47,923 nucleotides of DNA from Elainella sp. Prado103 (GTDB lineage: Bacteria; Cyanobacteriota; Cyanobacteriia; Elainellales; Elainellaceae): contig JALOOM010000071.1 in NCBI GenBank assembly GCA_025454395.1, positions 1-47,923 on the forward strand, written 5' to 3'. A program made the position numbers and the translations under genes. The notes below the pieces were generated by a model. That model saw nothing but the letters and a program-made list of their open reading frames with translations. It did no database searches and was not told where the DNA came from. Below, in pieces: positions 1 through 47,923 of this stretch; positions within the stretch are counted from its first letter, which is position 1; each line of letters starts with the position of its first letter.

Positions 1-13
1 CCTGGTTCGAAAG

Positions 14-38
14 CCCCTCGCCCGCTCTGGGAGAGGGG
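14..38. repeat. Short inverted repeat next to IS remnant
   Basis: CCCCTC at 14-19 is complementary to GAGGGG at 33-38, around a CCCGCTCTGGG core. G-rich palindromes of this style are common between cyanobacterial genes. It lies just beyond the C-terminal side of the decayed ISKra4-like transposase. It could be a dispersed repeat or a weak terminator; I cannot tell which. Confidence 0.4.
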
Positions 39-104
39 TTGGGGTGTAGCTTGCTTCTGCGTAGCAGTGGGTAGTTTGAGTTTTGTCAGTCAATCAGCCC
101 AGTT

Positions 105-690
105 GACTAACTGCTCATTATCCTGAAAGAAGGCAGCAACACAGGACTCATGCAGATTCATGGCTTTGTAATCTCGCTATTCACTTGGTTATCCTCGGGA
201 TGTTCACAATCGCACTTTACCGCCATCTACACTCATTTCCTCAACTGTTTCTTCCACTTGCGGCAACTCAAGGATTTGACGATGCACTAATCATTGTTGA
301 GTACTGTGAGAAACCTTTACCCCAGTCAACACTTCGATGTCTGCTGCCGTCCGCTCATAGGATTCGTTGGCACTCACCCACAAACAACACTGCTCAGGTA
401 AGGACTCCATCGCGTGTACGCCTTCACCTCCAGAATGTGAGCTTGTTTCTCGCTCACTTGCAGTCGTCCGAGAATACCGTCGAGGCTACGCTTTCGTCCA
501 CTGGTTGTGCCGCTGCTTGTTGCAATAAAAAATCCCCGATCTCTGGGCTGACATGTTCGAGCAAATGCCCTCGCACTGCCGCCTCGATCCCTGCTAGCGT
601 TTTCACTTGCTCCAGGTCAGTTTCCTCGTATAGCAGAGCGGCAAGCGCACGAGTGTGGGCTTGGATTTGGGCTTTTTTCTCAGCGTTCAT
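105..690 (-). pseudogene. Decayed ISKra4-family transposase (N-terminal half, frameshifted)
   Basis: The reverse strand from the ATG at 690 starts MNAEKKAQIQAHTRALAALL and continues through TLAGIEAAVR and LEHVSPEIGDFL, which I recognise as the N-terminus of cyanobacterial ISKra4-family transposases. The intact frame stops at 454. Similarity resumes in another frame with GRLQVSEKQAHILEVKAYTR, then SANESYERTAADIEVLTG and SHSTQQ, an in-frame TGA, and RQILELPQVEETVEEMSVDGG. It continues after further stops to NLHESCVAAFFQDNEQLVNW near position 110. The order of these blocks matches an ordinary ISKra4 protein, so this is one gene broken by at least two frameshifts and several stops. The DDE catalytic half is missing and no terminal inverted repeats were found. 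It is inactive. Confidence 0.8.
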
Positions 691-747
691 GGCAGGTATC
701 GGGTAAAGTACAATGCTCAAAGTTAGCGCTATTGGCAAAGCCTATAA

Positions 748-1041
748 CTAAGCACTTTTGCGATGAGTAAAAGTGGGATGTACTCTATCCGTGCTGCCTT
801 TGGTAATCTGGTAGGAGCGCACAGTCCGACGCTTGCCAAAGATCATTTCGCGGATGTAACGCCGTTGATTGGGGGGTTGTGCTAAGGGTGGGTCATAGGC
901 TCGCCAACGGTTGTAGCGCACTCGTTGGTCTTGAGGCATGAGCACGCTATGATTGGAGCGAATCGCGACGATGTAAGGCAGCTTTAACGGGTGCAGCAGA
1001 TCCATCAGATCCCGACTCTCGCCATCCAAACTGTCGGCGGT
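748..1041 (-). pseudogene. IS701-like transposase fragment
   Basis: On the reverse strand the segment DGESRDLMDLLHPLKLPYIV, then AIRSNHSVLMPQDQRVRYN, RYIREMIFGKRRTVRSYQIT, is typical of the internal part of IS701-family (IS4-like DDE) transposases in cyanobacteria. Only about 90 residues remain. The upstream part runs into unrelated sequence before about 1,041, and the downstream end switches to STDRVHPTFTHRKSA and stops at 748. The N-terminal catalytic region and both IS ends are absent. It abuts the ISKra4 remnant, so this corner of the window is a small graveyard of insertion sequences. Family assignment rests on remembered motifs. Confidence 0.7.
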
Positions 1042-1117
1042 CTCCCGCCTTGAGACGAGATTGCGGTTTATAGCTCCGCAACAATAGAGGGTAGGTTCAA
1101 ACTGGAGAAACAGTTTT

Positions 1118-1834
1118 ATGGCAGGAGAGCATCCCGACGATCGATTGCAGTTGGGCCGGACGATCGCCCGAGTTGGCGTGATTTTAGCGGTTGGGCTAGC
1201 AATTGCCACGATGACGGTGTTAGCAGCGGGTTTGCTCCCCCAGATCTTTCCGGTTTTATTTCCATCTGCTTGGCCTATTTCCGCTCCATTCTCTGAGCCT
1301 TCTGATCCTGCACCGAGGTTGCTGATGCCCACTGAATCCCCCAGCGATCAACCGATTGATCCAAATGCTCCTCCGGTGAGCCGAGCTGATAGGTTGCCAC
1401 AGTCTACCGAGCAACCCTCGCCTCCAACCTCGGCAGAATTGCGATCGATCATTCACATCGCGCAACAGGCTTGGCAAACGGGCAATATTGATCGCTTTAC
1501 CCAGCTATTTATGGATGGGGGCAAGTTTGTTGTGCCAGGGCAGGTGTATCAGGGGCAAGCGGCGATTCGATCGGCCATGGCTGAATTTTTTGCCAGTCAT
1601 GCAGATGTGACGATCCAGATTCGGCAACTCATTGTGGAAGGGAGCCGTGTCGCGATTGAGTGGCATTGGGAAGATACGGAGATAGCGACTGGGCAGCGCA
1701 CTGTGGCAGAGGATGCGATTATTGTGGAGTTTCAGGGCGATCGGATTGATCGCTGGCGGGAATATATTGATGTGACAGGGGCGGAGAGGGATGCTGAGAG
1801 GGATGTTGAGACGGGGGCTGGAGGGGCTGGATAA
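1118..1834 (+). CDS. Membrane-anchored NTF2-like (SnoaL-like) domain protein
   Basis: The 238-residue protein has a hydrophobic segment at about residues 18-45, so it is probably an inner-membrane anchor or uncleaved signal. A Pro/Ser-rich linker follows (about 50-105), then an NTF2/SnoaL-like alpha+beta domain (about 107-220). Typical features of that fold are the start IIHIAQQAWQTGNIDRFTQL, the glycine-rich turn, and the strands IEWHWEDTE and IIVEFQGDRIDRWREY. The fold serves as a ligand pocket or dimer unit; no catalytic set can be named. GGAG lies 10 bases before the ATG. The last ~15 residues (GAERDAERDVETGAGGAG) are low-complexity, and the end overlaps the convergent TAXI gene by 116 bp. 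The exact role is unknown. Confidence 0.75.
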   Translation: MAGEHPDDRLQLGRTIARVGVILAVGLAIATMTVLAAGLLPQIFPVLFPSAWPISAPFSEPSDPAPRLLMPTESPSDQPIDPNAPPVSRADRLPQSTEQPSPPTSAELRSIIHIAQQAWQTGNIDRFTQLFMDGGKFVVPGQVYQGQAAIRSAMAEFFASHADVTIQIRQLIVEGSRVAIEWHWEDTEIATGQRTVAEDAIIVEFQGDRIDRWREYIDVTGAERDAERDVETGAGGAG

Positions 1835-3095
1835 TTAGCATTTCCCGATGCCGCAGGGAGGTGATGGCCACTTCCCAGGGAAATGTGAACGACTGAAAGG
1901 ATTCTGGCGAGATCCGATCTTGATCTAGATCGGTCACGACTTGACGGAGAATGGCAAACAATTGCTGGCGAATCTCTTCTAACTCGGGTAGGTTTTCGCT
2001 GGTTTGCATTTTCTGAATTAGCTCCAGTAGCTCTTGATTGTAGAAGTCAGCGCGATTTTTTTGGCGACCCTCTAACCAGAGCCGAAATTGCCAGAGCCCG
2101 GAAACGCACAACACCCCCACCGAAAATAGGAGTCCGATCGGTTCTGCATATTCAACGAGGAAAATGGGTTGCTCCCGATCGTAAAAGGCGCGGGCTCCGG
2201 GATGAAGCGGTAAACCTAAATTTTCACTGGACTCCGGTAAGCGCATCGTGGCCGCACGAGGATAGCGACTAACGATCTCGCTACGCAGATCAAACAGCGT
2301 GCTAGTGATGGTTTTTACCACTTCCGGGTTAACTTGCTCATGGGCGATCAGAATTGCCCGCACGCCAACGACAGAAAGGCTGGTCGCAGGAATAGGGGTG
2401 CCGCCATCGTAAGTGCCGATCGGGATTTGGGTTGCCTCCAAGAAAGGAAAGGAAAGCCGTAATGCTTCGATTTGATCGATCGGAATCAGTTGGAAATTGT
2501 TGCTTTTGAGGAAGGTGGCCATTGAAGTATTGCCTAAGGCCAACACTCGAAATAGGGCATCGGACTGACCTTGCTCAAGGGCGCGATAGGCCGCATCAGG
2601 TGGCAGGGGGAGGGCCGTGAGATCGGTGGGAGTGAGTCCGTAATGTTGACTGAGTGACCAAAACAGGCGATAGGAGCCGCTGCCTTCTGGCATTAATGCG
2701 ACTCGTTTGCCACGCAGATCTCGCACGGTGCGAATGTCACTGTTCGATCGGACGATGAGATGAAACACTTCGGGAAACAGGTAGGCGACGGCGCGAGCGG
2801 AGGCATGGCTGGGTGTATCGCTTTGCACGATCGCCATTTGGGCTTGGTTTTGCGCCAATAAGTTGATGTTCTCTTGAGCACCGGCAGTTTCAGCAACCGA
2901 AATTTTGATCTCCGGATGATGGTGGGCCACGACTGCTGCCAGTGCAGTTGCAAACGCATAGTATTCACCATCTTGGCTGCCGGTGGCGATCGTCAGATGG
3001 TAAACCTGATTTTGGGATCGGAGCCACTGTGCTGCGAATCCCAGGGCTGCCAGAATACTGAGCAAAACAAGCGGAATCGTAAATTTAGGCTGCAT
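1719..3095 (-). CDS. TAXI-family TRAP transporter solute-binding protein, membrane-anchored
   Basis: I chose the ATG at 3095, whose product starts MQPKFTIPLVLLSILAALGF, a signal anchor. The frame is open to 3254, but that extension encodes a DLYRDLYRDLYRR repeat derived from a tandem array and is unlikely to be protein. The body has TAXI hallmarks: LTIATGSQDGEYYAFATALA, ETAGAQENINLL, MAIVQSDT, and DLRGKRVALMPEGSGSY. A second membrane helix follows (about IGLLFSVGVLCVSGLWQF), then a short coiled-coil-like cytoplasmic tail. TAXI proteins bind small organic acids for TRAP transporters, but no DctM/DctQ membrane gene is nearby, so it may act as a sensor or with a distant permease. Its low-complexity C-terminus overlaps the NTF2-like gene. 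Confidence 0.8.
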   Translation of the reverse strand: MQPKFTIPLVLLSILAALGFAAQWLRSQNQVYHLTIATGSQDGEYYAFATALAAVVAHHHPEIKISVAETAGAQENINLLAQNQAQMAIVQSDTPSHASARAVAYLFPEVFHLIVRSNSDIRTVRDLRGKRVALMPEGSGSYRLFWSLSQHYGLTPTDLTALPLPPDAAYRALEQGQSDALFRVLALGNTSMATFLKSNNFQLIPIDQIEALRLSFPFLEATQIPIGTYDGGTPIPATSLSVVGVRAILIAHEQVNPEVVKTITSTLFDLRSEIVSRYPRAATMRLPESSENLGLPLHPGARAFYDREQPIFLVEYAEPIGLLFSVGVLCVSGLWQFRLWLEGRQKNRADFYNQELLELIQKMQTSENLPELEEIRQQLFAILRQVVTDLDQDRISPESFQSFTFPWEVAITSLRHREMLIIQPLQPPSQHPSQHPSPPLSHQYIPASDQSDRPETPQ

Positions 3096-3147
3096 TCTCA
3101 GGGAGAGATAGATTCGGACAGGTGCAGACAGGTACGGTCTAGATCTT

Positions 3148-3248
3148 CGGTACAGATCTCGGTACAGATCTCGGTATAGATCAAAGTGTAGACAGATGCG
3201 GATCGATTCAGACAGAGCCAGATAGAGCCAGATAGAGCCAGACAGAGA
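3148..3248. repeat. Two tandem arrays upstream of the TAXI gene (12-bp and 10-bp units)
   Basis: The unit CGGTACAGATCT (12 bp) is repeated about three times at 3148-3182. The unit GATAGAGCCA (10 bp) is repeated nearly four times at 3211-3248. They occupy the 5' flank of the reverse-strand TAXI gene, so they may lie within its leader or promoter. The two units are unrelated to each other. Confidence 0.85.
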
Positions 3249-3320
3249 GAACAATATATCAGGCTTGTTTGAAATCCGATGGTATCCTCTTGTCCGATGG
3301 GAAAGGCTGTGCTTAACTAC

Positions 3321-3555
3321 ATAGCTGAAACCTAATAGCTGAAACCTAATAGCTAAAACCTACAGCTAGCCTGATCGCTAGCCCGATCCCGCCAGCCTGT
3401 GGCTCCTGACCCTGCCAATGCTCAGCGGAACTCTGATCCATCGATCGACAGTCTTTGAAGTTGAAGATGCTCGGTAGAATCCAGGATAGGGTTGGGGAAC
3501 CCTGAAGAAAGCCAACCTGAATCACCATTCCTAAATCACTCATTCCTAAATCACT
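3321..3555. repeat. 14-bp and 15-bp tandem arrays in the 624-bp gap 3096-3719
   Basis: ATAGCTGAAACCTA is present three times in a row (3321-3362). CATTCCTAAATCACT is present twice (3526-3555). The rest of the gap up to the DUF3747 gene shows no convincing gene; the ORF at 3346-3597 on the minus strand has no family features and crosses both arrays. The gap separates two divergent genes, so both promoters must lie here. Confidence 0.85.
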
Positions 3556-3719
3556 ATTTATGTGCGAAGCAAGTTTATCTGGCAATTTATTGAGCAATTT
3601 ATTAGTAATTTTGCGGTGAAGCGGGCAGGCTGATGAGATTCTCTGTACGTTAAACTAAATACCCCAGATAGACTCCTTTACTCACTGACTTTGACTCACA
3701 CTTCCACTAGGTATCAACG

Positions 3720-5108
3720 ATGAGAATGGCGTTTTGGCAGCGTTTAGCAATTTTGGCAGCCCTGAGTTGGGGGATAGGCAGCGTTGGCACACCCGGAAAT
3801 GCAGCGCAATTCGAACAGCAAGAAATTGACTCCAACCGCTTCATTGTGTTGGCAGCCCCAGGTGGAGAGCTGGGCTATAAGCTGCTCATTCTTGAACAAA
3901 TCAAGGACAATCGCCCCTGCTGGAGTGAGACAGGGAACTCTCCTTCTCAGGTTGATCCGCTCTTACTCAATTTTGACTTCACCGGCATTTGTAACCGGAT
4001 TGTAGACAGCAACGGCTTTTCAGTGCGAACAGCAGGACAAGATCAGGGCTTACAGTATAGTTTACGAATTTTGCCCACTGACAATGATTTAGTGTTAGTC
4101 GCTGCTTCTAATATTCAACGGAATACCTATGCAGTGATCGGTCGCACCTATGGGATGCCCAATGGGTTTAGTCGCATCATTTTAGAGCCAGGTTGGCGTT
4201 TAACTCGTCGCACCTTTGCTGGGCGAGAGTTAGGACATGTTTATCTGACCTATGATCAGCCGATCGAGACTTTGCTATCCAACCAACCTCTGCCCCGTGC
4301 CCTATCTGGGCGAGGCAACCCATTATTGCAAAATCCCACTCCTGCAACGGGTACGGAAGGGGTGATTCCGGTGCCTTCTCTTCCGCCTGTTCCGCCTCCG
4401 AACTCGCCGATACCTGGCTCGGCAATCCCGAACTCATCTGGGACTTCTGCTTCTCCATCGATTTCGCCCCTTCCTCCAACTCCTGCTCCTGGATCGATCG
4501 CTGTACCAAACTCGATCGATCCAGCGTTGTCTGCGACGGCCCCGCCTCCGCCCCCGCTTCCTGCCTCGGCTGAATCCAGACCCCGGACTGTAACCAGTAT
4601 GGGTGGCACGGCAACTCCCGTGGAGCGCTCACCCCAATCCCCGCCAAATCAATCCCTGCCAAATCAATCCCTGCCAAATCAATCCCCGCCAAATCAATCT
4701 ACAACTAACTCGACGACTCGTCGTTTCCCGCCAACTTCCAATGGAGGTGGGGCAGTCGTGGTTCCTTCTACATTGCGTCGCAATTCGACTCGCTCTACCT
4801 CATCCACTCCATCCTCTTCTGCTCCATCCGCCCGGACTACGGTAGCCCAGGCTGAACCTGATACTGCCTCTGACGACACGGCTGAAACGGCGGTGGCTCC
4901 GGTAGAAACCTATCAAGTGATCGTGGTTGCTGATAGTGCTGAGACTCAAGATAAGGTTCGATCGGTTGCTCCCAATGCATTTCTCACCAGTATTAATGGA
5001 CAAGTGGTAATGCAAGTGGGCATCTTTCGTGATCGCAGGGAAGCCGATCGGCTTCAGCAAAGATTAAGCATGGAAGGGTTGCCAACCGCTGTAATTCCCG
5101 TAAGATAG
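3720..5108 (+). CDS. Secreted DUF3747 protein with SPOR-like C-terminus
   Basis: The 462-residue product starts with a signal peptide (residues 1 to about 29, ending near GNAAQ). A DUF3747-type domain follows (about 30-185), with FEQQEIDSNRFIVLAAPGG, CNRIVDSNGFSVR and the strand-rich GWRLTRRTFAGRELGHVYL. Residues ~195-390 form a Pro/Ser/Asn-rich linker containing four tandem PNQS-type pentapeptides encoded by a 15-bp repeat at 4636-4695. The last ~70 residues (YQVIVVADSAETQDKV to VGIFRDRREADRLQQRL) look like a SPOR domain, which in other proteins binds denuded peptidoglycan. I infer a periplasmic, cell-wall-associated role. The next gene, an SLH protein, begins 40 bp downstream and may be cotranscribed. 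Confidence 0.8.
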   Translation: MRMAFWQRLAILAALSWGIGSVGTPGNAAQFEQQEIDSNRFIVLAAPGGELGYKLLILEQIKDNRPCWSETGNSPSQVDPLLLNFDFTGICNRIVDSNGFSVRTAGQDQGLQYSLRILPTDNDLVLVAASNIQRNTYAVIGRTYGMPNGFSRIILEPGWRLTRRTFAGRELGHVYLTYDQPIETLLSNQPLPRALSGRGNPLLQNPTPATGTEGVIPVPSLPPVPPPNSPIPGSAIPNSSGTSASPSISPLPPTPAPGSIAVPNSIDPALSATAPPPPPLPASAESRPRTVTSMGGTATPVERSPQSPPNQSLPNQSLPNQSPPNQSTTNSTTRRFPPTSNGGGAVVVPSTLRRNSTRSTSSTPSSSAPSARTTVAQAEPDTASDDTAETAVAPVETYQVIVVADSAETQDKVRSVAPNAFLTSINGQVVMQVGIFRDRREADRLQQRLSMEGLPTAVIPVR

Positions 5109-5148
5109 CCTGTAGACCTCGAATTAGCGTGTTGACAGGTGCATTCGT

Positions 5149-6252
5149 ATGGAGCAACCCCCCTCCCGTGATTCCGAGCGGCGAGATCCGCTGAGTTTTG
5201 ATGAACTCATTGCCCTGATCGTGGCATTTACTGCTGTAGGTGCCATTCTCTGGTGGGGCATTGGTCGCCGATCGGCGGATTGGCTGAGTCTGCAAGTCCG
5301 ATCGAATCAACCCGAAACCGTAGGATTGGACTTCTCACCGGCTGAGCAATCTCTGACGGATGAGGCAGCCACAACCGAAGCAGATCCTGATCAGGCTATG
5401 CCAAGCCCTGCGATTCTGCCGAGTACCAATTTGACCGATCCAGCTCAGCCATCTGCGACCCGCAGCAATCCAGCGGTGATCGCTCCGGCGGTGATCGCTC
5501 CAACGGTGATTGCTCCGGCCGGGGTTCCGGCTCAGCCTAGCCCCACAGAATCGCCTGTGACGGAATCGCCTGTGACGGGATCGCCTGTGACGGAATCGCC
5601 TGTGACGGTTGCTCCCTCTCCAGCCAGTCCAACCCTGGTGGTGCCTAGTGCCGATCCAACCAGGGTGACCGCCTTTACTGACCTGCCCAACGACTATTGG
5701 GCCTATCCCTTTATTGCGGAACTGTCCCAACGAGGGATTGTTTCTGGGTTTGCCGATGGGAGCTTTCAACCGGATCAACCTGTGAATCGGGCTCAGTATG
5801 CGGCTTTGGTGAGCCAGGTCTTACCGTCTGGATCGCAAACTCCGATCCAGTTTGGGGATGTTCCTCCGGCGGCTTGGAGTGCTGAGGCAATTGATGAATC
5901 AGTGCAGTCAGGGTTCGTGAAGGGCTATCCCGATCAAACCTTTCAACCCGATCGGCCAATTTCTCGCTTAGAAGTATTGCTCTCGCTGGTGAATGGGTTT
6001 GGCTTGCCGAAATCGACCAATCCCGATCCAGCCTTATCGGTTTTTCAAGATCAGCAGCAAATTCCGGACTGGGCTAAGCCGGCGATCGCCACTGCGACCG
6101 AGTCAGGATTGGTGGTGAGCTATCCCGACACCCAGAGTTTTAACCCTGATCAACCTGCAACCCGGGCCGAAGTAGCTGCTATGCTGTATCAGGCTCTTAC
6201 TGCATCCGGTAAGCTTCAGCCGATCCAGTCGAACTATATTGTGCGCCCGTAA
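5149..6252 (+). CDS. Membrane-anchored S-layer homology (SLH) domain protein
   Basis: The 367-residue protein has a transmembrane segment near residues 22-42 (LIALIVAFTAVGAILWWGIG). A Pro/Thr/Val-rich spacer (~50-165) is built partly from 15-bp repeats: three VIAP units at 5473-5519 and four TESPV/TGSPV units at 5545-5604. Three SLH modules follow, recognisable by FTDLPNDYWAYPFIAEL with GFADGSFQPDQPVNRAQYAA, FGDVPPAAWSAEAI with GYPDQTFQPDRPISRLE, and IPDWAKPAIATA with SFNPDQPATRAEVAAML. SLH domains bind cell-wall polymers. With no porin barrel, this looks like an inner-membrane protein reaching the peptidoglycan. Its TAA stop overlaps the ATG of the next gene by one base, so the two are probably translationally coupled. 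Confidence 0.85.
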   Translation: MEQPPSRDSERRDPLSFDELIALIVAFTAVGAILWWGIGRRSADWLSLQVRSNQPETVGLDFSPAEQSLTDEAATTEADPDQAMPSPAILPSTNLTDPAQPSATRSNPAVIAPAVIAPTVIAPAGVPAQPSPTESPVTESPVTGSPVTESPVTVAPSPASPTLVVPSADPTRVTAFTDLPNDYWAYPFIAELSQRGIVSGFADGSFQPDQPVNRAQYAALVSQVLPSGSQTPIQFGDVPPAAWSAEAIDESVQSGFVKGYPDQTFQPDRPISRLEVLLSLVNGFGLPKSTNPDPALSVFQDQQQIPDWAKPAIATATESGLVVSYPDTQSFNPDQPATRAEVAAMLYQALTASGKLQPIQSNYIVRP

Positions 6253-6596
6253 TGCTTGATTTTGAAGATTACTCCCTCACTCAACCTGCTGTTTTAGTTA
6301 CGATTCAGACTGAAGCCATTCTGAGAGGCAGTCTGGAAAAGTTGCTGAAAGATCTAAAGGTCTACGGCTATTCAGTCAGTGAAGTGGACGGGGTTGCCAA
6401 ACGAGTGCGGCGATTTAGTAGTCTTGAGCCTGAAACGTTGGATACTTCGATCGAAAACTATTCGCCCACCAGCATTGAAGTCCGGGCAGTCATGTCTCCT
6501 GAAATTTCTAACGTTATTTTGTATACGTTGAAAGAGCAGCAGCGAGAATTTGCGATCGTGATCTATCGCCAAAAGATCGAAGCTTTATTAGAGTGA
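6252..6596 (+). CDS. Conserved small protein of unknown function, coupled to SLH gene
   Basis: The 114-residue soluble protein has the alternating pattern of a beta-alpha-beta ferredoxin-like fold: AVLVTIQTEAILRGSLEKLLKDLKVYGYSV, a basic-acidic stretch, TSIEVRAVMSPEISNVILYTL, then FAIVIYRQKIEALL. The layout is reminiscent of PII-like signalling proteins, but I do not see a T-loop or nucleotide motif, so no function is assigned. The ATG overlaps the upstream SLH stop (TAATG), which supports coupling and this start. A strong terminator lies 60 bp downstream. Confidence 0.65.
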   Translation: MLDFEDYSLTQPAVLVTIQTEAILRGSLEKLLKDLKVYGYSVSEVDGVAKRVRRFSSLEPETLDTSIENYSPTSIEVRAVMSPEISNVILYTLKEQQREFAIVIYRQKIEALLE

Positions 6597-6654
6597 GGCT
6601 CCTGAGAAGCAGAATCAGGGCTCGCTCCAGCATCAAATGTTGAACCGAATTGGG

Positions 6655-6686
6655 AAAAGCCAGGGGAAGCAACTCTCCTGGCTTTA
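6655..6686. terminator. Bidirectional intrinsic terminator
   Basis: AAAGCCAGG (6656-6664) pairs with CCTGGCTTT (6677-6685), extended inward by two more pairs. T-rich sequence follows on the plus strand, and the A run on the left becomes a T run on the minus strand. It sits between the SLH operon (+) and petH (-) and can serve both. Confidence 0.75.
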
Positions 6687-6925
6687 CTGATGTGAACTCA
6701 CTGAATTTGTGACCAAATGTGTCACTAGATAAGCAAGATTGATGGATCAATGGATAGATCAAATGAGTTGAGCAATCACCGTCTCAACTTCAACCTCAAC
6801 TTCAACTCGCTTGGCTTTGCCTTCAGCTTCATCAGCATTGGTTTCATGCGAGTTTCCCATGGGAGCTGCTGCAACGGTTCATGCCGGTTGCTGCCAATGA
6901 GCCCTTTCGGTTGGGTGAATCCAAC

Positions 6926-8167
<1,242 letters not shown>

Positions 8168-8422
8168 CTAACCCTATCTAATCGGCGGATTTACGCCATT
8201 GGTCATCAAAACAATCTAGATCGATAAGCCGAGGCTCACCATTTAGACTTAACGTGTACTAGCGTAGCATTGCCAAAGTCTTCCTCAAACACACTAGACG
8301 ACTCAGATCGAGTTTCTGAGCGTTGGTTGTATTCTCCTCTACCCTAACCAGGACTTGCAGAGTAAGACTGTCAAACCCGACCCATTTTCAGATTAATTTC
8401 AGACTTTGACATAGCTTGCAGC

Positions 8423-8605
8423 CTAAGACACCAATGAATCTAGTAGATATCTGGCTCGATCGGCTTCCATTCGGTTCCGAACCCCTCTAGCATAAAGAGT
8501 GGGATCAGGCTCACCATCCATGATTGCAGCCTGTGCTTTGCCAAACTCTGAGGCCCAAACCAGGGGGAAACCAGGTAAGCTGATTTCAGTTGTTGATCCA
8601 CTCAC
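8423..8605 (-). CDS. Possible 60-residue hypothetical protein
   Basis: A GTG-started ORF encodes a product containing LPGFPLVWASEFGKAQAAIM, DPTLYARGVRNRMEADRAR and YLLDSLVS. The composition looks like a folded soluble protein with a helical, charged C-terminus, unlike the shadow ORFs around it. AAGGTGA lies immediately before the GTG, which is closer than usual for a ribosome site. It is the only candidate in the 749-bp gap between petH (-) and prk (+). I do not recognise a family. Confidence 0.45.
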   Translation of the reverse strand: MSGSTTEISLPGFPLVWASEFGKAQAAIMDGEPDPTLYARGVRNRMEADRARYLLDSLVS

Positions 8606-8667
8606 TCACCTTGTAGTGGGGATCACGTTTTGGTAGAATTTTAGGCATCGGGTAGTATTAAATACTC

Positions 8668-8699
8668 ATCCAGTTTTGATCTAATCCAGTTTTGGACTA
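8668..8699. repeat. 16-bp unit, two copies, in the prk upstream region
   Basis: ATCCAGTTTTGATCTA is followed directly by ATCCAGTTTTGGACTA. It lies 200 bp before the prk start. The rest of the prk upstream region shows no other structure that I can name. Confidence 0.8.
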
Positions 8700-8898
8700 G
8701 CTCCTAACTCGGACTGGATTACTGGCAGCCCGACTCTCTAGGTTGCTTGGCTCCTGGTGTGCTGGTCTGTTGCCGATCGTGCGCTGCGCTGGTTTCCTGG
8801 GCAGGAGCGAAGTCGTCATCGCATCCGGCCCGATCGAAGGAACCTGTTTTCTGAAAAACTTGATTTGATGCTGTTGTTTTAGACCATAGAGGAACCCT

Positions 8899-9909
8899 AT
8901 GACCAGTAAGCCAGACCGTGTGGTTTTAATTGGAGTTGCCGGAGATTCCGGTTGCGGTAAATCAACTTTCCTCCGCCGTTTGAGTGATTTGTTCGGCGAG
9001 GAGCTAATCACTGTGATTTGCTTGGATGACTACCACTGTCTGGATCGCAAGCAGCGTAAAGAAGTGGGTGTTACTGCGCTGAACCCGAAAGCGAATAACT
9101 TTGACCTGATGTATGAACAGGTGAAGGCGCTGAAAGATGGGCAAGAGATCATGAAGCCGATCTATAACCATGAAACGGGTTTGATTGATCCACCGGAGCG
9201 GATCGTGCCAACCCCGATCGTGGTGATTGAAGGGCTGCACCCGATGTATGATGAGCGGGTTCGTTCTCTGCTCGACTTCAGCGTCTACCTAGACATTGAT
9301 GATGAAGTGAAGATCGCCTGGAAGATTCAGCGCGATATGGCAGAGCGGGGTCACACCTATGAAGATGTGCTGGCGGCCATCAACTCTCGTCGCCCCGACT
9401 TTGAGGCTTACATCGATCCCCAGAAGCAATATGCTGATGCAGTCATTCAGGTGCTGCCCACCAAGCTCATTCCGAACGACACAGAGCGCAAAGTGTTGCG
9501 GGTGCGACTGGTACAAAAATATGGCGTGGAAGGCTTTGATCCCGTCTATCTGTTTGACGAAGGTTCTACGATCGACTGGATTCCCTGCGGGCGCAAACTT
9601 ACCTGCTCCTATCCTGGCATTCGGATGTTCTATGGCCCAGATACCTACTATGGCAACAGTGTCTCTATTCTAGAAGTCGATGGTCAGTTCGATCAGTTGG
9701 AAGAACTGATCTACATTGAAAGCCATCTCAGCAACACGGCCACCAAGTTCTACGGTGAAATGACCGAACTGTTGCTGCAACATAAGGAATATCCCGGTTC
9801 GACCAACGGTACAGGACTCTTCCAAGTGCTTGTTGGTCTGAAGATGCGCGCAACCTATGAGCGTCTTGTGGGTGAGGGGGCTAAGCTTGCCCAAGCCGGT
9901 CGCAACTAA
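8899..9909 (+). CDS. prk: Phosphoribulokinase
   Basis: The 336-residue Calvin-cycle kinase makes ribulose 1,5-bisphosphate from ribulose 5-phosphate and ATP. The P-loop is GVAGDSGCGKST (residues 12-23). The regulatory disulfide cysteines Cys19 and Cys41 are present, and the C-terminal pair is Cys230/Cys236 (IPCGRKLTC), as in the CP12/GAPDH-regulated oxygenic form. Other blocks are LDDYHCLDR, the substrate region around MKPIYNHETG, and VVIEGLHPMYDERVR. The length is normal. AGAGGAA precedes the ATG by about 8 bases. It is monocistronic, with a terminator at 9937-9959. CP12 is not encoded nearby. Confidence 0.98.
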   Translation: MTSKPDRVVLIGVAGDSGCGKSTFLRRLSDLFGEELITVICLDDYHCLDRKQRKEVGVTALNPKANNFDLMYEQVKALKDGQEIMKPIYNHETGLIDPPERIVPTPIVVIEGLHPMYDERVRSLLDFSVYLDIDDEVKIAWKIQRDMAERGHTYEDVLAAINSRRPDFEAYIDPQKQYADAVIQVLPTKLIPNDTERKVLRVRLVQKYGVEGFDPVYLFDEGSTIDWIPCGRKLTCSYPGIRMFYGPDTYYGNSVSILEVDGQFDQLEELIYIESHLSNTATKFYGEMTELLLQHKEYPGSTNGTGLFQVLVGLKMRATYERLVGEGAKLAQAGRN

Positions 9910-9936
9910 GCCACACCGAATTTACTGGTCTAGATG

Positions 9937-9959
9937 GGGGTGTTGTTCCGCAATGCCCC
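9937..9959 (+). terminator. prk intrinsic terminator
   Basis: GGGGTGTTG pairs with CAATGCCCC around the loop TTCCG (two G-T wobbles). TATTTGTTGTTG follows. It lies 28 bases after the prk stop. Confidence 0.7.
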
Positions 9960-10014
9960 TATTTGTTGTTGATTTGTTAGTAGTTAAAGTTCGGGATGAA
10001 GGATCCTAGGCCAC

Positions 10015-10099
10015 AGGTCAATCAAATCAATAGGTCAATCAAATCAATAGGTCAATCAAATCAATAGGTCAATCAAATCAATAGGTCAATCAAATCAAT
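10015..10099. repeat. Five perfect 17-bp tandem copies ending on the tenA start codon
   Basis: AGGTCAATCAAATCAAT is repeated five times with no mismatch (85 bp). The last copy supplies the AT of the tenA ATG at 10098. The array therefore forms the whole proximal 5' leader of tenA, and copy-number change would move any upstream promoter relative to the start codon. The AGGT at the left of the last unit is the only SD-like sequence near the start. Confidence 0.95.
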
Positions 10100-10748
10100 G
10101 TCGATCGCAGCAAAACTCTGGCAGATCAATCAGGATCTGGCACAAGCTTGTCTGGATCATCCCTTTGTTCGGGGGATCGGTGATGGGCAATTAGCCAAAG
10201 TGAATTTCGCCTATTATGTTGGGCAGGATGCCTTTTTCTTAGAAGCGTTTGCCCGTGCCTATAGTGTTGCTGCGGCAAAAATGCCGGACTGGCAAGGATT
10301 TCAAATTTTGCATGAGTTAGCGGGTGGGGTATTGGCAGAACTGCACCTCCATCAGAGCTATGCTCAGCAGTGGGAGGTCGATCTCCGTACTGTGATTCCA
10401 GGTGCAGCTACTCGACGCTACACCGATTTTTTGCTGGCTACGGCCTGGAGTCAATCGGTTGGCATTACGATCGCAGCAATGTTACCCTGTATGCGCCTTT
10501 ATGCCTTCCTGGGGCAATCTCTGGCGGAGAATGGCATTCCAGAGCACCCCTACAGTGACTGGATTCGCACCTATAGCAGTGATCAGTTTGAACCCCTCGC
10601 CCAACAACTGGCTGATCTGGCCGATCGCTATACGCCTGATGGGGATGAGCCCATGCATTCGATCGTTCAGGCAACCTACCGTTATGCTATGCAGTGCGAA
10701 CTTGACTTTTTTGAGGCGGCCTGGCAGTACAAAGCCCACAAAATCTAA
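10098..10748 (+). CDS. tenA: TenA-family thiaminase II / aminopyrimidine aminohydrolase
   Basis: The 216-residue all-helical protein matches the TenA family. The markers are FAYYVGQDAFFLEAFARAY with Asp44, and AAMLPCMRLYAFLG with Cys131, the catalytic cysteine of the TenA_C class. The C-terminal helix has CELDFFEAAW, where Glu201 or Glu206 would be the catalytic acid. Characterised TenA_C enzymes hydrolyse aminomethyl-HMP from degraded thiamine back to HMP for thiamine salvage. No TPP riboswitch precedes it. Its leader is a five-copy 17-bp array and its stop codon sits in another 17-bp array. A TPP riboswitch-controlled transporter lies 9 kb downstream and may act in the same pathway. Confidence 0.9.
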   Translation: MSIAAKLWQINQDLAQACLDHPFVRGIGDGQLAKVNFAYYVGQDAFFLEAFARAYSVAAAKMPDWQGFQILHELAGGVLAELHLHQSYAQQWEVDLRTVIPGAATRRYTDFLLATAWSQSVGITIAAMLPCMRLYAFLGQSLAENGIPEHPYSDWIRTYSSDQFEPLAQQLADLADRYTPDGDEPMHSIVQATYRYAMQCELDFFEAAWQYKAHKI

Positions 10749-10789
10749 TTTTCCGCAAAATCTAATTTTCCACAAAATCTAATTTTCAG
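10740..10789. repeat. 17-bp tandem array spanning the stop codons of tenA and the DUF2993 gene
   Basis: Three copies of AAAATCTAATTTTCCGC (last base or two variable). The first copy contains the tenA TAA stop and the third contains the stop of the convergent DUF2993 gene at 10779. The coding ends of two genes are thus part of one array. Confidence 0.9.
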
Positions 10790-11768
10790 TCGGCACGATG
10801 TTGATTTGGCCCATCACCTGCAACTGTTGAGGATCGATCGTCAGTTGGTGAACGTGAGTCTCTTCACCCAGGTCGATTAATCGATCGGGCAGGTCAACTG
10901 ATTGGGTTGCGGCGAGATCGAGTTGCTGATCTGGAATCTGAAGGGTAATGTGTGCCAATTGAAGCGCTGATCCGCCGATTAACTGTAATTGGCTATGTAA
11001 TCTGAGCGGCAGATGGGTTGGATGAAGCAGATGGGTGGCTAGTACTTGCTCAGCCTGCGACCCATATCCGGTTTCCAACACAACAGTGGCAGTGAGCGTA
11101 AATTGTTGATCCCCCAATTCTAAGCGAGGCTGCTCTAACCTGAACGCCTGACTCTGCATCGCTGCTAAGGTCTGCATCGCTGCTAAAGTTGGTGATTCGA
11201 TCGAAACCCCCACCAAGAGTTGTTTGAGTAGATCGATCCAGGCTTGGTGTAATAATGGCGACTCGATCGATCGATCCAGATCCGCCTGAGTGATCCGTAC
11301 TGTGCCTGACACGGGCACTTTCTGTAAAAGACGTAGCGGTTTGCCCCGTAAAATCTGCCGTAGATTAATTTGGATTTCCTGGGCGGTTAAATCCAGGTGG
11401 CTCAGGTGTAGTCCCTGATAAATCGCCTGTTCACCCCGTACCGCGACCCTCGGCACATTCCCCTGCAAAATTTGCCGATCGTCCCCTTCAATTTCAAAAT
11501 GTAGCTCTGCGATCGATTCCACCTGAGCCCTTAACCAAAACCGTACCGCCGGAGCAAGCAGCTTGCGGATGAGTTGGCTGGCGTGGCGATGCCGGGTTGA
11601 ACCAGGATCGGGGTTAATCTCTGGATCGGGGTTAATCTCTGGCAAAAGGGCATCTGGATCGGGAGCAATCTCTAGCGCAGAGGTAACTCCAGAATCCTCA
11701 GAATTAGCTTGAGGGTCAATGGTTCGATTGGGACGGGTCATATGTGACTGGTCATCATAACTGGTCAT
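10779..11768 (-). CDS. DUF2993 (LmeA-like) lipid-binding domain protein
   Basis: The 329-residue protein carries a DUF2993 domain from about residue 75, with RAQVESIAELHFEIEGDDRQ, PRVAVRGEQAIYQGLHLSHL and VSGTVRITQADLDRSIESPL. This family has a tubular lipid-binding fold; the actinobacterial member LmeA acts on phosphatidylinositol mannoside precursors, and cyanobacterial roles are not established. No clear signal peptide is present. Two in-frame 18-bp duplications are visible: EINPDP (11605-11640) and QTLAAM (11154-11189). The first ATG at 11768 lies inside a 13-bp tandem array; a second ATG at 11741 (MTRPNRT) is equally possible. It is divergent from the DUF4912 gene. Confidence 0.75.
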   Translation of the reverse strand: MTSYDDQSHMTRPNRTIDPQANSEDSGVTSALEIAPDPDALLPEINPDPEINPDPGSTRHRHASQLIRKLLAPAVRFWLRAQVESIAELHFEIEGDDRQILQGNVPRVAVRGEQAIYQGLHLSHLDLTAQEIQINLRQILRGKPLRLLQKVPVSGTVRITQADLDRSIESPLLHQAWIDLLKQLLVGVSIESPTLAAMQTLAAMQSQAFRLEQPRLELGDQQFTLTATVVLETGYGSQAEQVLATHLLHPTHLPLRLHSQLQLIGGSALQLAHITLQIPDQQLDLAATQSVDLPDRLIDLGEETHVHQLTIDPQQLQVMGQINIVPTEN

Positions 11769-11785
11769 AGTAACTGGTCATAGAA
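11747..11785. repeat. 13-bp tandem array across the DUF2993 gene start
   Basis: ACTGGTCATAGTA-type units occur three times and each contains a reverse-strand ATG. The unit length is not a multiple of three, so the candidate ATGs are in different frames. Confidence 0.8.
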
Positions 11786-11880
11786 AGCGGGCTAGACGAT
11801 CGAAAAGTCCAACAGAAGATAGACGCTAACAGTATCCCACCGACCGGAATCATTTTTAGAATCTGAGCTGCGAATCAAAC

Positions 11881-11957
11881 TGAAATAATGTCAGGAAACC
11901 TTGACTTAAATGTAGAAAGCGATCCCGCTATTGAAATAATGTCAGGAAACCTTGACT
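11881..11957. promoter_or_regulatory. Twin 26-bp dyad elements 51 bp apart between divergent genes
   Basis: The same 26 bases occur at 11881-11906 and 11932-11957. Each copy holds the near-palindrome GTCAGGAAACCTTGAC (six paired bases each side with one bulge). The centre-to-centre distance of 51 bp is close to five helical turns, so both would face the same side of the DNA. They lie in the 587-bp gap between DUF2993 (-) and DUF4912 (+), where an operator pair would be expected. No gene is convincing in the gap; the ORF at 12104-12319 has no family features. Confidence 0.45.
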
Positions 11958-12355
11958 AAACGATCCCCGATCTTCGCTAAAATGCGTGAAAATGGGCAAA
12001 ATAAGACCAGTCACCCCCTTGATTCCGTGCTTAACTTTCTGCAATATGAGGTGAAATTGATCCCCGCGATCCCCATGACAAAGTCCAAACTTGTTTTGAA
12101 TGTTTGATTCAGCTCCTACCTCTAGGGCGATCGAAGTTGGGAAAGCGCAGGATCAAAGAGTTGTTGTTTCGCACTATCCCAGGAATGCAGTTACTTCCTT
12201 CAGCCCCTTGCCCACGGCAATCGAATCCAGTCTCAGGTTATTTCTCAATCGAGGTGACTGACTTTGAAAGGTTCCAAGTGCTTCTAGCCAAGCTAATTCG
12301 ACTAGTGCACTGGCATTGAACTTATTCTCTCGGCTCTATTCGGAGGCTTATCTCT

Positions 12356-14344
12356 ATGTCAGCAGAACGACCGCCCCTAGAAGAAATGACGCTTCGGCAG
12401 CTCCGCCGGGTTGCCAGTGAACTGAATATTTCACGCTACAGCCGTATGCGGAAAGACCAGCTTCTAGCGGCGATTCAGGAAGCTCAAAGACTTCGGTTTT
12501 CACCGAGTCCATCCCGTACTTTGGAGGCTCAAGCAGAAGTGGAAGCAGCAAAATTTGATGTTGGACAGACCGATCGCACAGGCGGCTCTTTGGTCGCCGT
12601 TGATGAAGGGTTAAGCGAACTGCCCAGTGGCTATGGTGAAAGCCAAATTGTTCTGATGCCGCGCGATCCTCAGTGGGCTTATGCCTATTGGGATATCCCC
12701 AATGAACGTAAAGAGGAAATGCGTCGGCAAGGTGGGATTCGACTGGCGCTACGGTTCTACGATGTGACAGCCCTCGATCTGACTCTCCAGCGCCCTCATA
12801 GTTTGCAGCAATATGAATGCGATGAGCTAGCCCGTGAGTGGTATCTGCCGGTACCTGTTAGCGATCGAGATTACGTGGTGGAAATTGGCTACATTGCGGG
12901 CGATGGCCGCTGGCTCCTACTGGCTCAGTCGGCTCCGGTGCGCGTGCCGCCCGTTTATCCTTCTGATTGGATTGATGATCAATTCATTACGATCGATTGG
13001 GACGAAAACCTCAAGGGGAAAGCGTTCTTGCAGCTTGTGCAACCAGGGTATCGAGAGGTGACCCCTGCCCATGATCATGTCCTGGAAATGGCCAAGGCTG
13101 CCGAAGCACAACGAGTCGCTGGATCGGTATTTGGATCGGTTCAACAAGTGCCTGAAGAAGCGGTAAGCTCCTATGTCTTTCCGCCTTCCGGAGTGGGGCA
13201 ATGGGCTGCTAAAACTGAGTCCGGTGTAGGAATGTATTCCGAATCTGGGGCAGGGATGTATTCCGAGTCGGGTGTGGGCATGGCGGCTCGCACGGAATCG
13301 GGTGTCGGCATGATGTCTGGAGTCGGCATGTACTCCGAGTCAGGAGTCGGCATGATGTCAGGAGTCGGCATGATGTCAGGAGCAGGAATGTATTCCGAGT
13401 CGGGTGTGGGCATGGCGGCTCGCACGGAATCAGGCATCGGCATGATGTCTGGAGTCGGCATGTACTCCGAGTCAGGAGTCGGCATGTATTCGGCTTCGGG
13501 TATGGGCATGTACTCGGAATCTGGAGTCGGTCTGTATTCGGCTTCCGGAATAGGCATGTACTCCGAGTCAGGCGTTGGCATGTACTCCGAGTCAGGCGTT
13601 GGGCTCTATTCGGCTTCTGGAGTCGGGATGATGTCAGGCGTTGGGCTCTATTCGGCTTCTGGAGTCGGGATGGCGGCTCGCACGGAATCAGGCATCGGCA
13701 TGATGTCAGGCGTTGGCATGTACTCCGAGTCAGGAGTCGGCATGTATTCGGCTTCTGGCATGGGCATGTACTCCGAGTCAGGCGTTGGGCTCTATTCGGC
13801 TTCTGGCATGGGCATGTACTCCGAGTCAGGCGTTGGGCTCTATTCGGTTTCTGGAGTCGCAATGATGTCAGGCGTTGGGCTCTATTCGGCTTCTGGAGTC
13901 GGGATGGCGGCTCGCACGGAATCAGGCATCGGCATGATGTCTGGAGTCGGCATGTACTCCGAGTCAGGAGTCGGCATGTACACCATGTCCGGCATGGGCA
14001 TGTATACAATGTCTGGCATGGGCATGTCTGGAGTGGGCTTCTCTGCTTCGATGCCCCCGATCCGTCCTCGTCAGTTTTGGCTGATTGCCGATGCCGAGCT
14101 GATCGTTTACGGTGCCACCGAGCCGGATGCCACAGTGACCATTGGCGGTCGTCCGATCAAACTGAATCCAGATGGCACTTTCCGCTTCCAGATGTCGTTC
14201 CAAGATGGTTTAATCGATTATCCAATCATGGCCGTGGCGGCTGATGGCGAACAAACGCGATCGATTCATATGAAGTTCACTCGCGAAACTCCGGAACGCA
14301 ATACCAATACCAGAGAGGAAGCTATTCCAGAATGGTTGCCTTAG
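12356..14344 (+). CDS. DUF4912 protein with Rho_N/SAP-like head and long Gly-Val-Gly-Met repeat
   Basis: The 662-residue protein has three parts. Residues ~8-45 (MTLRQLRRVASELNISRYSR, then RKDQLLAAIQEA) look like a Rho N-terminal/SAP-type nucleic-acid-binding motif. Residues ~86-230 are the DUF4912 core (SQIVLMPRDPQWAYAYWDIP, REWYLPVPVSDRDYVVEIGY), and 566-640 supply its end (RQFWLIADAELIVYGATEPD, GTFRFQMSFQDG). Between them, residues ~279-562 are an array of SG-V/I/M/A-G-M/L modules joined by YSES, YSAS, AARTES, M or YTM. The DNA of this block (13190-14041) is a complex minisatellite. No signal peptide or membrane helix is visible. GGAGG precedes the ATG by 10 bases. The function is unknown. 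Confidence 0.9.
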   Translation: MSAERPPLEEMTLRQLRRVASELNISRYSRMRKDQLLAAIQEAQRLRFSPSPSRTLEAQAEVEAAKFDVGQTDRTGGSLVAVDEGLSELPSGYGESQIVLMPRDPQWAYAYWDIPNERKEEMRRQGGIRLALRFYDVTALDLTLQRPHSLQQYECDELAREWYLPVPVSDRDYVVEIGYIAGDGRWLLLAQSAPVRVPPVYPSDWIDDQFITIDWDENLKGKAFLQLVQPGYREVTPAHDHVLEMAKAAEAQRVAGSVFGSVQQVPEEAVSSYVFPPSGVGQWAAKTESGVGMYSESGAGMYSESGVGMAARTESGVGMMSGVGMYSESGVGMMSGVGMMSGAGMYSESGVGMAARTESGIGMMSGVGMYSESGVGMYSASGMGMYSESGVGLYSASGIGMYSESGVGMYSESGVGLYSASGVGMMSGVGLYSASGVGMAARTESGIGMMSGVGMYSESGVGMYSASGMGMYSESGVGLYSASGMGMYSESGVGLYSVSGVAMMSGVGLYSASGVGMAARTESGIGMMSGVGMYSESGVGMYTMSGMGMYTMSGMGMSGVGFSASMPPIRPRQFWLIADAELIVYGATEPDATVTIGGRPIKLNPDGTFRFQMSFQDGLIDYPIMAVAADGEQTRSIHMKFTRETPERNTNTREEAIPEWLP

Positions 14345-14370
14345 GGGTAGAGCATCCATGCTCATTGCTG

Positions 14371-14684
14371 ATTAGTTAGCTCATTAGTTAGCTCATTTCC
14401 GATCTGTAATCCCTCGTCAACCGGCGGGGGATTTTCATCGGCAGGCATAGTTCAGGAGCTGACAGGTGAAGCAGCCTGGAAGCTTGTGATCATTCAACTG
14501 GAGTGGTTTTATAGACTGGTTTTACGGACTGGTCTTACGGACTGGTTTTAAGTGTTAAATCATAGGCAGATTACTATTAACTAGGTACATCACTAGGTAC
14601 ATCACTAGGTACATTACTCAGTCAATACTAGGCGCAGTTTAATCAGGGGTTTAATCAGGGGTTTAATCAGGGGTTGAATTGGGG
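14371..14684. repeat. Four different tandem arrays in the 371-bp gap before the EVE gene
   Basis: ATTAGTTAGCTC twice (14371-14397, 12 bp); ACTGGTTTTACGG about four times with the first copy degenerate (14502-14551, 13 bp); ACTAGGTACATC three times (14580-14616, 12 bp); TTTAATCAGGGG three to four times (14638-14684, 12 bp). Apart from the terminator at 14408-14435, the gap is mainly repeats. No gene is seen. Confidence 0.85.
14408..14435 (+). terminator. Terminator of the DUF4912 gene
   Basis: AATCCCTCG pairs with CGGGGGATT (one G-T wobble) around an 8-base loop and is followed by TTC. It lies 64 bases after the stop. Confidence 0.7.
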
Positions 14685-14715
14685 TAGGAATAGTGAAGTG
14701 AGAGATGTCAGAACG

Positions 14716-15183
14716 ATGAATTACTGGCTAATGAAATCAGAACCGAATGTTTATAGCCTGCAAGATTTGCAACGCGATCGTCAAACGATCTGGGATGGCG
14801 TGCGGAATTACCAGGCCCGCAATTTTCTGCGATCGATGCAGGTCGGCGATTTAGCGTTTTTTTACCATTCCAATACGGTGCCACCGGGTATTGTGGGATT
14901 GATGCAGATTGTGCAAACTGCCCTGGACGATCCCACCCAATTTGACCCCCAGAGCAAATACTATGATCCCAAATCCACGCCCGCCCAGCCTCGTTGGCAA
15001 ACGGTACAGGTGGAATATGTGGAAACTTTCACTCAGGCTCTCAAGCTCGACCAATTGCGACAACAATTTTCGCCAGAAGCATTGTGGGTGGTACGCCCAG
15101 GTAATCGTTTGTCAGTGATGCCGGTTCCAGAGGTCGTCGCTGCAAAAATTCTGGCGATCGGTCGAGGGCAGGATGAGGGATGA
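14716..15183 (+). CDS. EVE domain protein
   Basis: Starting at the ATG at 14716 (MNYWLMKSEPNVYSLQDL), this is a 155-residue EVE-domain protein. An in-frame upstream ATG at 14674 would add 14 residues read from a repeat and is rejected. Typical blocks are WDGVRNYQARNFLRSMQVGD, LAFFYHSNTVPPGIVGLM, YYDPKSTPAQPRWQTVQVEY and NRLSVMPVPEVVAAKIL. EVE/PUA-like folds bind modified bases in DNA or RNA. Stand-alone bacterial EVE proteins are widespread, and some are linked to RNA modification or defence. Nothing in the neighbourhood points to a restriction system, so a housekeeping role is more likely. A 14-bp array begins right at the stop codon. Confidence 0.9.
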   Translation: MNYWLMKSEPNVYSLQDLQRDRQTIWDGVRNYQARNFLRSMQVGDLAFFYHSNTVPPGIVGLMQIVQTALDDPTQFDPQSKYYDPKSTPAQPRWQTVQVEYVETFTQALKLDQLRQQFSPEALWVVRPGNRLSVMPVPEVVAAKILAIGRGQDEG

Positions 15184-15236
15184 GCACAAAAGATAAGTAC
15201 AAAAGAGTAAGTACAAAAGAGTAAGTACAAAAGAGA
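15184..15236. repeat. 14-bp tandem array immediately after the EVE gene
   Basis: GTACAAAAGAGTAA occurs three times, preceded by a 13-base variant starting one base after the TGA stop. It lies between the convergent EVE and DUF3082 genes. Confidence 0.85.
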
Positions 15237-15273
15237 GACCAACTGGCCAGGATTCCAGAGATATCTCGCCCGT

Positions 15274-15651
15274 CTATTGCCGATCTTTGGATGATGGGGC
15301 AGGGCTGCTTTGAATGGCAAGCTGGATGCCTAGCGCGATCAACCCTAAGGTGGCAATGGCAAAGATGGCCGTTCCGAGGGTGCAGGTACCCACAATTAGC
15401 GTGCGAACAGCAACAGCAATGTTAGCCGAAACAGTGCTTTTAGTAGGGAGCGGGATACCGGCTAGCACCTCAATGATCGATCGAGTGAGAGAATACATTG
15501 CAAAGGCCAAGCCCCCTGAAATGACAGCTCCTCGAAAGCATCGCCCAGGAGTGGGAGGGACATAACCACTGGTTTCTGGCGAGGGGGAATGGGGAGAAGG
15601 GGTGTCCGGCAGTTTCGATGTTGCTGGGTCGGTTGGGGATGGATCAGTCAT
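15274..15651 (-). CDS. DUF3082-type small membrane protein
   Basis: The 125-residue protein begins with a ~30-residue Pro/Ser/Thr-rich cytoplasmic tail. Two hydrophobic segments follow, about residues 38-65 (CFRGAVISGGLAFAMYSLTR) and 77-112 (VAVRTLIVGTCTLGTAIFAI then ATLGLIALGIQL). This layout matches the cyanobacterial DUF3082 family, whose function is unknown. Assignment is from layout and remembered sequence. The start at 15651 lacks a strong ribosome site. Confidence 0.65.
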   Translation of the reverse strand: MTDPSPTDPATSKLPDTPSPHSPSPETSGYVPPTPGRCFRGAVISGGLAFAMYSLTRSIIEVLAGIPLPTKSTVSANIAVAVRTLIVGTCTLGTAIFAIATLGLIALGIQLAIQSSPAPSSKDRQ

Positions 15652-15757
15652 AGGTCGTTCTCTGATAAGTCAGGTATTTTAGGACGAGAGATGGTGAGGA
15701 GCAGTGAGGGCTTGGCGATTTGGGAGGTGGGTGGGATCCCCTGATCTTTCCCCTGGT

Positions 15758-15805
15758 CTTAAAACTGCCAAATCTTAAAACTGCCAAATCTTAAAACTGC
15801 CAAAC
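15758..15805. repeat. 16-bp tandem array, three copies
   Basis: CTTAAAACTGCCAAAT is present three times, the last slightly shortened. It lies 42 bp beyond the stop of the reverse-strand CIA30 gene, in its 3' region. Confidence 0.9.
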
Positions 15806-15846
15806 TTGCGCGATTCAGAAGCAGTTGGCTGGTGCAACTTGCCTGG

Positions 15847-17226
15847 TCAAACGAGTTGGCGAAAGAGCCGATCCCATTCACCCAGTGGTATACCCGATGG
15901 CTCGATCGCCGCATATAACGTTCGGTTAACCAGGGGTTGAGAAAGAGCGGCAATTCCCAGAGCGGCTAGCTCGGCAGGCGGAATGGATCCAGGAAACGGC
16001 TGATCCGCTAACTTGAAGTGGGGCAGTGTAAAAGGAGCTGGGCTGGAGCTGGGCTGAGAGGAGGTAACGGAATCAGCCACGACGGTTGCTCTGTCAGCCA
16101 GATGCGCTTGAATTCGCAGATAGGGAACCTGGGTATTGGACAGCCAATGGGAGAGCTGGGCTGCCTGAGGGCTGGCTGATCGATCGATCGGGTCGAGCAC
16201 CACCAGTTTAGGATAGCGAGAATGACGGTATGCCTGGATTGCATCGACCTGAAGCTGGAAAATACCTGGTTGGAAGGATGGATTCAGTGCCCCGTCATAT
16301 TCAAACTTGCTCAACATCAGTTGCATGGCACAAACGACCCGGCGGTCAAACTGTCCACTCTCGATCGTGCGGGCTCGAAAAACCGGAATTAAGGCATCAA
16401 AGGGAATTTGCACCGTGATCCAGCGATCGGCCACCGTATCAAAGGATTGGCAATACGCCACACCATCCCACCGGGTTTCAGTCCGTAACATAAACTTGTA
16501 GCGTTGGCCATCGCCCTTCACGCGCAGCTCAATGCCATCAAAGGCAGATAGGTCGATCGCTGGGGATAAGTTGCGAGTTCGGACGGAAGCAAAGCCCCCT
16601 GAATTGGCTGTCGAAACTCGACCCGTAAAGCAAGCAACCCGCTGGTTTTGGTTAGTTTGATCAGCGCTAATTTCTAAGCGGCTTTGGCTGACTCCGCCCA
16701 TGACCACATCATCAACTGCACCCCAAATCTCCTGTAAATCCAGGTCGGTCTGGGAAAAATCAAATAGGGACAGCCGATTAGCTCCAAAGTTTTGCGTCTG
16801 CTGGAGCCAATCAGATAGCCCGGTGGCATGGAGTAGATCGATCGCGTCAGTACAGCAGACCAGACCATCGACTGGTTGATCCCGTTGATCCAAAGGTACC
16901 GTTTCTAGACCGATCGGTAGCGATGACTGTTCTTCCGGCATGAGCTGCACCGATCGCCCTTGCTGCCGAAGTTGCTGAATCACCTGAACTCCTAATTCCC
17001 CCGTTGCTCCAATCACGCCAACGGTTTGAATTTTTCCCTCTGGATTCATATTGCTGATCGCCTCCTGAAGAATCGCCTGCATGGAGCGACTATCAACGGC
17101 TGGATTGGGACGACTCCCCAACCATTGCTGAAACCAGTCTACGCCACTGAGTAAAGGCACCGCCCCAAAGTAAGCCAGGGTGTTAACAAAGCGTCCCAAA
17201 TCCCATCGTGTTGAAGGTGAGGCCAT
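15847..17226 (-). CDS. CIA30 domain inserted in a Rossmann (SDR-like) protein
   Basis: The 459-residue product has a Rossmann start at residues ~66-96 (IQTVGVIGATGELGVQVIQQ). A CIA30 domain follows at ~155-325, marked by WGAVDDVVMGGVSQSRLEIS, FDGIELRVKGDGQRYKFMLR and CAMQLMLSKFEYDG. A second alpha/beta stretch (~333-375, PKLVVLDPIDRS then HWLSNTQVPYLRIQA) resembles the far end of the SDR fold. CIA30 is named after a mitochondrial complex I assembly factor; cyanobacterial relatives fused to SDR domains are thought to work in assembly or repair of photosynthetic or NDH complexes, which is not proven. The NAD motif GATGELG is intact. The gene stands alone. Confidence 0.85.
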   Translation of the reverse strand: MASPSTRWDLGRFVNTLAYFGAVPLLSGVDWFQQWLGSRPNPAVDSRSMQAILQEAISNMNPEGKIQTVGVIGATGELGVQVIQQLRQQGRSVQLMPEEQSSLPIGLETVPLDQRDQPVDGLVCCTDAIDLLHATGLSDWLQQTQNFGANRLSLFDFSQTDLDLQEIWGAVDDVVMGGVSQSRLEISADQTNQNQRVACFTGRVSTANSGGFASVRTRNLSPAIDLSAFDGIELRVKGDGQRYKFMLRTETRWDGVAYCQSFDTVADRWITVQIPFDALIPVFRARTIESGQFDRRVVCAMQLMLSKFEYDGALNPSFQPGIFQLQVDAIQAYRHSRYPKLVVLDPIDRSASPQAAQLSHWLSNTQVPYLRIQAHLADRATVVADSVTSSQPSSSPAPFTLPHFKLADQPFPGSIPPAELAALGIAALSQPLVNRTLYAAIEPSGIPLGEWDRLFRQLV

Positions 17227-17449
17227 GAGCCAGCTCCTGATCTGAATTTTGCACCCTCGCGGAACAAAGCTACCGCTCCTTCATTCTAAAGTTCTAGACC
17301 CTCATGGACTCAACTTCAAACTCGATCCAGGCTTGCAGCTAAAACGAGATCCAAATCCCATTTTGAAAAACCTTTGATCGCCTTCGGAAAACGGTCTGCA
17401 TCAGCTTGTAGATCAGAATAATCAAACTCAGGCTCGTCTGTTGGCCTCT

Positions 17450-17473
17450 GTAATCATCACGGTAATCATCACG
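17450..17473. repeat. 12-bp direct duplication
   Basis: GTAATCATCACG is present twice in tandem, inside the ~1-kb gap 17227-18270. Two ORFs of about 65-83 codons that cross it have neither family features nor ribosome sites. Confidence 0.75.
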
Positions 17474-17871
17474 CGGTGGAGTACGACAGGGAGGATAACA
17501 GGGGGTTCATATTGTATTGCTGTAGGGGAGTCTATCGGTTTGGGTGGATCGAGGTGCATCTGGGTGTGTTGGGCGGTTTGGTTGACAGCTTGAAGGATCC
17601 CTTGCTGAAGGGAGGTGCTCTGCCGGAAACCACCGTTGCTGTTTGGGCGATCGGCTTCGTAGAATTGGAATAGCTTCAAATTGAGTCAGGTTTTAATAAG
17701 TCTGCTTGAAGTCTCCGATTCCTGCTTGAGAAACCGATGCATACAGCGCTAGGCTGGGAACGGATAGGCATGATGCGATCTAAATGAGATCTTGAATGGG
17801 ATTTTAATTAGATCTTCAACTAGATCTTGACTAGATCTTCAACAGTGAGTAGCTGAAGGGCGATCTGGGGG

Positions 17872-18065
17872 CAATCTAGATAACAATCTAGATAACAATC
17901 TAGAGACCATCTAGAAACCATCTGGAAGTCCTGACTCTAGAACCCGATCAGGTACCCATGGGTAGACAGTGCATCAGACAGTGCATCAGACAGTGCATCA
18001 ACCAAGCATCCAACAGTGCATCCAGTGCATCCAGTGCATCCAGTGCATCCAACAGTGCATCAACC
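17872..18065. repeat. Tandem arrays filling the gap before the 354-residue hypothetical gene
   Basis: CAATCTAGATAA-type units (12 bp, three to four copies, decaying) at 17872-17922. At 17965-18065 the word CAGTGCATC recurs with 12-bp spacing and then four times with 9-bp spacing. The 1,044-bp gap 17227-18270 contains these, the 12-bp duplication at 17450 and several degenerate AGATCTT repeats near 17780-17840. No gene is visible. Confidence 0.85.
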
Positions 18066-18270
18066 AATTGCCAATTTGGCACAGACCCAACCCAAGCTCC
18101 AACCAGGCTATTTTGAGTTGGATTCACCCAGGCGATGACAATGCAAAGATCGACTGAGGAGCCCCTGAGTGGATTGGAGGAGCAGATCAAAAACTGGGCG
18201 CGATCATTCCCCATTTAGGTTGACTCGGCACTAAATTCAACATTAGGACAGCGAATCAAGGGTTAAAGCG

Positions 18271-19335
18271 GTGAAGATGCGGAGATTGTTAGTTTCGGGT
18301 GTTGTGGCAATCGCAGCCGTTGCAGGTGCTAGTTATGGAGCCTTTGAATATTGGGTGAACTGGCAGATGAGTACGCTGCCACAATCGATCGCACAAGGTA
18401 AGCTGACCGAAGTGACTCCAGCCGATGTCAACCAAATTCGCAGCTTGTCTACTCTGCTCGATCGTTCGCCTTTACCTTGGCACCAAACTCAGCACCGGCA
18501 AGTTGCCGATTTACTGGAGGTGTCTGAATCGGCCCAAGCCACCTTTGACAGCCAGAAGGTGAGCCAACTCAAAATTGGGCACCTGTTAACCTTGCAGCGC
18601 GAGCTGGAAAACTACGTGCAGCGCTACCCTGACCACCCCTACACTGCTGCCTTTCAACAGCAACTGCCGCCGATTCGATCGCTGGTGACGTTTTTCCCGA
18701 TCATTAAATCCTCTGCGGCGGAACGATCGGTGGATTCTGCGCTGCGAGCTTCCCGACGAGGTGCCACTTTAGCAGCTCTGGTGATTCGCAGCACCCCGGA
18801 TCCGGTGAGTGAAATGATTGCGGCGGCTCCGTCTGCCCCAACCCTCACCTGGACGAAAGCCGAAAATGATGTCTTGTATGACTACTCCCAAGCCTTGCAG
18901 CCTTCAGAACGCGATCGAGTCAGTAGTGCAGAGCAGTTGAAAATCGGCAGGCAGGTTTGTTCCTGGCTAGAAGGTGGCCAGAGCTACTGGGGGGTTCGAT
19001 CGCTGTTCGATACCTTTTATAAGACCCAAGTTGCAGGCGACTACTATCACAATCGGGATGCCTACATTCGCTTCAGTACCGAACGGCTTTGCCCCGATCG
19101 GATGGCGAGCCTGACTCCCCCGCCGGAACCGACGAACATCCAGATTGCCAAGGCTCCCGCAGTTGCACCTTCAGCCAGTAATACAGATTCCTGGAATGCC
19201 ACAGACTCAACCCGCTGGGCCACGGAGGTGGCAGCCCCCCAATATGTCCCCCAATATAGTGGGATCTATCCAGTGAGTCCACCGATCGCACCGATTTTGC
19301 CTCCAGGTGCCCCTTTCCCCGGTAGATTTCGCTAA
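18271..19335 (+). CDS. Secreted or membrane-anchored hypothetical with DUF732-like C-region
   Basis: The 354-residue product starts at GTG 18271 (or ATG 18277) with a basic N-terminus and a hydrophobic segment (MRRLLVSGVVAIAAVAGASY), a signal peptide or anchor. The middle is helical. Residues ~215-275 contain LKIGRQVCSWLEGGQSYWGV and later STERLCP, with two cysteines about 50 residues apart. The spacing resembles DUF732-type proteins (Cys-x-L-x-x-G ... YCP), but this is only a pattern match. The C-terminus is Pro/Ala/Tyr-rich and disordered. I do not recognise a named family. It stands alone between repeat-rich gaps. Confidence 0.7.
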   Translation: MKMRRLLVSGVVAIAAVAGASYGAFEYWVNWQMSTLPQSIAQGKLTEVTPADVNQIRSLSTLLDRSPLPWHQTQHRQVADLLEVSESAQATFDSQKVSQLKIGHLLTLQRELENYVQRYPDHPYTAAFQQQLPPIRSLVTFFPIIKSSAAERSVDSALRASRRGATLAALVIRSTPDPVSEMIAAAPSAPTLTWTKAENDVLYDYSQALQPSERDRVSSAEQLKIGRQVCSWLEGGQSYWGVRSLFDTFYKTQVAGDYYHNRDAYIRFSTERLCPDRMASLTPPPEPTNIQIAKAPAVAPSASNTDSWNATDSTRWATEVAAPQYVPQYSGIYPVSPPIAPILPPGAPFPGRFR

Positions 19336-19341
19336 GGAACC

Positions 19342-19408
19342 AGCAAGGAATCAGCATTGTCAGCATTGCTTAATATTGCTCAATATTACTCAACATTGCT
19401 CAACATTT
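19342..19408. repeat. Degenerate CAGCATTG/CAACATTG array
   Basis: Words of the type TCAGCATTG, TCAATATTA and TCAACATTGC recur six times at 9-13-bp spacing directly after the 354-residue gene. Copies are diverged, so the array looks older than most others here. Confidence 0.6.
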
Positions 19409-19446
19409 AGTGCTGCCCGTCGTTGGGTGATACAATCAATCACTAA

Positions 19447-19530
19447 GCTAGGGGTGCCTGAGTCGATCAGGCTGAGATTAGACCCTTAGAACCTGAGTCT
19501 GGGTAATGCCAGCGGAGGGAAGCGGATACT
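19447..19530 (+). ncRNA. TPP riboswitch (THI element)
   Basis: All the conserved blocks of the thiamine pyrophosphate aptamer appear in order: GGGGTGCC, GGCTGAGA, ACCCTT, GAACCTGA, TCTGGGTAATGCCAGCG and GAGGGAAG. The CTGAGA bulge and the TGGGTAATGCCAGCG junction are the TPP-binding signature. It lies ~277 nt before the sodium:solute symporter gene, on the same strand, with no gene between. By family knowledge TPP binding lowers expression of the downstream gene. Confidence 0.97.
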
Positions 19531-19600
19531 TGCTGAAATAGTCGGTTGATGGGCAGGCTCATGCCGATCGAAAGGCAGTTTAGAGGTGTGTAGGTGCGAT

Positions 19601-19626
19601 CGGTGCTGACCACCGGATTTTGTCAT
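19601..19626 (+). terminator. Possible riboswitch-controlled terminator hairpin
   Basis: CGGTG pairs with CACCG around the loop CTGAC and is followed by GATTTTGTC. The stem is only 5 bp and the U-run is interrupted, so this is a weak candidate for the expression platform of the upstream TPP riboswitch. Translational control is not excluded. Confidence 0.3.
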
Positions 19627-19675
19627 CTTTCAGTCATCTTGGCTGGATGTCAGTGATGGCATCCTGGGTGAATGG

Positions 19676-19718
19676 CTCCAGTAGTTCTAGTAGCTCCAGT
19701 AGCTCCAGTAGCTCTAGC
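19676..19718. repeat. 9-bp tandem array in the symporter leader
   Basis: CTCCAGTAG-type units recur four times with single-base changes, between the riboswitch and the symporter start. Confidence 0.8.
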
Positions 19719-19806
19719 AAGTCACACAGGCTCAACTGGCAAGACCGCTCTATCACAAGGCTAATCATCCTCTAGCTTGTCTGTTGCTTTCTAGAGGTTC
19801 TTCACA

Positions 19807-21282
19807 ATGTCAACTGGAGCGATCGCCTTGTTGGTGACTTTGGTAACCGCAGGCGTTTTTGCCTTGTTTGGGTTGCTGTATGCCAGCAAAAAAACGATCA
19901 GTTTAGAAGACTACATGGTCAGCCGCAATCGATTTGGTTGGAGGATGGCTTTTGCCACGATCGTTTCATCCGCCATGGGGGTATGGATCTTGTTTAGCCC
20001 ACCGCAAGTGGGTGCTAGTAGCGGGATCGTCGGTATTTTAGGCTATGGTGTGGGTTCGGCTGCTCCGATGCTGCTGTTTACCCAACTGGGATCTCGGATT
20101 CGCCGTCTGATGCCTAATGGTCACTCGCTCAACGAGTTTGTCCTCTATCGGTTTGGCAATGCCATGTATGGAGTGGTGTTGCTGCTGATTGTGTTTTATA
20201 TGTTTGTCTACCTGGCTGCCGAGTTGACGGCAATTTCGAAGGCAGTCCAGATTCTGGCAGAAGTTCCCCTGGGTTGGACGGCCTTAGTGGTGATCACGGC
20301 TACTTTTGTTTACACCACCTATGGCGGGCTAGATGCCACGATTTTCACGGATGCGATCCAGTTTGTGGTGATGGTGCCGCTCTTAGTGCTCAGTTTGATT
20401 GTGGCAGTGGTGGCATTAGGGGGTTGGCAGATGGCTCTGGCTCCGGTACAACTGAATGCACCTCAACTGTTCGATCTGAGTAATCTGAATGGTCTTAAGA
20501 TGGGAGCCAGTCTGATTATTGCGATCGTTGCGGCTGAGCTATTTAATCAGAGCAACTGGCAACGTGCCTATGCTTGTCGGACAGAAGCGACCGTCAAACG
20601 GGCATTTTTCCTCTCAATTTGGGCGATCCTGCCGATGATTTTGATGGCAGGCATCCTAGGGCTATTGGCGATGCATTTTGGCTTTAGTGACGATCGGGCC
20701 TTTTTCTCCCTGATCCAGAGTTTGTCTTTGCCATTGTGGATGGTGTTGGTTGTATTGGTGCTGGCTTTGGCCCTAGTGATGAGTACGCTGTCTTCTTTAC
20801 TCAATGGGATTGCCAGTGTCTTCACAACCGATCTGATCCGTCTGTTTCCTCAGATGCGATCGAGTGGGTTATTGCAAGCTTCCCGCTTTCTGACGATTGC
20901 GATCGGGTTACCGGCAATTTGGATCGCTGCTCAAGGCTATGATGTGCTTTACCTGTTTCTATTAGCTGATATGGTTTGTGCAGGGGCATTCTTGCCAGTC
21001 GTTTGTGGCTTTTATGCCAGACGGCTCACAGGGTCGATCGCCTGGATCGCCGCTATTTTAGGCATTCTGGCAGGAGCGCTATTTTTCCCGAAACCCGACT
21101 TCACGCCCTGGCTGAATATTCCTGGGGGGGGCGAGCTACTGGTCAGTTTTGCCGCTCCAATCGTCGTGTCTGGCATGGCGATGGTGGTGGGTATGCTTCT
21201 GTCTAGCCATAGCCCATTCGACTTCGACCGACTGAGCCAAGTGCAGGAGTATCGTAACCGAGAAGAAGTGGTATTGAAGTAA
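19807..21282 (+). CDS. Sodium:solute symporter (SSS family), TPP riboswitch-controlled, ThiV-like
   Basis: The 491-residue polytopic protein has about 13 hydrophobic helices. SSS family features include SLEDYMVSRNRFGWRMAFAT in the first loop, SSAMGVWILFSPP, and YTTYGGLDATIFTDAIQF, the classic SSS helix. The TPP riboswitch in its leader makes a thiamine, HMP or thiazole-related substrate most likely. Comparative genomics has described THI-element-controlled SSS symporters (ThiV) as candidate HMP transporters in other microbes. The substrate is inferred from regulation alone, since SSS proteins also carry sugars, proline, pantothenate and acetate. A bidirectional terminator separates it from apcE. 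Confidence 0.88.
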   Translation: MSTGAIALLVTLVTAGVFALFGLLYASKKTISLEDYMVSRNRFGWRMAFATIVSSAMGVWILFSPPQVGASSGIVGILGYGVGSAAPMLLFTQLGSRIRRLMPNGHSLNEFVLYRFGNAMYGVVLLLIVFYMFVYLAAELTAISKAVQILAEVPLGWTALVVITATFVYTTYGGLDATIFTDAIQFVVMVPLLVLSLIVAVVALGGWQMALAPVQLNAPQLFDLSNLNGLKMGASLIIAIVAAELFNQSNWQRAYACRTEATVKRAFFLSIWAILPMILMAGILGLLAMHFGFSDDRAFFSLIQSLSLPLWMVLVVLVLALALVMSTLSSLLNGIASVFTTDLIRLFPQMRSSGLLQASRFLTIAIGLPAIWIAAQGYDVLYLFLLADMVCAGAFLPVVCGFYARRLTGSIAWIAAILGILAGALFFPKPDFTPWLNIPGGGELLVSFAAPIVVSGMAMVVGMLLSSHSPFDFDRLSQVQEYRNREEVVLK

Positions 21283-21326
21283 ACGACTGGTTCAATCCAG
21301 CTTGAATTGGAGCAACCGTCACGAAA

Positions 21327-21356
21327 AATCCCCCCATCTGGTTCGATCGGGGGATT
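21327..21356. terminator. Bidirectional terminator between symporter and apcE
   Basis: AATCCCCC (21327-21334) pairs with GGGGGATT (21349-21356). On the minus strand the hairpin is followed by TTTTT, a strong terminator for apcE. On the plus strand CTTTGAT follows, which is weaker. Confidence 0.85.
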
Positions 21357-21405
21357 CTTTGATCTAGGCAGAGCCCAAACTCAGAGCATGAATTGCAGTC
21401 AGCGA

Positions 21406-24696
<3,291 letters not shown>

Positions 24697-25089
24697 TCAA
24701 AAGCTCCTTAAATAGTGATTGCATTTAGACCTGCCCAAGGAACCGCGTCTTATAAGATTGCCTTGCTGGAGGTTTCAACACAGGCTCTCTTCGGTGAAGG
24801 CTCCACCATGAACGACTGCCCAGGGTCAACCGGCTAGTTTCTAAGTTAGAACGTTTGGGGCCATCACACAGTCTTTGTTAAGAACTATGTCATTTCTCCA
24901 TGCGCCTTACAGAGCAAATCATAGAGGATTTCGGGGGACAAGCTGAGAATAAGTATAAGTTTTGTTACCTTTGCCTTGGGGAAGAGAGCAGAAGCGTGGA
25001 GGGAGGATGATCGCGCTTCGATCGTGTGGGACGGGTGGATCGGTTAGATTTAGTTGGTTAGTTGAGTTTGAGTTAGGAGGGTGAGTGAG

Positions 25090-25374
25090 ATGGAACCTTT
25101 GATGGTGGCGGCTGGGGCGATCGCAAAACTGGCGTTTGATGAGTTTGTGAAGGCGGGGGCTGGGGAGGCGGCGAAGAAATCGTTGGGTGGGGCGATCGAG
25201 CTGGTGCAGGATCTGCGGGGTAAGATTCGGGCGAAGCTGGCAGGGAACGATCGAGCGGTGGCGGCTTTGGCAGAGGTGGAGCAGCAGGGATCGGAGGCGG
25301 CGCTGCAAAAGTTGGGTAAGTATCTGGATGTGGAGATGGAGGAGGATCCGGTGTTTGCCTCGGAGATTCAATAG
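25090..25374 (+). CDS. 94-residue hypothetical resembling an N-terminal module of larger cyanobacterial proteins
   Basis: AGGAGG lies 9 bases before the ATG at 25090, which I prefer over the GTG at 25081. The product (MEPLMVAAGAIAKLAFDEF, GEAAKKSLGGAIELVQDL, RAVAALAEVEQQGSEAALQ, YLDVEMEEDPVFASEIQ) is helical. It closely resembles the N-terminal ~100 residues seen ahead of other domains in various cyanobacterial multi-domain proteins. Here the ORF ends where such proteins usually continue, so it is either a stand-alone adaptor or a truncated gene. No function is assigned. A bulged hairpin at 25397-25433 follows. Confidence 0.65.
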   Translation: MEPLMVAAGAIAKLAFDEFVKAGAGEAAKKSLGGAIELVQDLRGKIRAKLAGNDRAVAALAEVEQQGSEAALQKLGKYLDVEMEEDPVFASEIQ

Positions 25375-25396
25375 ATAGGTGAAATTCTGTTAAGTA

Positions 25397-25433
25397 GGGC
25401 AGCAAAATTAAACAGCACTATGGTTGCTGTCCC
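25397..25433 (+). terminator. Weak hairpin after the 94-residue gene
   Basis: GGGCAGCAA pairs with TTGCTGTCCC with one bulged T. The loop is 18 bases and no T-run follows, so termination is uncertain. Confidence 0.3.
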
Positions 25434-25622
25434 TGAGCCTATTTCAGCGATCAATGACGTTGTTTACTTATGCTTGCCCACTTATATGGATTCAATAACA
25501 AAGATTTGGCAGTTATTGAGTTGTCTTTAGAGATGAATTAGATTAAGTTTAATTCTAAAATAAATTACTCACTAAACGATGGAATGGTGAGAATTACCTG
25601 GAATACCAAAATAGCGGCTTAG

Positions 25623-25814
25623 ATGAGCAAAATTTCTAACCGCTTCAACGCATTTTTAGAGAGCAATCATCTCTATGCTGGGTGGAGAGTTGACTATCCT
25701 CCTGAAACCAGTGAAGCGGAAGCTGAGAGCTTTCGCTTTAGCTCTGCATATCCTCAACCGCAGACTAGAGTACAGATCATCGAGAGTGCTCCAACTCGAT
25801 CGAACTCGGTCTAA
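25623..25814 (+). CDS. Possible 63-residue hypothetical
   Basis: The ORF encodes FNAFLESNHLYAGWRVDYPP, then a Glu/Ser-rich stretch and SSAYPQPQTRVQIIESAP. Composition is protein-like, but there is no ribosome site and no family is recognised. It lies in an AT-richer segment (about 25380-25900). It overlaps, in another frame, the 5' part of a longer ORF, whose start I therefore move downstream. Confidence 0.3.
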   Translation: MSKISNRFNAFLESNHLYAGWRVDYPPETSEAEAESFRFSSAYPQPQTRVQIIESAPTRSNSV

Positions 25815-25845
25815 TTCACCCGTCATTCTCTGGAAAATATCTCTA

Positions 25846-26355
25846 ATGTTAACTTCTGCTTTTCAAAAATCTCCCAAATCTCACCTTTGCTCCGCCGGAT
25901 CAGCCAGCCCCATAGCTGTGCCACTCATGGTAGAACCGCTCCTGTCTCGTGGCATCTTATCTAGCCATAGCGCCCTCAATCGCACGACCGCAAAACCGAG
26001 TCGCTTACAAGGACTGTGGAAAGGTCAAGCCTTTGGGGTAGGTGTACCCGATCACTTTGTGGTTCGGCTGAAATACCAGGGTGGAGTAAAATTTACCGGC
26101 AAGGCAGAAGCCAGAAATTCCGCCAATCCTAGTTTATTTTTAGTCACCTCTTTGCAAGGCAAAATTGTCGATGGAGCGCTCTTGCTCAAACAAACTGGGG
26201 TGCTGAATGACAACTTTCCTCCCAATCTTTCGCCTTGTCTCAGGGCAGGACGGTTGAAAATTTCGATCGTCCAAGGTCAAATCAGCCTGCAAGGGCCTTG
26301 GCAATCGAATCAGCTTAACTGTGGAGATTCCCGTATTCGTCTGCGCAAGCAATAA
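25846..26355 (+). CDS. Hypothetical beta-rich protein
   Basis: I start at the ATG at 25846, giving 169 residues; the frame is open from 25675, but that part overlaps the preceding ORF. The C-terminal ~110 residues look like a genuine beta-strand protein: LQGLWKGQAFGVGVPDHFVV, RLKYQGGVKFTGKAEARNS, LVTSLQGKIVDGALLL and LKISIVQGQISLQGPW, with two cysteines near the end. No family is recognised and no ribosome site is evident. Flanking genes are unrelated. Confidence 0.45.
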   Translation: MLTSAFQKSPKSHLCSAGSASPIAVPLMVEPLLSRGILSSHSALNRTTAKPSRLQGLWKGQAFGVGVPDHFVVRLKYQGGVKFTGKAEARNSANPSLFLVTSLQGKIVDGALLLKQTGVLNDNFPPNLSPCLRAGRLKISIVQGQISLQGPWQSNQLNCGDSRIRLRKQ

Positions 26356-26469
26356 TTTTCTACTGTGGAATATGGGCTGGATTAGATCGTAGATCCTGAT
26401 TCTATAACTTTCAGTATTCCTCGATCGTTATTCTTTCAATCTCCCTGCCTAATCAATTGCCAAACCCGA

Positions 26470-28107
26470 TCACGCCTCTGCCGCCGCATAATCCTTACCC
26501 CGCTGCGGTTCGCCCCAGATGATCCGCTCCTGCCGATAGATCGCAATACCGGGCTTTGCCCCCTTCGGCTCTTCGGCCGCCGCACCTGGATCGAGCCGCA
26601 GCAAGACATGGCTACCCGGAATTTCCTGGGTGTGAAACCACAAATCATAGTCACCGGCCAGCCGGAAGGTAAGCTGATCATTTTGGCGATTGTTGCGCCC
26701 GATCAACACCTCATAGCCGCTGGGCGTGCGATAGCGCAGAAATTGCGTTTCCGTGAGGTTGCTCTGCCGATAGCGCTGTTCCGGATCATTCAGGTAGCGC
26801 TGCTGAATTAACTCATCGCGAATTTCGATCAAGGAATCCAGATCCGCTGGGGTTTGGTAGCGATCGATCTGATTGATCGCCACTTCCACCTGTTCCAGAT
26901 AATCGATTTCTGCCTGCACTTCCGCTAGTAGTGGTTCAATCGCGGCTCGCGATCGTTTCAATTTCTGGTGGCGTTTATAGAGAGCTTGGGCATTTTGTAC
27001 CGCATTTTTTTCGGGCTCTAACGGAATTTTGACGGGTTCCGTCGTCGCGAAATCGGGTAGCGTAATTTCCGTCAGTCCGGGTTGCCACTCCTGGAGGTAA
27101 GCCATTAGCAGGTCGGCTTGCTCTCGATAGCGATCAGCCTGATCGGACTGGGATAATCGGCTGCGAAAGTCGGCAGACTTAACAGTCAGTTTTTTCAGTA
27201 AATGACTCAGCTTCTGGCTGATCTGATGACGTAACTGGACAAACTCTTGCTGGTTGAGCTGATCGGTATAATAGCGATGCACGATCGGCTGAATTTGTTT
27301 TTCTGGGCGGATGCTGCCCCAACCCAGCACGGTGTAGCCTGAAGGCAACCAGCCCGGTTGAAATTGTTCTCGTTGCAGGGATTTTAGCCACTCCTGCCAG
27401 CGATCGAACAACGCTTGCCATTGGGAAGGAGTGAGCCGATCGGTGGTCTCCTCTGGCTCCAACCCAGCCACCTGAATCATCGAAATGACTAGCGCTGAGC
27501 TTAACCCGCGATAGGTCTTGAGCAGATTTCGCTTCAGTGTGCCCGGAATCAAGCTCACCCGTGCCTGCCAGCGATCAAACGGTTCAGTCAGGCTAGGGAT
27601 GGTTTGGGTTAATGCCGGTGGAGCTTCATAGGGTTGTCCGGTTTGGATCGGGCGCACGCTCGACTGCTGGCTACTCACCTGATGAGCCGCAGTGACGATC
27701 ACCCGGTCTCCATTCGTCAGAATCACATTGCTGTAATTCCCCATCACTTCCAGAAACAGGTGCCAGAGGGCGACTTCCCCTGGTCGCTGGGCAAACTGTA
27801 GGTCGATCACGCGCTCCCAGTCCGCAATTGGCTCGATCGCCACTAAAGCCAGACCGTTTAGTTGGTGTCGTAACTGCTGGCTAAAGGTGAACGTATCAGG
27901 TGTGCGAGGAGGAGCATCCCCCATGCCGATCCGAGCGGCTTGCGGATGCCAGGAAAGGGTGAGCCAGCCCCGCTGATCTAAAGTTCGCAGCGCAATCGAC
28001 AAGGTGTAGCGATCGCGCTGATACACCTGCTCAAACCGGGCGGGCAGCCATTCAGAACGCAGTTCGGCACAGAGTGCGATCAGAGTTGTCAAATCAACGG
28101 GTTGCAT
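26470..28107 (-). CDS. NFACT-family RqcH-like protein with internal deletion in the NFACT-R domain
   Basis: The 545-residue protein matches the RqcH/Rqc2/FbpA family. In bacteria RqcH binds stalled 50S-peptidyl-tRNA complexes and adds C-terminal alanine tails that mark aborted chains for degradation. The NFACT-N start has LRSEWLPARFEQVYQRDRYT, and the family DR pair appears to be ER (ADWERVIDLQF). A coiled-coil middle follows (~300-430). The NFACT-R domain has GYEVLIGRNNRQNDQLTFRL and WFHTQEIPGSHVLLRLDPG. It then jumps directly from AAAEE to PKGAKPGIAIYRQERIIWGE, skipping about 35-40 residues normally found between these blocks. The frame is preserved. remA and gmk lie divergently upstream. 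Confidence 0.9.
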   Translation of the reverse strand: MQPVDLTTLIALCAELRSEWLPARFEQVYQRDRYTLSIALRTLDQRGWLTLSWHPQAARIGMGDAPPRTPDTFTFSQQLRHQLNGLALVAIEPIADWERVIDLQFAQRPGEVALWHLFLEVMGNYSNVILTNGDRVIVTAAHQVSSQQSSVRPIQTGQPYEAPPALTQTIPSLTEPFDRWQARVSLIPGTLKRNLLKTYRGLSSALVISMIQVAGLEPEETTDRLTPSQWQALFDRWQEWLKSLQREQFQPGWLPSGYTVLGWGSIRPEKQIQPIVHRYYTDQLNQQEFVQLRHQISQKLSHLLKKLTVKSADFRSRLSQSDQADRYREQADLLMAYLQEWQPGLTEITLPDFATTEPVKIPLEPEKNAVQNAQALYKRHQKLKRSRAAIEPLLAEVQAEIDYLEQVEVAINQIDRYQTPADLDSLIEIRDELIQQRYLNDPEQRYRQSNLTETQFLRYRTPSGYEVLIGRNNRQNDQLTFRLAGDYDLWFHTQEIPGSHVLLRLDPGAAAEEPKGAKPGIAIYRQERIIWGEPQRGKDYAAAEA

Positions 28108-28542
28108 GGGAGACGCTAAAAGGGGAAGAGGCTGAAGGTGAAGACGATGAAGATGAAGCTGTTGAGAAGGAAAGATACAGACGATGAAGACGTTAAAAAT
28201 TAACTAAAGAGCGAAGTCATTGCAGATTGTTGCATCATGAATCTAAGTACAAATACTAAATTGAGAGATCAATACCAGGGTTGAAGCAACCTCATTGAGA
28301 TGCATCTGTCAGGGATCAAATGGGGATCAATGCTGCTGGGATCGCAGATCAGGTCGTGTGAGGAAATAACCTGGAATAATCTAGATCGGTAGAATTCTCC
28401 ATTTCGAGCATTATTGGGCAATAATCCTGGTTTTCGATCCCATCTTTTGATTTTTACACTCGGCAGACCGCAGATTTTATCGATACCATGAAAAAATAAA
28501 TCGTGTCAGGACTCTTGTTGGCTAAAACTACCCAGTTCATAT

Positions 28543-28806
28543 ATGGATATTAGGCTGATCAACATCGGTTTTGGCAATATTGTCTCTGCCAACCGGGTTA
28601 TTGCAATTGTTAGCCCAGAGTCTGCTCCAATCAAGCGAATCATCAGCGATGCTCGCGATCGAGGTCAACTGATTGATGCCACCTATGGCCGCCGAACCCG
28701 GGCTGTAATCATTACTGATTCGGGGCATGTCGTGCTTTCGGCAATTCAGCCTGAGACGGTCGCTAATCGCTTTGTGGTGAGCAAAGACCTACCAGGTGAC
28801 GCATAG
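28543..28806 (+). CDS. remA: RemA-like DNA-binding regulator (DUF370)
   Basis: The 87-residue protein is the full-length DUF370/RemA family member: [60 protein letters not shown]. In Bacillus RemA is a ring-forming transcription activator of biofilm-matrix and osmoprotection genes; the cyanobacterial targets are unknown. The arginines of the basic surface (RDRG, YGRRTR) are retained. The gene precedes gmk, as in Bacillus (remA-gmk). Its stop codon is part of a 16-bp tandem array that fills the space before gmk. The 435-bp gap upstream to rqcH (28108-28542) holds no gene; I see only AT-rich sequence where a promoter is expected. Confidence 0.9.
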
Positions 28807-28898
28807 ATGGTGACGCATAGATTCGGTGACGCATAGATTCGGTGACGCATAGATTCGGTGACACTCAGTGACGCTCGGTGACCCATCGATCGGTGACA
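28795..28898. repeat. 16-bp tandem array spanning the remA stop codon
   Basis: GGTGACGCATAGATTC is present in three full copies, a 14-bp first copy and decaying GGTGAC-led copies after them. The first copy contains the GAC GCA TAG that ends remA. Confidence 0.92.
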
Positions 28899-29057
28899 CC
28901 TAGATCACAGCTCGATGGCAAATCGATCGCAGAACGGGGCTGAGAGTTGCAATTTCAGCAATCGATCTTGCAGCTTTCAGCATTACCCTAGAGCTAAGCA
29001 AGTCTAAAGTTTTAGGTAAGATAGACTACAATTCGCGATCGCTTGGACGGTGGAAGT

Positions 29058-29648
29058 ATGGCAAAAGGTAAGCTGATTGTCCTCACTGGACCCAGTGGGG
29101 TTGGAAAAGGAACGTTACTCCGTTCGCTGTTGCGTCGTCATCCCGAACTGTATCTATCGACTTCGGTCACCACTCGCAAACCTCGATCGGGTGAGGTCGA
29201 TGGGCGAGAATATTACTTCGCCTCCCGCCTAGAGTTTGAACGGATGGTGGCGAACAATCAGCTATTGGAATGGGCTGAGTTTGCCGGGAATTACTATGGC
29301 ACCCCTCGCCAGCCGGTAGAGGAGCAGATTCGTCAGGGCAAATGGGTGGTACTGGAAATTGAGTTGCAAGGGGCTCGCCAAATTCGAGAAACCTTTCCAG
29401 ATGCGCTGCGCATTTTTATCCTGCCGCCTTCCATGCTGGAACTAGAGCATCGGTTACGCCATCGGGCTTCTGAGTCTGAAGATGCCATCCTGCGCCGGTT
29501 AGAGCAGGCCAAAACGGAAGTGAATGCTGCCCATGAGTTTGACCTTCGGGTCGTGAATGATGACTTGGAGGCAGCGCTGGAGCGCATTGAAGCAGCCCTG
29601 TTTTTGCCACGAGAACCCCTGGCTGTGCCGCAAACTCTGGCTGTTTAA
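29058..29648 (+). CDS. gmk: Guanylate kinase
   Basis: The 196-residue enzyme phosphorylates GMP to GDP. I use the ATG at 29058 (MAKGKLIVLTGPSG); an in-frame TTG at 29043 is rejected because GGTGGAAG, a plausible ribosome site, lies between them. The P-loop is GPSGVGKGT (residues 11-19). The GMP-binding region is STSVTTRKPRSGEVDGREYY, then LLEWAEFAGNYYGT, and the lid is near RHRASESEDAILRRLEQA. The end (PLAVPQTLAV) runs into a 16-bp tandem array containing the stop codon. It is probably cotranscribed with remA. Confidence 0.96.
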   Translation: MAKGKLIVLTGPSGVGKGTLLRSLLRRHPELYLSTSVTTRKPRSGEVDGREYYFASRLEFERMVANNQLLEWAEFAGNYYGTPRQPVEEQIRQGKWVVLEIELQGARQIRETFPDALRIFILPPSMLELEHRLRHRASESEDAILRRLEQAKTEVNAAHEFDLRVVNDDLEAALERIEAALFLPREPLAVPQTLAV

Positions 29649-29717
29649 TGGGATGGCTGTTTTATGGGATGGCTGTTTTATGGGCTGGCTGTTTTATGGG
29701 CTGGTTGTTTTATGGGA
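29638..29717. repeat. 16-bp tandem array, five copies, spanning the gmk stop codon
   Basis: TGGCTGTTTTATGGGA is repeated five times with few changes. The first copy (TGGCTGTTTAATGGGA) encodes the last residues and TAA stop of gmk; the T-for-A change in later copies turns TTTAA into TTTTA. Confidence 0.95.
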
Positions 29718-29830
29718 TAGTTTGACTGATGAGTCAGAACCCTGATTTGGGGACTTAGTAGCGGCTTGCATGCAATGGGTTAGACTGATCGGGCAGATTT
29801 CATCCGATCGAATTCAAGGGTTAGGCGTTT

Positions 29831-29860
29831 CCCTCCTCTGGTGGATCTAGAGGAGGGTTT
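29831..29860 (+). terminator. Intrinsic terminator after gmk
   Basis: CCCTCCTCT (29831-29839) pairs perfectly with AGAGGAGGG (29849-29857), followed by TTTATTC. It ends the remA-gmk transcript. Confidence 0.8.
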
Positions 29861-29940
29861 ATTCACACCTAAATTATGACCTGCCGCTGATTGCCACAGC
29901 GATGTAAGATGCATGAGCAAGCATGGTCTGAGATATATCT

Positions 29941-29973
29941 GTCGGTAGAGATCAGGGATAAGATCGTACCGAC
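29941..29973. promoter_or_regulatory. Interrupted inverted repeat upstream of the ATP-grasp gene
   Basis: GTCGGTA (29941-29947) pairs with TACCGAC (29967-29973). Inside it, two GATC words can also pair, giving a longer bulged stem. It lies 42 bp before the ATG at 30016, so it could be an operator or a leader hairpin. No known regulator is matched. Confidence 0.35.
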
Positions 29974-30015
29974 TAAAATCAGTTACTTCTATTGCACAGC
30001 GCAGGACTTGGAGTT

Positions 30016-31620
30016 ATGCAGAATTTGACGGGGGTGTCTTCATTGCATCCGGAGCAACAGGAACAGTTTGCCCGGATTCAGGCACAGCTTCGTGATCGCT
30101 GGCAAGCGATCGAGCAACCCGCGCAATCCGACTGGGATATTGTCGTGATTCCGTCTTTAAGTCTGGATGCGCAAGAGCTGCGAAAAGTTACGGGTGTTCA
30201 CTACTACGAAGAGCGCCTATTATTCTCGCTGATTCGCCTGCGCAATCCTCGCACTCGTCTCATTTACATTACCTCTCAACCGATCCATCCCAATGTGATC
30301 GACTACTATTTGCAATTGTTGCCGGGTGTCCCTTTTTCCCACGCTCGAGAACGGTTGCTCTTGCTTTGCACCTACGACACCTCCCATAAACCACTGACCC
30401 AAAAAATTCTCGAACGTCCTCGGTTGATCCAACGGCTGCGACAAGCGATTCGGACTGATTGTGCCTATATGACCTGCTTCAATTCCACCGTTCTTGAACG
30501 GGAGTTGGCGATGCAGCTTGGAATTCCGTTACTCGCTGTTGATCCAGATTTGTTGTACTGGGGCACCAAGAGTGGTAGTCGTCAAATTTTTGCTGAGGCT
30601 CAGATTCCCCATCCTGCGGGTAGTGAACTGACCCATTCGGTGGATGATTTGGCTGCTGCTGCCGCCGATCTCTGGGAACGACAGCCCCACCTGCAACGCA
30701 TTGTCGTCAAACTGAATGAGGGATTTTCGGGTGGGGGCAATGCCTTGCTTGATTTGCGGCCGATTGCAGAAGTGCGCCCTGGTGCGGCTAGCACGATCGA
30801 TCGAATCACGCTGCTGCAAGCGCGGTTCAATCACATGAGTTTTCAATGCACCACTGAAACCTGGCACCACTTTAGTCGCCGTCTACCAGAGCTGGGGGCG
30901 ATCGTGGAAGCGTTTGTGGAGGGTGAAGAAAAACGATCGCCCAGTGTGCAGGGACGGATCACCCCGACGGGTAAAGTTGAAATTCTTTCGACCCATGATC
31001 AGATTTTGGGTGGCCCGGATGGCCAGGTATTTTTAGGGTGCCGCTTTCCAGCCGATCAAGACTATCGACTTCAGCTTCAGGAATACGGCTTGCGAGTCGG
31101 ACAAAGTTTGGCTGAGAAGGGGGCTCTGGAGCGGTTTGGGCTCGATTTCATTGCGGTGCGCCAGCCAGATGGGGCTTGGGATCTGCAAGCGATCGAAATT
31201 AACTTGCGCAAAGGTGGTACAACTCACCCATTCATGACTTTAAAGTTGCTGACCTACGGGCGATATGACCTCACAACGGGTCTGTTTTACAACCAGCAAG
31301 GGTGCCCGAAATACTACATCGCGACAGACAACCTCCAAAATGAGGCTTACAAAGGGCTAATTCCCAGCGATCTGATGGATATCATTGCCCAATACCATCT
31401 CCATTTCAATAGCACGACTGAGACGGGCACGGTCTTTCACCTGATTGGCTGTTTGTCTGAGTTTGGGAAATTAGGGCTGACCAGTGTGGGCAATTCGCCA
31501 GAAGAAGCTGAGGCAATCTATAACCAGGTGATTGATGCTCTTAACACGGAAACGAAGCCGGGACAACTCCATCCTTTATTGGTGCCCACCTTCCGTAACA
31601 CCTGGAATGGTAAACGCTAA
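30016..31620 (+). CDS. ATP-grasp, peptide ligase PGM1-related protein
   Basis: The 534-residue protein starts at the ATG at 30016 (GGAG seven bases upstream); an in-frame TTG at 29992 is rejected. The N-terminal ~170 residues form a pre-ATP-grasp domain (WDIVVIPSLSLDAQEL, YYEERLLFSLIRLRNPRTRL). The ATP-grasp domain follows, with IVVKLNEGFSGGGNALLDL, the metal-site region DLQAIEINLRKGGTTHPFMT, and GLDFIAVRQPDG. It matches proteins related to PGM1, the peptide ligase of pheganomycin biosynthesis, which joins carboxylates and amines using ATP. No ribosomal precursor peptide or other biosynthetic gene is nearby, so substrate and product are unknown. Such orphan copies appear widespread in cyanobacteria. 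Confidence 0.82.
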   Translation: MQNLTGVSSLHPEQQEQFARIQAQLRDRWQAIEQPAQSDWDIVVIPSLSLDAQELRKVTGVHYYEERLLFSLIRLRNPRTRLIYITSQPIHPNVIDYYLQLLPGVPFSHARERLLLLCTYDTSHKPLTQKILERPRLIQRLRQAIRTDCAYMTCFNSTVLERELAMQLGIPLLAVDPDLLYWGTKSGSRQIFAEAQIPHPAGSELTHSVDDLAAAAADLWERQPHLQRIVVKLNEGFSGGGNALLDLRPIAEVRPGAASTIDRITLLQARFNHMSFQCTTETWHHFSRRLPELGAIVEAFVEGEEKRSPSVQGRITPTGKVEILSTHDQILGGPDGQVFLGCRFPADQDYRLQLQEYGLRVGQSLAEKGALERFGLDFIAVRQPDGAWDLQAIEINLRKGGTTHPFMTLKLLTYGRYDLTTGLFYNQQGCPKYYIATDNLQNEAYKGLIPSDLMDIIAQYHLHFNSTTETGTVFHLIGCLSEFGKLGLTSVGNSPEEAEAIYNQVIDALNTETKPGQLHPLLVPTFRNTWNGKR

Positions 31621-31640
31621 GGACAGCTTGCCGCTGCTCC

Positions 31641-31708
31641 GCCCTGATTTGCCCTGAGTTGATTTGCCCTGAGTTGATTTGCCCTGAGTTGATTTGCCCT
31701 AAGTTGAA
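31641..31708. repeat. 15-bp tandem array after the ATP-grasp gene
   Basis: GCCCTGAGTTGATTT is present three times, plus a truncated and a variant copy, starting 20 bp after the stop. Confidence 0.9.
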
Positions 31709-32000
31709 TAAAGCTGCCTTCGTGCTCCTAAAAGAGGATAGGAATAAGGCGAGACTTGCTAGCCTTTGATTTCCCCTGCTTGCTACCTGCCGCGTTTTGC
31801 CCTCCCCTGCATTTTTATCCTGACTGCAAGGAACTTCCGGCGTAAAACGGTGTCTAGAAGGAGTGATCGAGATCAATGTCAGATTTGATCCGTTGCTCTT
31901 AGATTGGCTGCTTTCTCTGGTAGATAGAGAGATGGATTGATGTAGCAATTGCGTTCGGAGATCGGGTTTCTAGGGTGCTGGAAGGCAAGGTTCGAGCGTT

Positions 32001-32065
32001 CAAATGCAGTTTATGCAAATGCAGTTTATGCAAATGCAGTTTATGCAAATGCAGTTTATGCAAAT
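32001..32065. repeat. 15-bp tandem array, four perfect copies, upstream of the 67-residue gene
   Basis: CAAATGCAGTTTATG is repeated four times, with a partial fifth copy. It ends about 38 bp before the next ATG. The 483-bp gap 31621-32103 otherwise shows no gene. Confidence 0.95.
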
Positions 32066-32103
32066 TGACTGGTGAGATTGGTTTGCTTTGAGGAGAGAAA
32101 GTC

Positions 32104-32307
32104 ATGGGGCGCATTCAAGATCTCGTTCGGCAGGCACTTGAAACCGGCTATCTCAGTTTGGCAGCAGAGGAGCAGTTGCGATCGCTGTTGCAACGGAAAA
32201 ATGATTCAGATGATTTAACGGCATTTATGCAGCTTCAGCGAGCTGCTATGGAAGGTAATGTCAAACAAGAATCTCGTGAGGCGATCCTGCAAAGTTTTTC
32301 CCAGTAA
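32104..32307 (+). CDS. Small conserved helical protein
   Basis: The 67-residue soluble protein (MGRIQDLVRQALETGYLSLA, AEEQLRSLLQRK, TAFMQLQRAAMEGNVKQESR) is almost entirely helical, with the feel of a small regulatory or adaptor protein. GAGGAGAG precedes the ATG by about 7 bases, which supports expression. I recall similar short cyanobacterial hypotheticals but no function. It is convergent with the phosphatase/HATPase operon; a 15-bp array lies between them. Confidence 0.7.
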   Translation: MGRIQDLVRQALETGYLSLAAEEQLRSLLQRKNDSDDLTAFMQLQRAAMEGNVKQESREAILQSFSQ

Positions 32308-32320
32308 TGCCTGAATATGT

Positions 32321-32379
32321 TGGCTCAAGGACTTCTGGCTCAAGGACTTCTGGCTCAAGGGCTTCTGGCTCAAGGGCTA
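32321..32379. repeat. 15-bp tandem array between convergent genes
   Basis: TGGCTCAAGGACTTC is repeated nearly four times. Its last copy reaches the stop codon (32377-32379) of the reverse-strand HATPase gene. Confidence 0.9.
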
Positions 32380-32808
32380 TGCTGGTTCGAAGGGCAAGGT
32401 CGTTTCTAGCTTGAGACAATTGCAACCTTCATTCAGTTGCAAGTGATATTCCACTTTGTCCATCAGACGATGCAAAATGAGCCAACCATACCCACCTTCC
32501 TGGCTGGGATCGAAGCTGGGGGGATGATAGTTCGCTGCGTCAAATCCTTCGCCCTGATCCCAAATTTCGAGATAAAGATCGCGATCCTTCAGTTCTAGCC
32601 GAATCACCACTGGTAGGTTCGGCTGATCTTTATGCGCATGGCGTACCACATTGGAGTAGGCTTCGACCAAAACCAACCGCAGGCGATTAGATTGAGTGGG
32701 CCAATCGACTTGATCGGCGAGTGCCACTTCTAAGGAACCGAGGAGCCAGTTTTCGACAACTGACAAAAATTGCAGATGGCTGGGCACATGTAACTCAGTT
32801 CTCAGCAT
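32377..32808 (-). CDS. RsbW-like ATP-binding protein (HATPase_c_2)
   Basis: The 143-residue protein is a GHKL ATPase of the anti-sigma serine kinase type. The N-box is LVEAYSNVVRHAHKDQPN, the G1 box DQGEGFDAA, and a G2-like segment is GGYGWLILHRLMDKV. Such proteins phosphorylate an anti-sigma antagonist (STAS protein) or bind a sigma factor in partner-switching pathways. Its ATG follows the stop of the upstream SpoIIE-type phosphatase gene by one base (TGAcATG), so the two are translationally coupled. No STAS or sigma gene is adjacent, so the third partner must be encoded elsewhere. Confidence 0.88.
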   Translation of the reverse strand: MLRTELHVPSHLQFLSVVENWLLGSLEVALADQVDWPTQSNRLRLVLVEAYSNVVRHAHKDQPNLPVVIRLELKDRDLYLEIWDQGEGFDAANYHPPSFDPSQEGGYGWLILHRLMDKVEYHLQLNEGCNCLKLETTLPFEPA

Positions 32809-32809
32809 G

Positions 32810-34546
32810 TCACAGAACCTCCAGAGACAGCATGGTTTGATCGTCCTCTTGCATTTGGGTATGCGTCTGGATCGCTAACAGTAGGCTCTTGAGATCGAGC
32901 CTTGGGGGGGTTGCCAATGGAGACTGACTGGATAACTCCTGGATGATTAGTTGCCAAAGCCCGCTCGATTGCAGCATGGAGCTGGTTTCCGAGGGTTGCA
33001 ATAAGGTGGCTTCAGTAATGCCATCGCTCGTGAGCAACAGTACATCTCCGGGCATTAAGGTAAGCTGACCGGCTAAGGCCTGCCAACTGGGTAGAATCCC
33101 CAACGGCACACCCCGGACTTGCAATGATTGAGGCTGCAAGCTGATTTGATGGGCTTGCACCTCTGCCGCTAACTGTGGACAGGACCACACGATCGGATAA
33201 ATATGTCCAGCGTTGGCATAAACCAATTCCCCGGTTGCAGGTCTAAATCGTGCTAACGCCATGGTAATAAAGCAATTACTGCTGACTAGATTGTCAAATA
33301 GGCTGTGGTTCAGGTTACGCATGACGCTGTCCGGAGCTGGCGAAACTTCCTGGGCCAATTCCCGCCGCAAGAGAGAGAGAGCACTGGCCATAAACAATGC
33401 GGCTGGTACTCCTTTGCCTGAGACATCGCCGACGGCTAACCAAATATCCCCTTGCGGATGAACATAGATCTCAAAAAAATCACCCCCGATCTCATGAGCT
33501 GGGAAACAATAGGCTTGAATCTTAAAGCGATCGAGTTCAGGAAAATTTTGCCGCAGCAAATTCATTTGAATCTGGCGGGCTACGGCCAACTCTCCCCGCA
33601 TCTGTTCGGTTTGTTTTTGGATACGCTGATAAAGTTTGGCTTGCGAAAGGGCCAGGGCGGCTTGTTCGGCGACTTCTTCAATTAAACCGATCTCTTCTTC
33701 TGTCCAGGGTGCAACAGGAGACCCATATGTTTGGAGGGTTAAAACAGCTAGGGGCTCTTGCTGATAGGACAGCGGCACAATTAATTGATGATAGGGGATC
33801 TGGGAGTTGGCCGGTAAAAGCTGGGTTTGGTAGGCTAGCCCGATCGATCGAGTCTGTTGAGCCTGTTCGATTGCAGTTTGCAAATGAGCAGACTCAGACC
33901 CTTCAGATGGGCTGATGTGGATGAAAGTTTCTGCTGAGAGTTGCCCATCGCTTGATCCCGACTGCAATCCAAATTCTACTGAGCGCAAAAGACAAACATC
34001 ACTGGTGAAGGTTTGCCCAATCGACTGCACGAGCGTTGCCAACATGCTGTGGTAGTCTAGCGATTCTCGAATTGCAGTGGTAACGGCATTGAAAATTGAT
34101 TCGCGGCGGAGGGCTCGATGCAGCTCATTGGTGCGCTGTTTGACAACTCGATAGGTTTCGGCAGCTTGCATCACAATCATCTTGAGATGCTTGGGATTCC
34201 AGGGTTTAGTGATGTACTTAAACACCTGCCCCGCGTTGATCGCATCCACAAGATCGGCAGCATCGGTGTAACCCGTCAGCAGAATTCGGATCGTATCGGG
34301 AAAGCGATCGACGGTGCGGCTCAAAAAATCGGTGCCGTTCATCCCCGACATGCGCTGATCGGAAATAATGATCGCCATTTCACCTTGCTGCTCCAAGATT
34401 TGTAGCGCGCTCATGCCGCTCTCTGCCTGAAACACATCAAATTCACGCCGAAAGGTACGGTAGAGCAAGTCGAGGTTATCGAGTTCGTCATCTACTACCA
34501 TTAATTTCAGCCGATCGTTCTCGGTTGTCTTCTCGGTTGTCACCAT
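32810..34546 (-). CDS. Response regulator-GAF-SpoIIE phosphatase (RsbU/RsbP-like)
   Basis: The 578-residue product has three parts. A receiver domain (~15-130) has the acidic pair at Asp19/Asp20, phospho-acceptor Asp63 (IIISDQRMSGMNG) and Lys114 (YITKPWNP). A GAF-like sensor domain follows (~165-310, ESLDYHSMLATLVQSIGQTF; EEIGLIEEVAEQAALALSQA). After a coiled coil comes a PP2C/SpoIIE phosphatase domain (RQNFPELDRFKIQAYCFPAH, GGDFFEIYVHPQGDIWLAVG, DVSGKGVPAALFMASAL). I chose the ATG at 34546 because AGGAG lies 6 bases upstream; the in-frame TTG at 34561 is inside that region. It likely dephosphorylates an anti-sigma antagonist in response to phosphorylation and a GAF signal. No histidine kinase is adjacent. 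Confidence 0.92.
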   Translation of the reverse strand: MVTTEKTTENDRLKLMVVDDELDNLDLLYRTFRREFDVFQAESGMSALQILEQQGEMAIIISDQRMSGMNGTDFLSRTVDRFPDTIRILLTGYTDAADLVDAINAGQVFKYITKPWNPKHLKMIVMQAAETYRVVKQRTNELHRALRRESIFNAVTTAIRESLDYHSMLATLVQSIGQTFTSDVCLLRSVEFGLQSGSSDGQLSAETFIHISPSEGSESAHLQTAIEQAQQTRSIGLAYQTQLLPANSQIPYHQLIVPLSYQQEPLAVLTLQTYGSPVAPWTEEEIGLIEEVAEQAALALSQAKLYQRIQKQTEQMRGELAVARQIQMNLLRQNFPELDRFKIQAYCFPAHEIGGDFFEIYVHPQGDIWLAVGDVSGKGVPAALFMASALSLLRRELAQEVSPAPDSVMRNLNHSLFDNLVSSNCFITMALARFRPATGELVYANAGHIYPIVWSCPQLAAEVQAHQISLQPQSLQVRGVPLGILPSWQALAGQLTLMPGDVLLLTSDGITEATLLQPSETSSMLQSSGLWQLIIQELSSQSPLATPPRLDLKSLLLAIQTHTQMQEDDQTMLSLEVL

Positions 34547-34844
34547 GAAGTGCTCCTGCAATGGAGACGCTACCTCCTTGAATGTCTTTAAAAACTCTTG
34601 CTTAAAGTACCCTAAGTAACCGGATGAATCCCAACCAGAAGGGTTTGCCGGATCAAAAGCCGAGTATAGGAAAATGCTGGGGCTCGAACGGTTGTTCAGT
34701 CACAGTTGGATTGAAGGTTTGAGCAAACGGTGATCGAGGTTTTTCAAAAGCCCTCAGGCTTCGTGCGCTTTCATCCTTTCAAACCTGTGTGATAATGCTA
34801 GAAATCTGGCAGCCTCGCTTAAGTTGGTATAGGGGTCGAGACTA

Positions 34845-35759
34845 ATGCATAACTTTTTGCCCATTGCTTATTTCCGCAATCAGTTTGTTCCGTTTGAACA
34901 GGCTAATTTGTCGATCGCTACCCATGCCCTTCACTATGGTACCGGTGCATTCGGGGGCTTACGGGGCATTCCTGATCCCCAAACACCTGGGCAAGTGCTG
35001 TTGTTTCGGTTGGATCGCCACTGCCAACGCTTGAGCGATAGTGCCAGATTTCTCCACTTTGATTTGCCTGCCGATAAGATTTATCAAATCATTGTCGATT
35101 TCGTTAAAAAGAATCAGCCAGGGACTTCCTTCTATATTCGTCCCTTTGTTTACACCTCTGATTTAGGGATCGCGCCCCGCCTCCACAATATTGAAAAAGA
35201 CTTTTTTGTCTATGGTCTAGAATTAGGCGACTACCTCTCTCCAGACGGGGTGAGCTGTCGGATTAGTTCTTGGCATCGTCAGGAAGATCGTAGCCTACCA
35301 CTACGCGGCAAAATTAGTGGGGCTTACATCACTTCATCATTAGCCAAAACAGAAGCGGTGGAATCTGGGTTTGATGAAGCCATTCTGTTGAATTCTCAAG
35401 GCAAGGTGTGTGAAGCTTCTGGCATGAATATCTTCATTGTGCGGCGGGGGCAGTTGATTACCCCTGGAGCGGAACAAGATATTTTAGAAGGGATCACTCG
35501 TGATAGCATTTTGACTCTGGCTCGTGATTTTGGCATTCCAGTCATTGAGCGTCCGGTAGACAAATCTGAGCTTTTTATTGCCGATGAGGTTTTTCTCAGT
35601 GGAACGGCTGCTAAGATTACGCCGGTACGTAAAATCGAAAACTATACCTTACCAACCGATCGCCCAATCACAGCCAAGCTGAAGGAAAAGATCGCTGCGA
35701 TTACCGAAAATCGGGATCCAGCCTATCAAGACTGGGTTAGCCCGGTTTCGATCGTCTAA
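34845..35759 (+). CDS. ilvE: Branched-chain amino acid aminotransferase
   Basis: The 304-residue fold-type IV PLP enzyme transfers amino groups to the 2-oxoacids of leucine, isoleucine and valine. Features are LSIATHALHYGTGAFGGLRG, the probable PLP-binding Lys156 (LRGKISGAYITSSLAKTEA), DEAILLNSQGKVCEASGMNI with the conserved Glu before SGMN, the phosphate-binding ILEGITRDSIL and EVFLSGTAAKITPV. Length is normal. D-amino acid transaminase or aminodeoxychorismate lyase share the fold, but the motifs favour IlvE. It appears monocistronic. Confidence 0.93.
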   Translation: MHNFLPIAYFRNQFVPFEQANLSIATHALHYGTGAFGGLRGIPDPQTPGQVLLFRLDRHCQRLSDSARFLHFDLPADKIYQIIVDFVKKNQPGTSFYIRPFVYTSDLGIAPRLHNIEKDFFVYGLELGDYLSPDGVSCRISSWHRQEDRSLPLRGKISGAYITSSLAKTEAVESGFDEAILLNSQGKVCEASGMNIFIVRRGQLITPGAEQDILEGITRDSILTLARDFGIPVIERPVDKSELFIADEVFLSGTAAKITPVRKIENYTLPTDRPITAKLKEKIAAITENRDPAYQDWVSPVSIV

Positions 35760-35838
35760 GCCTGAATGCTTCAAGCGCAGCTAGGGGTGGAAAGGGGGTG
35801 CCCAATCATCACCTCTGCCAGAATTTTGCTGAAGTTGC

Positions 35839-36174
35839 ATGGATGAGAAAGTAGTCCAGACTAAGAGTTTTGAGTTCGCCCTCAACATCATCCGCCTTTA
35901 TAAGAAGCTGCAAGCCCGCCAAGAGTTTGTTTTGGCTAATGAGTTACTGCGGAGCGGTACTCAGATCGGATCCAGTGTCGAAGAAGCATTCGCCGGGCCA
36001 ACTCAAACTTCTGCGCTGGAAATAGCGGTGGCTGCCAAGGCGGTCAGAGCAACGGGCTATTGGCTGAGACTGCTGCAAGCCTCCCGATTGGCCGATATTG
36101 ATGTGAGTCAGGAGCTGCATCAACTGGAGGAACTCAGAATCTTACTCGAGCAATTTATGGCGGTTCCTCGCTGA
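35839..36174 (+). CDS. Four-helix bundle protein (23S rRNA IVP-like)
   Basis: The 111-residue protein carries the family pattern FEFALNIIRLYKKL, then ANELLRSGTQIGSSVEEAFA, EIAVAAKAVRATGYWLRLLQ and a C-terminal helix EELRILLEQFMAV. The family forms pentameric four-helix bundles. It was first noticed in intervening sequences of 23S rRNA genes, and stand-alone copies are common in cyanobacteria without known function. Here there is no rRNA nearby. It starts 79 bp after ilvE and could be cotranscribed with it. Confidence 0.9.
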   Translation: MDEKVVQTKSFEFALNIIRLYKKLQARQEFVLANELLRSGTQIGSSVEEAFAGPTQTSALEIAVAAKAVRATGYWLRLLQASRLADIDVSQELHQLEELRILLEQFMAVPR

Positions 36175-36203
36175 CAGGTCAGTCCTGAACTGCTTACCGA
36201 CTC

Positions 36204-36233
36204 ATCCAACTGATACAAATCCAACTGATACAA
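36204..36233. repeat. 15-bp direct duplication
   Basis: ATCCAACTGATACAA occurs twice in tandem, 30 bp after the four-helix gene stop. Confidence 0.8.
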
Positions 36234-36348
36234 AAGATACTTTGAGATCGATCGACTTATATTAAGCTATGGCTAAGTTTGCCTGATGTCCCAAAACCTT
36301 GACATACAATAAAAGCAGTAGGATTGGCAGGATCGCCAGAGGTGTCCT

Positions 36349-36546
36349 ATGTTGGTTGTTTTAATGGACAATAAGCTGCTATCGCCAGAGCAAATTTGTC
36401 AGACTTGCTTGCTGGCGGATCAAAGCGGGCAACCCCGCTGGAGACAGGGAGAATTGCGGTGTGGACGAGCTCTACAGCGAACCACCGCTACCCAGCCAGA
36501 GCAGTATGAATGCCAGATGGGATTTCGAATCGCCCATATTGAATAG
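36349..36546 (+). CDS. Small four-cysteine protein, possible zinc or redox protein
   Basis: The 65-residue protein has Cys17 and Cys20 (ICQTC), Cys38 (RCG) and Cys55 (YECQMG), around the charged core QPRWRQGELRCGR. GAGGTG lies six bases before the ATG at 36349; an internal ATG at 36364 is possible. CxxC...C...C spacing could bind one zinc ion or an iron-sulfur cluster. I recall similar cyanobacterial hypotheticals, so it is likely conserved, but no function is known. It stands between the four-helix and Tic20 genes. Confidence 0.7.
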   Translation: MLVVLMDNKLLSPEQICQTCLLADQSGQPRWRQGELRCGRALQRTTATQPEQYECQMGFRIAHIE

Positions 36547-36661
36547 CAGGAGAATAGCCAGTACTCCTGATCTTGCCACTCGATCGCAAGACCTAGGTTA
36601 TCCTAAATTTATGAGTTCGGATTCAAGCGATCTCGACTGATGCGACTTTGGAGATGACAAG

Positions 36662-37132
36662 ATGACCTGGCGTGGTTCTGTAACCCCTCAAGACCGAGTA
36701 TTTGCCTGTTTGCCGTACTTATTGCCGCTGGTGGATGGACTGATGTTCGCTAGCCCATTTCTCAACCAGTTTCCGTTCTTGCAGCCTATATTTCTCCCAC
36801 TGCTCATCTTGCGGCCGCTAACCGCATTTCCCTTCGGGCTAATTATCTTTTTTGCCCTGTTCTTACTGGTCATCCGTAACGAAAATATTAGTCATTTCGT
36901 GCGGTTTAATACCATGCAGGCGATCCTGCTGGATATTGTATTAATTCTATGCAGCCTGGTGCTGAGCCTCTTCGGTAACCCCTTACAGGCTGGATTTTTG
37001 TTGGAGATCCTGTTTAACGTAGTATTCCTGGGGATGCTAGCATCGGTCATTTACTCTGTAGTGCAATCGGCATTAGGTCGCTATGCGGAGATCCCCACCC
37101 TATCGGATGCTGTCTACATGCAGGTTCGCTAG
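36662..37132 (+). CDS. Tic20-family membrane protein
   Basis: The 156-residue protein has four predicted helices: the LPYLLPLVDGLMFAS region, LILRPLTAFPFGLIIFFALF, LDIVLILCSLVLSLFG and ILFNVVFLGMLASVIYSVVQ. The family marks are RVFACLPYLLP at the start and ENISHFVRFNTMQAIL between helices two and three. It resembles the chloroplast import channel protein Tic20, whose cyanobacterial ancestor has an unsettled role. GGAG lies 12 bases before the ATG. It is convergent with the FAH gene. Confidence 0.9.
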   Translation: MTWRGSVTPQDRVFACLPYLLPLVDGLMFASPFLNQFPFLQPIFLPLLILRPLTAFPFGLIIFFALFLLVIRNENISHFVRFNTMQAILLDIVLILCSLVLSLFGNPLQAGFLLEILFNVVFLGMLASVIYSVVQSALGRYAEIPTLSDAVYMQVR

Positions 37133-37242
37133 ACGGCAGGGCAGATTTGGCTAGTCCTGCTCAGGTTTGCGCATCTACCCAGTGAATGCGCGGTTGGCAG
37201 GCTTGGGGCAGGGAGGAGACTCTGCCCACGGATCTGTTGATA

Positions 37243-38055
37243 TTAACTACCTGTTGTAGAGACTAACCCTGTTTCTGCTGTCAATCTGGAAGTTACGGTA
37301 TTCTCCAGACTGCCGATCCCCTCAATTTCGATTCGGACTCGATCGCCTACTTGTAACGCTCCTACCCCTTCTGGCGTGCCGGTCAGCACCACATCACCGG
37401 GCAACAGCGTCATGACTTGGCTGATATAGGCAACGAGGGTATCGGGGGAAAACACCATGTCGCTGATCGGTGCAGATTGTACAGGGCTGGGCGCATCATT
37501 TAAAAAAGTTTGTAATAAAGCACTGACCCCAATTTCTCGCACGATCCAGGGGCCGAGTGGGCAAAAGGAATCGAACCCTTTGGCTCTTGTCCACTGTGAG
37601 TCCTTGCGCTGTAAATCACGGGCTGTCACATCATTGGCGATGGTATAGCCCCAAATTTTGGCACGGGCCTGCTCAGGGGTGCAATCGACGCAGCGATCCC
37701 CAATGACCAGGGCTAATTCCCCTTCATAATCTACCCGTTGAGACTGAGCAGGGTAGTAGATTAAGGCATCGGGAGCCGTGACCGCCGTTGGAGGCTTCAT
37801 GAATAGGAGGGGTTCTGGCGGCACTTCTCCACCCATTTCGGTGGCATGTTTCAAATAGTTTTTGCCGATCGCCACAATTTTAGAAGGCGCACAGGGAGCA
37901 AGCAATTGGTAGCCCTCAACCGGAAGTTCCTGGTCGGTGGGCTGTCCGTGCAGCCACGGAGGAGCATCAAGAACTTGTACCCGTCGATCCAGGTGAAGTA
38001 ATCCGTAGTGGACTTGTCCAGAAGTAGTTTGGATACGGACAAAGCGCTGCGCCAT
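37243..38055 (-). CDS. Fumarylacetoacetate hydrolase (FAH) family protein
   Basis: The 270-residue protein has the FAH active-site pattern: IVAIGKNYLKHATEMGGEVP, FMKPPTAVTAPDALIYYP, metal ligands Glu111 and Glu113 (DYEGELALVIG) and Asp142 (YTIANDVTARDLQ), SFCPLGPWIV and GDVVLTGTPEGVG. Family members include acylpyruvases, oxaloacetate decarboxylases and catabolic hydratases, and the motifs do not separate these. Acylpyruvate hydrolase / oxaloacetate decarboxylase is the most common activity of this ~270-residue form. It stands alone. Confidence 0.9.
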   Translation of the reverse strand: MAQRFVRIQTTSGQVHYGLLHLDRRVQVLDAPPWLHGQPTDQELPVEGYQLLAPCAPSKIVAIGKNYLKHATEMGGEVPPEPLLFMKPPTAVTAPDALIYYPAQSQRVDYEGELALVIGDRCVDCTPEQARAKIWGYTIANDVTARDLQRKDSQWTRAKGFDSFCPLGPWIVREIGVSALLQTFLNDAPSPVQSAPISDMVFSPDTLVAYISQVMTLLPGDVVLTGTPEGVGALQVGDRVRIEIEGIGSLENTVTSRLTAETGLVSTTGS

Positions 38056-38263
38056 AGTCGAATGAGTTTAACCTGGTATATGATTGTAATTCCTTGCCTC
38101 TGATTGCAGCTTGGCGATCGAAAGCAGAGTGAGATAAACCAATGGAGAAAACACAACTTCCCCATTCTCGCTGCTTTCTGTAAGTCGTTCAAATCAGACT
38201 CAAAATCTGCCCTAAAGTAAGGCTGTCATGAGGAGGCCACCATGTCCACAAGGAGAAGTTTGG

Positions 38264-38581
38264 ATGGCACAGTACGAAACCATGTATATTTTGCGCCCCG
38301 ATCTGGGCGATGAGCTAGTCGATCAAGCGATCGAAAAATATCAAGGCTTTTTGCGCGATCAGGGTGCAGAAGAAATTGAAACTCAGCATCGGGGCAAGCG
38401 ACGCTTAGCCTATGAGATTAATCGGCACCGGGAAGGCGTTTACGTGCAGATGAACTATGCCGCGCCCGGCACTGCGGTGGCAGCGCTTGAAAAGTCGATG
38501 CGGCTGAGCGATGAGGTGATTCGTTATTTAACCATTAAACCGGAAGTGGCTACTGCTGCGGCAAGTGCTGACGACGAATAA
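38264..38581 (+). CDS. rpsF: 30S ribosomal protein S6
   Basis: The 105-residue product starts at the ATG at 38264 ([20 protein letters not shown]). AAGGAG lies 8 bases upstream. The longer frame from 38228 is read from the leader and rejected. Family blocks are [40 protein letters not shown] and [16 protein letters not shown]6 binds S18 on the 30S platform, but rpsR and ssb are not next to it, as in other cyanobacteria. A terminator lies at 38707-38740. Confidence 0.97.
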
Positions 38582-38706
38582 GATGGCTGCTGATATCCCT
38601 CAGCCTGTTAAAACTCACGATCCTGTTAAAATTCACCCGTAAAACTCACCCATAGCGCAGCAATACCCTATTGATGCTGGGTTGATGCTGGCTGGTGGGC
38701 ATTACT

Positions 38707-38740
38707 ACCCCTACCCGAAATTGAGGTTAGGGGTTATTTT
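38707..38740 (+). terminator. Intrinsic terminator after rpsF
   Basis: ACCCCTACCC pairs with GGTTAGGGGT (one mismatch) around GAAATTGA, followed by TATTTTG. It lies 125 bp after the stop, in the 306-bp gap before the flavoprotein gene. The gap also holds a 14-bp duplication at 38780-38807 (CGATCACCCTATCC). Confidence 0.8.
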
Positions 38741-38887
38741 GAATGGGTTGGATGCTTCATCGTGAAGGAGATGTCTGCACGATCACCCTATCCCGATCAC
38801 CCTATCAACACATAAAGACCGCCGCCGCTAAAAATTCACTTCATAATAAGAAGGTGTTCATCCTCATTCATCCAGTAGAGTCAGCCT

Positions 38888-39886
38888 ATGAAACTCTCTA
38901 AGCACAACCTCGATCAACGTCTAGAACACGAGTATGACGTGATTATTGTGGGGGGAGGTGCAGGTGGATTGTCGGCGGCGATCTATCTGCAACGTTACCG
39001 ATTATCTTGCTTGGTGATCGAAAAAGGAAAGGGACGATCGTTCTGGATGCAAGAGTTACGCAACTACCTGGGACTCTCACCTGAAACCCCAGGGCGGGAT
39101 CTCCTGAAACAGGGGCAAGATCACATTTTGGAGTTGGGGGCCGACTATCTGCGTGGGTTTGTGGAAGAGGTGCGTGATGAGGGAGAAGCCTTTGCGGTCA
39201 AGGTGAAAGTGGGGCGGCAAGACAGCATTTACCCAGTTTTTCGAGCTAAGTATGTGATTGCTGCCAGCGGTATTATTGATCACCTACCCCATCTCGATCA
39301 CATGCAGAATGTCTATGATTACGCGGGCTACAACCTGCATGTTTGTTTGATCTGCGATGGTTACGAAATGGCGGATAAGCGTTGCGGCTTATTTGTGGGT
39401 TCGGAAGGAGCAATCAACACGGCATTTGTGCTGAACTGGTTCACGCCCTATATTACGGTGTTTACGGCTGGGCAGGTGAGCGTGGGTGAGGAGATGCGGC
39501 AAAAATTGCGCGATCATGGCTACCCGCTAGTGGAAACCCCGATCAAGCAGTTTGTTGGGCATCACCATGAGATGACGGGGGTTGAACTGACGGATGGAGA
39601 CATCGTTCCCCTCGATACTGGATTGGTGGCGATGGGCTCGCATTATCATAACGAATATTTAAAAAGCCTTGACTTAGACTGGAAAGGAGGCAATCTTGTG
39701 ACGGACAGCATGTGCCGCACCTCGCATCCTCGACTTTTCGCTGTAGGCGATTTAAAAGAGGGATTGAATCAAGTGTCAATTGCGGTGGCAGATGGTACAT
39801 TAGCTGCTACAGCAATTTGGCGAGAGATTCGGCGGAATTCTGCCCCTCGCCGCTGGGAAGACAACCTGATTGGAGCAGTACCGTGA
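38888..39886 (+). CDS. Thioredoxin reductase-like flavoprotein, DDOR type
   Basis: The 332-residue protein has a thioredoxin-reductase layout. The FAD site is VIIVGGGAGGLSAA (18-31), a CxxC pair is Cys153-Cys156 (VCLICDGYE), and the C-terminal FAD motif is HPRLFAVGDLKEGLNQVSIA. The second nucleotide-binding region is degenerate: FVGSEGAINTAF replaces GGGDSA, and the HRRxxxRA motif is absent. That suggests it does not use NADPH. This combination fits the cyanobacterial diflavin-linked disulfide oxidoreductase (DDOR) group described from Gloeobacter and relatives, where a second FAD sits in that pocket. The physiological partner is unknown. Its TGA stop overlaps the GTG start of the next gene (GTGA), so the two are coupled. 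Confidence 0.85.
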   Translation: MKLSKHNLDQRLEHEYDVIIVGGGAGGLSAAIYLQRYRLSCLVIEKGKGRSFWMQELRNYLGLSPETPGRDLLKQGQDHILELGADYLRGFVEEVRDEGEAFAVKVKVGRQDSIYPVFRAKYVIAASGIIDHLPHLDHMQNVYDYAGYNLHVCLICDGYEMADKRCGLFVGSEGAINTAFVLNWFTPYITVFTAGQVSVGEEMRQKLRDHGYPLVETPIKQFVGHHHEMTGVELTDGDIVPLDTGLVAMGSHYHNEYLKSLDLDWKGGNLVTDSMCRTSHPRLFAVGDLKEGLNQVSIAVADGTLAATAIWREIRRNSAPRRWEDNLIGAVP

Positions 39887-40437
39887 CAAGCCAAACAGAA
39901 ATTTCCACCCTCCCTGAACTGCAAGCCGAAGTGGCCCGGTTACGTGAAGAGTTGACCATGCGAGATCAACTCGTTCAGCAGCTTTCCCAAGAGTTATTTC
40001 GGCTCGTGAAAGGGAACGCCAACGCTGCTCCCAGTGGCGAACTATCGGAACGGCAGCAGACAGAAATGCGATCCCTACGGGAGCAACTTCAGGGTGTAGA
40101 AGAGCAGGTCGAGTTTTATCAAACCCAAATTAGCGATCGAGACAGCGAAATTCAGCAGTTGCGCCATTCCATGCAGGAAATGACCGATCGGGCCAAGATG
40201 CTGGAACAGGTGGTACAGGAGCTACCGCGGGTGTATCACGATAAGTTTGAACAGCGGATGGTGACTGTGCGGGAGAAGGTGGCGATGATCCAGCGGGAAA
40301 ATCGTCAGCTTCATGCTGAATTGAAGAGTGTGAGCTATCGACTGGCGGTGCGTAACCGGCAATCGAATCAGCTTGATCTGCCCAGCTTTCCTCGGATTGG
40401 TGGGAATAGCCCCATTCCGACCTTTGGCAATGCTTAA
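39883..40437 (+). CDS. Coiled-coil protein coupled to the DDOR-like gene
   Basis: I place the start at GTG 39883, which overlaps the preceding stop; the frame is open further upstream but lies within the flavoprotein gene. The 184-residue product is nearly all heptad-type helix: LPELQAEVARLREELTMRDQ, LREQLQGVEEQVEFYQTQIS, DSEIQQLRHSMQEMTDRAKM and KVAMIQRENRQLHAELKSV. A short Pro/Gly-rich tail (LPSFPRIGGNSPIPTFG) ends it. No signal peptide or enzymatic domain is seen. The 4-base overlap suggests a stoichiometric partner or scaffold for the flavoprotein. Confidence 0.82.
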   Translation: MTSQTEISTLPELQAEVARLREELTMRDQLVQQLSQELFRLVKGNANAAPSGELSERQQTEMRSLREQLQGVEEQVEFYQTQISDRDSEIQQLRHSMQEMTDRAKMLEQVVQELPRVYHDKFEQRMVTVREKVAMIQRENRQLHAELKSVSYRLAVRNRQSNQLDLPSFPRIGGNSPIPTFGNA

Positions 40438-40448
40438 GCTGAGGTTGA

Positions 40449-40481
40449 CCAGGTTTGGGGTTGGCTTAGATGCAAACCTGG
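40449..40481 (+). terminator. Hairpin after the coiled-coil gene
   Basis: CCAGGTTTG (40449-40457) pairs perfectly with CAAACCTGG (40473-40481). It lies 12 bases past the stop. No T-run follows, so it may be an mRNA end stabiliser or an imperfect terminator. Confidence 0.5.
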
Positions 40482-40527
40482 CGCTCTTGGGAAAACTAGA
40501 AAGTCTCCATTAAAGTTGCCTCGAAGC

Positions 40528-40594
40528 TATTTCTGGACAAATATTTCTGGACAGATATTTCTGGACAAATATTTCTGGACAAGTATTTCTGGGC
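40528..40594. repeat. 14-bp tandem array, five copies
   Basis: TATTTCTGGACAAA is repeated nearly five times with single changes, in the gap between the coiled-coil gene and the DedA gene. Confidence 0.93.
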
Positions 40595-40695
40595 GCATGT
40601 CTTTGGCCACATATTGCTGAGTACATTGACACTCGGGATGAGAGTGCGTCAAGATTATGAGAGACTTTCACAAAACTTTGTAAAGGCTGTATGGC

Positions 40696-41337
40696 ATGTC
40701 CCTTGAGCTGATCCCTCTCGATACGATTCAGGAAATTGCGCGTCAATACGGCTACTGGGCAGTTTTTGGTGGCATTCTGCTAGAAAATGCAGGCATTCCG
40801 ATTCCGGGTGAGACGATTACCTTGGCGGGTGGTTTTCTGGCAGGTAGTGGTGAACTTGATTACTGGTGGGTCTTGGGCAGTGCTTTGGTGGGCGCGGTAA
40901 TTGGTGACAACTTTGGCTACTGGATTGGCTATTTTGGTGGTTGGTCGCTGTTAACTCGCGTGGGGCGATTGTTCCGTCTCAAGGAAGAACAATTAATTGA
41001 GGTACGCGATCGATTTGCCGAGAATGCGGCCAAAGCGGTCATTTTGGGTCGATTTATTGCCCTTCTCCGGATTTTTGCTGGCCCACTAGCCGGTACGGCT
41101 CGAATGCCCTACTGGAAATTTCTGCTCTGTAACTTGATTGGTGCAGGCATTTGGGCCTCGGTCACGATCAGCTTGGCCTATTTTGCCGGTCGGTTGGTTC
41201 CTCTAGAGCAGCTCGTGGCTTGGGCCGCCCAGTCGGCGCTGGTGGTGCTAGGGCTACTGGTAGCCTGGATCGGCTTCACCTACTGGTGGGAGCATCGGGT
41301 ACCCACTAAACCGATCGAGCAGCCTAAGCAAGGATAG
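40696..41337 (+). CDS. DedA-family membrane protein
   Basis: The 213-residue polytopic protein matches DedA/SNARE-associated (VTT) proteins: FGGILLENAGIPIPGETITL, GAVIGDNFGYWIGYFGG, LGRFIALLRIFAGPLAGTAR with the conserved basic F-x-R-x-x-R-like element, and NLIGAGIWASVTISLAYFAG. Some DedA proteins are undecaprenyl-phosphate or phospholipid flippases that also influence membrane potential. The start at 40696 is preferred over an out-of-frame ATG at 40691. It is convergent with the hydrolase gene. Confidence 0.93.
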   Translation: MSLELIPLDTIQEIARQYGYWAVFGGILLENAGIPIPGETITLAGGFLAGSGELDYWWVLGSALVGAVIGDNFGYWIGYFGGWSLLTRVGRLFRLKEEQLIEVRDRFAENAAKAVILGRFIALLRIFAGPLAGTARMPYWKFLLCNLIGAGIWASVTISLAYFAGRLVPLEQLVAWAAQSALVVLGLLVAWIGFTYWWEHRVPTKPIEQPKQG

Positions 41338-41454
41338 AATCAAAGAATAGAATTTGCTCACTCAAACCAGTTCAATAACCAGTTCCATAAAAGGGCTGTG
41401 CTTGCTCTGGTTTGCAATCCCCATGAAGCGATCGAGTGAGGTGGATTTGCTGAG

Positions 41455-42444
41455 TTAGCCTGGATCAATCTGGCTTAAAATCTCGGTGTCAGCAAATCTT
41501 AAGATTGCTGCATTAACGGCGGTAGGGTTGCCACTAGATGCCACATGGCCGCAATTGGGAATGAGCTGAAATTGGGCATTGGGTAACTGGTCAGCTAGGC
41601 GCTGCCCATCTGTGGGTGGAAACCAGCGATCACAATCTGACCACAGCACTAACGTAGGGCAATGGATGCGGGCTAGATTTTGCTGAATTGTGCTGATCCA
41701 GTTGGGTTGACCTTGGTGATATCGCTGGATTTCGCGAGCAGCGAGCTGCAAGTCAGTTGCAAACTGCGTCAGGGATCCCGGTAAATTCAGGTAGGGATAG
41801 GTGAGCCAGTAGAGATCGACTTCACTGGTTTGGGTTGGATCAACGACGACTTCTCGACGAATCTGGCGCGTTACCGCCTTCACAATTGGAGCAAAGGGGC
41901 GAATCCACCGTTGCTGATCTACCCAGCGCACGATCGGTAAAGGTAAACTGGCGACGAATTGCATTCCGAAACTGGGCAGCTTGTGCGGGAAGATCGGAAC
42001 ATTAATCACGATCAGCCGATCGATTAATTCTGGAGCGGTTTGAGCCAGAGCCAGAGCCGTCAATGCCCCTAAAGACTCAGCCGCAATCCAAACTGGCCGA
42101 TCGGCCACCTGCTGAATCATCTGCCCCAGTTCGCGCACCTGATGCCCAACTTGTTCGCTGCGATGATAGGACTGGGAAAACCCGTACCCTTTAGCATCAA
42201 GACAGATGACCCGAAAGTGCTGCGCCAGAGCTGGAATGCTGAATCGCCAGTTATAGCTCCAACTACCAATTCCATGCAGCAAGAGAAGCGGCTGACCCGA
42301 ACCGATCGTTCCATAAGCGATCGAAACCTCATCCCCGTTGGCATCCTCAATCTGGAGCAGTTGCCGCCCCTGAGGAAAGGTTTGCTGCCACCAATCGAGG
42401 GGCTCAGAGAATCCAGGTGATGCGAGTGGCAACTCCTCTAGCAT
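41455..42444 (-). CDS. Alpha/beta hydrolase
   Basis: Starting at the ATG at 42444 (GGGAGG 5 bases upstream), the product has 329 residues; upstream in-frame starts overlap gcvP and are rejected. Hydrolase features are the oxyanion region LLLLHGIGSWSYNWRFSIPA, CLDAKGYGFSQ, the nucleophile elbow IAAESLGALTALALAQ with the G-x-S-x-G-like AESLG, the acid region VLWSDCDRWFPPTDGQRLAD and the histidine in IPNCGHVASSGNPTAV. The substrate cannot be predicted; the closest feel is the epoxide hydrolase/haloperoxidase-type group. It begins 10 bp after the gcvP stop, so the two are probably cotranscribed, although no functional link is obvious. Confidence 0.88.
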   Translation of the reverse strand: MLEELPLASPGFSEPLDWWQQTFPQGRQLLQIEDANGDEVSIAYGTIGSGQPLLLLHGIGSWSYNWRFSIPALAQHFRVICLDAKGYGFSQSYHRSEQVGHQVRELGQMIQQVADRPVWIAAESLGALTALALAQTAPELIDRLIVINVPIFPHKLPSFGMQFVASLPLPIVRWVDQQRWIRPFAPIVKAVTRQIRREVVVDPTQTSEVDLYWLTYPYLNLPGSLTQFATDLQLAAREIQRYHQGQPNWISTIQQNLARIHCPTLVLWSDCDRWFPPTDGQRLADQLPNAQFQLIPNCGHVASSGNPTAVNAAILRFADTEILSQIDPG

Positions 42445-42454
42445 CACGACCTCC

Positions 42455-45400
42455 CTAGCTCTCTTGATAAGCATCCATCGGCAGACAGGAGCAGACCAGA
42501 TTGCGATCCCCGTAGGCATTGTCGATTCGATCGACTGCCGCCCAAAATTTGTTCTCGCGAGTCCACTGAGTTGGATAGGCCGCCTGTTCCCGTGAATAGG
42601 GGCGCTCCCAACTGTCTGTCAATAGGCTTGCGGCGGAATGGGGCGCATGTTTCAGCACATTATTTTGCGGATCGACTTGACCTGTTTCAATCTGGCGAAT
42701 CTCAGCCCGGATCGAAATCATCGCCTCACAAAATCGATCCAGTTCCTGCTTAGACTCGCTTTCGGTTGGCTCTACCATGATCGTACCTGCTACCGGCCAG
42801 GACACGGTGGGAGGATGGAAGCCATAGTCGATCAGGCGCTTGGCGATGTCATCAACTTCAATGCCGGCCGATTTCTTGAATTGCCGCAGGTCTAAAATGC
42901 ACTCATGGGCCACCCAGCCATTTTGCCCTTTATAGAGCACTGGATAGTGACCCTCCAAGCGCTTGGCAATGTAGTTAGCATTCAGGATCGCGATCTCAGT
43001 GGCTTTGGTCAAGCCCGATCCGCCCATCAAGGCGATATACATCCAGGAGATTGGCAGGATTGCTCCACTGCCCCAAGGTGCGGCAGACACAGCTCCGATG
43101 CTTTGGGGAGTGGCGCTATCCATCTCCACCACGACATGACCCGGCAAAAACGGGATGAGATGGGACTGGACACCGATCGGGCCCATGCCCGGCCCACCGC
43201 CGCCATGAGGAATACAGAAGGTTTTGTGCAAGTTCAGGTGGCAGACATCCGCCCCAAAATCCGCTGGACGGCACAAGCCCACCTGCGCGTTCATGTTGGC
43301 CCCATCCATGTAGACCTGACCGCCGTAGCGATGTATCACTTCACAAATCTCCAGGATGCCTGCTTCAAACACCCCATGGGTAGAAGGATAAGTGACCATC
43401 AAGGCCGCCAAATGGTCAGCGTGCTTCTCCGCCTTGGCTTTTAGATCGGTAAGGTCGATGTTACCTTCGCCATCGCAAGCGACTGGCACCACCTTCATGC
43501 CGGCCATCACCGCACTGGCTGGGTTTGTCCCATGGGCCGATTCAGGAATCAGGCAGATATGCCGATCGCCTTCTCCCCGGCTGAGGTGATATTGCCGAAT
43601 CACCAGTAGCCCCGTATACTCTCCCTGAGAACCCGCATTAGGTTGGAGGGAGATACCCGCAAAGCCAGTGATTTCTGCCAACCAGGTTTCTAACTGCCGG
43701 AACATGGTTTGATACCCTTGGGCTTGCTCAATCGGCACGAAGGGATGCAGATTCGCAAATTCTGGCCAGGTCACCGGCACCATTTCGGCCGTGGCATTCA
43801 GCTTCATCGTGCAGGAACCCAGCGGAATCATGGCCGTCGTGAGAGAGAGATCCTTGGATTGCAACCGATACAAATAGCGCAGCAGCTCGGTCTCCGATTG
43901 ATAGCGTTGGAAAACGGGATGGGTCAGATAGGCAGAACTTCGTTGTAGCGAGGCTGGGATCGGCTCCAGTAAGGCGCTAGGGGAGGACTGCGATTGAGCC
44001 TCTGGGGCAACAAAAAGCGCTAGTAGCTCCGCAACATCCGACTCAGTTGTCGTTTCATCCAGTGTGATCCCGATCGCTTGATGACCGATGGTTCGTAAGT
44101 TGATCTGTTGCGATCGGGCTTGAGCTAATATCTCCGCCTGACGATTGCCAACCTCAACTCGGACTGTATCGAAAAAGTGGGTGCTACCTAAGACATAGCC
44201 GCGATCCTGCAAGCCTTGGGCGAGCTGAACGGTCAACTGATGCACCTGGGTGGCAATCTGTCGCAGCCCCTCCGCTCCGTGATAAACCGCATACATGCCT
44301 GCCATGATCGCCAACAACACTTGAGCCGTGCAGATATTGCTGGTCGCTTTGTCACGTCGGATATGCTGCTCTCGCGTTTGCAATGCCAACCGTAAAGCTC
44401 GTCGTCCGGATGCATCGCGTGATACCCCCACTAATCGCCCTGGAATTTGCCGCTTGTAGAGTTCACGGGTGGCAAAAAAGGCAGCATGGGGCCCACCATA
44501 GCCCAGCGGAACACCAAACCGTTGAGAATTCCCGACAACCACATCGGCTCCAAACTCACCGGGTGGCTTCAGCAAGGTGAGGCTGAGCAGATCGGCCGCG
44601 ACGATGACTAAGGCACCAGTAGCATGGGCTCGATCGACGATAGTTTGATAGTCTTCGATCCGCCCATCGGTAGTCGGATATTGCAGCAGCACTCCAAAGG
44701 TGTTAGTCAAGTCTGCCGTCTGATGATCGCCCACTACCACCTGAATCCCCAGCGGCAACGCCCGAGTTTGGACGATATCGATCGTTTGAGGGTGGCAATC
44801 CTGCGATACCCAAAATGTTTGAGCCTTGCCCTGATGCAGCCCGTAGCACATCGTCATGGCTTCAGCCGCAGCCGTGCCTTCATCCAGCAGGGAGGCATTG
44901 GCGATCTCCATCCCGGTTAGATCGATCACCAGGGTTTGAAAATTGAGCAACGCCTCCAGCCGTCCCTGGGCAATTTCTGGCTGGTAGGGTGTGTATTGGG
45001 TATACCAGCCCGGATTTTCCAGAATGTTGCGCTGGATCACGGGTGGCGTAATGCAGTTGGCATAGCCCATGCCCAGATAGGAACGAAAAATCTGATTCTG
45101 GGACGCAATGGCCTTTAGCTCAGCCAGCAGCTCATATTCCGATCGCCCTGCCTCAATCTGTAAGGGTTGCCTGATCCGAATTGCGGATGGGACAGCCTGA
45201 TCGATCAACTGTTCCAGCGACTCCACTTGCAACCGATCTAGCATCTGCGCGACTTCTGCTGGACTTGGCCCAATATGCCGTCGTTCAAAATGGTTGACCG
45301 AACTAATCGACTGTTCTAACCCGGTAGTTGAATCTAAACCGGTAGTTGAAACGGTTGAAGGGAGACCCAGTTCAGGGTTGCAGTCAGCCTGAGAGGACGC

Positions 45401-45490
45401 ATTTGAAGAGATGGATTGCAGAGATGCCGTAGCGTGATCCACAACATCATCCGTAGCACGATCCAGGTCAGTAGAAAAATCGGCAGCCAT
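42455..45490 (-). CDS. gcvP: Glycine dehydrogenase (decarboxylating), P-protein
   Basis: The ~1011-residue PLP enzyme decarboxylates glycine and passes the aminomethyl group to lipoyl H-protein; in cyanobacteria this supports photorespiratory glycine breakdown. I start at the ATG at 45490; the frame is open to 45577. The canonical sequence begins at [17 protein letters not shown], so ~70 residues precede it, Ser/Asp-rich with a [12 protein letters not shown] duplication encoded by an 18-bp repeat near 45321-45355. Later blocks are the PLP lysine in [36 protein letters not shown] and the end [12 protein letters not shown]. gcvT and gcvH are not adjacent. Confidence 0.96.
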
Positions 45491-45633
45491 AGAAATTCTG
45501 AGAGGGGAGACGATCGGGAAAGCAGTTAAATTACGTTCTAACGATTTCCGCAACAGTTTGCAACAATAGCGTAACATTATCGCTCGATCGTCGGCGCGGT
45601 TCAGACTTGACTGGATGCATCTCTAGATATCTG

Positions 45634-45668
45634 GAGATCTGGGAGATCTGGGAGATCTGGGAGATGTT
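45634..45668. repeat. 9-bp tandem array between gcvP and ftsE
   Basis: GAGATCTGG is repeated three times plus a diverged fourth copy. It lies in the 254-bp space upstream of gcvP and downstream of ftsE. Confidence 0.9.
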
Positions 45669-45744
45669 GGAAATACTAGGGCAGCAGATTAAGTCAAGCC
45701 TAGGACAGCCTTTGCTGCTCCCTCAACCTGACTGCTCAATGGCT

Positions 45745-46503
45745 TTACCCGCGCACTCGGAACAAATGTCCTTCCCGAATTTGGACGACTGGATGGTGAG
45801 ACTGCCGCACCAGATGCTCATCATGGGTGGTCACAATCACGGTTACTCCGATCGCATTCAGCCGCTGCAAAATTTTGATGACTTGTTGGGAATTGTCCGG
45901 ATCGAGGTTACCCGTTGGTTCATCTGCCAACAAAATTTGCGGAGTACCCACCACCGCACGCGCAATGCTAACTCGTTGCTGCTCTCCTCCCGATAGCTCA
46001 TGGGGAAAGCAGTCAGCTTTGTCCTGTAGCCCCACCATTTTGAGAGTGGGCATCAGGCGACGATGAATCTCTTTGCGGGTGAAGCCTTGGGCCCACAGCA
46101 CAAAGGCGACGTTCTCTAAAACGGTGCGACGAGGAATTAATTTATAGTCTTGAAAGACAATGCCAATTTGACGGCGTAGCTTCGAGAGCTGGTTGCCTTT
46201 GAGTGGGACGATCGCATTACCGTTAACGATCACTTGCCCTTGGGTAGGTTTTTCCTCTCCATAGAGTAATTTCAAGAGGGTGGATTTTCCCGAACCCGAT
46301 GGCCCGGTCACAAATAGAAACTCGCCTTTTGTGACTCGCAAATTTACTCCCAGGAGCGCCTGGTGTCCATTGGCGTATACCTTGGTGACTTGCTCTAGGT
46401 CAATCGCAACTTCAGTGGCTTGGGTAGAAGGGGGTAGAGATGAACCAGAGGAAGGGGGTTGTCCGAAAGAGGAGGTCGGCGATCGATCAGTCGTGACAGA
46501 CAT
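45745..46503 (-). CDS. ftsE: Cell division ATP-binding protein FtsE
   Basis: The 252-residue ABC ATPase starts at the ATG at 46503; an in-frame TTG at 46515 is rejected. Walker A is GPSGSGKST (67-75), the signature LSGGEQQR (170-177), and Walker [13 protein letters not shown]. The FtsE-like stretches are [40 protein letters not shown] and [20 protein letters not shown]. FtsE with membrane partner FtsX controls septal peptidoglycan hydrolases. The N-terminal ~30 residues are a Ser/Pro-rich extension. No ftsX follows on this strand; gcvP comes next. Confidence 0.9.
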
Positions 46504-46607
46504 GTGGTGTGACAAACATGCGGGAATTCAGGACTTTATTCTAATGGGTCTGTTTCAAAACCGATCGATTTGCTACTTCTTTTTCTCAAACGAGCCGGAT
46601 TGAGTGT

Positions 46608-47366
46608 TCATAAATTGAATCGATATAACACCGATCGCCAGGCAAACTGTGGCAGAGCCAACATGCGCCGCCAACGCCAGGGTTCCTGGTAGAGGCGATA
46701 TACCCATTCCAGATGATTATTCCGCAGCCAAGCGGGAGCCCGAGTTTTGCTCCCAGCCCAGATATCAAAACTGCCTCCGACCCCAATCCAGATGGCTTCA
46801 GGGCAGAGATGGCGGTGGCGAACAATCCAAAATTCTTGCCGTGGTACCCCCAGCCCAACCAGAATAATCCGGGGTTGCAGTTTGGCCAATGTTTCTTGTA
46901 GTTCGGCTTGCTCGTGGTCTGAAAGGAAACCGTGCTGAGTGCCTGCCACCTGTAAGCCTGGAATCTGTTGTTGCAACGCTTTCGCTGCCGCTTGACTCAC
47001 GCCCGGTGCGCCGCCGTAGCAGAAGATCGCATGATCCGGTTCCAGTGCCACTCGTCGCACGATCGCTTCGGCTAGCTCAATGCCAGGACAACGCTCCACC
47101 GAACATCCTTGCAGATATTTCAGGTACAGTACCACACCTGCCCCATCGGGAATGACTAGCTCAGCTTTATGAATCACCCTTGCCAAGTCGGGATCTTGTT
47201 CTGCCTGGATCGCCATCTCGGCATTGAGGGTGACGACGTGAATCCCTTGATGGCGCTGAAATTGGCCGAGCAGCCATTCCGTATAGTCATTCAACAGATG
47301 TACCGGCAGCCCAAGCACAGGGGTCGTTTTAAGCCGGTCTTGCGGTCGATCTTGCATGGTTAGCAT
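46608..47366 (-). CDS. WecG/TagA/CpsF-family glycosyltransferase
   Basis: The 252-residue protein starts at the ATG at 47366 (another at 47357; an in-frame TTG at 47393 is weaker). GT26 features are HVVTLNAEMAIQAEQDPDLA, LVIPDGAGVVLYLKYLQG with the catalytic-site Asp, CYGGAPGVSQAAAKALQQQI, LVGLGVPRQEFWIVRHR and WIGVGGSFDIWAGSKTRAPA. Members transfer ManNAc- or other UDP-sugars to polyprenyl-linked sugar precursors for surface polysaccharides. C-terminal WRRMLALPQFAWRSVLYRF may dock to the membrane. No other polysaccharide genes are present nearby. Confidence 0.92.
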   Translation of the reverse strand: MLTMQDRPQDRLKTTPVLGLPVHLLNDYTEWLLGQFQRHQGIHVVTLNAEMAIQAEQDPDLARVIHKAELVIPDGAGVVLYLKYLQGCSVERCPGIELAEAIVRRVALEPDHAIFCYGGAPGVSQAAAKALQQQIPGLQVAGTQHGFLSDHEQAELQETLAKLQPRIILVGLGVPRQEFWIVRHRHLCPEAIWIGVGGSFDIWAGSKTRAPAWLRNNHLEWVYRLYQEPWRWRRMLALPQFAWRSVLYRFNL

Positions 47367-47467
47367 AGTGCTACTGATACCTGATGTCCCCAATCATTAT
47401 AGGGATCAACCTGGAAAATCAACGTGCCTGCCCCCATACTGGTCTGGGATCGTCCTGCGAAACAGGG

Positions 47468-47923
47468 CTAAACAAACGAAAACCGGGGTAAACTCCCGGC
47501 TCCTGAAGGAATGGTGCGGCCGACAGCGGCGGCAATTGCTGTAAGACTCTCAGCTAGATTGGCCATCGCTTCTAGTGAAAGAGCCTGACGCGCATCAGAC
47601 ACAGATTGCTCAGGCTCAGGATGACATTCGACAATCACCCCATCCGCTCCACAGGCAATGGCAGCTCTGGCTAGATCGGCTACCAACTCTCGCTTACCTG
47701 CGGCATGGCTAGGATCCACCATCACAGGTAAGTGGGTTAACTGTTTCAGAGCTACTACTGCACCTAAATCAAGCACATTGCGGGTGTAGGAATCAAAGCT
47801 ACGGATTCCCCGCTCGCAAAGAATTACATTGGGATTACCAGCACTGAGAATATACTCTGCCGCCATCACAAATTCTTCGATCGTGGCGGCTAACCCTCGC
47901 TTCAGCAATACGGGCTTATCAAT
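47468..47923 (-). CDS. 3-deoxy-7-phosphoheptulonate (DAHP) synthase, C-terminal part
   Basis: The gene runs off the window end; the visible 151 residues are the C-terminal part. It catalyses the first shikimate-pathway step, condensing PEP and erythrose 4-phosphate. Motifs fit the type I-beta (KDO8P synthase-like) form: [60 protein letters not shown] and [18 protein letters not shown]. Whether a regulatory ACT or ferredoxin-like domain is fused at the N-terminus cannot be seen. Confidence 0.93.

Follow-up and report, generated by a model that had tools for sequence, protein, structure and literature searches.

The open reading frame at 12356-14344 of the window (the whole stretch of 47,923 nucleotides of Elainella sp. 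Prado103 DNA analysed here) encodes a soluble member of the DUF4912 family in which a long array of SGxG motifs lies between two folded domains. We tentatively propose, at a little under an even chance, that this array is a disordered, methionine-rich, multivalent arm that would serve in self-association, perhaps together with a membrane paralogue. A multivalent arm is the best supported of the readings considered here because the identity of the motif is selected, the number of motifs has been free to grow, and the spacers between them are lineage-specific. The frame is open throughout its 662 residues and is built as follows.

12356-14344, + strand: complete frame of 662 amino acids, in the order Rho_N, DUF4912, linker, SGxG array, Ig-like C-terminal domain (ORF list and translation)
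12377-12487, + strand: Rho_N (SAP-like) domain, residues 8-44 (Pfam PF07498, E 1.1e-12; pLDDT block means 89-93 for residues 11-40)
12632-12979, + strand: DUF4912 domain, residues 93-208, complete and unbroken (Pfam PF16258, E 8.2e-43, profile positions 1-118 of 118)
12980-13186, + strand: linker in which residues 238-258 are predicted to be helical and the segments GSxFGS and SSYxFPSG are conserved (alignments, AlphaFold2)
13187-14038, + strand: SGxG(M/L) array, residues 278-561, with 36 SGxG motifs (motif count; pLDDT block means 21-42)
14069-14299, + strand: Ig-like (glucodextranase domain B-like) C-terminal domain, about residues 572-648 (AlphaFold2, fold match to 1ug9, weak Pfam match)

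Both domain matches lie above their curated cut-offs, DUF4912 with 145.9 bits against 29.4 and Rho_N with 48.2 bits against 24.9. The first-pass annotation had described the array as inserted into the DUF4912 fold and interrupting it. This arrangement is ruled out by the full-length Pfam match, which covers residues 93-208 continuously. Some 70 residues separate the end of that match from the start of the array, and beyond the array lies a separate Ig-like domain. The PF16258 model, for which Pfam gives no function, leaves out both the array and this C-terminal domain. The latter gave a weak Pfam match to Glucodextran_B at residues 582-635 (E 0.2), and the same family was matched in a relative, L157, at E 9.7e-5, a match that still falls short of the family cut-off.

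Other parts of the annotation agree with our results. A cytoplasmic protein with no export signal had been expected, and no stretch of the frame is strongly hydrophobic (19-residue mean hydropathy at most 1.26). The N-terminus had been called nucleic-acid-binding-like and corresponds to Rho_N, a domain whose presence suggests that the protein probably binds nucleic acid. The window protein shares an N-terminal Rho_N with other PF07498 proteins, but it was rejected as a transcription termination factor Rho, which has an RNA-binding core and an ATPase domain. A Pfam search to E 1 found neither of these after Rho_N and returned only DUF4912, Rho_N and the weak Glucodextran_B match.

The array had been given as a 285-residue repeat at 13190-14041; the repeat is real, and its extent is corrected by one codon to the 284 residues listed above. 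Its motifs take the form SG(V/I/M/A)G(M/L), joined by spacers that include YSES, AARTES and YTM. The composition is 25.7% Gly, 20.1% Ser, 15.5% Met and 7.7% Tyr (44 Met and 22 Tyr, with no Pro and no Asp), and the net charge is -12. Successive SG pairs are most often 8 residues apart (22 of 36 spacings), followed by 6 (8), 10 (4), 11 (1) and 5 (1). When the residues of the array were shuffled 2000 times, a mean of 3.65 and a maximum of 12 SGxG motifs were obtained, compared to the 36 observed. The array also contains larger duplicated units.

13280-13299, + strand: first copy of the AARTES module (read from the sequence)
13412-13431, + strand: second copy, which starts a 77-nt exact repeat shared with the fourth (sequence)
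13670-13689, + strand: third copy, inside an 80-nt exact repeat starting at 13628 and 13862 (sequence)
13904-13923, + strand: fourth copy (sequence)
13505-13744, + strand: 240-nt block duplicated at +234 nt (13739-13978), 208 of 240 positions identical, with 22 of the 32 differences at codon position 3
13357-13596, + strand: 240-nt block duplicated at +258 nt (13615-13854), 201 of 240 positions identical, with 34 of the 39 differences at codon position 3

The earlier observation that larger blocks holding AARTES recur about four times, as a higher-order duplication, is thus borne out by the four modules and the two 240-nt blocks. An assembly error in this region seems unlikely because the frame stays open across the array and the longest exact DNA repeat there, at 80 nt, can be spanned by ordinary reads. 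Among the 36 SGxG cores, pS was 0.64 and pN was 0.077, about an eighth of pS, and all four TCN codons for Ser and all four codons for Gly are in use. By these measures the coding DNA has drifted under a conserved peptide, and it is at the protein level that the motif is held. Since the copies differ mainly at silent sites, selection on the peptide is indicated rather than slippage alone.

A homologue of the window ORF was found in 60 of 60 genomes in a first search. In an even draw of the phylum, DUF4912 was present in 78 of 146 genomes and 59 of 77 genera; 16 of the 20 misses listed fall in one small-genome family (f41), and the 48 further misses are not itemised. Within the window's own class, 63 of 64 listed genomes carry the domain. 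The common form of the soluble protein has a short linker with 2-4 SGxG motifs between DUF4912 and the C-terminal domain, which in alignment reads like PSGVGMWAVPTxSGLTMSGVGMSGVGFSAS. Complete soluble orthologues number 71 and have 2 to 86 motifs between the folded domains, with a median of 4; 55 have fewer than 10, 16 have at least 10 and 6 have at least 36. In some relatives the gene is broken off by a contig end within or close to the array (e.g. L041, L049), and 5 of 81 ORFs are soluble forms that lack the C-terminal domain; copy numbers from draft genomes are therefore approximate. The longest soluble arrays occur in two Okeania (86 and 81 motifs), followed by a third Okeania and Spirulina subsalsa (56 each). 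The window array, which had been described as an extreme product, is therefore not the extreme but one of several long ones. A comparison of repeat length across orthologues, as the first-pass annotation had suggested, did not reveal a fixed-length repeat, and both length and order vary widely. In Okeania SIO3B5 the gene appears as two overlapping frames around the array (L046, 9971-13548), reflecting a frameshift or an assembly fault.

We defined the expanded state as 10 or more SGxG motifs. A 72-row tree was built without the array, and support is poor at 34 of its 69 inner branches. On this tree at least 9 changes between the minimal and the expanded state are required, compared to a mean of 15.5 for shuffled labels. 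Array expansion, as read from this tree, is partly inherited and has been gained or lost repeatedly. In 60 distinct arrays of at least 6 motifs, drawn from both the soluble gene and its paralogue, the residue after SGxG is Met in 843 of 1344 cases and Leu in 222, and the median Met content is 16.6%. The spacers differ by lineage, and the 1422 SG spacings in these arrays include 5 (482), 7 (297), 8 (266), 6 (146) and 10 (71).

The array is shared with a second, longer type of DUF4912 protein. The window genome encodes three further DUF4912 proteins, L141 (G000 C155), L155 (C19) and L156 (C116). In L141, a PBP_like_2 domain (residues 70-296) is followed by a hydrophobic segment near residue 361 and by two DUF4912 domains; this protein also has 14 SGxG motifs and shares the C-terminal domain of the window ORF. 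L155 and L156 each have PBP_like_2 and two DUF4912 domains and no SGxG; a hydrophobic segment is clear near residue 370 in L155, and the clearest one in L156 lies later, near residue 553. In all three proteins the PstS-like outer domain precedes the DUF4912 pair, in L141 and L155 with the hydrophobic segment in between, a receptor-like architecture. The outer domain is the one found in PstS-like phosphate-binding proteins (TIGR02136, PBP_like_2). The long DUF4912 paralogues are, however, fusions rather than plain PstS, and their scores fall far short of the NCBIfam cut-off (73 and 92 bits against 206.6 for TIGR02136, with L141 and L156 scanned). In Nostoc linckia and Fischerella (L248, L249), DUF4912 of the long paralogue is joined directly to the C-terminal domain, with no SGxG array.

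A search of 30 genomes with the array only (E up to 0.001, places matched by hand) placed 35 of 39 rows in one or other of the two DUF4912 genes, whole or fragmentary, and 4 weak rows elsewhere (E 2.9e-5 to 9.9e-4); 14 of the 30 genomes gave no row at all, and other repetitive proteins may escape such a search.

The sizes of the soluble and paralogue arrays go together. In the 26 genomes, of 40, with both genes complete, rho was 0.85, and correction for descent gave r 0.76, or 0.66 with equal branches. On the tree of these genomes the expanded state changed only twice; within the expanded clade rho was 0.40 (p 0.19, n 12), and an independent-pairs test found 2 pairs and had no power. Five more pairs were then added: two concordant (L035/L245 with 34 and 11 motifs, L053/L246 with 18 and 27), one discordant (L095/L247 with 13 and 3) and two in which both arrays are minimal (3 and 0 motifs). 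L247 is a 422-residue frame without Rho_N, putatively of the membrane type. For the resulting 31 genomes, rho was 0.80 and independent contrasts gave r 0.71 (p 1e-5; 0.72 with equal branches), with 18 contrasts of the same sign, 6 of opposite sign and 6 of zero. Both arrays are expanded in 15 genomes and the state is discordant in two (G027, L095). The expanded state changed 4 times in the soluble gene and 5 times in the paralogue on this tree, so that the co-evolution of the two arrays, resting on few events, is suggestive only.

Gene conversion was not supported as the cause of the similar array sizes, as the partner from the same genome was the best or tied match in 2 of 26 cases for each domain. 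Identity within and between genomes was 0.811 and 0.797 for the C-terminal domain and 0.720 and 0.713 for DUF4912. The paralogue is not a required partner, since 21 of 30 genomes show a single gene with the C-terminal domain, and soluble arrays in such genomes are sometimes very long. Four Okeania and two Spirulina belong to this group, and the five of these six that have a complete gene carry 44 to 86 motifs.

We considered whether the array could be an entropic spacer, a flexible tether between two beta-sandwich domains whose length drifts through tolerated slippage or unequal exchange. The range of 2 to 86 in motif number, the minimal form of most soluble orthologues, the Nostocales paralogues that have no array between the same two domains (L248, L249) and the low pLDDT of the array are all in keeping with such a tether. 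Nevertheless, a spacer would place little demand on which residues fill it, yet the residues of the unit have been kept, both in the ratio of pN to pS in the window cores and in the predominance of Met after SGxG over the 60 arrays. Furthermore, several lineages, and the paralogue too, expanded this one motif at an identical site. We therefore regard a pure spacer as unlikely, while treating it as a serious contender.

Structure prediction bears on a second alternative. In the AlphaFold2 model of the window ORF, which was built from a shallow alignment of 43 rows, the means of 10-residue blocks were 89-93 in Rho_N, 83-91 in the C-terminal domain (residues 581-640), 62-84 over most of DUF4912 and 21-42 in the array. 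Two models had mean pLDDT values of 51.4 and 49.3, which is weak overall; that of a minimal orthologue from Nostoc linckia was about as weak, with its domains less sure than those of the window model. For the C-terminal domain, the matches are to glucodextranase domain B (1ug9: Z 6.8 over 65 residues, with an rmsd of 2.2 and 26% identity, a score usual for common beta-sandwich matches) and to further Ig-like domains, and for DUF4912 they are to FN3-like sandwiches with a best Z of 5.9; values of 5.9-6.8 may reflect a shared common arrangement only. Foldseek returned no PDB match with E up to 0.001, and phmmer matched 5vj4 (E 0.0038) within the low-complexity array. The flexible glycine-rich arm proposed in the first-pass annotation is consistent with the block means over the array, low pLDDT being no proof of disorder, and the arm would probably be disordered in solution.

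Alternatively, the array could take up an ordered beta-structure with a period of 8 residues, its strands stacked as in silk or wound into a beta-roll, and so build a fibre or rod. The unit SGVGMYSE alternates small and larger side chains, 8 is the prevailing spacing in the window array, and AlphaFold2 drew weak strands every 8 residues at 455-498. The block pLDDT of these strands is 34-42, a very low confidence, and the spacings over the 60 arrays are a mixture of 5, 7, 8, 6 and 10 that a regular solenoid would hardly tolerate. Together these observations make an ordered fibre or rod improbable.

The window is rich in short, mostly near-perfect DNA tandem repeats (e.g. 10015-10099, 14500-14679, 32001-32065). 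That the array is functionless repeat instability, a product of the process behind these short repeats as had been supposed, is highly improbable: Tandem Repeats Finder does report 36 more rows in the window outside the array, but 16 of those 36 have periods not divisible by 3 whereas all 13 rows within the array have periods that are, the array copies mostly differ at silent sites, and the paralogues L155 and L156 of the same genome have no SGxG.

If the array is instead a multivalent arm, the common short linker with 2-4 SGxG motifs would have grown into a long arm in several lineages by in-frame duplication under selection for the motif. The SG(V/I/M/A)G(M/L) motifs would act as stickers, separated by spacers peculiar to each lineage. 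Many weak contacts through Met, Val and Tyr would then gather this Rho_N protein, which probably binds nucleic acid, into a scaffold or condensate; self-association of the arm is plausible. A likely partner is the paralogue, in which a PstS-like outer domain, a membrane segment and DUF4912 are joined to the array and C-terminal domain known from the soluble protein; it could anchor such an assembly at the membrane. The repeated growth of one selected sticker motif, common to a soluble and a receptor-like protein, offers a handle on the role of the DUF4912 family. In addition, the natural series of 2 to 86 motifs makes the relation between sticker number and self-assembly measurable.

Known repeat proteins provide points of comparison. 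Elastin-like polypeptides are (VPGXG)n, with a proline in each pentad, and RTX nonapeptide repeats are Gly-Asp-rich. The MSGVG runs of several orthologues resemble the Gly-hydrophobic-Gly pentad of the former. The window array was rejected as elastin-like since it has no Pro, and as RTX repeats since it has no Asp. A different parallel is offered by yeast Pbp1, in which, according to a review (PMC8394241), a Met-rich low-complexity region can drive phase separation that is dissolved by Met oxidation. Like Pbp1/ataxin-2, the window protein joins a Met-rich low-complexity arm (44 Met in 284 residues) to a likely nucleic-acid-binding domain, and at 15.5% its Met abundance is unusual in the same way. 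In contrast to Pbp1, the window arm consists of a repeated motif and also holds 22 Tyr; no homology is claimed.

By analogy, the window protein might be an independently reached bacterial counterpart of the ataxin-2/Pbp1 redox condensate, in which the Rho_N protein and the PstS-like receptor, each with its Met-rich arm, would condense and oxidants from photosynthesis would dissolve them by oxidizing Met. We consider this a very improbable extension. Were it true, nutrient and redox state would be coupled to RNA or chromosome handling in oxygen-producing cells.

No functional study of DUF4912 was found in the literature searched; the family is mentioned there in one paper, on cotton callus. A proteomics table (PMC8147232) names Nostoc all2705 a 'Rho termination factor' and lists it, at 2.17, with the proteins that change under BMAA, and this name for all2705 was not found elsewhere in the literature searched. 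In another study (PMC6391411), zipN is Nostoc all2707, two ORF numbers from all2705. We infer that all2705 is the Nostoc orthologue of the window ORF.

Around the soluble DUF4912 gene, no fixed operon was found in 40 of 80 loci (6 kb on both sides). A divergent upstream gene for an LmeA-like protein (PF11209) occurs in 11 of the 40, and in BLAST the window copy at 10779-11768 has a match to each of them. Upstream on the same strand, 9 loci (L044, L068, L073, L077, L085, L089, L092, L094, L103) have a gene from the ARC6/ZipN (Ftn2) cluster, a cluster named from the Pfam match of one member. An ArsA ATPase and a CesT-like protein are each nearby in 8, and members of a kinase-like cluster are scattered on both sides in 13.

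Some deeper relatives also carry short motifs after DUF4912. Among loci from other classes of the phylum, a DUF4912 frame was found in 8 of 9. Five of these (L157, L158, L159, L161, L171) have the C-terminal domain and no GASE-type array, and L160, L162 and L173 end in a different, short-motif array of the GASE type, e.g. FIGASERFIGASE. L151 (G048), which we take to be Gloeobacter, has LFSGALFSGALFSGAS where the array sits in others. Short hydrophobic-Gly-Ser motifs after DUF4912 may, from these sequences, be old, the kinship of the motif types being left aside. The GASE-type motif of L162, L173 and L160 is a second motif that has been multiplied within the DUF4912 family.
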